Shown here in pieces: positions 1 to 41,823 of a DNA stretch of 41,823 nt. The DNA comes from Bacteroidota bacterium (GTDB lineage: Bacteria > Bacteroidota > Bacteroidia > Chitinophagales > LD1): contig CANJVG010000014.1 in NCBI GenBank assembly GCA_947478005.1, positions 1-41,823 of the forward strand, given 5' to 3'. Position 1 is the first letter of the stretch, and each line of letters starts with the position of its first letter. Under the pieces are notes generated by a model. The model was not told where the DNA came from. It made no database searches and saw nothing but the letters and a program-made list of their open reading frames with translations. Position numbers and translations under genes: made by a program.

Positions 1-1
1 C

Positions 2-3000
2 GGTGGAACTTACAATGCCTATGTATGGAGTACGGGGGCCTTAACCTCTTCTATTAGTGTATCGGCTGCAGGTACCTACACTGTAACGGTCTATGGAAGT
101 TGCAGTTCGGCCACTGCCACCAAAACCATTACAAGTCCAAACGTTACACTAACCCTTGCCACCAGCGGACCTACTACTTTTTGCACAGGAGGCAGTGTGA
201 CACTTGATGCGGGAGCGGGCTTTGCAACTTATGCCTGGAGCAATAGTGCCGCCACCCAAACTATCAACGTTACCCAATCGGGAACTTACAAATGTACGGT
301 AACATCGGGCGGTTGCACAGGAACTTCCAACACCGTTACTGTCACCGTCAATACCAACCCAACACCAACCATTAGCTCCAATGGCCCGGTTACTTTTTGT
401 CAGGGTGGAACGGTTACTTTAAATGCTGGGGCCGGTTATACTACCTACGCATGGAGCAACAGTACTTCTAACCAAACTTTGGCCACTACACAATCGGGAG
501 TATTCACTTGTACGGTTACTCAAAATGGCTGCTCGGGAACTTCTAATACGATTACCGTTACCGTTAATAACAATCCTGCTCCTGTAGTTACGGCCAATGG
601 CCCTGTTACTTTTTGTCAGGGTAGTAATGTAACCTTAGATGCCGGTGCCGGATATGCTACTTATGCCTGGAGCAACAGCACATCGAACCAAACTTTGGTT
701 GCCACTCAGTCGGGCAATTACAAATGCACCGTTACACAAAATGGTTGTTCGGGAACATCCAACACAATTACTGTTACTGTAAATAATAATCCTGTTCCTA
801 TTGTCACTGCGGGTGGGCCTGTTACCTTCTGCCAGGGCGGAACTGTGACCTTAGATGCAGGAGCGGGCTACGCTGTTTATGCCTGGAGCAACAACACTTC
901 AAATCAAACTTTGTCGGCCACTCAATCGGGCAATTATACCTGCACTGTTACCCAAAACGGTTGCACAGGAACTTCCAATACAATAACAGTTACTGTAAAT
1001 GCCAATCCTACACCTACCATTACACCATGGACCTCGACATCTATCTGCGCAGGTTCGAGTGTAACTCTGGATGCAGGAGGCGGCTATTCAAGTTACAGCT
1101 GGAGTAACGGTGGAACCAATCAAACCATCAGTGCCTCACAAACCGGAAACTACTCTTGCACGGTTACCCAAAACGGCTGCTCAGGTTCAACATCACCGGT
1201 TTCAGTTACGGTTACTGACCCTACTCCAACTGTTACTGCCAGCGGGCCACTTACATTTTGTACAGGCGGAAATGTGGTGCTCGATGCCGGGGCCGGCTTT
1301 TCTTCCTATGCATGGAGCAATGGAGCAGGAAGTAACCAAACAGCGACTATAACCACTAGCGGCACCTATGTGGTTTCTGTAACAAAGAATAATTGCCCGG
1401 GTGTGTCAAGCGCCACGGTCGTTACGGTTACCAGCAATACACTTAACCCTGCTATCACCGCCAATCCATCTTTAAATATTTGCCCGGGTGGAAGCACTAC
1501 TTTAGATGCAGGCACCGGATATACCGCTTATGCATGGAGCAGCACATCATCTGCTGAAACTATCAACGTTAATTCAGCGGGTACTTATACCGTTACGGTT
1601 TCACAAGGAAGCTGCACCGGTACAGCTTCCGTTACAGTGAATGTCGGCAATTTCCCTGTAGCGGTTTCTATTTCACCGGCTGGTCCGGTTTCTGTTTGTC
1701 AGGGCGATGTGGTTCCTTTAAATGCCGGAGCCGTTTATGACTCTTATGCCTGGAGCAACAACCAAACCACAGCCGATATTGATGTATCTTCTTCGGCTGA
1801 TTATATTCTTACGGTTACTCAAAACGCCTGCATTGGAACAGACACAGTCAGCGTTATTGTAAATCAATTGCCGGTTCCATCCATTACTCCTTCAGGCAAC
1901 ACAAATGCCTGCACCGGTGATGTATTGAATTTAGATGCGGGTACCGGTTTTACTTCTTACAATTGGAGCAATGGTGCTCAAACTCAATCCGCTCAACCAG
2001 TTCAATCGGGAACTTATACCGTTACTGTTACACAGAACAGCTGTTCAGGCTCGGCTTCGGTTTCAGTTACTTTCAACGCACATCCGGTGGTGGCTATAAC
2101 TCCTGCGGGCACAGTAAGATTGTGTGAGGGTGAAGCACTCAGTTTCGATGCAGGAGCAGGTTTTGCTGCTTACAGTTGGAGCAATTCATCCGCGGGTCAA
2201 ACTATTCAGCCTACTACTTCTGGTACATATATAGTTACCGTAACGCAAAACGGTTGCACCGGTGTTGATTCTGTTCAGGCGGTATTCAAAGCACTACCTC
2301 ATCCCGTGGTTTCTCCTGCGGGCAGCAATGTTTGCGAAGGTACACCCGTAGTGTTTGATGCCGGAAACGGTTTTGCTTCTTATCTCTGGAGTAACAACAC
2401 TGCCACTCAAACGATTGAGCCTGTTACATCCGGCACTTATTATGTTACCGTAACTCAAAATGGTTGCACCGGTGTAGATTCAGTAGTAGCCGTGTTCAAA
2501 CCAACTCCTCTCCCATCGATTTCACCAGCGGGTACCTCTACATCGTGCTCAGGTGATCTGAACACTTTTGATGCGGGTGCCGGCTTCGATACTTATAGCT
2601 GGAGTAATAATTCCAATACTCAAATTATCCATCCGACTGTTTCGGAAACCTATATTGTTACTGTGACTCTAAATGGTTGTCCCGGCATTGATTCGGTTCA
2701 CTTAAATATTCAATCGCTTCCGGTTACGGATATCTCTCCTGCCGGCACTTTCAGTCTTTGTAATGGTGATAGCATTACGCTAGATGCAGGAAGCGGTTTC
2801 AGTGCTTATCATTGGAGTAATAATGATACCAATCAAACCATTACGGTTAGCAGTAGCAGTATATATGGAGTAACCGTTTCACAAAACGGATGTAGTGGCG
2901 GATCTTCTAATTCGGTGAATGTGTCCGCCCACGTGGCGCCTGTAGCATCATTAGGCATTTCATCCATTGCAGGCAGCATTTACAATTTGCGTGCATTGCC

Positions 3001-3469
3001 TTCGAGCGGAGTTTCGTATATATGGGAAATGGCGATTGGCGGAGATACCACCGCTGGCACCGCTACTCTTAATACCAATCTGGATAGTACAAGTGTAGAT
3101 TGTGTTCAGGGTGGATACTACCGTGTAATTGTTTCGGGGCTGAACAGCGGCTGTACAGATACTTCGAGGTTTATTCTGGTGCCTACTTGTGTGGGTTTTT
3201 ACGAACTATCGAACGAAGTACGCATGACGTTAATGCCTAACCCTGCTAACGAAGTGCTGAACGTAAGCTACTACCTGAACAGTGCGGCAGTGGTGTCTTT
3301 ATCTATCATTGATTTAACAGGCCGCAAGATAAGCGAGGTGATAAACGAACCTCAAACAAGCGGCAAGCATGAACATCAGATTCAACTAAGCAGGTTGACA
3401 GCCGGTATTTATTTACTGAACTTTACCAATGGCTACGGTAGCTTAAACACACGATTCGCTAAGCAATAG
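2..3469 (+). CDS. Repetitive Ig-like surface protein with T9SS sorting domain (5' end missing)
   Basis: The reading frame is open from base 2, so the start lies outside the window and at least 1155 residues are present. About 14 tandem units of 70-80 residues are visible, each carrying variants of a Cys-containing strand, L(D/N)AGAGYxxYAWSN, SGTYTVTVTQNGC and a Thr/Val-rich linker. This pattern is typical of Ig/PKD-like stalk repeats in Bacteroidota adhesins. The last 80 or so residues (MPNPANEVLNV, then LTAGIYLLNF) form a type A T9SS C-terminal domain, so export through the outer membrane and surface attachment or release are expected. The first visible units are nearly identical in DNA, which suggests recent duplication; later units diverge. 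The ligand cannot be inferred. It might be an adhesin or a structural filament protein. Confidence 0.9.
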   Translation, partial: GGTYNAYVWSTGALTSSISVSAAGTYTVTVYGSCSSATATKTITSPNVTLTLATSGPTTFCTGGSVTLDAGAGFATYAWSNSAATQTINVTQSGTYKCTVTSGGCTGTSNTVTVTVNTNPTPTISSNGPVTFCQGGTVTLNAGAGYTTYAWSNSTSNQTLATTQSGVFTCTVTQNGCSGTSNTITVTVNNNPAPVVTANGPVTFCQGSNVTLDAGAGYATYAWSNSTSNQTLVATQSGNYKCTVTQNGCSGTSNTITVTVNNNPVPIVTAGGPVTFCQGGTVTLDAGAGYAVYAWSNNTSNQTLSATQSGNYTCTVTQNGCTGTSNTITVTVNANPTPTITPWTSTSICAGSSVTLDAGGGYSSYSWSNGGTNQTISASQTGNYSCTVTQNGCSGSTSPVSVTVTDPTPTVTASGPLTFCTGGNVVLDAGAGFSSYAWSNGAGSNQTATITTSGTYVVSVTKNNCPGVSSATVVTVTSNTLNPAITANPSLNICPGGSTTLDAGTGYTAYAWSSTSSAETINVNSAGTYTVTVSQGSCTGTASVTVNVGNFPVAVSISPAGPVSVCQGDVVPLNAGAVYDSYAWSNNQTTADIDVSSSADYILTVTQNACIGTDTVSVIVNQLPVPSITPSGNTNACTGDVLNLDAGTGFTSYNWSNGAQTQSAQPVQSGTYTVTVTQNSCSGSASVSVTFNAHPVVAITPAGTVRLCEGEALSFDAGAGFAAYSWSNSSAGQTIQPTTSGTYIVTVTQNGCTGVDSVQAVFKALPHPVVSPAGSNVCEGTPVVFDAGNGFASYLWSNNTATQTIEPVTSGTYYVTVTQNGCTGVDSVVAVFKPTPLPSISPAGTSTSCSGDLNTFDAGAGFDTYSWSNNSNTQIIHPTVSETYIVTVTLNGCPGIDSVHLNIQSLPVTDISPAGTFSLCNGDSITLDAGSGFSAYHWSNNDTNQTITVSSSSIYGVTVSQNGCSGGSSNSVNVSAHVAPVASLGISSIAGSIYNLRALPSSGVSYIWEMAIGGDTTAGTATLNTNLDSTSVDCVQGGYYRVIVSGLNSGCTDTSRFILVPTCVGFYELSNEVRMTLMPNPANEVLNVSYYLNSAAVVSLSIIDLTGRKISEVINEPQTSGKHEHQIQLSRLTAGIYLLNFTNGYGSLNTRFAKQ

Positions 3470-3497
3470 TTTTTTGTTTTAGGTTTTGATAAATATA

Positions 3498-3538
3498 GAT
3501 AAGGCCCTGCTCGAAAGAAAATTCGGAAGGGCTTTATC
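3498..3538 (+). terminator. Probable terminator hairpin after the T9SS surface protein
   Basis: GATAAGGCCCT at 3498-3508 pairs with AGGGCTTTATC at 3528-3538 (one G-U pair) around a 19-nt loop, 29 nt after the stop codon. The downstream bases are only weakly T-rich, so termination may be inefficient. Confidence 0.55.
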
Positions 3539-3610
3539 TATTTGGTATGTTTGTTTGGGAACGGTGGACTTAAAATTTATCCTTTCAATCAGACCCTTTG
3601 AAATACGATC

Positions 3611-3638
3611 TTGAGTTTACTCACCACCGATATTTTTG
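3611..3638 (+). promoter_or_regulatory. Candidate Bacteroidota-type promoter for murQ
   Basis: TTG at 3611-3613 is followed after 17 bases by TATTTTTG at 3631-3638. This fits the primary-sigma consensus of Bacteroidota (TTTG, 17-23 bases, TAnnTTTG). A second match to the -7 element, TACTTTTG at 3685-3692, lies only 5 bases before the murQ start codon. Confidence 0.5.
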
Positions 3639-3697
3639 CCCGCTCCAAATCCGAAAATGCATTTACGGGTTATTGAAATGCTGCTACTTTTGCGGGT

Positions 3698-4507
3698 ATG
3701 AAGGTTACTGAATCAAACTCGCTATATCATCATCTCGAAAAAATGAGCACGCAGGAATTGCTGCGAAACATTAATCAGGAAGACCGCAAAGTATCCGAAG
3801 TAGTGCAACATGCGATTCCGCAAATTGAAAAACTGGTGGATGTAGTAACTGACCACATGTTGAGCGGAGGAAGACTCTTTTATATAGGTGCAGGAACCAG
3901 CGGCCGCTTAGGCATTGTAGATGCCAGTGAATGCCCACCCACTTACGGTGTGCCGCAAGGGCTGGTCATAGGCATTATTGCCGGGGGCGATTCCGCCATT
4001 CGCAAAGCAGTAGAATTTGCTGAAGATGATTTAGAACAAGGCTGGAAAGATTTGCAAAAACACGACATCAACTCAAAAGATGTAGTGGTCGGCATTGCAG
4101 CTTCCGGCAGAACTCCTTATGTGATTGGCGCCTTAAAACATTGCCGTGAAAACGGAATTAAAACAGGCTCTATTACCTGCAATCCCGATAGCGAGGTGGC
4201 GAAGAATGCCGACTATCCAATTCAAGTAGTTACGGGTCCTGAGTTTGTAACGGGCAGCACACGCATGAAAGCCGGCACTGCGCAAAAGCTGGTATTGAAT
4301 ATGCTCAGCACAGCCGTAATGATTAAACTGGGAAGAGTGGAAGATAACAAGATGGTTAACATGCAACTAAGCAACGAGAAGTTGGTAGACAGAGGAACTA
4401 AGATGGTGATGGAATCTATAGGTTTGGAATATGAGCAAAGTAAAGCACTGCTACTGAAAGAAGGAAGTGTCAAGAAGGCGGTAGATTTATTTCGAAATGG
4501 TTTCTGA
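3698..4507 (+). CDS. murQ: N-acetylmuramic acid 6-phosphate etherase
   Basis: This cytoplasmic enzyme cleaves the D-lactyl ether of MurNAc-6-phosphate to give GlcNAc-6-phosphate and lactate during peptidoglycan recycling. The 269 residues match the usual length. The sugar-phosphate isomerase (SIS) fold is recognisable from GAGTSGRLGIVDASECPPTYG near residues 63-83, whose Glu is the family's catalytic acid/base, from the acidic EFAEDD segment, and from the FVTGSTRMKAGTAQK signature. It has its own promoter and stands alone: no kinase or PTS gene is adjacent. The next gene starts 100 bases downstream with a separate promoter. A TAnnTTTG element almost touches the ATG, so part of the mRNA could be leaderless. 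Confidence 0.95.
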   Translation: MKVTESNSLYHHLEKMSTQELLRNINQEDRKVSEVVQHAIPQIEKLVDVVTDHMLSGGRLFYIGAGTSGRLGIVDASECPPTYGVPQGLVIGIIAGGDSAIRKAVEFAEDDLEQGWKDLQKHDINSKDVVVGIAASGRTPYVIGALKHCRENGIKTGSITCNPDSEVAKNADYPIQVVTGPEFVTGSTRMKAGTAQKLVLNMLSTAVMIKLGRVEDNKMVNMQLSNEKLVDRGTKMVMESIGLEYEQSKALLLKEGSVKKAVDLFRNGF

Positions 4508-4540
4508 AGCCATTTTCCGGAAGGACGAAAACCTGATTCA

Positions 4541-4572
4541 TTTGCTAAGGACACAAATTTAATTTACGTTTG
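4541..4572 (+). promoter_or_regulatory. Candidate promoter for the RemB-like gene
   Basis: TTTG at 4541-4544, a 20-base spacer and TACGTTTG at 4565-4572 match both Bacteroidota promoter elements exactly. The start codon is 35 bases further on. Confidence 0.6.
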
Positions 4573-4607
4573 ACCGCACCCGATTTTGTTCGGAGATAAA
4601 ACCCCTT

Positions 4608-6344
4608 ATGCAGAAAATCCTTTCCACGCTTCTCCTTATCACACTTTCCTTTCTTTCTTTTTCGCAAGGCACGTTTATTCCCTTTGGCTCAGATGGCATT
4701 GGCTATATCGATCGCCTGGATATCAAATACGGCAAGATAATTCCAATTGAACATACCTCCGACAAGCCATATCACAGAGGTGCCGCTGCGCGCGTTGCCG
4801 AGACATTATTGCTATCCAATCTTCGATTTAATAAAGTTCAGCAATACCAATTGCAATGGTTGGTGGATGATAATGCGGATTGGTTAGATAGTTTACAAAG
4901 CCGTCCACATAAACCTCTGTTCAAAGTTCTGTATCGTGAACCAGCCAGTTTTGCACATGTAAGTTCAAAGAAAAAAGGTCTATTCGACATTCGATTTAAC
5001 CCAATGATAGGAGCCAATGTCGGTATTGAATCAAAGGATAGTCGATTCATTTTTACCCGTTCGGTCGGTTTGGAAGTTCGCGGTAACATTATGCGCGTAT
5101 TCAGCTTCTACTTTAATGCTACCGGTAATTCGGCACGCAATCCATTTTATGTTTCTCAGAAAGCCACCAGTGGCAAATACACGTTTGTTCCGGGACAATC
5201 TTATTATAAAACCTATTCTTCTAGTTTATTTAAGTTTAATGATGGTGTAGATTATTTCGATGCTCGAGGATACATTAACGTAAATGTGTTGAAGTATCTG
5301 AACCTCTCCTTTGGCCGGGACAAGTTTTTTATTGGCAACGGTATGCGTTCTATGATGCTTTCGGATAACGCTGCCCCGTACCTTTTTCTTCGGTTCAATA
5401 TTAATGTTTGGCGATTTAATTACACCAGCATTTTTGCGGAGTTAACCTCCCAATATGTGCGCGGGGCTGACGTATTGCTTCCTAAGAAATATATGGCCGT
5501 CCATCACCTGAGTATTCAGGCAACGCACTGGATGAACATTGGTATTTTCGAAGCGGTGGTTATGAACCGCAGCAATCATTTTGAATTGCAGTATCTTAAT
5601 CCAATTATTTTCTACCGTGCTGTAGAACATGCCTTGGGAAGCCCTGACAATGAATTGCTTGGACTGGATTGGAAATTCAATGCGCTCAATCACCTTTCTA
5701 TTTATGGACAGTTTGTGTTGGATGAATTTAACTTCAAAAACGCTATTGCCAGAAATGGTTGGTGGGCCAACAAATGGGCGATGCAATGGGGCCTTAAGTA
5801 TATTGATATTGCTCCCGGATTTGATGCACAATTAGAAGTAAACATTGCTAGACCGTTTATGTACACCCACGGAGGAGATATTAACTATACCCAATACAAT
5901 CAACCGTTAGCACATCCACTAGGTGCTAATTTCTATGAAATTATGCTCAACCTGCATTATCAGCCAATTCCTCAACTTACGTTGAATGCAAAATACTTTG
6001 TAGCCGGTGTGGGGGATGATTCTATTGTAAATTCTTCTTCGACTGTCTGTGATACTTGCAAGGTCACTAACTTTGGAGGCAACGTTTTGGTGAGTTCAGA
6101 TATTGTATCGACCAAGCAGCCCTTTGGTTATAAAACCATAGGTGGTGGAGCGAAGGGAGTTATCAATTATTTTCAGTTGCTTGTCAGTTACCAGCCGTGG
6201 CATAACATTTATATAGATGCAGAAGTGCTTTACAGAAGTAAATCAACTGTAAAGTCTATCAATAACCCACAGGTGGGCAATTCTTCGTTTATGTTTAACG
6301 TTGGGTTGAGAATGAATCTAGCTTATCGTAAGAACGAGTTCTAA
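4608..6344 (+). CDS. RemB/Wzi-like outer-membrane beta-barrel protein
   Basis: 578 residues. An N-terminal signal peptide (LLLITLSFLSFSQG) is followed by a conserved-looking lead, GYIDRLDIKYG and HTSDKPYHR, and then long alternating aromatic/polar beta segments ending in GLRMNLAYRKNEF, as expected for a barrel. The lead resembles proteins annotated in Bacteroidota as gliding-motility RemB or capsule-assembly Wzi-family proteins. That assignment is by family resemblance remembered from motifs, not by a search. It probably sits in the outer membrane and might contact surface polysaccharide. It has its own promoter and is convergent with the MerR gene, 34 bases away. Alternative: a generic porin-like protein. 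Confidence 0.7.
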   Translation: MQKILSTLLLITLSFLSFSQGTFIPFGSDGIGYIDRLDIKYGKIIPIEHTSDKPYHRGAAARVAETLLLSNLRFNKVQQYQLQWLVDDNADWLDSLQSRPHKPLFKVLYREPASFAHVSSKKKGLFDIRFNPMIGANVGIESKDSRFIFTRSVGLEVRGNIMRVFSFYFNATGNSARNPFYVSQKATSGKYTFVPGQSYYKTYSSSLFKFNDGVDYFDARGYINVNVLKYLNLSFGRDKFFIGNGMRSMMLSDNAAPYLFLRFNINVWRFNYTSIFAELTSQYVRGADVLLPKKYMAVHHLSIQATHWMNIGIFEAVVMNRSNHFELQYLNPIIFYRAVEHALGSPDNELLGLDWKFNALNHLSIYGQFVLDEFNFKNAIARNGWWANKWAMQWGLKYIDIAPGFDAQLEVNIARPFMYTHGGDINYTQYNQPLAHPLGANFYEIMLNLHYQPIPQLTLNAKYFVAGVGDDSIVNSSSTVCDTCKVTNFGGNVLVSSDIVSTKQPFGYKTIGGGAKGVINYFQLLVSYQPWHNIYIDAEVLYRSKSTVKSINNPQVGNSSFMFNVGLRMNLAYRKNEF

Positions 6345-6378
6345 AAGGAGCTAATGAATGTGAGGGTTAGGTGAATTC

Positions 6379-6714
6379 TCAAAGTTGTTCTTTTAACTGA
6401 ACTAAGAACGCTCTTACTTCTTTTAGCTTTTCAATTACCCGGAAATTTTTCTCTTCTCCGGTGAACTTTGTTTTCAATTGAGTTTTTGCCCCTTCGATAG
6501 TGTATCCTTTCTCCCGAACCAGGTGAAAGATTATTTTAAGTTTTTCTATATCCTCTTTGGTAAAGGAGCGGTCACCCTTTGCATTTTTTCGAGGCTTAAT
6601 AATATCAAACTCTTTTTCCCAATAGCGAATGAGGGAGGTGTTTACATTCAACAACTCTGCTACCTCCCCGATGCTGAAGTATAACTTTTCTATTTCTTTG
6701 TCTTTCCACGCCAT
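6379..6714 (-). CDS. MerR-family transcriptional regulator
   Basis: 111 residues. The winged helix-turn-helix occupies about residues 10-75 (YFSIGEVAELLNVNTSLIRY, then the MerR wing and KIIFHLVREKGYTIEGAK). The remainder is a short helical dimerisation tail, with no Cys or other metal-binding effector domain, so the signal sensed is unknown. Its ATG overlaps the stop of the upstream M23 peptidase gene by one base (TAATG), indicating translational coupling. From general knowledge, this pair next to alaS is a recurrent arrangement in Bacteroidota; its functional reason is not established here. Confidence 0.92.
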   Translation of the reverse strand: MAWKDKEIEKLYFSIGEVAELLNVNTSLIRYWEKEFDIIKPRKNAKGDRSFTKEDIEKLKIIFHLVREKGYTIEGAKTQLKTKFTGEEKNFRVIEKLKEVRAFLVQLKEQL

Positions 6715-7697
6715 TAGTCAAGTGTTTGTCCCGGATTGTTTGAAATCTCAATCATCTTTTCGAAGTCAGCATCTTTTAAATCATTGTAGTAAAAGTAAAC
6801 AGGATTTACAGCATTGCCGTTTTTTAGTACTTCGTAATGCAAGTGAGGGCCGGTGGATTTACCGGTATTACCGGTATTTCCGATTACATCCCCCCGGGAG
6901 ACCTTTTGACCGGGTCTAACTTTAAATTTTGACAAATGCGCGTAGCGAGTTCTGTATCCAAATCCATGATTCACTACAATCTCGCTGCCATAACCATGGA
7001 AGGAATAATTGACTTCTTCAACCGTGCCATCACCGGTTACATGTACCTCGGTGCCGATAGAACAGGTAAAATCCATTCCTTCATGAAACTTTTGAATTTT
7101 GTAAACCGGGTCAATACGCCAGCCATAGCCCGATGCCATGCGCTCTAATTTTTTATTCGGAATAGGCTGAACTGAAGGAATAGAAACCAGCATCTTTTCC
7201 TTATTCTTAATTAAGTCGGCAATTTCATCATAACTCTTGCTTTGAATCACCAACTGCCTTTTAAGTTTATCCACTTTCTCGGCAATGACCTTCATCAAAT
7301 CGCCATTATCGTATTTATCGAGGTAACGATATTTATTTATTCCACCGGAGCCTGCCTGCCAAATATCCTTGTCGATAGGGTCAGATTCAAACAATACCCG
7401 GTAAATATTTCCATCCCGGTAATGCAGTCCGTCCAGTACACTTCCTAGTCTGTCCACTTCCTGATTAACCAGATAATATTGATTCTTCATTTCTGCCAAC
7501 TCAGCTTTCAAGACCTTGTCTTTAGGGGAGTCGAAGAACTTGTAATAGATAGTGGAAATAGCCAGTGAAAATACCAAAGCGGCAGCCATGAATGCAAGGA
7601 AACGGAATATACGTGTACCCCATCCCACCACCGCCTTTTCGTAGCTGAGTGTTTGGGTATTAAAAACAAACCGATCCTTTTTTCTGAGTATTGCCAT
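6714..7697 (-). CDS. M23-family peptidoglycan peptidase, membrane anchored
   Basis: 327 residues. A short cytoplasmic N-terminus precedes one membrane segment (FRFLAFMAAALVFSLAISTI, about residues 31-50). A coiled-coil-like periplasmic stalk then leads to a C-terminal LytM domain. Zinc-ligand motifs are present: HEGMD (H and D) and the HxH of GPHLHYEV, with GYGWRIDPV and NHGFGYRTRYAHLS between or before them. This combination predicts an active endopeptidase cutting peptidoglycan cross-bridges during growth or division, unlike the degenerate EnvC/NlpD proteins. It is first in a two-gene operon with the MerR gene and divergent from alaS, with about 104 bases between the start codons. Confidence 0.92.
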   Translation of the reverse strand: MAILRKKDRFVFNTQTLSYEKAVVGWGTRIFRFLAFMAAALVFSLAISTIYYKFFDSPKDKVLKAELAEMKNQYYLVNQEVDRLGSVLDGLHYRDGNIYRVLFESDPIDKDIWQAGSGGINKYRYLDKYDNGDLMKVIAEKVDKLKRQLVIQSKSYDEIADLIKNKEKMLVSIPSVQPIPNKKLERMASGYGWRIDPVYKIQKFHEGMDFTCSIGTEVHVTGDGTVEEVNYSFHGYGSEIVVNHGFGYRTRYAHLSKFKVRPGQKVSRGDVIGNTGNTGKSTGPHLHYEVLKNGNAVNPVYFYYNDLKDADFEKMIEISNNPGQTLD

Positions 7698-7801
7698 CTT
7701 GTGTTTGCAGACCTCCGAGGTCTTTGACGTTTTCTTTTATTTTCGCCCACTCCTTAAACGGAGCTAAAATATCATCATTTTTCATTTACAGAATTGAAGG
7801 C

Positions 7802-10435
7802 ATGACATCATCGGAGATCAGGAAGGCTTTTTTAGATTTTTTTGAGAGTAAAGGGCATAAAATTGTTCCGAGCGCACCTATTGTGGTCAAGAATGACCCC
7901 ACCTTAATGTTCATCAACAGCGGTATGGCTCCGTTCAAGAATATTTTCCTGGGTAATGAACCTATCAAATACAAGCGCGTTGCTGACACTCAAAAGTGTT
8001 TGCGTGTAAGCGGAAAGCATAATGATTTGGAGGAAGTTGGTGTTGATACCTACCATCATACCATGTTTGAAATGCTCGGTAACTGGAGCTTTGGCGATTA
8101 CTTTAAGAAGGAAGCCATCGGATGGAGTTGGGAATTGCTGACGAAGGTTTATGGTTTAGAGAAGGACAGATTGTATGTTACCGTGTTTGAAGGTGACAAA
8201 AAAGAGAATCTCGCTTTCGATCAAGAGGCTTATGATGAATGGAAGAAGTATGTGGACCCGAACAGAATCATCAATGGAAACAAGAAAGATAACTTCTGGG
8301 AAATGGGTGATACCGGCCCATGCGGACCTTGTTCTGAAATTCATATTGATTTAAGAAGTGATGAAGAGCGTAAGGCTATTGATGGAAAGAGTTTAGTAAA
8401 CGCTTCGCATCCGCAAGTAATTGAAATCTGGAACAATGTGTTCATGGAATTTGAGCGCAAGGCGGATGGTTCATTAGTAAAATTGGCTGCACAGCATGTG
8501 GATACGGGTATGGGTTTTGAGCGTTTGTGTGTGGCTATTCAAAAAAAGACGAGCAATTACGACACAGATATTTTTCAGCCGATCATTCAGTTTCTTTCCG
8601 CAAAAAGCGGTTTCACTTACCAATATACGGCGCCTAATTTAATTGATGGTAAAATTGTTGGAACTGCTACGAAGGTGCAAAAGGCTGATATAGCGTTACG
8701 TGTAATAGCTGACCATATCCGCACGATTTCGTTTACGATTGCTGACGGGCAACTCCCTTCTAACAACGGTGCGGGTTATGTAATCAGAAGAATTCTTCGC
8801 AGAGCTGTTCGTTATGGCTATTCCTATTTGAATTTTGAACAACCATTCTTGTGTGAATTGGTTCCAATGTTGGCGAATCAGTTTGCTGATGTTTTCCCTG
8901 AATTAAAAGCGCAGGAAGATTTTATGGCGAATGTAATTAAGGAAGAAGAAACTTCTTTCCTAAGAACGTTGGCAAATGGAATAAAGCGTATTGACGCGTT
9001 AAGTGAAATTGATGCAAAAACTGCATTTGAGTTATTCGACACTTATGGTTTCCCTTTTGACTTAACCAAGTTAATAGCCGGAGAAAAGGGATGGACTGTT
9101 GACGAAGAAGGTTTCAACAAGGAAATGACTGCTCAAAAGCAAAGAGGAAAAGCGGATGCTACCAAGGAACAAAGCGACTGGATTAATGTAAGCGAAGACG
9201 TGAAGACTGATTTTATTGGTTATGACTTTACAGAAGCCGATGCGCATGTGGTGAAATATCGCAGCATTAAGCAAAAGGACAAAGAATTGTTTCAGTTGGT
9301 TTTAGATAAGACACCGTTCTATGCCGAAAGCGGTGGACAAGTGGGCGATACAGGTTATTTAAACTTTGCCGGTGAGAAAATAGATGTACTTGACACCAAG
9401 AAGGAAAACGATTTGATTGTTCACTTTGTAAAGAAGCTTCCGGCAAAGATTGAGGTGGCATCTCATGCTAAAATCAATACGGTTAAGCGCAGCGATACGA
9501 TTAAGAATCACTCTGCTACCCACCTATTGCAATCTGCTTTGAGGATTGTCTTAGGAACTCATGTTCAGCAAAAAGGTTCGTTGGTGAATTCTGATTACTT
9601 GCGTTTCGACTTTGCTCACTTCAGCAAAATGACTGATGAGGAAATTGAGAAGGTGGAGCAGATAGTAAATGAGAAGATAATGGAAAACATTGCTTTGGAT
9701 GAAAGAAGGAATGTGCCTATTGAAGATGCCAAGAAGTTAGGTGCCACGGCATTGTTCGGAGAGAAGTATGGAGAGTTTGTTCGTGTAATTACATTCGATG
9801 AAAACTACAGTCGTGAGTTATGTGGTGGTGTTCATGTGAAATCAACCGGACAAATCGGTTTGTTTAAAATTACTTCCGAAAGTTCGATTGCCAGCGGAGT
9901 AAGAAGAATAGAAGCGGTAACCGGAAAGAAAGCAATAGAATTAGCGAATGGCGCAATCAGCGAATTGACTCAGGTAAAAACCGCTTTAAACAATTCGAAA
10001 GATGTGTTGAAGAGCATAGATTCTTTGAAGAATGAAAATGAGGAACTGAAAAAGCAGTTACAGCAGTTTGAAGATAAAGCAGTGGCGGATTTGAAGAAGC
10101 AAATCATTGCTGCGGTTGAATATTTCGGTTCGGTAGAGTTTTTTGCTTCTGCTAAAATTGAGTTGAATACAGTTGAGGCTTTGCGCAAACTCGGTATTCA
10201 GTTGGCCCGCGATTTAAAAGGGAATTATGTGTTACTGCTGGCTTCCGCCATTAATGGCAAGAATGTAGTTCACCTTAGAATAGCGCCTGCCTTGAACATT
10301 AATGGGAATCAGTTATTAAAAGAAATCGCACCTACTGTTAAGGGTGGTGGTCCTGCTGATTTTGTGCAGGCAAGTGCGGGAAGTATGAGCGAAGTGGAGG
10401 ATTTGATTGTAAAATTGAAACAAAAGTTTTCATAA
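7802..10435 (+). CDS. alaS: Alanine--tRNA ligase
   Basis: Charges tRNA-Ala in the cytoplasm and edits mischarged Ser or Gly. From the ATG at 7802 the protein is 877 residues, the standard length; the frame stays open further upstream, but the family N-terminus MTSSEIRKAFLDFF starts here. The class II catalytic core is seen in SGMAPFKN, HHTMFEMLGNWSFGDYF and GDTGPCGPCSEIH. The editing domain shows the zinc-binding HSATHLL and RELCGGVHVKSTG. A C-terminal coiled-coil and C-Ala domain follow. The stop codon is directly followed by the gatB ATG, so the two are probably cotranscribed. A degenerate -7 element, TATTTTCG, lies at 7738-7745. Confidence 0.98.
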   Translation: MTSSEIRKAFLDFFESKGHKIVPSAPIVVKNDPTLMFINSGMAPFKNIFLGNEPIKYKRVADTQKCLRVSGKHNDLEEVGVDTYHHTMFEMLGNWSFGDYFKKEAIGWSWELLTKVYGLEKDRLYVTVFEGDKKENLAFDQEAYDEWKKYVDPNRIINGNKKDNFWEMGDTGPCGPCSEIHIDLRSDEERKAIDGKSLVNASHPQVIEIWNNVFMEFERKADGSLVKLAAQHVDTGMGFERLCVAIQKKTSNYDTDIFQPIIQFLSAKSGFTYQYTAPNLIDGKIVGTATKVQKADIALRVIADHIRTISFTIADGQLPSNNGAGYVIRRILRRAVRYGYSYLNFEQPFLCELVPMLANQFADVFPELKAQEDFMANVIKEEETSFLRTLANGIKRIDALSEIDAKTAFELFDTYGFPFDLTKLIAGEKGWTVDEEGFNKEMTAQKQRGKADATKEQSDWINVSEDVKTDFIGYDFTEADAHVVKYRSIKQKDKELFQLVLDKTPFYAESGGQVGDTGYLNFAGEKIDVLDTKKENDLIVHFVKKLPAKIEVASHAKINTVKRSDTIKNHSATHLLQSALRIVLGTHVQQKGSLVNSDYLRFDFAHFSKMTDEEIEKVEQIVNEKIMENIALDERRNVPIEDAKKLGATALFGEKYGEFVRVITFDENYSRELCGGVHVKSTGQIGLFKITSESSIASGVRRIEAVTGKKAIELANGAISELTQVKTALNNSKDVLKSIDSLKNENEELKKQLQQFEDKAVADLKKQIIAAVEYFGSVEFFASAKIELNTVEALRKLGIQLARDLKGNYVLLLASAINGKNVVHLRIAPALNINGNQLLKEIAPTVKGGGPADFVQASAGSMSEVEDLIVKLKQKFS

Positions 10436-11890
10436 ATGTTGGACGACAAATACAGCAAATACGAAGTAGTAGTAGGATTGGAAGTGCACGCGCAGCTTTC
10501 TACACACAGCAAAATGTATTGCGGTGATTCAGCAGAGTTTGGTGGTTCGCCTAATACGCATGTGAGTGTGCTTTCTCTTGGCCATCCCGGAACATTGCCT
10601 ATGGTGAATGAAACAGCCATTGAATCGGCTGTGAAGATTGGCTTGGCTACACATTGTCAGATTCGTTACGAGAATCAGTTTGCGCGCAAGAATTATTTCT
10701 ATGCCGATTTGCCGAAGGGTTATCAGATTACACAGGACAAAACTCCTATCTGCACCGGTGGGCATATTGATGTGGAAACGAATGGGGTGAAGACCAAAAT
10801 AAATCTCACGCGTATTCACTTAGAGGAAGACGCGGGAAAATCTATTCATGACATTGACCCTTATTTTACTTTGGTTGATTTGAATCGTGCCGGAGTGCCT
10901 TTGATAGAAATTGTTTCGGAACCCGATGTAAGAAGTGGTGATGAAGCGATGGCTTACCTGAATGAAATTCAAAAGCTCGTTCGTTATCTCGGCATTTGCG
11001 ATGGCAATATGGAAGAAGGTTCTATGCGTTGCGATGCGAATATTTCTGTTCGTTTGAAAGGTGCTACTGAGTTGAATCCAAGAAGTGAGGTGAAGAATAT
11101 GAACAGTATGCGCAACGTTAAGCGCGCTATTGAATTTGAATTTATGCGTCAGATAGATGCCCTCGAGGCGGGTGAAAAGATGGTGCAGGAAACGCGCGGC
11201 TTTGACGCGGTGAAAGGGGTTACCCTTTCGCAGCGAAGTAAAGAACACGCCCATGATTACCGCTATTTCCCGGAACCTGATTTGCCGCCTGTTTATGTAA
11301 CGGACGAATACATTGCGAATGTAAAGGCGCACATGCCTAAGTTGCCGAATGAGTTGAAGCAGGAGTATATGCAGCAATACGGTTTGCCGGAATACGATGC
11401 ACGTATTATTACCGATGAAAAGGAACTCGCTGAATATTTCAATCGTTTATTGGCTGAAACCAAGAACTACAAAGCGGCATCGAACTGGATTCTAGGTCCT
11501 GTGAAGAACTCATTGAACGAACATGGAATGGAGATTAAGGATTTTAAAGTATCTCCATCTAATATCGCTAAGTTGATTGCTTTGATTGATGCAGGCAAGA
11601 CCAACTTCAGTGTAGCTTCTACTAAAATATTCCCGGTGGTGGTGGAGACCGGCAAAGACCCTTTGAAGATTGCGGAGGAACTGAACCTGGTGCAAAGCAG
11701 CGATGAAGGAATGATTAAAGAACTGGTGGAACAAGTAATTGCTAAATATCCCGAAAAAGTTGCCGAATATCTCGCGGGCAAAAAAGGTTTGTTAGGTTTA
11801 TTTGTGGGGGAGGTAATGAAACTATCGAAAGGTAAGGCCGACCCGAAAATGACAAGCCAATTAGTGACTGAAAAATTAGAAACAACATAA
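10436..11890 (+). CDS. gatB: Aspartyl/glutamyl-tRNA(Asn/Gln) amidotransferase subunit B
   Basis: GatB is the kinase/transamidase subunit of GatCAB, which converts Glu-tRNA(Gln) or Asp-tRNA(Asn) to the amidated forms. The 484 residues match the family length. The signature VGLEVHAQLSTHSKMYCGD opens the protein, followed by the LPKGYQITQ, HLEEDAGKS and DLNRAGVPLIEIVSEPD motifs. The C-terminal YqeY-like tRNA-binding tail ends in MKLSKGKADPKM. The start codon immediately follows the alaS stop with no gap, an arrangement that couples two translation-fidelity genes. gatA and gatC are not in the window. A 28-base gap separates it from the next gene. Confidence 0.97.
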   Translation: MLDDKYSKYEVVVGLEVHAQLSTHSKMYCGDSAEFGGSPNTHVSVLSLGHPGTLPMVNETAIESAVKIGLATHCQIRYENQFARKNYFYADLPKGYQITQDKTPICTGGHIDVETNGVKTKINLTRIHLEEDAGKSIHDIDPYFTLVDLNRAGVPLIEIVSEPDVRSGDEAMAYLNEIQKLVRYLGICDGNMEEGSMRCDANISVRLKGATELNPRSEVKNMNSMRNVKRAIEFEFMRQIDALEAGEKMVQETRGFDAVKGVTLSQRSKEHAHDYRYFPEPDLPPVYVTDEYIANVKAHMPKLPNELKQEYMQQYGLPEYDARIITDEKELAEYFNRLLAETKNYKAASNWILGPVKNSLNEHGMEIKDFKVSPSNIAKLIALIDAGKTNFSVASTKIFPVVVETGKDPLKIAEELNLVQSSDEGMIKELVEQVIAKYPEKVAEYLAGKKGLLGLFVGEVMKLSKGKADPKMTSQLVTEKLETT

Positions 11891-11918
11891 ACACATCCTT
11901 ACTAAAAACAAAACAACA

Positions 11919-13070
11919 ATGCGTAAATTATCGAGTCTTCTTTTGCTTTTATTTTTTTTCTCGGCCTGTAACCTTGCCGGTGGAAGTGATAAATATTCTA
12001 TTCAGGGAACACTGAAAAACAGCCAGGCCAAATCCATTATTCTTGAAAAGCTTGGCTTGCAGAAAATGATTACAGTAGATTCTGCTAAGGTGGATGACAA
12101 AGGCAATTTCAAAATGGAAGGTGTTTCTGAAAAAGGTTTCTATCGTCTTCGCTTAGAGGAAAAAACATTCTTTCTGTTTTTGTTGGAGCCTACTAAGTAT
12201 ACTGTTGACATTGATTTAAGCGGACAGGTGGAGCCATTCAAAGCAACGGGCTCTAAGGAGAATGAAGAATTTCAACGTGCGTTCAAAGTATTGGGTAGTG
12301 CACAACGCGATTTACAGGGCTGGAATCAGGCCTACCAAATGTTTGGCCAACAAGGAGCTTCGCAGGATACGTTGATGTATATTCAACAACAGCTACAAGC
12401 GGTGGCTATGCGTTTTGAAAGTTTAATCAGAGACAGTGCGTTGGCTGCCAAGAGCCCTCTGGTGGCTATGTTTTATGTAACCAATGCACCGGTAGATAAA
12501 TTCCCGAAAGAGAATCTGGCTATCATTCAGCGCATGGAAAAGGAAATTCCTACTTCTTCTTATACCAAGGATTACCGCGCTGCCTATACTAAATATGAAG
12601 AGCAATTGAAACAACAGGGTCAGGCGCAGAAGCCGGCTGAAGCGATTGGCGTGGGTAAAGAGGCACCTGAAATTGACCTAAAAAATCCCGAAGGAAAAAG
12701 CATTAAGCTTTCTTCTTTGAGAGGCAAAGTGGTGTTGTTAGATTTCTGGGCTTCTTGGTGTGGCCCTTGCCGTATGGAAATGCCGAATGTCGTGGCCGCT
12801 TATAACAAGTACAAATCAAAAGGCTTTACAGTGTACAGTGTGTCGCTTGATAAGGATGCAGGTGCCTGGAAAAACTCTATTGACAAATTGGGCATGATTT
12901 GGGAAAACCATGTGAGTGATTTGAAATGGTGGCAGTGTGAAGCAGCTTTGCGCTATGGCGTTCAGGGGATTCCTGCGGCCTATCTGTTGGATAAAAACGG
13001 GGTAGTTGTTGCTACTAATCTTCGAGGCAGTGCCTTGGACGAAAAGGTAGCTGAATTGCTGGCGAAATAG
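11919..13070 (+). CDS. TlpA-like thiol-disulfide oxidoreductase lipoprotein with DUF4369
   Basis: 383 residues. The signal peptide ends in a lipobox (FFSAC, Cys at about residue 16), so the protein should be a periplasm-facing lipoprotein. An N-terminal beta-rich DUF4369 domain covers about residues 24-120, followed by a helical linker. A thioredoxin/AhpC-TSA fold starts near residue 245, with the redox motif WCGPC (Cys281 and Cys284) and a cis-Pro region in GVQGIPAAYLLD. Many Bacteroidota carry several such proteins, thought to act in periplasmic disulfide reduction or cytochrome maturation. The partner is unknown. It lies 28 bases after gatB on the same strand and may be read from the same transcript. 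Confidence 0.92.
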   Translation: MRKLSSLLLLLFFFSACNLAGGSDKYSIQGTLKNSQAKSIILEKLGLQKMITVDSAKVDDKGNFKMEGVSEKGFYRLRLEEKTFFLFLLEPTKYTVDIDLSGQVEPFKATGSKENEEFQRAFKVLGSAQRDLQGWNQAYQMFGQQGASQDTLMYIQQQLQAVAMRFESLIRDSALAAKSPLVAMFYVTNAPVDKFPKENLAIIQRMEKEIPTSSYTKDYRAAYTKYEEQLKQQGQAQKPAEAIGVGKEAPEIDLKNPEGKSIKLSSLRGKVVLLDFWASWCGPCRMEMPNVVAAYNKYKSKGFTVYSVSLDKDAGAWKNSIDKLGMIWENHVSDLKWWQCEAALRYGVQGIPAAYLLDKNGVVVATNLRGSALDEKVAELLAK

Positions 13071-13123
13071 TCCACCGTTTGCCTTTCAACTAAAAAGGCC
13101 TACAAACCAATTCCCATTAAGCG

Positions 13124-13840
13124 ATGATGATTAAAGTATGGAGAACTCTTCTTTCGGCTTTCGTTCTCTTGCTTCTGTTTGGCATAAATTCATTCGCTCA
13201 ATCCGATTCCGAATCAGACTCTATCACTACAAAGTTCAGAGGGTTTAAGAATGTAAAATTTGCGGGTCATCAGAATGTTGTCACGATGTCGCCTGTCCCA
13301 TTCTTTGTCGGGCAGATACCTTTTTGTGGCGAAATCAGGTTGACCTATGAGCGAATGGTTTCGCATAATCAATCGCTTAGCCTGGGTTTGTCGTACAACT
13401 ACCCCAGCATCTTTTTACTGGTTTTACCTGCAATAGCCAACCCTAATAGTGCAACTTTAAAAAACTACAGTTTGCGCGGTGGGCGCGTGACACTTGCCTA
13501 TCGCTATTATCCTTTAAAAAGCAAAACAGCTCCCGGTGGTTTGTTCTTTGGTCCTTACGGTTCTTTCAATTTTGTAAAAATAAAAGAACGCAAGGGCAAT
13601 GATGCTTCTTACGACCTGGTATATTATGCCGACGCTTGCGTGGTAGCAGGCTACCAGATTCCTTTGCGCAAAGGCGTTTATATGGAGTTTATGGGCGGGC
13701 TGGGTTACCGCATGAACAAGGTATATGAATATGACGGACGCACCAAAACTTCCGCCACGCACGATTACTATATCGTGAAACTACCTTTTGCCAATAACTT
13801 TAAAGTCCTGTTGCAGATGAATATCTGTTATGGATTTTGA
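13124..13840 (+). CDS. Putative outer-membrane beta-barrel protein
   Basis: 238 residues. A signal peptide (LLSAFVLLLLFGINSFAQ) precedes a Ser/Asp-rich mature N-terminus. The body consists of amphipathic beta strands with terminal aromatic residues (RLTYERMV, LSLGLSYNYP, RVTLAYRYYPL, GPYGSFNFVK) and ends in LLQMNICYGF, the C-terminal Phe expected of a BAM substrate. It resembles small eight-strand barrels often annotated DUF3575 or generic porin family, but I cannot assign it firmly. Two adjacent ATG codons give a one-residue ambiguity at the start. It is 53 bases after the TlpA-like gene and followed by the 41-bp repeat region. Confidence 0.75.
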   Translation: MMIKVWRTLLSAFVLLLLFGINSFAQSDSESDSITTKFRGFKNVKFAGHQNVVTMSPVPFFVGQIPFCGEIRLTYERMVSHNQSLSLGLSYNYPSIFLLVLPAIANPNSATLKNYSLRGGRVTLAYRYYPLKSKTAPGGLFFGPYGSFNFVKIKERKGNDASYDLVYYADACVVAGYQIPLRKGVYMEFMGGLGYRMNKVYEYDGRTKTSATHDYYIVKLPFANNFKVLLQMNICYGF

Positions 13841-13847
13841 ATCGGGA

Positions 13848-13892
13848 GGGGATTAGAAATGATTAGAGAAAAGTCCTCTAACTAAAATCCCC
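13848..13892 (+). other. Imperfect nested stem-loop after the barrel gene
   Basis: GGGGATT at 13848-13854 pairs with AATCCCC at 13886-13892, and inside it TAGAG at 13864-13868 pairs with CTCTA at 13876-13880. There is no T-run, so this could be a structured 3' end rather than a classical terminator. Confidence 0.3.
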
Positions 13893-14014
13893 GCTATGTA
13901 AATGGCCGGGATTCTGATTTCAACAACAAAAAGCAGGTACAAAAAAATGAAAGTGAAACTTACTTCCGAATATGAATTGTTCGATAGGTACTGTGAGGAC
14001 GAGTCAGATTACCT

Positions 14015-14280
14015 AAATGCTGTAAAGGAATGGCAGAATATATTCCGTTCGTTTAACTGCATGAGGAAGTATGGCGGAACAAAAACCGTTCGTGCAACTG
14101 CACGATGAGGTATGGCAGAATAAAAACCGTTCGTGCAACTGCACGATAAAGTATTTTGCTGCCATACCTTGTCATGCAACTGCACGATGAAGTATTTCTG
14201 TACAATACTTTATCATGCAACTGTTTTTGTGGTTTTGCTATTGCCATTCTTTATCATGCAGTAGTTTTTGGTGGTTTTTA
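14015..14280. repeat. 41-bp tandem-repeat array, six units plus a partial one
   Basis: Six consecutive units of exactly 41 bp start at 14015, 14056, 14097, 14138, 14179 and 14220. A seventh, partial unit fades out by 14280. Typical units begin ACTGCACGATGAAGTAT and end TCATGCA or TCGTGCA. Single units fold back on themselves: in the unit at 14179, bases 14182-14196 pair with 14204-14218 at 13 of 15 positions. Because 41 is not a multiple of three, the units cannot encode a repeated peptide in one frame, which argues for a DNA- or RNA-level element. The array fills most of the 518-bp gap between convergent genes. A 68-codon frame at 13902-14108 runs into it and is not convincing as a gene. Confidence 0.85.
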
Positions 14281-14358
14281 AGGAAAAAGAAGGGCGATTG
14301 GATTTGTTTTTGTCCTAACAGGATCTCCATCTTCCTTCATTGTGTTTAGCTGATCAGC

Positions 14359-14709
14359 TTAGTCATTTAACTTAATCGCCAAACTACCGGTTATGGCAGC
14401 AAAGCCACTTACCAGGCCGCCTACGAGGCCGGTAACCAGTAGCAGTGCCTTTACGCTTCCTTTTAAGGGCAGCAGCATCGCTACTTTACTGGCCAGCAGA
14501 TTATCGTTGGCGGCAGATAAAAGAAATGCGCAAAGCATCCAAAGCAAAAACACGCCCAGGAATCCCGAACCAAAGGCTGCCAAGGCATTTTGTTTTAAAA
14601 AATAGGCTACCAGAAAAGCAACAACGGCAATAATCCACCAAGGCATAAATAGTTGCAAGGCAGCAGAAGAGGTGGCGATGAGCGTTACGGAAATTAGGAA
14701 ATTTTTCAT
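14359..14709 (-). CDS. Small integral membrane protein of unknown function
   Basis: 116 residues, almost entirely hydrophobic. About four membrane segments can be drawn: residues 3-20, 22-40, 46-66 and 88-110. They are separated by short polar turns such as LKQN and SAANDN. The last helix is Gly-rich (VTGLVGGLVSGFAA), which often indicates close helix packing. No catalytic or binding motif is visible and I do not recognise the family. It begins 33 bases after the penicillin acylase stop on the same strand, so the two are probably one transcript. It ends facing the 41-bp array and the convergent barrel gene. Confidence 0.7.
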   Translation of the reverse strand: MKNFLISVTLIATSSAALQLFMPWWIIAVVAFLVAYFLKQNALAAFGSGFLGVFLLWMLCAFLLSAANDNLLASKVAMLLPLKGSVKALLLVTGLVGGLVSGFAAITGSLAIKLND

Positions 14710-14742
14710 TGGAATTTGTATTAGTATTTATTTATCAAATCA

Positions 14743-17223
14743 CTACTTCGGCTTAAACGTTGACAGAAACAATTTCTTCGCCCCCAACTCCTCTCCTTTC
14801 GCCACGAAGTTTGCTTCAAAATATTCACCATTGCTCCAGGGCTTTACTCCATTGTCGTAGAACTTGCTGCCGGGATTGCCCGACTGCCCGCCCGGATAAA
14901 CTATAAAAGCTTTCATAGCGCCTTCGTCCACAATCATTCGCCATGAGGGGCCGTTAGTTGTGTTAGTTGCATTGATGATACCAAGGTTACCCCCGTTGTA
15001 AACATGGGTACTGCTGAAGGGCTCGAGCATAGCCAGATGCGAAACTTTAGTGGCTTTGTAAGTTCCCCAATCGTGCGGATTCAACTCCTTTTGTTCAGTA
15101 GTTTCATCCTCGCCATAAGGTTCGCTTACTTCCGTAAACTGCTTGGCATCCAGCGTATCTTTGATGCGTTGAAAAGCCTGCAGTACTATGTCGTGGCGGC
15201 TTTCTTTTTCGTTAGTCGAAAGATTATCATAGAACATGGAACTGCTATCACTCTTTAAAAAAGCCACGGTTACATAAAAGTTGGGTTGCTTCATCGGCAC
15301 GCTTTTATCCAGCATTTCATCCCACAACAACTTGCGCAATTCGTTCCACCAAATTTCGAAATATACCGGAGCTATTTGATTGGCATTGTTGTAATAATCC
15401 CATTTGCCAATGGCATCGGCCATACGCTGTTCTTCCTTAGTCAAGGTGCTTTTATCTAAAAGCGCAAGCAACACTGGCGCTGCTTCACTGGCGTGTACAT
15501 TGAAATTATCACTCTGCATCTTCTTCATAAAGTCTGCATCAATATCTTTGCCATCGGTCAATAGTTGATTGATTCTGCGGTTGCGGTAGTTTTCATAAAC
15601 CCCTACACCCGGATAGTAATAAGGATAGGTAGAATCCGTAGGATGTTGATTGGCACTGCTTACAAAACCACGTGCCGGATTCTTGCAGGTTGGGTTCGCT
15701 TCGTTAGGAATAAACTCTTTCCACTCGTCTTTGTCAGTAGAACCATCGCTCAAAAACTTTCCCTGCTCGGCAGCTTTCGAGCGGATAGGAAATAAGCCCT
15801 GTTCCTTTATAGCAATATCGCCACTGCGCGATGCAAAAACAAAGTTCTGTGCCGGGCAGGTGTAGTTCTTTAAGGCATTGATATAATCATCATAGTTCTT
15901 TCCACTGTTCAATTGATAGAAAGTCTTGAATTCATTGGAAGGCAAATGAGCTGTCCAACGCATAGACAGATTCTTCTTGCTGTCGGTCGTGCCGAAGTTT
16001 TCGTCAAACACCACCGGCCCGAACTTGGTGTAGATAACTGTGTCATCCACTTCACCTTTGCCACGCACCATATATTTTTCTATCCGTTTCTCGCTCCTCA
16101 ACCATTGACCGTTATATTCATATTCGCTGCGCGAAGAATCCTTAAACTTAATCTTGTACCAATCGCGCACATCACGACCGCCATTCGTTACCCCCCAAGA
16201 TATTGAATCGTTGAACCCAATCACCACAGCCGGGGAACCCGGAAGTGTGGCACCATATACATTCATGTTGGGCGAAACCAAATGCATTTCGTACCAAATA
16301 GAGGGAAGCGACAACCGCAAATGCGGGTCGTTGCATAAAATAGGTTTACCGCTTTTTGTTTTGCTGCCACTCACCGCCCAGTTGTTGGAACCGGTGATTT
16401 CATCGGGCTTTTGAATAACTGTTGAATACAGGTCCGATGTCCGATGTCCGATGTATGAGGTTGTTTTTGCTTCAGGCTTCGGAGTTCCGGCTTCAAACTT
16501 TGTTCCGATTGGTACTATCGGGTCTTCGTCCTTTATAAAATCAGGGTATAGTTTTCTGAATTCCTCATTGCCGTATTTGGCAATGAAATTTGAATTCTCA
16601 ATATCATATTCAAAAACCGAAAGCATATTGGCCATATTCTTCAACAGCAATGCCACTTTAATCGGAGTCCAGTCTTCGGGCTTATAATCAAGCAGTTTAT
16701 ATTCAATGGGATAATTCTTTGGAGCCAGGGTATTGATGTAGGCATTTACTCCATTACAATAAGCATCTATCAATTTCTTGCTTGCCGGGTCTTTTGAAAT
16801 ATATTCCTGGGCAGCTTCGGCACCATAACCCATTCCTATTCTGCGCTGCATACGATCTGTTTCCAGCGCCTTCTCTCCTACTATCTCACTGATTCTTCCC
16901 GCTGCGTTGGCCGTTTGAATTTCCATTTGCCAAAGACGGTATTTGGCAGTAATGTATCCCTGCATATAGTAAAGGTCTTCATCGTTCTTTGCAAAAACAT
17001 GCGGCACTAAACGCTCATCGAAATAGACTTTCACTTCCTCTTTCAAACCTTCCAGATTCGCTTCTTCGTCTTTCCAAACCTTGGTATTCTCAGCATTCTG
17101 CCAGAAACCCGTGAAAGGATTGAGGAACTTTCCGAAGGCCGGTGCTACACCCATTTTAGTATTAAGCAGATAGACCAAAGCAACAGTAACAGCGAGTGAA
17201 AGCAGAAGTTTGAAATATTTCAC
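14743..17223 (-). CDS. Penicillin acylase family protein (peptidase S45)
   Basis: 826 residues with an N-terminal membrane or signal segment (FKLLLSLAVTVALVYLL). Family members are Ntn hydrolases made as a precursor that cleaves itself into alpha and beta chains, removing a spacer. The new beta-chain N-terminus should be Ser279 in GSNNWAVSG, followed by ILCNDPHL and GVTNGGRDVRDWY. The alpha-chain region includes YMQGYITAKYRLWQME. Substrates in this family include beta-lactams, acyl-homoserine lactones and other amides; the natural one cannot be told from sequence. Residues 258-264 (IGHRTSD), just upstream of the cleavage site, are encoded by a heptanucleotide tandem repeat. The gene is divergent from a lipoprotein gene and followed by a small membrane protein. 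Confidence 0.93.
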   Translation of the reverse strand: MKYFKLLLSLAVTVALVYLLNTKMGVAPAFGKFLNPFTGFWQNAENTKVWKDEEANLEGLKEEVKVYFDERLVPHVFAKNDEDLYYMQGYITAKYRLWQMEIQTANAAGRISEIVGEKALETDRMQRRIGMGYGAEAAQEYISKDPASKKLIDAYCNGVNAYINTLAPKNYPIEYKLLDYKPEDWTPIKVALLLKNMANMLSVFEYDIENSNFIAKYGNEEFRKLYPDFIKDEDPIVPIGTKFEAGTPKPEAKTTSYIGHRTSDLYSTVIQKPDEITGSNNWAVSGSKTKSGKPILCNDPHLRLSLPSIWYEMHLVSPNMNVYGATLPGSPAVVIGFNDSISWGVTNGGRDVRDWYKIKFKDSSRSEYEYNGQWLRSEKRIEKYMVRGKGEVDDTVIYTKFGPVVFDENFGTTDSKKNLSMRWTAHLPSNEFKTFYQLNSGKNYDDYINALKNYTCPAQNFVFASRSGDIAIKEQGLFPIRSKAAEQGKFLSDGSTDKDEWKEFIPNEANPTCKNPARGFVSSANQHPTDSTYPYYYPGVGVYENYRNRRINQLLTDGKDIDADFMKKMQSDNFNVHASEAAPVLLALLDKSTLTKEEQRMADAIGKWDYYNNANQIAPVYFEIWWNELRKLLWDEMLDKSVPMKQPNFYVTVAFLKSDSSSMFYDNLSTNEKESRHDIVLQAFQRIKDTLDAKQFTEVSEPYGEDETTEQKELNPHDWGTYKATKVSHLAMLEPFSSTHVYNGGNLGIINATNTTNGPSWRMIVDEGAMKAFIVYPGGQSGNPGSKFYDNGVKPWSNGEYFEANFVAKGEELGAKKLFLSTFKPK
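16433..16454. repeat. Heptanucleotide tandem repeat inside the penicillin acylase gene
   Basis: Three exact copies of TCCGATG (16433-16439, 16440-16446, 16447-16453) plus one base. On the coding strand these read as ACATCGG units and encode IGHRTSD in frame. Three 7-bp units make 21 bp, so the array preserves the frame. It lies in the predicted spacer between the alpha and beta chains. Confidence 0.9.
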
Positions 17224-17359
17224 GGGAAGGAATTTTGTGCTGGCGAATGTAGAAATTCGAGGCGTTGTTGATAGGCCTGTTCAAAAAATATTCAGAGCCG
17301 ATTAAACCTATTTATATCTATGCGGTCAATCAAGCATAACAAAATTAAAAATACAAAAA

Positions 17360-18307
17360 ATGAAAACGAAACTATTCAAACTGTCCCTTCTCCTGACAGC
17401 GTTTGCAATGCTTACATTAAGTTCTTGCAAAAAGGATGATAACTCAACAGATGATAGTGTAAGTGCACAAGACCACGGAAACATTTCAGGCGCCATGAAC
17501 TCTGTTTCTGATGATGCTACTTCGGCTTTAGGGCAAGTGCAAAGCCTATCAGGGAAAACAGATGGCGTACACATTGTAATGTGTGGAGCAACCGTGATTA
17601 CAACTGATACCGCTAACAAAACCATCACGATTAACTACGATGGGACTACCAACTGCGGAGGATTTAAGAGAAGCGGAACGGCTACCGTCACTATGACATC
17701 GTCTACTCAACATTGGAAGGATCCGGGAGCGCAACTTACCGTTACTTTCAACGGATTGCAGGTGACAAGTATTGGAACTGGTGAAACATATACCCTTTCA
17801 GGTACGCATACTGTAACGAACGAATCAGGTGGCTTAGCCTGGCAGATAATGAATCAGGTGGTGGTAAATGCTACGGTTATCCATAGACATACGGGTCAAA
17901 TGGATGTAACCTTTCCCGACAATACTCATAGAACATGGACTGTGGATAGAACCAGAAAGTTCGTGAGTTCTAGTGCATCAGGGACTAACGTGGTGACCGT
18001 TTCTTTATATGCTGAAGGGGTTAATAATATTGATGCTACCGGGACGAACCGGAGAGGAGATACCTTTACAAATTCCATTCCTACAGCTATTACTTCCAGC
18101 TCAACAAGCACTGCCTGTGGCAATAACTGGATGAGAAAACCAACATCCGGCAATTTTAAACATGAAGTAGGCAACCGTTCCCTTGACATTGTATACGGTG
18201 TGGACGCTAACGGAAGTCCGGTTACAAGCGGATGCCCTTACGGTTATCAAATTACCTTTACCAGAGCAGGACATCAAAAGACCAAAGTTGTTCAATACTG
18301 GCAATAA
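17360..18307 (+). CDS. Hypothetical lipoprotein
   Basis: 315 residues. The signal peptide ends in a clear lipobox, TLSSCKK (Cys at about residue 23), so the protein is anchored by lipid and probably faces the periplasm or cell surface. The mature part is Thr/Ser-rich and beta-rich, with alternating patterns such as TITINYDGTTNCGG, GTATVTM and TLSGTHTVTNESGG, and a C-terminal CGNNWMRKPTSGNF. Four Cys in the body may form disulfides. I do not recognise a named domain; comparable proteins are common in Bacteroidota genomes as hypothetical lipoproteins. It is transcribed alone and ends at a strong terminator. Confidence 0.8.
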   Translation: MKTKLFKLSLLLTAFAMLTLSSCKKDDNSTDDSVSAQDHGNISGAMNSVSDDATSALGQVQSLSGKTDGVHIVMCGATVITTDTANKTITINYDGTTNCGGFKRSGTATVTMTSSTQHWKDPGAQLTVTFNGLQVTSIGTGETYTLSGTHTVTNESGGLAWQIMNQVVVNATVIHRHTGQMDVTFPDNTHRTWTVDRTRKFVSSSASGTNVVTVSLYAEGVNNIDATGTNRRGDTFTNSIPTAITSSSTSTACGNNWMRKPTSGNFKHEVGNRSLDIVYGVDANGSPVTSGCPYGYQITFTRAGHQKTKVVQYWQ

Positions 18308-18330
18308 GCTAGTAGTTCTGATTTGAAATA

Positions 18331-18366
18331 AAAATCCTGCATTCAACAATGCGGGATTTTTTATTT
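18331..18366 (+). terminator. Rho-independent terminator
   Basis: AAAATCCTGCATT at 18331-18343 pairs along 13 bases (one G-U) with AATGCGGGATTTT at 18348-18360 around a CAAC loop. A T-run continues to 18362. It ends the lipoprotein transcript 24 bases after its stop codon. Confidence 0.9.
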
Positions 18367-18406
18367 CGTCTAATAGGGAATCTTAATCTTGTGCCTGCAA
18401 AAAAAA

Positions 18407-19039
18407 ATGAAAGAGTATAAAAGCGGTTTCTGGGCGAGTGTCATATTTGCTTTCGGTTTAGTGGCTGTGTTATGGGTTGTTTTCCTCCTACAATTCTTCG
18501 ACTTTATTAATACCGATGCTTACGGAAACTGGCCGCATCATATCTCGGGACTAAAGGGCATTATCTTCTCTCCTTTCATTCACGGTAGTTTCGACCACCT
18601 TATATCGAACTCACTACCCATTCTCATTTTGCTTACGGTATTATTGAATGCCTATCCTAACACGGCTATTCAGGTTCTTATCTTCATTCATATTACCAGT
18701 GGTATTCTGGTTTGGTTGTTTGCTCCCGACACTGGTGTTCATATTGGAATCAGCGGGATTATTTATGGTATTGCTGCGTTTCTGGTGGCTTCAGGTGCTT
18801 TTAGAAAGGAAAGGACGTCTATCAGCATTGCTATTTTGGTGGTGCTCTCTTATGGCAGTATGGTTATTGGTTTTATTCCCACCCGAGGAGTTTCGTGGCA
18901 ATCGCATTTGTTTGGTGCTTTAAGCGGAATATTTATAGCCTTCCTTTTGCGCAAAAGGGATTTACCCCCACCACACGAGTTTGAATTAGAAAAAATAGAA
19001 GAGGAGAAACATTTTTTTGATAAGCATAAAGAGCAGTAG
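18407..19039 (+). CDS. Rhomboid-family intramembrane serine protease
   Basis: Cleaves transmembrane substrates within the lipid bilayer. From the ATG at 18407 the protein has 210 residues and about six membrane helices. A TTG at 18389 would add six residues, but the ATG after an A-rich tract is the better start. The catalytic dyad is recognisable: Ser116 in GISGIIYG and His167 in WQSHLFGALSG. His64 and Asn68 in HGSFDHLISN match the conserved oxyanion-hole region of helix 2. A charged tail of about 25 residues is cytoplasmic. Its substrate is unknown. It stands between a terminator and the efflux operon. Confidence 0.92.
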   Translation: MKEYKSGFWASVIFAFGLVAVLWVVFLLQFFDFINTDAYGNWPHHISGLKGIIFSPFIHGSFDHLISNSLPILILLTVLLNAYPNTAIQVLIFIHITSGILVWLFAPDTGVHIGISGIIYGIAAFLVASGAFRKERTSISIAILVVLSYGSMVIGFIPTRGVSWQSHLFGALSGIFIAFLLRKRDLPPPHEFELEKIEEEKHFFDKHKEQ

Positions 19040-19082
19040 ATTTTCTAAGCGAAATCAAAGACAAAGTTCGCAACATTTGTTA

Positions 19083-19101
19083 AGCGATTATTGAAATCGC
19101 T
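19083..19101. promoter_or_regulatory. Inverted repeat upstream of the efflux operon
   Basis: AGCGATT at 19083-19089 and AATCGCT at 19095-19101 form a perfect 7-bp inverted repeat with a 5-base centre, 34 bases before the first gene of the operon. It could be an operator or the end of the rhomboid transcript. No adjacent regulator gene is visible. Confidence 0.35.
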
Positions 19102-19134
19102 CACTATACTTCATCTTCGCGTGCGATTTAGAGA

Positions 19135-19509
19135 ATGAGAAGGATAATCCCACAATATTTTTTGGTTTTAATCGCACTATTTACGCTTAACGCAAGTGTA
19201 GACATACCTGATTACATTCTTTATCATGGCCAAGTCCCTCAAGATAATTCGGATTTTAACGAAGTAGAAAGTGTGGCTGAATTGCTTTGCGAACATGCTT
19301 TAAATATTCACGGTCAGTTTCCGGATAAGAAGAACGACTCTTCCAACCATCACCACCCCAAAAAAATTAATTCCACCAAATTTGCTGACAAGCGTTTGGA
19401 ATATAGATTCACCGGCTTCTCTTTAGCCGAGTATCAATTGCCGGTTTTCCGACCAATGTTTTTTACTGATTTCACTAAAGAAACCCTTTCTCCTCCGCCC
19501 CAAGCCTAA
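19135..19509 (+). CDS. Small secreted protein preceding the RND efflux genes
   Basis: 124 residues with an N-terminal hydrophobic export signal (IIPQYFLVLIALFTLNAS). The mature part is hydrophilic, with an acidic stretch, one Cys, a SSNHHHPKK segment that might bind a transition metal, and a Pro-rich end (SPPPQA). I do not recognise a named family. Small secreted proteins of this kind are often found just before cation or drug efflux operons in Bacteroidota, so a role in sensing or buffering the pump's substrate is possible but is inference only. The adaptor gene starts 79 bases downstream on the same strand. Confidence 0.7.
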   Translation: MRRIIPQYFLVLIALFTLNASVDIPDYILYHGQVPQDNSDFNEVESVAELLCEHALNIHGQFPDKKNDSSNHHHPKKINSTKFADKRLEYRFTGFSLAEYQLPVFRPMFFTDFTKETLSPPPQA

Positions 19510-19588
19510 TTTAGGGTATCTCTTTTACATCCATTTCTGAATGAATTGGATGCTGCTATTGTCATTAATCAACTAAAATAAAACTGAA

Positions 19589-20671
19589 ATGAAGAGACTA
19601 TTCGTTCTCCTTAGCCTGGCAACCGTATTGATGTATGGTTGTAATACTGAAAAACATGAAAAAGAAGAGGAAGCCAATTTTTTGGTAACCAGCCCGATGC
19701 AAAAAGACACCATGACATTCAAAGATTATGTGTGTCAGATTCATGCTTACAACCACATAGAGCTGAGGTCGCAGGAAAAGGGCTACTTACAGAATATCTA
19801 TGTGGATGAAGGACAGTTTGTAAAGAAAGGACAACTGATGTTTCAGATTATGCCTGTGATCTATCAAGCAGAAATGGAAAAGGCAAAAGCTAATGTAAGC
19901 TTTGCTGAAATAGAATATCAGAATACCAAGAACCTTGCTGACAGCAATGTCGTATCCAAAGGTGAACTGGCGCTGGCTAAAGCTACTCTTGACAAAGAAA
20001 AGGCTGAACTTTCGTTAGCACAAGCCCATCTGGCTTTTACAGAAATACGTGCCCCTTTTGATGGTATCATGGACCACTTTTATGAGCGGTTAGGTAGTTT
20101 AGTTGATGAAGGAGCACTGCTCACCACCCTTTCGGACAACAGCAAAATGTGGGTTTATTTTAATGTGCCGGAAGCAGAGTACTTAAACTATGTAGCCCCT
20201 ACAAAAAAAGAAGGACAGCAAAAAGTAACGCTTCAAATGGCGAACAATGAAATATTTGACCAAACAGGCATTGTCGAAACCATAGAAGCCGATTTTAATA
20301 ACGAAACAGGGAACATTGCTTTCAGAGCTACCTTCCCTAATCCTAAACGAATGCTTAGACATGGTGAAACAGGCACCATATTAATGCCTACCTTCCTGAA
20401 AAATGCCATCCTGATTCCTCAAAAATCAACCTTTGATATTCTGGATAAGAAGTTTGTTTATGTGGTAGATGATAAAGGCGTGTTGACATCCAGACAAATT
20501 ACAGTGGCTCAGGAAATGCCACATATATATGTAGTTACAGCAGGACTTAACCCGAACGATAAAATTCTTTTAGAAGGTTTGGGTAAGGTAAAGAACAACG
20601 AAAAAATAGAAGCCGAGTTTGTGCCTGTTGAAAAGGCGTTCTCTGATTTAAATAATTTACATGCCGAATAA
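19589..20671 (+). CDS. RND efflux periplasmic adaptor subunit (membrane-fusion protein)
   Basis: 360 residues. The lipobox VLMYGC (Cys at about residue 18) anchors it to the inner membrane. The usual order is visible: a lipoyl/barrel-sandwich half-motif (GYLQNIYVDEGQFVKKGQLM), an alpha-helical hairpin (about residues 90-150, shorter than a full two-hairpin AcrA type), the second lipoyl half (FTEIRAPFDGIMD), a beta barrel, and the membrane-proximal domain (VYVVDDKGVLTSRQI). It bridges the pump to the outer-membrane factor. Only 26 bases separate it from the pump gene, so they form one operon. Confidence 0.93.
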   Translation: MKRLFVLLSLATVLMYGCNTEKHEKEEEANFLVTSPMQKDTMTFKDYVCQIHAYNHIELRSQEKGYLQNIYVDEGQFVKKGQLMFQIMPVIYQAEMEKAKANVSFAEIEYQNTKNLADSNVVSKGELALAKATLDKEKAELSLAQAHLAFTEIRAPFDGIMDHFYERLGSLVDEGALLTTLSDNSKMWVYFNVPEAEYLNYVAPTKKEGQQKVTLQMANNEIFDQTGIVETIEADFNNETGNIAFRATFPNPKRMLRHGETGTILMPTFLKNAILIPQKSTFDILDKKFVYVVDDKGVLTSRQITVAQEMPHIYVVTAGLNPNDKILLEGLGKVKNNEKIEAEFVPVEKAFSDLNNLHAE

Positions 20672-20697
20672 GGCAGGAACCAAAAATAACAGCCACG

Positions 20698-23600
20698 ATG
20701 TTTAATAAATTCATTCAAAGACCGGTTCTTGCCATAGCCATTTCCATTGGAATAGTATTCCTAGGGCTCTTGGCAATTTCAACCCTACCGGTAGCTCAGT
20801 TTCCCGAAATAGCCCCTCCGCGAGTTTCCATATTCATTGAATTTCCCGGTTCCAATGCAGATGTGTTAGTGAAATCCACCCTCACAATTTTGGAAAGAGC
20901 CATCAATGGAGTTCAGGGAATGCAATACATATTGTCCGATGCTACCAGTGCCAGCGAAGCAAGTATTGATATCGTTTTTGAACCTGGCACTGACCCTACA
21001 TTGGCTGCCGCCAGAGTTAAATCGCGGGTTGATCAGGTAATGACCAACCTGCCTCCCTTGGTTCAGAGGGAAGGGGTAATTATCAAGCCTTTGCAGCCGA
21101 GTATGTTGATGTATTTGAACCTTTACAGTACGAGCAAAAGTACAGACGAGAAATTTCTATTCAATTATGCCAATACCTATATCCTTCCCGAAATTCAACG
21201 GATAAGTGGAATGGGGATGGCCGAAGCAATTGGTAGCCGGGCGTTTGCTATCCGCGTTTGGTTAAATCCCGAAAGAATGCGCGCCTACAAAATTTCGGCA
21301 GACGATATTTTGAAAGCGATTGATGAGCAAAGCGTATTGGCGAGACCCGGAAGAGTAGGCTTGAGTTCGGGTAAAACCGCTCAATCGCAGGAATATGTAT
21401 TTACTTATAAAGGCTGGTATAATACACCTGAGCAGTATAAGGAAATCATTATCCGCGCTAATGCAGAAGGCGAAATACTAAAGTTGAAAGATATTGCTGA
21501 AGTCGAAGTAGGTAGCGAGTTCGTGGACATTTACTCCAACAAAGATGGCAATCCTTCCGCCTCTCTGGTATTGAAACAAAGCCCCGGCAGTAATGCGAAT
21601 AAAGTAATTGAGGATGTAAAGGCAAAACTCGTAGAATTGAAAAAGGATTTCCCGCCAGGCATGGATTATGAAATCAACTACGATGTTTCGCAATTCGTAA
21701 ATGCCTCCATTGAAAAAGTGCTGCATACCTTGCTGGAAGCTTTTATTCTGGTGGCTATTGTGGTATTTATCTTTTTGGGCGACTGGCGCTCAACCCTTAT
21801 TCCTATTCTCGCAGTTCCGGTATCATTGATTGGTACCTTTGTGTTTATGCAGTCGTTTGGGTTAAGTATTAACCTGATAACCTTGTTTGCCTTGGTTTTG
21901 GCTATTGGTATTGTGGTCGATAACGCAATCGTGGTAGTAGAAGCCGTGCACGTGAAGATGGAGGAAGATAATTTGTCTCCATACAAAGCGGTGCAAAAAG
22001 CGCTCGGGGAAATAGGCGGTGCGATTATCGCCATCACCTTGGTAATGACCGCGGTGTTTGTTCCTGTAGCCTTTATGACTGGACCGGTAGGCGTTCTTTA
22101 CCGCCAGTTCTCCATTACTATGGCCACAGCCATTATCCTTTCCGGGGTGGTTGCGCTTACCCTTACTCCCGTTTTGTGTGCTATCCTATTGAAGAACACT
22201 CACGGTCAGCCGAAAAGAAAAACACCAATTAGTATCTTCCTGAATTGGTTTAATAAAGGTTTCGAGAAAATTACCGGAAGATATACCGGACTGCTTAACC
22301 TGATAGTTGACCGCAGAGTAGTTACTTTTGGAATTTTGGCAGCCTTTGCCTTTGGTATTGTGGGCATGAACAAGATTCTTCCAGCGGGCTTTATCCCAAA
22401 TGAAGACCAGGGTCAGATTTATGCGATTATCCAAACCCCACCGGGAACCACTTTGGAAAGAACCAATGAAATCTCCTTAAAGCTACAAGCTATTGCCAAG
22501 AAGGTAGAGGGTGTTCAATCGGTAACGGCTTTGGCTGGATATGAAATTCTTACAGAAGGTAGAGGCTCAAATGCCGGAACCTGTTTGATTAACTTAAAGG
22601 ATTGGGCCGAAAGGAAACATAATGTAAAGCAAATAATTGCTGAGCTGGAAGAGAAGGCAAAAGACCTTCCTGCCACTATTGAATACTTTGAGCCACCTGC
22701 GGTGCCGGGTTATGGTACTTCCGATGGTTTCTCTCTGCGCTTGTTGGATAAAAGCAGCGATGTGGACTATCAGAAATTTGACCAGGTGAATAGTGATTTT
22801 GTGGCTGCCTTGAAAAAGCGAAAAGAATTGAGTGGTCTCTTTGCATTTTACTCTGCCAAATACCCACAATACGAATTACTTATAGATAATGAGTTGGCGA
22901 TGCAAAAAGGAGTTTCAATCGGTAATGCGATGGAAAACCTGAATATCATGATTGGTAGCACCTATGAGCAAGGGTTTATACGATTCAATAATTACTACAA
23001 AGTTTACACACAAGCCGGTCCCGAATTCAGGAAGCAACCATCAGACATTCTGAACATGTTCATTAAGAATGATAAAGGAGAAATGGTTCCTTATTCTGCC
23101 TTTTTGAAGATTAAAAAGACGCAAGGGCCTAATGAAATTTCCCGATACAACCTCTACATCTCTTCTTTAATTAACGGTATGCCTTCTCCGGGTTATTCTT
23201 CCGGAGATGCCATCAAGGCGATTCGCGAAGTGGCCAAAGAGTCATTACCGCGCGGTTATGATATCGCCTGGGAAGGTCTTTCCTTTGATGAAGCAAAAAG
23301 AGGAAACGAAGCGCTTTACATTTTTATAGTCGTTATCTTCTTCGTTTACCTGATTCTTGCAGCGCAGTACGAAAGTTTCCTTTTGCCGTTTGCGGTGCTT
23401 CTTTCTATTCCTCCGGGAATCTTCGGTTCATTCCTTCTCTTAAAGGGAATGGGTCTGGCCAATGACGTCTATGCGCAGGTGGGGCTGATAATGCTTACCG
23501 GATTATTGGGGAAAAATGCCGTATTGATTGTCGAATTTGCAGTTCAGAAACACCGTGCTGGCGCTACTGTGCGCGAAGCTGCTATTGAAGGAGCGCGGGT

Positions 23601-23928
23601 TCGATTCCGTCCTATCTTAATGACCTCGTTTGCCTTTATTGCGGGCTTAATTCCGCTGGTAATTGCCACCGGACCGGGGGCTGTGGGTAACCACACTATT
23701 GGTTCTTCGGCATTGGGAGGTATGTTGTTCGGAACCGTTTTCGGTGTCATTATTGTACCCGGCCTTTATTTAATTTTCGGAACCCTTTCCGAAGGCCGAC
23801 AGTTGATTAATGATGAAGACGAAAATCCATTAACCGAGGACTTTGTAGAAAACCATTCTGAAGCAGTCCTTACCAAGAACATCAAAAAAATACTCGCTAA
23901 AATTTTAAACAGGAACAATGAAGCATAG
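20698..23928 (+). CDS. RND multidrug efflux pump, HAE1-type inner-membrane permease
   Basis: 1076 residues with 12 expected membrane helices and two large periplasmic loops; a proton-driven exporter of drugs, detergents or similar amphiphiles. The N-terminus (RPVLAIAISIGIVFLGLLAI, QFPEIAPPRV) and the duplicated architecture match AcrB-like proteins. In helix 4 the motif is GIVVDNAIVVVEAVH: the first of the two AcrB relay Asp residues is kept and the second is Asn. The helix 10 Lys is present in GKNAVLIVEFA. Length and motifs favour HAE1 over heavy-metal (HME/CusA) pumps. The stop overlaps the start of the outer-membrane factor gene by 11 bases. Confidence 0.95.
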   Translation: MFNKFIQRPVLAIAISIGIVFLGLLAISTLPVAQFPEIAPPRVSIFIEFPGSNADVLVKSTLTILERAINGVQGMQYILSDATSASEASIDIVFEPGTDPTLAAARVKSRVDQVMTNLPPLVQREGVIIKPLQPSMLMYLNLYSTSKSTDEKFLFNYANTYILPEIQRISGMGMAEAIGSRAFAIRVWLNPERMRAYKISADDILKAIDEQSVLARPGRVGLSSGKTAQSQEYVFTYKGWYNTPEQYKEIIIRANAEGEILKLKDIAEVEVGSEFVDIYSNKDGNPSASLVLKQSPGSNANKVIEDVKAKLVELKKDFPPGMDYEINYDVSQFVNASIEKVLHTLLEAFILVAIVVFIFLGDWRSTLIPILAVPVSLIGTFVFMQSFGLSINLITLFALVLAIGIVVDNAIVVVEAVHVKMEEDNLSPYKAVQKALGEIGGAIIAITLVMTAVFVPVAFMTGPVGVLYRQFSITMATAIILSGVVALTLTPVLCAILLKNTHGQPKRKTPISIFLNWFNKGFEKITGRYTGLLNLIVDRRVVTFGILAAFAFGIVGMNKILPAGFIPNEDQGQIYAIIQTPPGTTLERTNEISLKLQAIAKKVEGVQSVTALAGYEILTEGRGSNAGTCLINLKDWAERKHNVKQIIAELEEKAKDLPATIEYFEPPAVPGYGTSDGFSLRLLDKSSDVDYQKFDQVNSDFVAALKKRKELSGLFAFYSAKYPQYELLIDNELAMQKGVSIGNAMENLNIMIGSTYEQGFIRFNNYYKVYTQAGPEFRKQPSDILNMFIKNDKGEMVPYSAFLKIKKTQGPNEISRYNLYISSLINGMPSPGYSSGDAIKAIREVAKESLPRGYDIAWEGLSFDEAKRGNEALYIFIVVIFFVYLILAAQYESFLLPFAVLLSIPPGIFGSFLLLKGMGLANDVYAQVGLIMLTGLLGKNAVLIVEFAVQKHRAGATVREAAIEGARVRFRPILMTSFAFIAGLIPLVIATGPGAVGNHTIGSSALGGMLFGTVFGVIIVPGLYLIFGTLSEGRQLINDEDENPLTEDFVENHSEAVLTKNIKKILAKILNRNNEA

Positions 23929-25342
23929 TATAACGATAAAGCATTTCGCAATCGCTCTTATCCTGCTTTCAGCAGGGGGCTGTAAACTTTTTAAAGAACC
24001 GATACGAACCGAAAATAAAACGGTTCCATCGAGTTACAATACCTCGCTGGATACGACTAATACCGCTCGTGTAATCTGGCGCAACTACTTTACCGACCCT
24101 AATCTGGTGGCGCTGATTGATACTGCCCTGAACAACAATCAGGAGTTAAATATAACCCGTCAGGAAATTGATATTGCCCGCAATGAAGTAAGAGCTAAAA
24201 AGGGCGAATACTTGCCGTTTGGAGGAATAACCGCCAATGGTGGGGCTGACCGTTCCAGTAAATACACTTGGAACGGACAATCTGAGGAAGCCTGGAAAGC
24301 AAGCGGAGAGAAACCAAAATACATTGGCGACTTTATGCTTGGTGTAGCTTTTACCTGGGAGCTCGACATCTGGAAAAAACTGCGCAACGGCAAGAATGCA
24401 GCCGTGGCGCGTTACCTGGCCAGTATGGAAGGCAAAAACTTCATGGTCACCAATCTAATTTCCGAAATTGCCAATTCCTATTATGAATTGATAGCCCTCG
24501 ATAATCAGTTGGATATCATTAAAAGGAACATTGAAATTCAGGAAAGCGCGCTGAACATTGTGAAACAACAAAAGGATGCAGCCAGGGTTACTCAATTAGC
24601 GGTTAACCGTTTTGCTGCGCAGTTGCTCAATACCCGGAATCTTCAGTTTGAAATTCAGCAGCAGATAGTGGAAACCGAAAACAAGATAAACTTCCTTACC
24701 GGTCGTTTTCCTAAACCTGTTGTGCGAAACGATGCTTCGTTTGGCACTACGGTGTTCGATTCTATTGCTGCTGGCATTCCTAGTCAGTTGCTAGAGAACC
24801 GTCCCGATATTCGTCAGGCTGAGCAGGAGCTTATCGCATCCAAACTTGATATAAAAGTAGCCAAGGCCAGCTTCTTCCCCTCTCTGCGCATTTCCGCTTC
24901 GGCAGGTTTTCAGGCCTTTAATCCTGCTGTTTGGTTCAACCCTACTTCTTTACTCTACAATGTATTTGCCGATATCATGGCTCCCCTCATCAACCGCAAT
25001 GCTTTGGTGGCCAACTACAAAAGCTCCCGCAGCAAGCAGATACAGGCAGTATATAAGTACGAGCAAACTGTTTTGAAAGCATTTACCGAAGTGCAGAATC
25101 AGCTTTCAGGCATTGATAATTACTCGAAGAGTTTCACTACTAAATCAGGCGAAGTGGATATCCTTACCCAATCCATCACTATTTCGGATAACCTCTTCAA
25201 ATCGGCAAGGGCTGACTACGGAGAAGTATTGCTGACCCAGCGCGAAGCATTGGAATCGAAAATGGAATTGATTGAAATAAAGAAGAAACAACTCAATGCC
25301 GAGATAAACGTTTACAAGGCATTGGGGGGAGGATGGAGATAG
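23918..25342 (+). CDS. Outer-membrane efflux factor, TolC/NodT family lipoprotein
   Basis: 474 residues. The lipobox LLSAGGC (Cys at about residue 22) indicates an outer-membrane lipoprotein, as in OprM-type factors. Two homologous halves rich in long helices form the trimeric alpha-barrel. Typical signatures are WRNYFTDPNL near residue 50, LDIWKKLRNGKNAA, the repeat-half motif LLENRPDIRQAEQELIASKLD and the coiled-coil ending VLLTQREALESKMELIEIKKK. It completes the tripartite pump. Its start overlaps the pump gene by 11 bases, so translation is coupled. The operon terminates at 25368-25399. Confidence 0.94.
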   Translation: MKHSITIKHFAIALILLSAGGCKLFKEPIRTENKTVPSSYNTSLDTTNTARVIWRNYFTDPNLVALIDTALNNNQELNITRQEIDIARNEVRAKKGEYLPFGGITANGGADRSSKYTWNGQSEEAWKASGEKPKYIGDFMLGVAFTWELDIWKKLRNGKNAAVARYLASMEGKNFMVTNLISEIANSYYELIALDNQLDIIKRNIEIQESALNIVKQQKDAARVTQLAVNRFAAQLLNTRNLQFEIQQQIVETENKINFLTGRFPKPVVRNDASFGTTVFDSIAAGIPSQLLENRPDIRQAEQELIASKLDIKVAKASFFPSLRISASAGFQAFNPAVWFNPTSLLYNVFADIMAPLINRNALVANYKSSRSKQIQAVYKYEQTVLKAFTEVQNQLSGIDNYSKSFTTKSGEVDILTQSITISDNLFKSARADYGEVLLTQREALESKMELIEIKKKQLNAEINVYKALGGGWR

Positions 25343-25367
25343 AAGAGATTTGACAATTTGACAATGA

Positions 25368-25399
25368 AGCAGCCAGTGGAAACATCGGCTGCTTTTTTT
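25368..25399 (+). terminator. Rho-independent terminator of the efflux operon
   Basis: AGCAGCC at 25368-25374 pairs with GGCTGCT at 25387-25393, and a run of seven T follows (25393-25399). It is 25 bases after the operon's last stop. Two direct copies of TTTGACAA (25349-25364) lie between the stop codon and the hairpin. Confidence 0.8.
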
Positions 25400-25503
25400 G
25401 TGCGCTTGATAGTGCTCCAAAGCATCGGAATCACCGGCAAGCTGACTACGCTCAATGCTGTTGGGGAAAACACTAATCACAGAAAAATGTCTTTTTTTAA
25501 CAG

Positions 25504-25776
25504 TTGCTGGGCGAGGCGGGAGGCGTGCTGGGCGACATGGGAGCCGCGCTGGGTGACAAGGGAGGCGTGCCGGAAGACACGGGATGAGCGCTGGATGAAG
25601 AGGGAGCCGTGCTGGACGACACGGCAGCCATGCTGGGTGACACAGGAGGCGCACTGGACAAGGAGGGAGCCGCGCTGGGTGACAGAGGACTCGTGCTGGC
25701 TCTGCCGAGTGCGGTGCTGGTCTTGCCGGGAGGCGCGCTGGGTGCCACGAGATCGATGCTGAGCGAGACGGGATGG
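25504..25776. repeat. GC-rich 21-bp minisatellite, 13 units without indels
   Basis: Thirteen consecutive 21-bp units begin at 25504, 25525, 25546 and so on to 25756; two more degenerate units may extend it to about 25818. The consensus starts GCGCTGGGTGACA and ends GGGAGGC or GGGAGCC. Typical units are about 70% G+C, far above the neighbouring genes, and the plus strand is strongly G-rich. Because 21 is a multiple of three, several frames stay open for long stretches and read as heptapeptide repeats, but none has a convincing start or export signal or extends beyond the array as a gene. The array lies in the 628-bp gap between the efflux operon and the NADH dehydrogenase gene. The rest of the gap, 25820-25960, is AT-rich. 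Confidence 0.92.
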
Positions 25777-25913
25777 ATACTTGATAGGGAGAAATGGGTT
25801 GGCGGGGAGATGTTTTGGATAAAAACAATGATTTTCTTGATGATTGGCGATAATTGGTGGCTTGTCTTTATCTTTCTTCTATTCAATTGCCTAACTCCTT
25901 TTAGTATTGTGTA

Positions 25914-25952
25914 AAGAGTTCTATTCAAACTTTTAAATCTGAACGAACTCTT
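25914..25952. other. Inverted repeat upstream of the NADH dehydrogenase gene
   Basis: AAGAGTTC at 25914-25921 and GAACTCTT at 25945-25952 are exact inverted copies with a 23-base spacer. The position, about 50 bases before the start codon, would suit an operator, but no regulator is known. Confidence 0.3.
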
Positions 25953-25964
25953 GGCTTTTATTAG

Positions 25965-25996
25965 TTGTAATTGTCAGCTACTTATTGCAACATTTG
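25965..25996 (+). promoter_or_regulatory. Candidate promoter giving a near-leaderless ndh transcript
   Basis: TTG at 25965-25967, a 21-base spacer and AACATTTG at 25989-25996 (one mismatch to TAnnTTTG) end four bases before the ATG at 26001. Transcription would then start at or next to the start codon. Confidence 0.4.
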
Positions 25997-26000
25997 CCGC

Positions 26001-27314
26001 ATGTATATAAATGTTCCCGAAGTGAAAGTTCCGCGTATAGTCGTTATCGGTTGTGGCTTTGGTGGATTGGAGTTAGCCAAGCAACTGAGCAAAGCACCAG
26101 TGCAGATTGTCTTGCTCGACAAGAACAATTACCACACGTTTCAGCCATTGCTTTATCAGGTTTCTACAGCTGGCTTGGAAGCTGATTCCATTGCTTATCC
26201 TATTCGCAAGATATTTAAGAGGCAGGCTAATTTTCATTTTAGAATGGGAGAAGTGCAGCAGATTGTTTCCGCAGAAAATAAACTATTGACCAGCATTGGC
26301 GAACTGAAATACGATTACCTGGTTATTGCTACCGGTTCTACCACTAATTATTTCGGCATAAAAGAATTTGAGTAGAATGCCATGCCCATGAAGAGCGTGA
26401 CCGAAGCGCTGAACCTGCGCAGTTTGATTCTTCAGAATTTTGAAAAGGCTTTACTTACCAAGGACATCCATGAACAGGAGGCGCTGATGACTTTTGTGGT
26501 GGTGGGTGGCGGACCTACGGGTGTGGAGTTGGCGGGTGCTTTATGCGAGTTGAAGAAACACGTTTTACCCAACGATTATCCCGAACTCGATTTTAGAAAA
26601 ATGCGGGTGATTTTGATTGAGAACGGTGCACAGCTTTTGTCCGCCATGAACGAAACCAATCGTAAGCGCGCAGTGCTGTATCTCGAAGAATTGGGTTGCG
26701 AGGTTTGGCTGAACACAGGCGTAACAAAATATAACGGCACCGTGGCCGAAACTAAAACCGGCAAGCAGTTGCTTACCTTAGGTTTAATTTGGGCAGCGGG
26801 AATTAAAGGAGTATTGATTGATGGCCTGCATAAAGATTCGGTGAACGCGCCAGGCAGAATTGTAATAGATGAACACTGTAAGGTGAAAGGGCACGAAAAT
26901 ATTTTTGCCATTGGCGATGTGGCTTGCATGGTGCAGGATAAATATCCCAACGGGCATCCGCAGATAGCCCCGGTGGCTATTCAGCAGGGGCAGTTGGTAG
27001 CGAAGGTGATTAAAGCCGCAGGCTCATCTAAAATTGTTGGTCAGGCGACCAACAACGGCCTGGTGAAGCCTTTCGCTTACTTTGATAAAGGCACGATGGC
27101 TACTGTTGGTAGAAACCGTGCGGTGGTGGAGGTTAGTGGCGTTACCTTTGGGCGGTTTCTGGGTTGGCTGGCCTGGATGGGGTTGCACCTGATGTTGTTG
27201 GTGGGTTTCCGCAACCGCGTGACGGTGTTTATTAATTGGGTATGGAGTTACATTAATTATGACCGCAGTATTCGATTAATTATTCGTCCGTTCAATCGGG
27301 TGAAAAAGGATTGA
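26001..27314 (+). pseudogene. ndh: Type II NADH dehydrogenase interrupted by an in-frame TAG
   Basis: Read through, this is a 437-position NDH-2-like flavoprotein, which would pass electrons from NADH to quinone at the inner membrane face without pumping protons. The FAD motif GCGFGG is at residues 17-22, followed by NYHTFQPLLYQVSTAGLE and ATGSTTNYFG. The NAD motif VVVGGGPTGVELAG, the second FAD segment (NIFAIGDVA) and the C-terminal membrane-binding helix (WAWMGLHLMLLVGF) follow. Codon 125 is TAG (26373-26375), in the same frame, between KEFE and NAMPMKSVTEAL; homologues usually have Lys there, so AAG to TAG is the simplest change. The ATG at 26382 could restart translation but would lack the first FAD motif. 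A start at 25971 is possible but less likely. Stop-codon error, recent inactivation or a strain-specific mutation are all possible. Confidence 0.85.
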
Positions 27315-27320
27315 TCCCTC

Positions 27321-27722
27321 TTACCCCCAAAATTTTGCGGCCAATAGATAAGATACCAGCGCCACACTGCCGGTGAGCACCACGCCCCAAAGCATATCGA
27401 CAATAACCACCACGAGCGGCCAGTTTTTGATAGTGGCCATATTGGTGAGGTCATACGTAGCATAACAAAGCAGGCCCAACACAGCGCCTTGCATCAGCGC
27501 AGTTTGCCAGTTGTGTTCGCGAAGAGCGGGCAACACAGCAAAATAGAGAATGCCTACTATATACAATAGATAGAACATAATGGCAGCCGGCCAGTTTACC
27601 TCGGTGGAAAGGATAAAGCCCAGCTTTTCGCGGTAGAAGCTGCGGGCAATCAAGCCTATCCAAAGCATATCAATAGCAAAGAAGATTAGGGTAGTGATGC
27701 CGTAAACGAGGATGGTTTGCAT
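27321..27722 (-). CDS. DUF2177 family membrane protein
   Basis: 133 residues with four predicted membrane helices (about 3-25, 44-66, 72-92 and 105-130). The family features FFAIDMLWIGLIARSFYR in helix 1, GAVLGLLCYATYDLTNMATI in the middle and DMLWGVVLTG near the end match DUF2177. The function of this family is not established. It faces the NADH dehydrogenase gene tail to tail with only six bases between stop codons. It lies 149 bases downstream of the WYL gene, beyond that gene's terminator, so it probably has its own promoter. Confidence 0.85.
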   Translation of the reverse strand: MQTILVYGITTLIFFAIDMLWIGLIARSFYREKLGFILSTEVNWPAAIMFYLLYIVGILYFAVLPALREHNWQTALMQGAVLGLLCYATYDLTNMATIKNWPLVVVIVDMLWGVVLTGSVALVSYLLAAKFWG

Positions 27723-27821
27723 ATGCAGGATTTATAAATAAGTAAACAATTGATGCTACAGAAAGTTTAAAGATAACATAGCCATAGACTTTTTCTGTTT
27801 GTTGACAGGCCGTTACTAAAT

Positions 27822-27844
27822 AAAAAAAGCCGCACAAGTGCGGC
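27822..27844 (-). terminator. Rho-independent terminator of the WYL gene
   Basis: On the minus strand GCCGCAC and GTGCGGC (27829-27844 in plus coordinates) form a tight GC hairpin followed by seven T (27828-27822). It is 27 bases after the stop codon at 27872. Confidence 0.88.
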
Positions 27845-27871
27845 CCTACCTTTGCTGGCGTGTGTGTATGG

Positions 27872-28228
27872 TTAATATTCTTCTGTTCTGGTACTGCCCG
27901 GCACATCCTGAAATTCGTAGACATTAAAGTCGGGACGCGGAATGAAATCTTCCTGTTTCAATTTAATACTGTTGACGCGGTCTAAACGAAACGAACGATA
28001 TTCATTGCGAAGACGACACCAGCCTACCAGACATTTGCGACCGTCTTTATGCACCATAGCCATCGGTTCTACTTCGCGAATAGTAATGCCTTTTTCATGC
28101 GATTCGTGCTCCACCACGGCAACTTTGCAATTATCAACGCAATTGGTGATAGTGCTTAGCATATTCGGAGAATAGTGCATCTGCTTATTTTGGGAAGATG
28201 TACGATAGGGGGAGTATGTTTCGCTCAT
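27872..28228 (-). CDS. Stand-alone WYL-domain protein, probable regulator
   Basis: 118 residues from the ATG at 28228; a GTG at 28249 would add seven residues. The central WYL-like core is visible: ITIREVEPMAMVHKDGRKCL, then VGWCRLRNEYRSFRLDRV and NSIKLKQEDF. In longer proteins this module binds ligands or nucleic acid and controls an attached helix-turn-helix, but here no HTH is present. It might act as a small ligand-responsive partner or have become independent. An inverted repeat and a good promoter lie upstream. It is followed by a strong terminator and is not obviously part of an operon. Confidence 0.8.
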   Translation of the reverse strand: MSETYSPYRTSSQNKQMHYSPNMLSTITNCVDNCKVAVVEHESHEKGITIREVEPMAMVHKDGRKCLVGWCRLRNEYRSFRLDRVNSIKLKQEDFIPRPDFNVYEFQDVPGSTRTEEY

Positions 28229-28248
28229 AATAAATGCTTTTGGGTTCA

Positions 28249-28278
28249 CGAAAATATTCTTTCAAACTCCAATTCCAA
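28249..28278 (-). promoter_or_regulatory. Candidate promoter of the WYL gene
   Basis: On the minus strand TTG, a 19-base spacer and TATTTTCG (plus coordinates 28249-28256) match the Bacteroidota promoter with one mismatch in the -7 element. It ends 20 bases before the start codon. Confidence 0.45.
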
Positions 28279-28305
28279 GTATTTATGGAAGAAAAATTGT
28301 TGCGT

Positions 28306-28349
28306 AGTTTCCGCTAAGACTCAATACAGCAAAGGATTGCGGAAACTAA
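28306..28349. promoter_or_regulatory. 10-bp inverted repeat upstream of the WYL gene
   Basis: TAGTTTCCGC at 28306-28315 and GCGGAAACTA at 28340-28349 are perfect inverted copies with a 24-base spacer. A related half-site, GCGAAAGTTTCC, starts near 28358. They lie between the valS stop and the WYL promoter and could be an operator or the valS 3' hairpin. Confidence 0.45.
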
Positions 28350-28393
28350 AGTATTTGCGAAAGTTTCCCAGTTACAACAGCATTAATTCTTTT

Positions 28394-31009
28394 CTATGTT
28401 AAAGACTTTTCAAGCATTGCTATTTTCGAGAGGGCATCATCGCGCTTTTTCCGTTCGTTATCCAACACATTTGCAGGGGCAGAAGCCACAAACTTTTCAT
28501 TCGAAAGTTTCTTGTCTACAGAAGCAAGGAATCCTTTGGCATACTCCAATTCTTTTAAAAGCTTTTCGCGTTCCTCGGCTGCGTTGGCAACTTCACCGGT
28601 CACTATAGAGAACTTATACCCCTTAGAAATAAAAGTCTTGGCATTCTGAACATCTTCCTTCGAAAATTCCAATTTGCCTAAGCGCGCAAGCTTGATAATT
28701 TTTTCATTAAAAGAACTGAAAACAATCGCATCGTTGCCATTGTAAAAAGCATCCACCGTTTCGGTGTTCTTCTTGTTTGCTTTGGCGCGTATCTCGCGAA
28801 TGTTCGTAATGATTTCGAAGGTAAGTTCCGCTTGTGCAATCAAGGCATCATTTACATTTTCGGCTTTGGGATAATCAGCCACACAAATACTTGCGCCCTC
28901 CGTTCTGTCTTTCAACAGATGCCATATTTCCTCGGTAATGAAAGGCATGATAGGATGCAGGAGTTTCAAAAGAGTTTCGAATAAGGCTACCGTATTATCG
29001 TATGTATACCTGTCAATCGGCTTTTGATAATCAGGCTTGATAAGCTCAAGATACCAGGAGCAGAAATCATCCCAAATTAATTTATACAAAGTCATTAAGG
29101 CCTCGCTTAATCGGAAATCGGTGTAAGATGAATTGAGTTCGAGAATTGTTTTGTTGATTTTGCTTTCGAGCCATTCGATAGCCACTTTGTTATCAGCATT
29201 TTCTCCTTCATAAATGTCCCAGCCTTTCACTAATCGCAAAGCGTTCCAGAGTTTGTTGCTGAAGTTACGACCTTGTTCGCAAAGCTTTTCATCAAACAAA
29301 ATATCATTGCCCGCAGGAGAACAAAGCAACATGCCTAAGCGCACTCCATCGGCACCATACTGCTCAATTAAATCGAGCGGGTCGGGAGAGTTACCAAGAG
29401 ACTTGCTCATCTTTCTGCGCAGCTTATCGCGAACGATACCGGTATAATACACATTCTTGAAAGGCTTCTCTCCTCTCCATTCATAGCCCGCCATTATCAT
29501 TCGCATGACCCAGAAGAACATAATCTCAGGCGCAGTTACTAAATCGTTAGTCGGGTAGTAATAGTTAATGTCTTTGTTGTTCGGGTTTTCGAAACCATCG
29601 AATACGCTGATAGGCCAAAGCCAGGAAGAGAACCAGGTGTCGAGAACATCTTCATCCTGATGGAGTTGTCGGATGTCCGATGTCGGATGTCCGATTTGAA
29701 AAGCAGCTAATGCTTCTTCATGTGTTTTGGCAACAACAAAGTTTCCTTCGCCATCATACCAGGCAGGTATCCGTTGACCCCACCATAGTTGGCGGCTGAT
29801 GCACCAGTCGCGCACATTATCTATCCAGTGTTTGTAAGTGTTCTTTAGCTTTTCGGGATAGAAATGAATGTCGTCATTCATTACATCATTCAGTACCTGT
29901 GGGTTCTTTTCGAAGAACTTCTTCATATCCACAAACCATTGCAAACTCAATCGCGGTTCTATAATAGCATTGGTTCTCTCGCTGCGGCCTACTTTGTTCA
30001 GGTAGTCTTGTTTCTTTATCAGCAATCCATCGGCTTCCAATTTCTCAGCAGCCAACTTTCTGGCCTTGAATCTGTCTTCACCAATAAATATTTGTGCCGC
30101 TTCGGCAATTGTGCCGTCTTCGTTGAAACAATCAATTACGGGCAGGTTATATTTCTTACCAATCTCGTAATCGTTTACATCGTGAGCCGGAGTAATTTTC
30201 AAAGCTCCGGTTCCGAATTCTATATCTACATAATCATCGGCAATTACAGGTACTTCCCGATTTACCAACGGAACAATCACTGTTTTGCCCACCAGATTCT
30301 TGTATCGTTCATCATTTGGGTTTACACACACGGCCACATCGCCCATAATCGTTTCGGGGCGAACAGTGGCTACAGAAATAAACTCATCGCTGCCCTTTAC
30401 CATGTATTTGATAAAGTAAAGCTGACTGTTCTCTTCACTATGCAATACTTCTTCGTTGCTCAGGGTTGTTTTGGCCGAAGGGTCCCAGTTAATCATGCGA
30501 AGTCCGCGGAAGATGAGTCCCTTTTTGTAAAGGTCAATGAACACTTCAATTACGGCTTCGCTTAACTTTTCTTCCATGGTGAAGCGGGTACGCTGCCAAT
30601 CGCAGCTTGCTCCCAGTTTCTTCAACTGATCGAGAATGATGCCCCCGTATTTTTCTTTCCACTCCCAGGCGTATTTCAAAAACTCATCGCGACTTAAATC
30701 GCTTTTTTTGATGCCTCTTTCGCGCAACATCTGCACCACCTTTGCTTCGGTGGCAATGCTGGCGTGGTCAGTTCCCGGCACCCAGCAGGCATTCTTTCCT
30801 TCCATGCGCGCCTTGCGAACCAGTATATCCTGAATCGTATTATTGAGCATGTGCCCCATGTGCAACACCCCCGTAACGTTTGGCGGAGGAATGACAATGG
30901 TAAACGGCTCGCGCTCATCGGGCTCGCTATGAAAAAGATTCAGGTCGAGCCAGTATTTATACCATTTGTCTTCGGTTAGTTTGGGGTCGTATTTGGTTGG
31001 AAGTTCCAT
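28394..31009 (-). CDS. valS: Valine--tRNA ligase
   Basis: Class I synthetase that charges tRNA-Val and edits Thr. From the ATG at 31009 the protein has 871 residues; the frame extends 15 codons upstream, but MELPTKYDPKLTEDKWYKYW is the family N-terminus. The HIGH-type motif is HMGH in PPNVTGVLHMGHMLN, the KMSKS motif is in RRKMSKSLGNS, the CP1 editing domain shows GTGALKITPAHDVNDYEIG, and DVLDTWFSSWLWPISVF is typical. A C-terminal coiled-coil arm ends the protein. Residues 439-447 (IGHPTSDIR), in the variable linker before DEDVLDTWFSS, are encoded by a heptanucleotide repeat. The gene stands alone. Confidence 0.97.
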   Translation of the reverse strand: MELPTKYDPKLTEDKWYKYWLDLNLFHSEPDEREPFTIVIPPPNVTGVLHMGHMLNNTIQDILVRKARMEGKNACWVPGTDHASIATEAKVVQMLRERGIKKSDLSRDEFLKYAWEWKEKYGGIILDQLKKLGASCDWQRTRFTMEEKLSEAVIEVFIDLYKKGLIFRGLRMINWDPSAKTTLSNEEVLHSEENSQLYFIKYMVKGSDEFISVATVRPETIMGDVAVCVNPNDERYKNLVGKTVIVPLVNREVPVIADDYVDIEFGTGALKITPAHDVNDYEIGKKYNLPVIDCFNEDGTIAEAAQIFIGEDRFKARKLAAEKLEADGLLIKKQDYLNKVGRSERTNAIIEPRLSLQWFVDMKKFFEKNPQVLNDVMNDDIHFYPEKLKNTYKHWIDNVRDWCISRQLWWGQRIPAWYDGEGNFVVAKTHEEALAAFQIGHPTSDIRQLHQDEDVLDTWFSSWLWPISVFDGFENPNNKDINYYYPTNDLVTAPEIMFFWVMRMIMAGYEWRGEKPFKNVYYTGIVRDKLRRKMSKSLGNSPDPLDLIEQYGADGVRLGMLLCSPAGNDILFDEKLCEQGRNFSNKLWNALRLVKGWDIYEGENADNKVAIEWLESKINKTILELNSSYTDFRLSEALMTLYKLIWDDFCSWYLELIKPDYQKPIDRYTYDNTVALFETLLKLLHPIMPFITEEIWHLLKDRTEGASICVADYPKAENVNDALIAQAELTFEIITNIREIRAKANKKNTETVDAFYNGNDAIVFSSFNEKIIKLARLGKLEFSKEDVQNAKTFISKGYKFSIVTGEVANAAEEREKLLKELEYAKGFLASVDKKLSNEKFVASAPANVLDNERKKRDDALSKIAMLEKSLT
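29669..29696. repeat. Heptanucleotide tandem repeat inside valS
   Basis: Four 7-bp units: TCGGATG, TCCGATG, TCGGATG and TCCGATT (29669-29696). On the coding strand they are ACATCSG-type units and read in frame as IGHPTSDIR. They are the same motif as in the penicillin acylase gene, 13 kb away. Confidence 0.9.
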
Positions 31010-31070
31010 AGTTGAGTATTGAGTAGCCGGTATTAAGTATGAAGATGAATACAAAAAATCATTTTGTGCG

Positions 31071-31112
31071 AAAATAAAAAGCCCTCTGAGTTATCAGAGG
31101 GCTTTTTATTTT
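31071..31112 (-). terminator. Strong bidirectional-looking terminator
   Basis: A perfect 19-bp stem (31071-31089 with 31094-31112) around a 4-base loop has a GC-rich core, GCCCTCTGA, flanked by A/T tracts. It serves the gene at 31128-32024, 15 bases after its stop. Because of its symmetry it could also act on plus-strand transcripts. Confidence 0.92.
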
Positions 31113-31127
31113 CGTTGTTATTTCCGA

Positions 31128-32024
31128 TTACATCTTTACAAATCTTTTCTTCACACTTTGGTCTTTAGTTTTAATCTCCGCTATATAAATTCCAATCGGG
31201 AGTTCGCTGATGTCTAATGTTTTGTTGGACGCTAAATTTGTCTGGCTAACCAAAGCACCATTTTCATTGTACAAATTCACCTGCTGCACTTCAAATTCAT
31301 TACTTCGAATAAAAAGTTGATTGGAAGCAGGGTTAGGATAGATACTCAACTGTATACTTTCGGCTAAAGAATTAATACCCGTTGGAACGGTCGGCAATTG
31401 TTCGCTGATTACTTTTGTTGCGTTGTAAACCAAGTCACCCACTTCATTACCATTATTATTTGCGTTCATACCTACATAATAGACAGTCAGTGGACCTACA
31501 CCTGTATGCGGAGCAGTCCATTTAAACGTCCATGTCTTTGTAGCTGTTGTTGCATTTTTATGCCCCATGTACTGACGCAAAGTAGAACCTGATGGCTGAT
31601 ATGTACCTATTTTAGTAGTAGTGGTATTTATTACAGCAAGGGTGCCTGCCATATTACCAGGAGTAGGTGCAGCATCAACCACCGTAAGCTCAAAGCCATA
31701 ACGAAATCCAGAACCAGTTCCAGTAACTGTCATATAATAAACACTATCTGCTTGGTAAGTAGTTGTACCTGAAACTACCACGTTTTGTGCACCGGTGCCT
31801 GCCGAAAAAAGTCCCATTTGCAAAGTAAACTTAGTGCTGTCGGCTATCGGGCTACCACTATGGCAGCCTGAATTTGCACAGGTTAAAGAACCGCTGGGAT
31901 CCGGGTCATTAGTATAGCCTGCTGGCGGCTGATTAGGATTAGAACTGAGTTTCATTTGCGAAACAATGAGAACCACAGCAAGAATAAAGATGGAATTAAT
32001 AGTAAGTAAACGTCTGCTTTTCAT
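31128..32024 (-). CDS. Reeler-like (choice-of-anchor V) secreted protein with T9SS sorting domain
   Basis: 298 residues. A signal peptide (INSIFILAVVLIVSQ) is followed by a GYTNDPDPSGSLTCANSGCH segment near residues 36-55, then a beta-sandwich with GFRYGFELTVVD and YMGHK resembling the Reeler-like domain that Bacteroidota annotations call choice-of-anchor V. CANSGCH is a CX4CH arrangement, close to but not the same as the CXXCH haem site. The last 75 or so residues (SIYPNPASNQLFIRS, then LPIGIYIAEIKTKDQSVKKR) form a type A T9SS sorting domain, so it should be exported across the outer membrane. Whether it binds haem is unknown. It has its own promoter and terminator. Confidence 0.85.
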   Translation of the reverse strand: MKSRRLLTINSIFILAVVLIVSQMKLSSNPNQPPAGYTNDPDPSGSLTCANSGCHSGSPIADSTKFTLQMGLFSAGTGAQNVVVSGTTTYQADSVYYMTVTGTGSGFRYGFELTVVDAAPTPGNMAGTLAVINTTTTKIGTYQPSGSTLRQYMGHKNATTATKTWTFKWTAPHTGVGPLTVYYVGMNANNNGNEVGDLVYNATKVISEQLPTVPTGINSLAESIQLSIYPNPASNQLFIRSNEFEVQQVNLYNENGALVSQTNLASNKTLDISELPIGIYIAEIKTKDQSVKKRFVKM

Positions 32025-32051
32025 GTTTTTGGGTTTAAAATTTATTTAGTG

Positions 32052-32059
32052 CAAAAATA
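32052..32059 (-). promoter_or_regulatory. -7 element of the Reeler-like gene promoter
   Basis: TATTTTTG on the minus strand, 27 bases upstream of the start codon, matches TAnnTTTG exactly. I found no convincing -33 TTG at the usual distance. The rest of the 295-bp divergent gap, 32060-32319, holds no gene that I can see. Confidence 0.4.
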
Positions 32060-32261
32060 CAAGATAGATACTGGGGACTGTGTGGCTTAATACAATGTAA
32101 ATCAGACGTAGGCCCCTATCTTCTTTTTGAGAATCGTAGTCGTTTAAAGGTTAATTTCATATAAAACCGACTATTCAGTAGCTTACTTTCAGTTTACCAA
32201 AAAATATTTTATCCAACAGTATGTTTCTTCGATAATGCAGAATTTATGAAAGAGCCTCACC

Positions 32262-32292
32262 TTGAAGTGAGAATTGTATTTTGCTATTTTCG
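32262..32292 (+). promoter_or_regulatory. Candidate promoter of the S41 protease gene
   Basis: TTG at 32262-32264, a 20-base spacer and TATTTTCG at 32285-32292 (one mismatch). The -33 region lies inside a small inverted repeat, CTCAC at 32256-32260 with GTGAG at 32267-32271. Confidence 0.45.
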
Positions 32293-32319
32293 CCACCCTG
32301 TTTTGCAATGGAACCATAA

Positions 32320-34089
32320 ATGATTAGAATGAAAAAAGTCACAAGAGTCCTTTCACTTACAATTTTAGTATCCCTTTGCAATGTTTCTTTTGCCCAACCC
32401 GGTCTGGAGCAAAGACGAAACGGACAACAAACTGAGAAGTTTACCGAGCTACTCAATTTAATCAGCAACTACTACACCGACACGGTGAACAACGAAAAGT
32501 TAGTGGAAGATGCCATTGGCAAAGTGTTGGAAGATTTAGACCCCCACTCATCTTATGTCCCCGCCAAGGATGTAAAACGCAGCGAAGAGGGTTTGGTAGG
32601 CAACTTTGAAGGCATTGGAATTACCTTTCAGATTTTGAAAGATACGCTGATGGTGCTGGAAGTTATTCCAAGCGGTCCTTCTGAAAAAGTGGGCCTAATG
32701 GCGGGTGATAAGATTGTGGCAGTGAACGACACTTCGATTGCGGGAGTTAAATTAACCAATGAAATGGTGGTGAAGAAGCTTCGCGGGCCTAAGGGAACCA
32801 AGGTGCATGTGAGCATTATGCGCAGAAGCGAACGCAATCTGATTGAGTTTACAATTACGCGCGACAAAATTCCTATCTTCAGTATTACGGCTTCTTACAT
32901 GTCCACTCCTACCGTTGGGTATGTGCGTTTAGAGCGCTTTTCGGCTACCACCATGACAGAGTTTGTGCAGGCTGTAGAAAAGCTTCGCGGACAAGGAATG
33001 AAGGATTTGATTCTGGATTTGGGAGGTAACGTAGGCGGCTATCTTTATACCGCAGTGGACATGTGCAATCAGTTTTTAGGCGACAATCAATTGATTGTCT
33101 ACACACAAGGATTGCACGCCCCTTACTACCCTTATTTCTCCAACAACCGTGGCATGTTTAAAGATGGAAAGATAGTGGTAATGATCGATGAGGGTTCAGC
33201 TTCTGCTGCTGAAATTCTTTCGGGCTGCATTCAGGATAATGACAGGGGGTTGTTGGTAGGTAGAAGAACCTTTGGAAAGGGTTTGGTACAAAAGCCATTT
33301 ACCCTGCTCGATGGTTCGCAGGTTAAATTGACTACTGCGCATTATTTTACTCCAAGTGGTCGATGCATTCAGAAGCCTTACGGCACAGGCAATAAAGATT
33401 ATCGCGAGGATTATAAAGACCGTTTGGAATCGGGTGAATTATTCGGAAAGGATACTTTTCATTTCTCTGATTCTTTGCATTTTCATACCAAGAATGGTCG
33501 TGATGTATACGGTGGAGGTGGTGTGAAACCCGATTTTTTTGTGGCTATTGATACTTCGCAAAACTCACCTTTGTTCAACACGCTTATCCGCAAAGGGGTG
33601 GAGAATAAATTCTGCCTGGAATATGTTGACCGTAACCGCACAAGGCTATATAACATTTATCCATCGGCCGATTCTTTCTTTAATTATTTTGAAATCGACA
33701 CGCTTTTGCTGGGTGAATACTTTGCAGCAGCAGTAGTGGACAGCGCCATTAAGTTGAAGGATGGAATGAGACCAACAGACTTCTGGCAATATTTCGGAGC
33801 AGTGAAGAATGATACTTTGATGAATTTCGAAAAGGATTTTGCGAAAAGCGACAAGGTGATTAAGGCGCGCTTGAAAGCCACGATTGGCCGCAACTTATTT
33901 GATGCAGGAATGTTTTATAGGGTAATTAATTCAACCATTAATGATATTTATGCCAAGGCTTTGGAAGTAATCAGTTCACCTGCTAAATTTGAGGTGCTGA
34001 AACCAAAGGATGAAACCAAGCCCGACAAAGGCAAAGACAAAAAGGACGGACGAAAGAAAAAAATCAAAATAGTTACAAATACAAAGTAG
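32320..34089 (+). CDS. S41-family C-terminal processing peptidase
   Basis: 589 residues; the ATG at 32329, three codons later, is an equally good start. A signal peptide ending near VSFAQ sends it to the periplasm. Domain order: N-terminal helical region with DPHSSYVPA, a PDZ domain (about residues 90-180, GIGITFQI, VGLMAGDKIVAVND), and the S41 protease core with VIDEGSASAAEILSG, whose Ser is the nucleophile, and the catalytic Lys in RRTFGKGLVQ. Such proteases trim or degrade envelope proteins recognised by their C-termini. The C-terminus ends in a Lys-rich tail (KGKDKKDGRKKKIK). The flavodoxin gene follows after five bases, suggesting cotranscription, although no functional link is obvious. 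Confidence 0.94.
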   Translation: MIRMKKVTRVLSLTILVSLCNVSFAQPGLEQRRNGQQTEKFTELLNLISNYYTDTVNNEKLVEDAIGKVLEDLDPHSSYVPAKDVKRSEEGLVGNFEGIGITFQILKDTLMVLEVIPSGPSEKVGLMAGDKIVAVNDTSIAGVKLTNEMVVKKLRGPKGTKVHVSIMRRSERNLIEFTITRDKIPIFSITASYMSTPTVGYVRLERFSATTMTEFVQAVEKLRGQGMKDLILDLGGNVGGYLYTAVDMCNQFLGDNQLIVYTQGLHAPYYPYFSNNRGMFKDGKIVVMIDEGSASAAEILSGCIQDNDRGLLVGRRTFGKGLVQKPFTLLDGSQVKLTTAHYFTPSGRCIQKPYGTGNKDYREDYKDRLESGELFGKDTFHFSDSLHFHTKNGRDVYGGGGVKPDFFVAIDTSQNSPLFNTLIRKGVENKFCLEYVDRNRTRLYNIYPSADSFFNYFEIDTLLLGEYFAAAVVDSAIKLKDGMRPTDFWQYFGAVKNDTLMNFEKDFAKSDKVIKARLKATIGRNLFDAGMFYRVINSTINDIYAKALEVISSPAKFEVLKPKDETKPDKGKDKKDGRKKKIKIVTNTK

Positions 34090-34094
34090 TAAAC

Positions 34095-34616
34095 ATGGCA
34101 ACCATAGGATTATTTTACGGTACCGATACCGGAAACACAGAAAGAACAGCGAAGCGAATTAAGGAAGTGCTCGAGACCAAAGTACCGGGCATTGTTGTGG
34201 AGCTAAATGAGATTTACAAAAAAAAGGCAGCCGACATGGCGAAATATGACTTACTGATTTTGGGTATGCCTACTTGGTATGATGGCGAATTGCAGGGCGA
34301 CTGGGAATCGTATATATCGGAAATGGAACAGATTGATTTCAGCAATAAGAAAGTAGCCTTCTTCGGCTTGGGCGACCAATATGGTTATGCCTCTTATTTC
34401 TGCGATGCGCTGGCCGTGTTTGCCGAAATAGTAGAAAAGAAAAATGGCAAGCTGTATGGCTTTATGAGCACAGCCGGTTTCGAACACGATTTCAGCAAGG
34501 CGCAAAGAGGTGACCAATTCGTGGGTCTTTGCCTCGATGTAGACAATCAGGAAGACCTCACCGAGCCGCGCATTCAACAGTGGGTTGGGCAGGTAGTGGG
34601 TGAGTTTGGCTTATAA
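34095..34616 (+). CDS. fldA: Flavodoxin, long-chain type
   Basis: A soluble FMN protein that carries single electrons at low potential, often replacing ferredoxin under iron limitation. The 173 residues match the long-chain class. The FMN phosphate loop is TDTGNTE (residues 10-16). The isoalloxazine-binding loops are around GMPTWYDGELQGDW and GLGDQYGYASYFCDA. The extra long-chain loop is YGFMSTAGFEHDFSKA. It begins five bases after the S41 protease stop. The symbol follows family practice; the electron donor and acceptor cannot be inferred here. Downstream is a hairpin, then the 42-bp array. Confidence 0.93.
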   Translation: MATIGLFYGTDTGNTERTAKRIKEVLETKVPGIVVELNEIYKKKAADMAKYDLLILGMPTWYDGELQGDWESYISEMEQIDFSNKKVAFFGLGDQYGYASYFCDALAVFAEIVEKKNGKLYGFMSTAGFEHDFSKAQRGDQFVGLCLDVDNQEDLTEPRIQQWVGQVVGEFGL

Positions 34617-34651
34617 TATCGCCTCTCCTTTTATTGATTTTGCCTGCATCG

Positions 34652-34674
34652 CAACCAGCAGTTTCTGCGGGTTG
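34652..34674 (+). terminator. Possible terminator hairpin after flavodoxin
   Basis: CAACC-A-GCAG at 34652-34661 pairs with CTGC-G-GGTTG at 34665-34674 around a TTT loop, with one A-G mismatch. It is a compact 9-bp stem but is followed by A-rich rather than T-rich sequence. Confidence 0.4.
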
Positions 34675-34745
34675 GATAAAAATAATTGCAGTATCTAAAT
34701 TCGACTCAGCCTATTTTAGTCGGAGAATTGTTTGGCTGTCATTCG

Positions 34746-34913
34746 CTGCAGCCGATTCAATCCAAACAACACTTTGGGTTCTATCAGTTGCAGCCGATTG
34801 AATCCAAACACCACTTTGGGCTCTATCAGTTGCAGCTTATTGAATCCAAACAACACTTTGGGCTCCATCGGTTGCTGCGAAAGGCATCTAAACGACTGTT
34901 TGGGTTCAATCGG
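34746..34913. repeat. 42-bp tandem-repeat array, four units with degenerate edges
   Basis: Units start at 34746, 34788, 34830 and 34872, each exactly 42 bp. Typical units begin TTGCAGCCGATTGAATCCAA and end TTTGGGCTCTATCAG. Degenerate flanking copies extend it from about 34704 to 34935. Left and right halves of units are inverted relatives: the left side of the first unit pairs with the right side of the fourth over about 20 bases with two mismatches. Frames read as 14-residue repeats on both strands, but none has a convincing gene start. The array sits in the 468-bp gap between two convergent genes, like the 41-bp array. The remaining part, 34936-35084, shows only an AT-rich 8-bp stem (TAAAAATA with TATTTTTA). 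Confidence 0.88.
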
Positions 34914-35084
34914 CTGCTGCGAATGCTTATCATGCACTTATTTTTTGCGCTTTTGTGCTTAAAAATAGCCTTTCGGTATTTTTAGGCGTAGCATTCCTAT
35001 AGAAAAAGATAGCGCTGACTTTTCTGTTTTTATTAGCCGAAAGTAGTATAAGCAAGATGACTAGTGAGGATTTTTCGATAAGTT

Positions 35085-35423
35085 TTAATCGAACTTTCGA
35101 AAGGCGAAAAACACCGCACACAGAATAAAGAAGAAGCTAACCGCATAGTTCCATCTCAAACCTTCTTTGAGATAGAAGAAGGAGAACAGCGCAAACACCA
35201 GCAACGTGATTACCTCCTGCACAATCTTTAACTGAGCAGCCGAAAACGTGCCGTTAAAGTAGCCACCGCGATTGGCAGGCACCATTAAAGAGTATTCGAA
35301 AAACGCAATGCCCCAGCTGATTAGGATGGCTTTCCACAAATCCAGTTCTCTGAATTTCAGATTGCCATACCAAGCAAAGGTCATAAACACATTTGAGGCA
35401 ATAAGCAGAGCTATCGTTCGCAT
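35085..35423 (-). CDS. DMT-superfamily small membrane protein (DUF486)
   Basis: 112 residues with four membrane helices, similar in layout to half-size drug/metabolite transporters. The conserved segment FFEYSLMVPANRGGYFNGTF, followed by SAAQLKIVQEVITLLVFALF, is characteristic of DUF486. Function is not established; such small proteins usually work as dimers. It lies 54 bases downstream of the FAD/NAD(P) oxidoreductase gene on the same strand and may belong to that transcript. Its 3' end faces the 42-bp array. Confidence 0.88.
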   Translation of the reverse strand: MRTIALLIASNVFMTFAWYGNLKFRELDLWKAILISWGIAFFEYSLMVPANRGGYFNGTFSAAQLKIVQEVITLLVFALFSFFYLKEGLRWNYAVSFFFILCAVFFAFRKFD

Positions 35424-35477
35424 AAGGAATCGGTTTAGAGAATTGCGAAGGTGAAAAACTTAGAGAAAAACCGAAAC

Positions 35478-36896
35478 TTACAATCCGGTTTCCACGGCCA
35501 TCTCGTAGTTTTTGAGCGAAGGCAACACAATCGCCAGCGCCACATTTTCGGCTTGTGTTCTTATCTCGCGAATGGCAGTAGTCTCCCATTCCATCGCCTT
35601 GCGAAGCGGTCCTATGGAGAAAGCATGATTCAGCACTACGCCATTGCTCTTTATTATCTCTCCGCGCACTCCGGTTTCAATTCCCAGTTTTAAAGCATCC
35701 TGTTTCATCCATCCCTTGTTCAGGAGATTCTTGAAAAGCGTGTTGGATGTTTTATAATAATCGCTGGAAGGGCCCGTGCAGTTAATAATATGATGAACAG
35801 CTAAAGTACTTTCGTTTTTATCGCCTTTGGCTATATAGTGAACCACCATGGTGTCGTCCTTGCAATCTACCGATTGAATGCTTCCGGCTATGAATTTCAA
35901 TTGCCCGGCACCTTCCAATTCCTTTAGATAATTGGCCGAAGCAACCGGCATTCGGTGACGGTGAATCTCCCAATAGCTCCGCAACCTTTTGAGGAAATAC
36001 TTCTTCGAATCGAGGCTCATTCTCTTCCATATTCCTGCTGTGTATGGCCGCAAAGCATCCATCACATTCTGCCAACTGATATCCTGCCCTTTGGCCAAAG
36101 TAAGATTCTGCCACAAAGCATCCAACACCTGCTTAACTTCTTTAGCCTCCTGGTTCATATCAAAAACAAATTGTTGGATAGGGGCGTGAGGCAGCGGTAA
36201 ATAACCGTTTCGCGAAAAGCAAAAGATCTTGCCTTTGTGTTGGCTTTTCTGTAAACTTACCACATGATCCACCATGGTTAAACCCATTCCTATCAACAGA
36301 ACATCTTCGTTCGCCTTCAATTTTTCAAACGGATTCCCGGTCCAGGGATTACTAATATACTTCCCTCCTAATACTTTCTCCTTTTCTAAAACATCGGCTG
36401 GCGGTTCATTGCCACAGGCGAATACGAGATAATCCACTTGAATATCATCTCTACTTTCAAAAGAAAGCGTGTAGCATTCATCGGCACTATTAAAAGCAAT
36501 ATCGGTGCATTTGGCCAGTACAATTTCCACCGTTACATTTTCGCTTTGCTGCTTTGCTTCTTCAAAATTCTCGGTGAGATAATCGCCAAACCATCTTCGC
36601 GACACAAAACTATCTCTGGTTATTTCCGTCTCCGATTGTGCTTGTCGGTTCGCCACCACCCAATCATAGAAATGGTCGGGCAGGTGATTATAGATACTCA
36701 TTCGTCCCGACTGCACATTCAATGGCTCATACACCAACTGGCTGGAATAGGCTGCTCCGCGAAACAAAGTCTGCTCCTTCTTTTCTATCAAGAATATGTT
36801 CGCTTTTGTACTTAGCTTATTAAGCAATTGAATGGCGGTGATAGTACCGCTGGCTCCGGCTCCTATAATGGCAATGTTTAAAAGACCAGTACTCAT
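35478..36896 (-). CDS. FAD/NAD(P)-binding oxidoreductase
   Basis: 472 residues. The N-terminal dinucleotide fold has GAGASG (residues 12-17) in NIAIIGAGASGTITAIQLL, and EPLNVQSGRMSIYN and VFACGNEPPADV follow. The inner segment DVLLIGMGLTMVDHVVSL resembles a second nucleotide-binding turn, and the C-terminus has HIINCTGPSSDY. This fits the NAD_binding_9/HpnW-like FAD proteins annotated without a substrate. It is cytoplasmic or loosely membrane associated. Only three bases separate it from the upstream TauE/SafE exporter gene, so the two are cotranscribed, which hints at oxidation of a small, perhaps sulfur-containing, molecule that the exporter moves. That link is inference. Confidence 0.82.
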   Translation of the reverse strand: MSTGLLNIAIIGAGASGTITAIQLLNKLSTKANIFLIEKKEQTLFRGAAYSSQLVYEPLNVQSGRMSIYNHLPDHFYDWVVANRQAQSETEITRDSFVSRRWFGDYLTENFEEAKQQSENVTVEIVLAKCTDIAFNSADECYTLSFESRDDIQVDYLVFACGNEPPADVLEKEKVLGGKYISNPWTGNPFEKLKANEDVLLIGMGLTMVDHVVSLQKSQHKGKIFCFSRNGYLPLPHAPIQQFVFDMNQEAKEVKQVLDALWQNLTLAKGQDISWQNVMDALRPYTAGIWKRMSLDSKKYFLKRLRSYWEIHRHRMPVASANYLKELEGAGQLKFIAGSIQSVDCKDDTMVVHYIAKGDKNESTLAVHHIINCTGPSSDYYKTSNTLFKNLLNKGWMKQDALKLGIETGVRGEIIKSNGVVLNHAFSIGPLRKAMEWETTAIREIRTQAENVALAIVLPSLKNYEMAVETGL

Positions 36897-36899
36897 GGT

Positions 36900-37796
36900 T
36901 TAGAAGGGTAAGAACTTTATTAAATTACGAAGGCTGAGAAAGATAATCAGGCACCCCACCATAATCATTAAGGTTTTGGGTTTTATTTTGCCCACCAATA
37001 AGGCACCAAACGGAGAAGCAATTATACCACCTAAAACTAAGCCAATAATAATAGGCAGGTTTTGCAGTCCCATAAACCAGGTAAACACACCTGCACTGGC
37101 AAAGGTGACAAAGAACTCGGTTGTGTTTACGGTACCGATAATGTACTTGGGATTACGACCGTGGCTCAATAGTGTAGAGGTAACTACAGGTCCCCATCCT
37201 CCTCCTCCAATTGAATCCAGAAAACCACCAAACAGAGCAAGCACACCGACTTTTCGCACCCTTTTCTTATCAATTACTTTGCGGGTGGCTTTTCGAAGAA
37301 TGATAATACCCATGACTAGTAAATAAGCAGAAACAAATGGTTTAACCCAGTCCCCATTCACCGAAGTAAGAATATAAGCTCCGGTCACAGCCCCTAACAT
37401 GCCCGGTATCACCATGGCTTTGAACAATCGCTTATTTACATTTTTAAAAGTCAAATGCGACAAACCTGAAGCTCCGGTGGTGAATACTTCACTCACATGT
37501 ACAGCAGCACTCGAAGCAGCGGGTGAAACGCCAATGCTCATCAAAAAGGAACTGCAGCTCACGCCATAGGCCATACCCAAAGCCCCATCAATCAGTTGCG
37601 CCAAAGCACCCACCACCACATACCCTGCAAACTGCCAGTTATACAGCTGATTCCATGAAATTTGAGGTAGATTAAACGTTTTGGCTCCGCAGAAATAGTA
37701 AACGATACCATAAACCACCAACGCAATGGGTAGGATAAGGAGAATAGCCGTTTTATTCATGCTTTCCTTTAACCTAATAACAATATTCGACAGCAT
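36900..37796 (-). CDS. TauE/SafE family (sulfite) exporter
   Basis: 298 residues with about eight membrane helices. Each half carries a family repeat: AQLIDGALGMAYGVSCSSFL in the first, and FGGFLDSIGGGGWGPVVTSTLL in the second. Members export sulfite, sulfoacetate or other organosulfonates. A start 12 codons later (MNKTAILLILPIAL) gives a cleaner first helix and may be the true N-terminus. A -7 element, TATTTTTG on the minus strand (37817-37824), supports transcription from just upstream. It leads a possible operon with the FAD oxidoreductase and DUF486 genes. Confidence 0.88.
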   Translation of the reverse strand: MLSNIVIRLKESMNKTAILLILPIALVVYGIVYYFCGAKTFNLPQISWNQLYNWQFAGYVVVGALAQLIDGALGMAYGVSCSSFLMSIGVSPAASSAAVHVSEVFTTGASGLSHLTFKNVNKRLFKAMVIPGMLGAVTGAYILTSVNGDWVKPFVSAYLLVMGIIILRKATRKVIDKKRVRKVGVLALFGGFLDSIGGGGWGPVVTSTLLSHGRNPKYIIGTVNTTEFFVTFASAGVFTWFMGLQNLPIIIGLVLGGIIASPFGALLVGKIKPKTLMIMVGCLIIFLSLRNLIKFLPF

Positions 37797-37928
37797 GATT
37801 CGCTTTTTAAAACGCCCAAAAATATAAAGCTGCTGAATAAAAAGGCGATTATCTATACTTTAGAAAACAATTCACTCTTCAATTTGAAATAAACCGTTCA
37901 TGCTTTATCAATAAGCGTTAAATCATCC

Positions 37929-37956
37929 TTGTTTCAACCAAATCCTATTTTATTTG
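37929..37956 (+). promoter_or_regulatory. Candidate promoter of the VWA-AAA operon
   Basis: TTG at 37929-37931, a 17-base spacer and TTTATTTG at 37949-37956 (one mismatch to TAnnTTTG). The start codon is 13 bases downstream. Confidence 0.4.
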
Positions 37957-37969
37957 TTTTACTAAACAC

Positions 37970-39064
37970 ATGTTAGGCTACCGTTTCTCCAAATTCAATC
38001 CCAAAGAACAATCGAACTTTGATCGCTTGTTCGACATCTTCAAACAACTGCTTACCTATACCTCGGGCGATGTAGCAGAGGCTTTGAGTTGGTTGACGGA
38101 ACTTGATAAAGAACATCAGCTCACCGATGCCAGTTACGGTATAGGAGACTTCATTAACGAGCTTCGCGAACGTGGATATTTGAAAGATGACCCCGAAGGA
38201 GAAGGCAACTTTTCGATAACACCCAAAACAGAACAGAGCATCAGGCAAGGAGCCTTAGAAAAGATATTCGGCAAACTCAAACGCGGCAAATCAGGAAACC
38301 ACAAAACCACACACACCGGGCAAGGTGATGAAATGAGCAGCGATATGCGCGGCTATCAGTTTGGCGATTCACTCGAGCAGATTGCCATGCTCGAAAGTTT
38401 CCGCAATGCACAAATAAATCATGGCATAGGCGAGTTCATGATGAATGAAGATGACCTGCTGGTGCATGAAAAGGAGCACAAAACACAAACGAGCACCGTG
38501 CTGATGATTGATATTTCGCACAGTATGATTCTGTATGGGGAAGATAGAATAACACCTGCTAAGAATGTGGCAATGGCGTTGGCAGAGTTGATTAAAACGA
38601 AGTATCCGAAAGATACGCTCGATATCATCGTATTTGGCAACGATGCCTGGCAAATTGAAATAAAAGACTTACCCTATCTACAGGTAGGACCTTATCATAC
38701 CAATACAGTGGCAGGGTTAGAATTGGCGATGGATTTGCTGCGCAGAAAGAAGAATGCCAACAAGCAGATATTCATGATTACGGATGGCAAGCCAAGCTGC
38801 ATTCGCGAGAATGGAGAGTATTATAAAAACAGTTTCGGCTTAGACCGGAAGATAGTAAACAAATGCCTGCGCCTGGCTGCTGCAGCACGCAGATTAAGAA
38901 TACCGATCACCACTTTCATGATAGCCAGTGACCCTTACCTGCAAAGTTTTGTAGAAGAGTTTACGGAGGCTAACAGTGGAAAGGCATTTTATACATCGCT
39001 AAAAGGATTGGGAGAATATCTGTTTGAAGATTTTGAAAGAAATAAAAAAAGAAGAGTAAGATGA
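37970..39064 (+). CDS. VWA-domain protein paired with an AAA+ ATPase
   Basis: 364 residues and no signal peptide, so cytoplasmic. The N-terminal half is helical and charged (EALSWLTELDKEHQLTD, FINELRERGYLKDD). The C-terminal von Willebrand A domain has a complete metal-ion site: DISHS at 181-185, the Thr of HTNTVAGLELA, and ITDGKPS. In MoxR/RavA and Mg-chelatase systems the VWA protein is the adaptor or substrate-holding partner of a ring ATPase. Its stop overlaps the ATPase start (ATGA), so the two should be made together. The client protein or metal centre is unknown. Confidence 0.88.
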   Translation: MLGYRFSKFNPKEQSNFDRLFDIFKQLLTYTSGDVAEALSWLTELDKEHQLTDASYGIGDFINELRERGYLKDDPEGEGNFSITPKTEQSIRQGALEKIFGKLKRGKSGNHKTTHTGQGDEMSSDMRGYQFGDSLEQIAMLESFRNAQINHGIGEFMMNEDDLLVHEKEHKTQTSTVLMIDISHSMILYGEDRITPAKNVAMALAELIKTKYPKDTLDIIVFGNDAWQIEIKDLPYLQVGPYHTNTVAGLELAMDLLRRKKNANKQIFMITDGKPSCIRENGEYYKNSFGLDRKIVNKCLRLAAAARRLRIPITTFMIASDPYLQSFVEEFTEANSGKAFYTSLKGLGEYLFEDFERNKKRRVR

Positions 39065-40554
39065 ACAAGAGCAAAACACTTGGAGAATTAGTAAAGAGCG
39101 GTTATCAAAGCAAGAAGATAAAAGATGAATTGCGCGATAATCTGATAGTGAAGCTGAAGAACAAAGAGAAGATATTCAAAGGCATTCTTGGTTACGAGGA
39201 TACGGTAATTCCTGATATTGAAAGAGCCATTCTTTCGCGCCACAATATGAACCTTCTTGGTTTACGCGGACAGGCTAAAACCAGAATAGCGCGGCAAATG
39301 ACCGAACTGCTGGATGAGTATATCCCTATCGTGAGTGGCAGTGAGTTGAATGATGACCCAATGAATCCTCTATCGAGATATGCCAAAGACCTGATTGCTG
39401 AAAAAGGGGATGGCACTCCCATTGAATGGCTGCATAGAAGCGAACGCTATGCCGAGAAGTTGGCCACACCGGATGTAAGCGTGGCCGACTTAATTGGCGA
39501 TGTGGACCCTATTAAAGCCGCTAATCTGAAACTTAGCTATGCCGATGAACGTGTGATTCACTTTGGAATGATACCGCGCAGCAACCGCTGCATCTTTGTT
39601 ATCAATGAATTGCCCGATTTACAGGCTCGTTTGCAGGTATCCTTGTTTAATATTTTGCAGGAAGGCGATATTCAAATTCGTGGATTCAAACTTCGGATAC
39701 CACTCGATATTGAATTTGTATTTACCGCCAATCCGGAAGATTATACCAACCGTGGCAGTATTGTGACTCCGTTGAAGGACCGAATTGGTTCTCAGATATT
39801 GACTCACTATCCAAAGACGGTGGCTATGAGTAAGAATATCACCCATCAGGAAGCTCGTATCAGTAAAGAACAGAATGAGAAAGTAGAAGTTAGTGATTTA
39901 TTAAAAACGCTTATTGAACAAATTGCGTTTGAAGCGCGCCAAAGTGAGTTCGTTGACTCGAAAAGCGGAGTGAGTGCGCGCTTAACTATTTCGGCTTATG
40001 AAAATCTGGTAAGCGCGGCCGAGCGCAGAATGCTGTTGAATGGGGAAGAGAAAACCTTTGCCCGCATTTCCGATTTGGCAGGTGTTATTGCCGCTATAAA
40101 TGGCAAAATTGAATTGGTTTATGAAGGCGAACAGGAAGGAGCAGGCATGGTTGCGCAGAGTTTAATAGGCAAAGCCATTCGCAATCATTTCATCACCCTG
40201 TTTCCTGACCCCGGCAAACTAAAAAAGAAAAAGCAACCGTCTCCCTACCAAGCGGTGTTAGATTGGTTTTCGGAGAATAACGAAGTGGATATTTTACTCG
40301 GTGATACTGATAAAGTCTACAAACAAAAGCTCGATGCGATTCCCGCCTTAAACCCCCTCATTACACAAGCAGTGGGTTCAGGCAAACTGAATATTGCGGA
40401 TAAGTACGTCATGAAAGAATTTATGCTGCATGCCCTTGCCGAACATTCGCAAATAGGCAAAGCGCATTTAGAAACCGGCATTCAGTTTAAAGACCTCTTC
40501 GGCTCTGTATTCTCTACCAAGGATTTGGGCTTAGGAGACGATGATTTGAATTGA
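39061..40554 (+). CDS. Mg-chelatase-like / MoxR-type AAA+ ATPase
   Basis: 497 residues. Walker A is GLRGQAKT (67-74). The Walker B position reads CIFVINELPDL with Asn182-Glu183, where most AAA+ proteins have Asp-Glu. Sensor 1 is FTANPEDYTNRGS, followed by TPLKDRIGSQI with a candidate arginine finger. A lid region (KSGVSARLTISAYENLVSAA) and an uncommon C-terminal extension of about 130 residues follow. It resembles Mg-chelatase subunit I or the ring ATPase of MoxR-VWA pairs, which remodel or insert metal into partner proteins. No chlorophyll or cobalamin genes are near. The overlap with the VWA gene makes them a functional pair. Confidence 0.9.
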   Translation: MNKSKTLGELVKSGYQSKKIKDELRDNLIVKLKNKEKIFKGILGYEDTVIPDIERAILSRHNMNLLGLRGQAKTRIARQMTELLDEYIPIVSGSELNDDPMNPLSRYAKDLIAEKGDGTPIEWLHRSERYAEKLATPDVSVADLIGDVDPIKAANLKLSYADERVIHFGMIPRSNRCIFVINELPDLQARLQVSLFNILQEGDIQIRGFKLRIPLDIEFVFTANPEDYTNRGSIVTPLKDRIGSQILTHYPKTVAMSKNITHQEARISKEQNEKVEVSDLLKTLIEQIAFEARQSEFVDSKSGVSARLTISAYENLVSAAERRMLLNGEEKTFARISDLAGVIAAINGKIELVYEGEQEGAGMVAQSLIGKAIRNHFITLFPDPGKLKKKKQPSPYQAVLDWFSENNEVDILLGDTDKVYKQKLDAIPALNPLITQAVGSGKLNIADKYVMKEFMLHALAEHSQIGKAHLETGIQFKDLFGSVFSTKDLGLGDDDLN

Positions 40555-40587
40555 ACTGTGGTAATTTCGCCCTTCTAATTAGAAACT

Positions 40588-41571
40588 ATGGCCGAGAATC
40601 ATTTAAAGTGGTATAACAAAACCCTGCATCAGTATTTCAGTAACGATGAGATAAAGATGTTGATGGCGAAGAACAATTGGAAAGCACTACTTGAAATTGC
40701 AGATACCTGGTTTTGGATTGCTTTCGCTTTTTTCATTGCCGGCTATTGGACAAACCCACTTACCATAATTATTGCCCTTTTAATTATTGGTGGAAAACAG
40801 TTGGCTTGTGCTATTATTTTGCACGATTGTTCGCATGATAGTGTTTTTACATCACGTGGCGTAAATCGACTGGTAGGAAATTGGTTAGGCGCTTATCCTA
40901 TTTTTCATGATGTAGATAAATACCGCCCTTACCATACGCAGCATCATATCAACACCGGTTTAGATGATGACCCGGATGTTCCACTAACGGTTGGCTATCC
41001 TACAACGCGCGCCAGTATGATGCGTAAGTTTGCCCGCGACCTGTTTGGTATGTCAGGATTTAAATCCTTTCTCGGTGTTATTTTCATGCAGATGGGTTTT
41101 TTGAAGTATGCTTTGAACGGCAAGGCTGACAGGGTTTCTTTAAAAGATAAAAGCTTGGGAGATATTATACTTACAGCAGTTAAGAACCTGGCGGGCCCGG
41201 TTGCCGCTAACCTTCTATTGTTTCTGATTCTTTATATCACGGGCAAGCCTTGGCTTTATCTGCTTTGGATTGGCGCTATGTTGACTACCTATAACTTCTG
41301 TATTCGAGTGCGCAGTATGGCGGAACATAGTATGGTGGATAATTTTCATAATCCGCATAAGAATACACGAACAACCTACGCTAGCTTTATCGAGCGGATG
41401 TTATTTGCCCCTCATCATGTCAACTATCATTCAGAACATCATCTTTGCATGGGCGCGCCTTCCTACAATTTACCCCTGATGCACAAACTTCTTTTGGAAA
41501 GAGGTTATTACAAAGATGGAACCAAGGAAGACAACTACTTCACTATTGTGAAGAAGGCGGTAATAACATGA
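40588..41571 (+). CDS. Membrane fatty-acid desaturase / hydroxylase family protein
   Basis: 327 residues. Three histidine clusters define the di-iron site: HDCSH (79-83), HTQHH (116-120) and HSEHH near residue 285. Four membrane helices are arranged as usual for the family (about 40-58, 60-80, 200-222 and 226-240). An oxygen-dependent activity inserting double bonds into lipid acyl chains, or hydroxylating them, is expected. The exact substrate (acyl lipid, carotenoid or sphingolipid) cannot be told from motifs. It starts 33 bases after the ATPase gene; a weak -7 element (TAATTTCG at 40562-40569) may give it its own promoter. The following 252 bases to the window end show no gene I can support. 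Confidence 0.9.
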   Translation: MAENHLKWYNKTLHQYFSNDEIKMLMAKNNWKALLEIADTWFWIAFAFFIAGYWTNPLTIIIALLIIGGKQLACAIILHDCSHDSVFTSRGVNRLVGNWLGAYPIFHDVDKYRPYHTQHHINTGLDDDPDVPLTVGYPTTRASMMRKFARDLFGMSGFKSFLGVIFMQMGFLKYALNGKADRVSLKDKSLGDIILTAVKNLAGPVAANLLLFLILYITGKPWLYLLWIGAMLTTYNFCIRVRSMAEHSMVDNFHNPHKNTRTTYASFIERMLFAPHHVNYHSEHHLCMGAPSYNLPLMHKLLLERGYYKDGTKEDNYFTIVKKAVIT

Positions 41572-41823
41572 ACTTTCTGTCGGTAGGTAATAGCATTTCG
41601 ATCATTCGAATGCTTAGAATGAGGGGCTATCTTATCATATTGAATTAAAAAGCCCTATTTAGCAGTAATATATGAATTGGATTAACCAGATAAGCCGCAA
41701 AGCCCCGCTATATCTACGTATGTCAAAGGAGGTGATGAAACAAATTTGTGTATTAAGTTACCTAAAATGTTCTTTCGGATGTTTTTCCCTCTTCGATTAA
41801 ACCGATAGAACAATTCATCTAAA

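Follow-up and report, generated by a model that had tools for sequence, protein, structure and literature searches.

A 41-bp palindromic tandem array in a Bacteroidota genome and a set of private intergenic arrays with steps near 21 bases

The window, that is, the whole stretch of 41,823 nucleotides analysed (contig C14 of the genome), carries a 41-bp tandem array at 14017-14280 with five full and two partial units, as determined by unit alignment and lag matches (table 1). The array lies between the convergent genes 13124-13840 (+) and 14359-14709 (-), an arrangement that had been correctly predicted. One of the flanking proteins has a DUF3575 match; the other is 116 amino acids long, has no Pfam match and adjoins a penicillin amidase. 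A short ORF of protein-like composition (13902-14108, +, with an ATG at 13947) enters the left end of the array. Besides itself it has one weak match (E 0.06) in 60 genomes, and it could represent either the beginning of a disrupted gene or a frame arising by chance.

Table 1. Positions of the array units and of related features in the window
Feature	Position	Strand	Basis
Partial, decayed 41-bp unit, left end	14017-14055	+	41-bp register, direct-repeat family D2
Unit 1, type A	14058-14096	+	unit alignment
Junction palindrome TCGTGCA-AC-TGCACGA, 16 bp	14090-14105	.	direct reading
Unit 2, type A	14099-14137	+	unit alignment
Unit 3, type B; a type-A left half, reverse-complemented, forms its right half	14140-14178	+	inverted repeat I1, alignment
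Unit 4, type C; near-perfect hairpin	14181-14219	+	inverted repeat I7, 16-nt arms, 88%
Unit 5, type A'; inverted, decayed type A	14222-14260	-	inverted repeats I3 and I4, 32 nt, 75%
Right flank, similar in the C84 copy	14261-14310	+	blastn match to query end 14285; on to ~14310 by eye
Class-mate, 21-bp array (also at 42, 63), unrelated sequence; partial overlap with weak gene call	25505-25770	.	
Class-mate, 42-bp array, unrelated sequence, between convergent genes	34731-34945	.	

Elsewhere in the window, the adjacent frames 25971-26375 and 26382-27314 (+) match the first and the second half, respectively, of Pyr_redox_2 (pyridine nucleotide-disulphide oxidoreductase), and judging from these frames the gene at 25971-27314 looks split. 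A coding tandem repeat of 216 bp is located at 378-1086, within a large protein carrying a type IX sorting domain. Secretion sorting domains of this type occur in two proteins and suggest that the genome belongs to the phylum Bacteroidota.

At lag 41 the region 14010-14280 shows 150 matches out of 230, against 46-78 at all other lags from 30 to 49, and TRF called 41-bp arrays at 14030-14154 and 14134-14223. The array is thus recovered by the lag scan as well as by the tandem-repeat finding proposed beforehand. The original prediction of at least six units of exactly 41 bp was fair, the array having five full units plus partial ones. With these five units the array has the at least four tandem repeats of 10-200 nt that characterize satellites. 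It is also non-coding: it lies between called genes, and a length of 41, not being a multiple of three, cannot keep a reading frame, which upholds the earlier exclusion of selection on a peptide.

The units follow the plan TGCA-(31)-TGCA, with AC joining neighboring units. Types B (14140) and C (14181) are palindromic, the right half of each being the reverse complement of the left half of type A. In unit 5 (14222-14260) the left TGCA has decayed to TGTT, and the second partial unit sits after 14260. The junction palindrome is exact at 14090 and at 14131-14146 and has one change at 14172-14187; 8 of the 10 invariant columns of the unit are found at the unit ends which make up this palindrome.

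The array is strongly self-complementary on both strands. The hairpin anticipated near 14179 was found in the unit at 14181, with arms 14181-14196 and 14204-14219 that are 88% complementary over 16 nt. The anticipated pairing between arms of neighboring units is real and larger than claimed, since 14090-14137 pairs with 14140-14187 (48 nt, 73%) and 14097-14128 with 14231-14262 (32 nt, 75%). Folded as single-stranded DNA, the array has a z of -7.4, with none of 200 dinucleotide shuffles as good; as RNA, z is -8.2 (+) and -7.0 (-) against 60 column-permuted surrogates that keep the 41-bp tandem structure.

A second copy of the array is located on contig C84 of the same genome, with 81% identity over 241 bp (blastn). 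This copy lies between divergent genes, in contrast to the convergent genes at the window copy. According to our reading of the alignments, the unit order is (partial A) A B A C A' in C84 and A A B C A' in the window, which indicates that whole units were gained or lost.

The arrays at 14017 and 34731, otherwise unrelated, both end in TTATCATGCA...TTTTTG (14251-14271 and 34927-34947; in C84, 3733-3753). This motif has 15 genomic places at up to two mismatches, against two for the reversed control. The remaining exact match, on contig C10, has no surrounding array and looks coding.

The search for the array sequence in 59 relatives revealed no further array. Matches were found in 4 of the 60 genomes, own genome included; G004, G008 and G016 show only single matches with no repeats. 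A scan for the exact pattern returned one stretch in the genome contigs and two in the viral contigs, none within a 41-bp array. The plasmid collection yielded nothing array-like (one 27-bp match at E 1) and the phage collection no match. The array at 34731 had one 46-bp plasmid match, from a halophilic archaeon (E 2e-3), which was taken as chance. Among the relatives there was no orthologous gap in which an empty site could be compared, because the genes next to the 116-aa gene and the flavodoxin gene vary between relatives. In genome G001, the orthologue of the 116-aa gene is followed closely on its 3′ side by an unrelated 42-bp array with two palindromes per unit (L061:1950-2152), which a terminator-like hairpin (L061:1880-1915) precedes. 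As an array at this place occurs in 1 of 17 loci of the genus, chance suffices to account for it. Two sets of candidates were judged coding and rejected, namely, a period-63 region beside the flavodoxin gene in G015 (L164), which lies over an open frame, and stretches of 45/57 bp in L066, L067 and L070.

The array is real and non-coding, and it belongs to a wider set of short non-coding arrays in the genome. Every position of a 451.8-kb sample was scanned for periodicity at lags 16-99; besides the window, the sample comprised 20 kb from the start of each of 20 large contigs (400 kb) and the initial 10 kb of C84. Stretches of N in L105 and L126 were passed over, and genes were called with a home-made codon-usage caller. 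The scan turned up 31 periodic regions, of which 26 are mainly non-coding and 5 are coding. All 26 non-coding arrays have lags near a multiple of 21 (seven of 21, two of 41, thirteen of 42, then 82, 83, 83 and 87) and none of the five coding ones does (18, 60, 60, 60 and 78), while 19% of lags would qualify; by our arithmetic, the chance of 26 out of 26 is 0.19^26, about 2e-19. Weak gene calls overlap two of the 26, whose coding fractions are 0.57 and 0.75. Without the window and C84, both of which had been chosen for holding arrays, there are 22 arrays in 400 kb, a density of 55 per Mb; were the sample representative, the genome would have about 220. Among the 127 intergenic gaps of 100 bp or longer, 21 are periodic, and after first-order Markov resampling none of the 127 is. 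In an all-against-all comparison of 26 arrays, the C14/C84 pair is the only similar one. Sequences nearly all unrelated and steps all of about 21 bases suggest that the step length matters rather than the sequence.

Twenty-one base pairs make two turns of B-DNA; no smaller whole number of base pairs preserves the helical phase, and the next ones are 42, 63, 84 and 126. The residual 21-bp periodicity of array-free intergenic DNA is weak, with z of 1.4, 1.9 and 3.1 at 21, 42 and 63 in this genome and of 2.1 and 2.9 at 21 in the relatives.

A coding origin of the repeats was rejected. Steps of 41, 82 and 83 break the frame, and 7 of the 8 frame-compatible arrays are without codon-phase signal (1 of 8 at p 0.05). 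The 87-bp step is a multiple of three, yet it is built of halves of ~43.5 bp.

The arrays are concentrated in this species. Ten other genomes of the genus (851 kb) contain 7 non-coding arrays, 6 of them near a multiple of 21, which corresponds to ~7 per Mb against 55-58 here (about eight times rarer, and about six-fold less per non-coding base). The seventh (L112:1-600, G009:C2) has a 77-bp step and is CRISPR-like, with repeats of ~47 nt and unlike spacers of 30 nt. Two more regions of the genus near a multiple of 21 (21 and 63 bp) are inside called genes. Seven genomes of the same family (488 kb) gave three candidate arrays with lags of 85, 87 and 88, two of which are within tolerance; these share one 20-kb stretch, L132 (G025:C5), at 61-240, 12021-12180 and 12881-13040, and are weak two-copy repeats. 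In 16 genomes from other families of the order (482 kb) no arrays were found.

Dyad symmetry is frequent within the class. Among the clearer arrays (20 of this genome and 4 of relatives), 17 of 24 (14 of the 20 own ones) have more inverted symmetry than any of 30 surrogates in which columns are permuted and the period is preserved. Stricter tests on TRF consensus units found 7 of 26 palindromic at p 0.05 (32 regions given, 26 with a consensus) and a significant local palindrome in 1 of 15, so that the symmetry is common and not universal. Folding energy goes beyond the surrogates in 12 of 24 (+) and 10 of 24 (-) of the clearer arrays (21 own and 3 of G017). Seventeen arrays were compared with simulations of neutral duplication, with settings of our choosing, and 9 of the 19 tests showed column conservation more uneven than simulated, chiefly in arrays of many units. 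For instance, the 21-bp array of L088 repeats a GAATA-TTATTC core, in which the spacer is free in sequence and fixed in length. The window array showed no uneven constraint in this comparison (p 0.52). Mismatches outnumber indel positions by ~9.5 to 1 over 33 arrays (35 regions given, 33 with a row), a ratio which is unremarkable and no sign of indel avoidance. Curvature was not special (3 of 21 arrays).

The original prediction offered three functions for the array: to end transcription from both sides, to give a small structured RNA, or to bind protein. That arrays of this class act at the RNA level, as terminators, stabilizers of mRNA ends or small structured RNAs, is improbable. The window array does fold very strongly, its flanking genes are convergent, and its minus strand has two terminator-like matches where 0.8 are expected. 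The second copy, on the other hand, lies between divergent genes, and the class is indifferent to gene orientation. Of 24 sampled arrays, 22 have both flanking genes, which are convergent in 4 cases, divergent in 6 and co-directional in 12, against 19, 34 and 74 for all gaps of at least 100 bp (chi-square p 0.88; the array at 25505 and that of L086, which overlap gene calls, were excluded). The median distance is 189 bp to 3′ and 184 bp to 5′ gene ends. With a divergent C84 copy and no bias in orientation or toward 3′ ends, termination from both sides is not the general function, while at the window locus itself it is conceivable. The small structured RNA is not supported either: no Rfam match was found at gathering thresholds, of the nine co-directional arrays that were folded only 3 do better on the sense strand, and half of the arrays fold no better than surrogates. 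The covariance analysis suggested with the prediction revealed no covariation between the paired arms of the unit hairpin; over ten units and 16 pairs, it stayed below the shuffled mean on all five measures (68.8% paired vs 72.9%). The hairpin as drawn pairs more cells than its six slid versions (68.8% vs 31-44%). The prediction had named the lack of related arrays, together with the lack of covariation, as speaking against it. This applies by half, as there is a related array in the same genome, and neither an array in the 59 relatives nor covariation was found. Terminator and RNA are disfavored as the function of the class. The two-turn step, the dyad symmetry and the invariant columns at the junction ends would all suit a protein-binding array, as far as the sequences tell, while the private sequences argue against a single sequence-specific protein.

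A constant step combined with a free sequence points to the geometry of double-stranded DNA, be it through the mechanism that forms the arrays or through what binds them, and the absence of a preference for orientation or gene ends and of a sense-strand bias points to DNA rather than RNA. The explanation we lean to, at slightly less than an even chance, is that the array is one of a genome-wide class of non-coding satellites which share a step of ~21n, an even number of helical turns, have mostly dyad symmetry and a sequence private to each locus, and are probably generated or kept through DNA geometry. It draws on the quantized steps (26 of 26 here and 6 of the 7 non-coding arrays in the ten genus members), the private sequences, the dyad symmetry, the folding beyond surrogates, the uneven columns, the general lack of a codon-phase signal and the whole-unit changes between C14 and C84. 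The arrays would arise through local tandem amplification in two-turn steps, and template switching, that is, inverted copying at palindromes, would yield the palindromic units B and C and the inverted A'. They would keep their register because the symmetric cores share roughly one face of the helix, so that a dimeric architectural protein of low specificity or a topoisomerase might line up on them. Against this explanation stand the steps of 41, of 87 (2 x 43.5) and the two of 83, which drift out of exact helical phase; the drift of the 41-bp step speaks against a strict phase requirement. Further points against it are the 7 of 24 arrays that fail to exceed the symmetry surrogates, the low counts of palindromic consensus units (7 of 26) and of significant local palindromes (1 of 15), the ordinary curvature and the window array's lack of uneven column constraint.

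The same steps may reflect no function at all. Neutral satellites could arise if the replication or repair machinery favors a step close to two turns in slippage or unequal exchange, and they would simply be tolerated between genes. This is possible although rather unlikely; the purely neutral form ranks close behind the architectural-protein or topoisomerase reading. It agrees with the private sequences, the indifference to gene orientation, the concentration in one species and the differing unit order of the two copies. The search for SbcD also agrees with it: none was found over the family cut-off in this genome, and it was found in 1 of 14 other genus members (G001-G014), namely, G011, and the model may miss a distant SbcD. 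From these profile searches the genus may be without this usual hairpin nuclease, and its absence could let palindromes persist. However, SbcD is lacking across the genus, which leaves the excess in this species unexplained, and neither the symmetry beyond surrogates in 17 of 24 arrays nor the uneven columns in 9 of 19 tests are expected from plain slippage. A search for Ku in this genome gave no match, which leaves a Ku-dependent fill-in model unsupported. A mobile REP/BIME-type palindrome that a Y1 (RAYT-like) transposase has dispersed and multiplied in tandem would fit the two dispersed copies, the inverted and direct units and the five Y1_Tnp matches of the genome. Such an element is very unlikely, as all other compared arrays are private and the Y1_Tnp count is ordinary (5 against 1-10 in 15 other genus members). 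The least probable origin, hardly to be expected, is a captured remnant of a plasmid centromere or iteron array. The 41-bp step with its 16-bp junction palindrome (7-2-7) recalls the 43-bp repeats and 16-bp inverted repeats given for sopC in the consulted part of the source (PMC6238139), whereas the plasmid and phage collections contain no related array (a 27-bp match at E 1 and none, respectively), the 15 proteins near the two copies and two class-mates include no partition gene (Pfam), and the cores of the class-mates are unrelated.

Taken further, the explanation by DNA geometry would imply a sequence-independent molecular ruler of two turns (~21 bp), an enzyme or an architectural protein, which builds and keeps some 200 private, mostly dyad-symmetric intergenic arrays, an element class defined by step and symmetry and not by sequence; this stronger form is tentative and we consider it rather doubtful. 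A class united only by step length and symmetry is overlooked by sequence-based repeat searches. If the two-turn step is enforced, each array would be a natural experiment on the geometry measured by a nucleoid, replication or repair machine, and unit numbers from the environment would make turnover directly measurable.

Comparison with known systems places the arrays beside several families of repeats. They are not CRISPR arrays, since the whole 41-bp unit is related throughout and there are no identical repeats with unlike spacers. The sopC locus of the F plasmid is close in geometry to the 41-bp array; it differs from the case here in its partition gene, none being present among the scanned neighbors, in the absence of a sequence match and in the unrelated class-mates. 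The REP/BIME elements, in the consulted sections of the literature (PMC2817692, PMC3733652), are likewise intergenic palindromic units in alternating orientation and tandemly amplified, and BIME-2 binds gyrase. Palindromic units in alternating orientation are present in the window array, in the form of its inverted repeats and inverted unit. BIMEs, however, have a genome-wide common sequence and are tied to RAYT genes, whereas the sequence here is specific to each locus; the unit occurs in two places only, the other arrays are unrelated, and without a shared sequence they are not a REP family. The tandem repeats of Borgs, as presented in the part of the source used (PMC9879509), are similarly private, intergenic, independently formed and genome-specific, some with predicted hairpins. 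Their units are perfect, head-to-tail, A-rich and in about half of the cases within ORFs; those here are diverged, mostly non-coding and of quantized step, and some window units are inverted.

Helical periodicity of A-tracts has been linked to nucleoid proteins (Tong and Mrazek, PMC3940949, consulted in part). Among titles and openings of abstracts, with few subscription journals covered, no description of non-coding arrays quantized at two turns was found. Some prokaryotes are known to have non-coding satellites of unique sequence, such as the long-repeat satellites of Methanobrevibacter ruminantium and Clostridioides difficile (Subirana and Messeguer 2019, PMC6749651). Like the arrays here, these are short intergenic tandem arrays, often unique and rarely transposed. 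The consulted parts of that article name no common step, and the terms "helical," "21 nt," and "42 nt" are absent from its text. In the present genome, by contrast, the step is near 21n, the units are often dyad-symmetric, and the density is ~55 per Mb by our own criteria, which differ from theirs.
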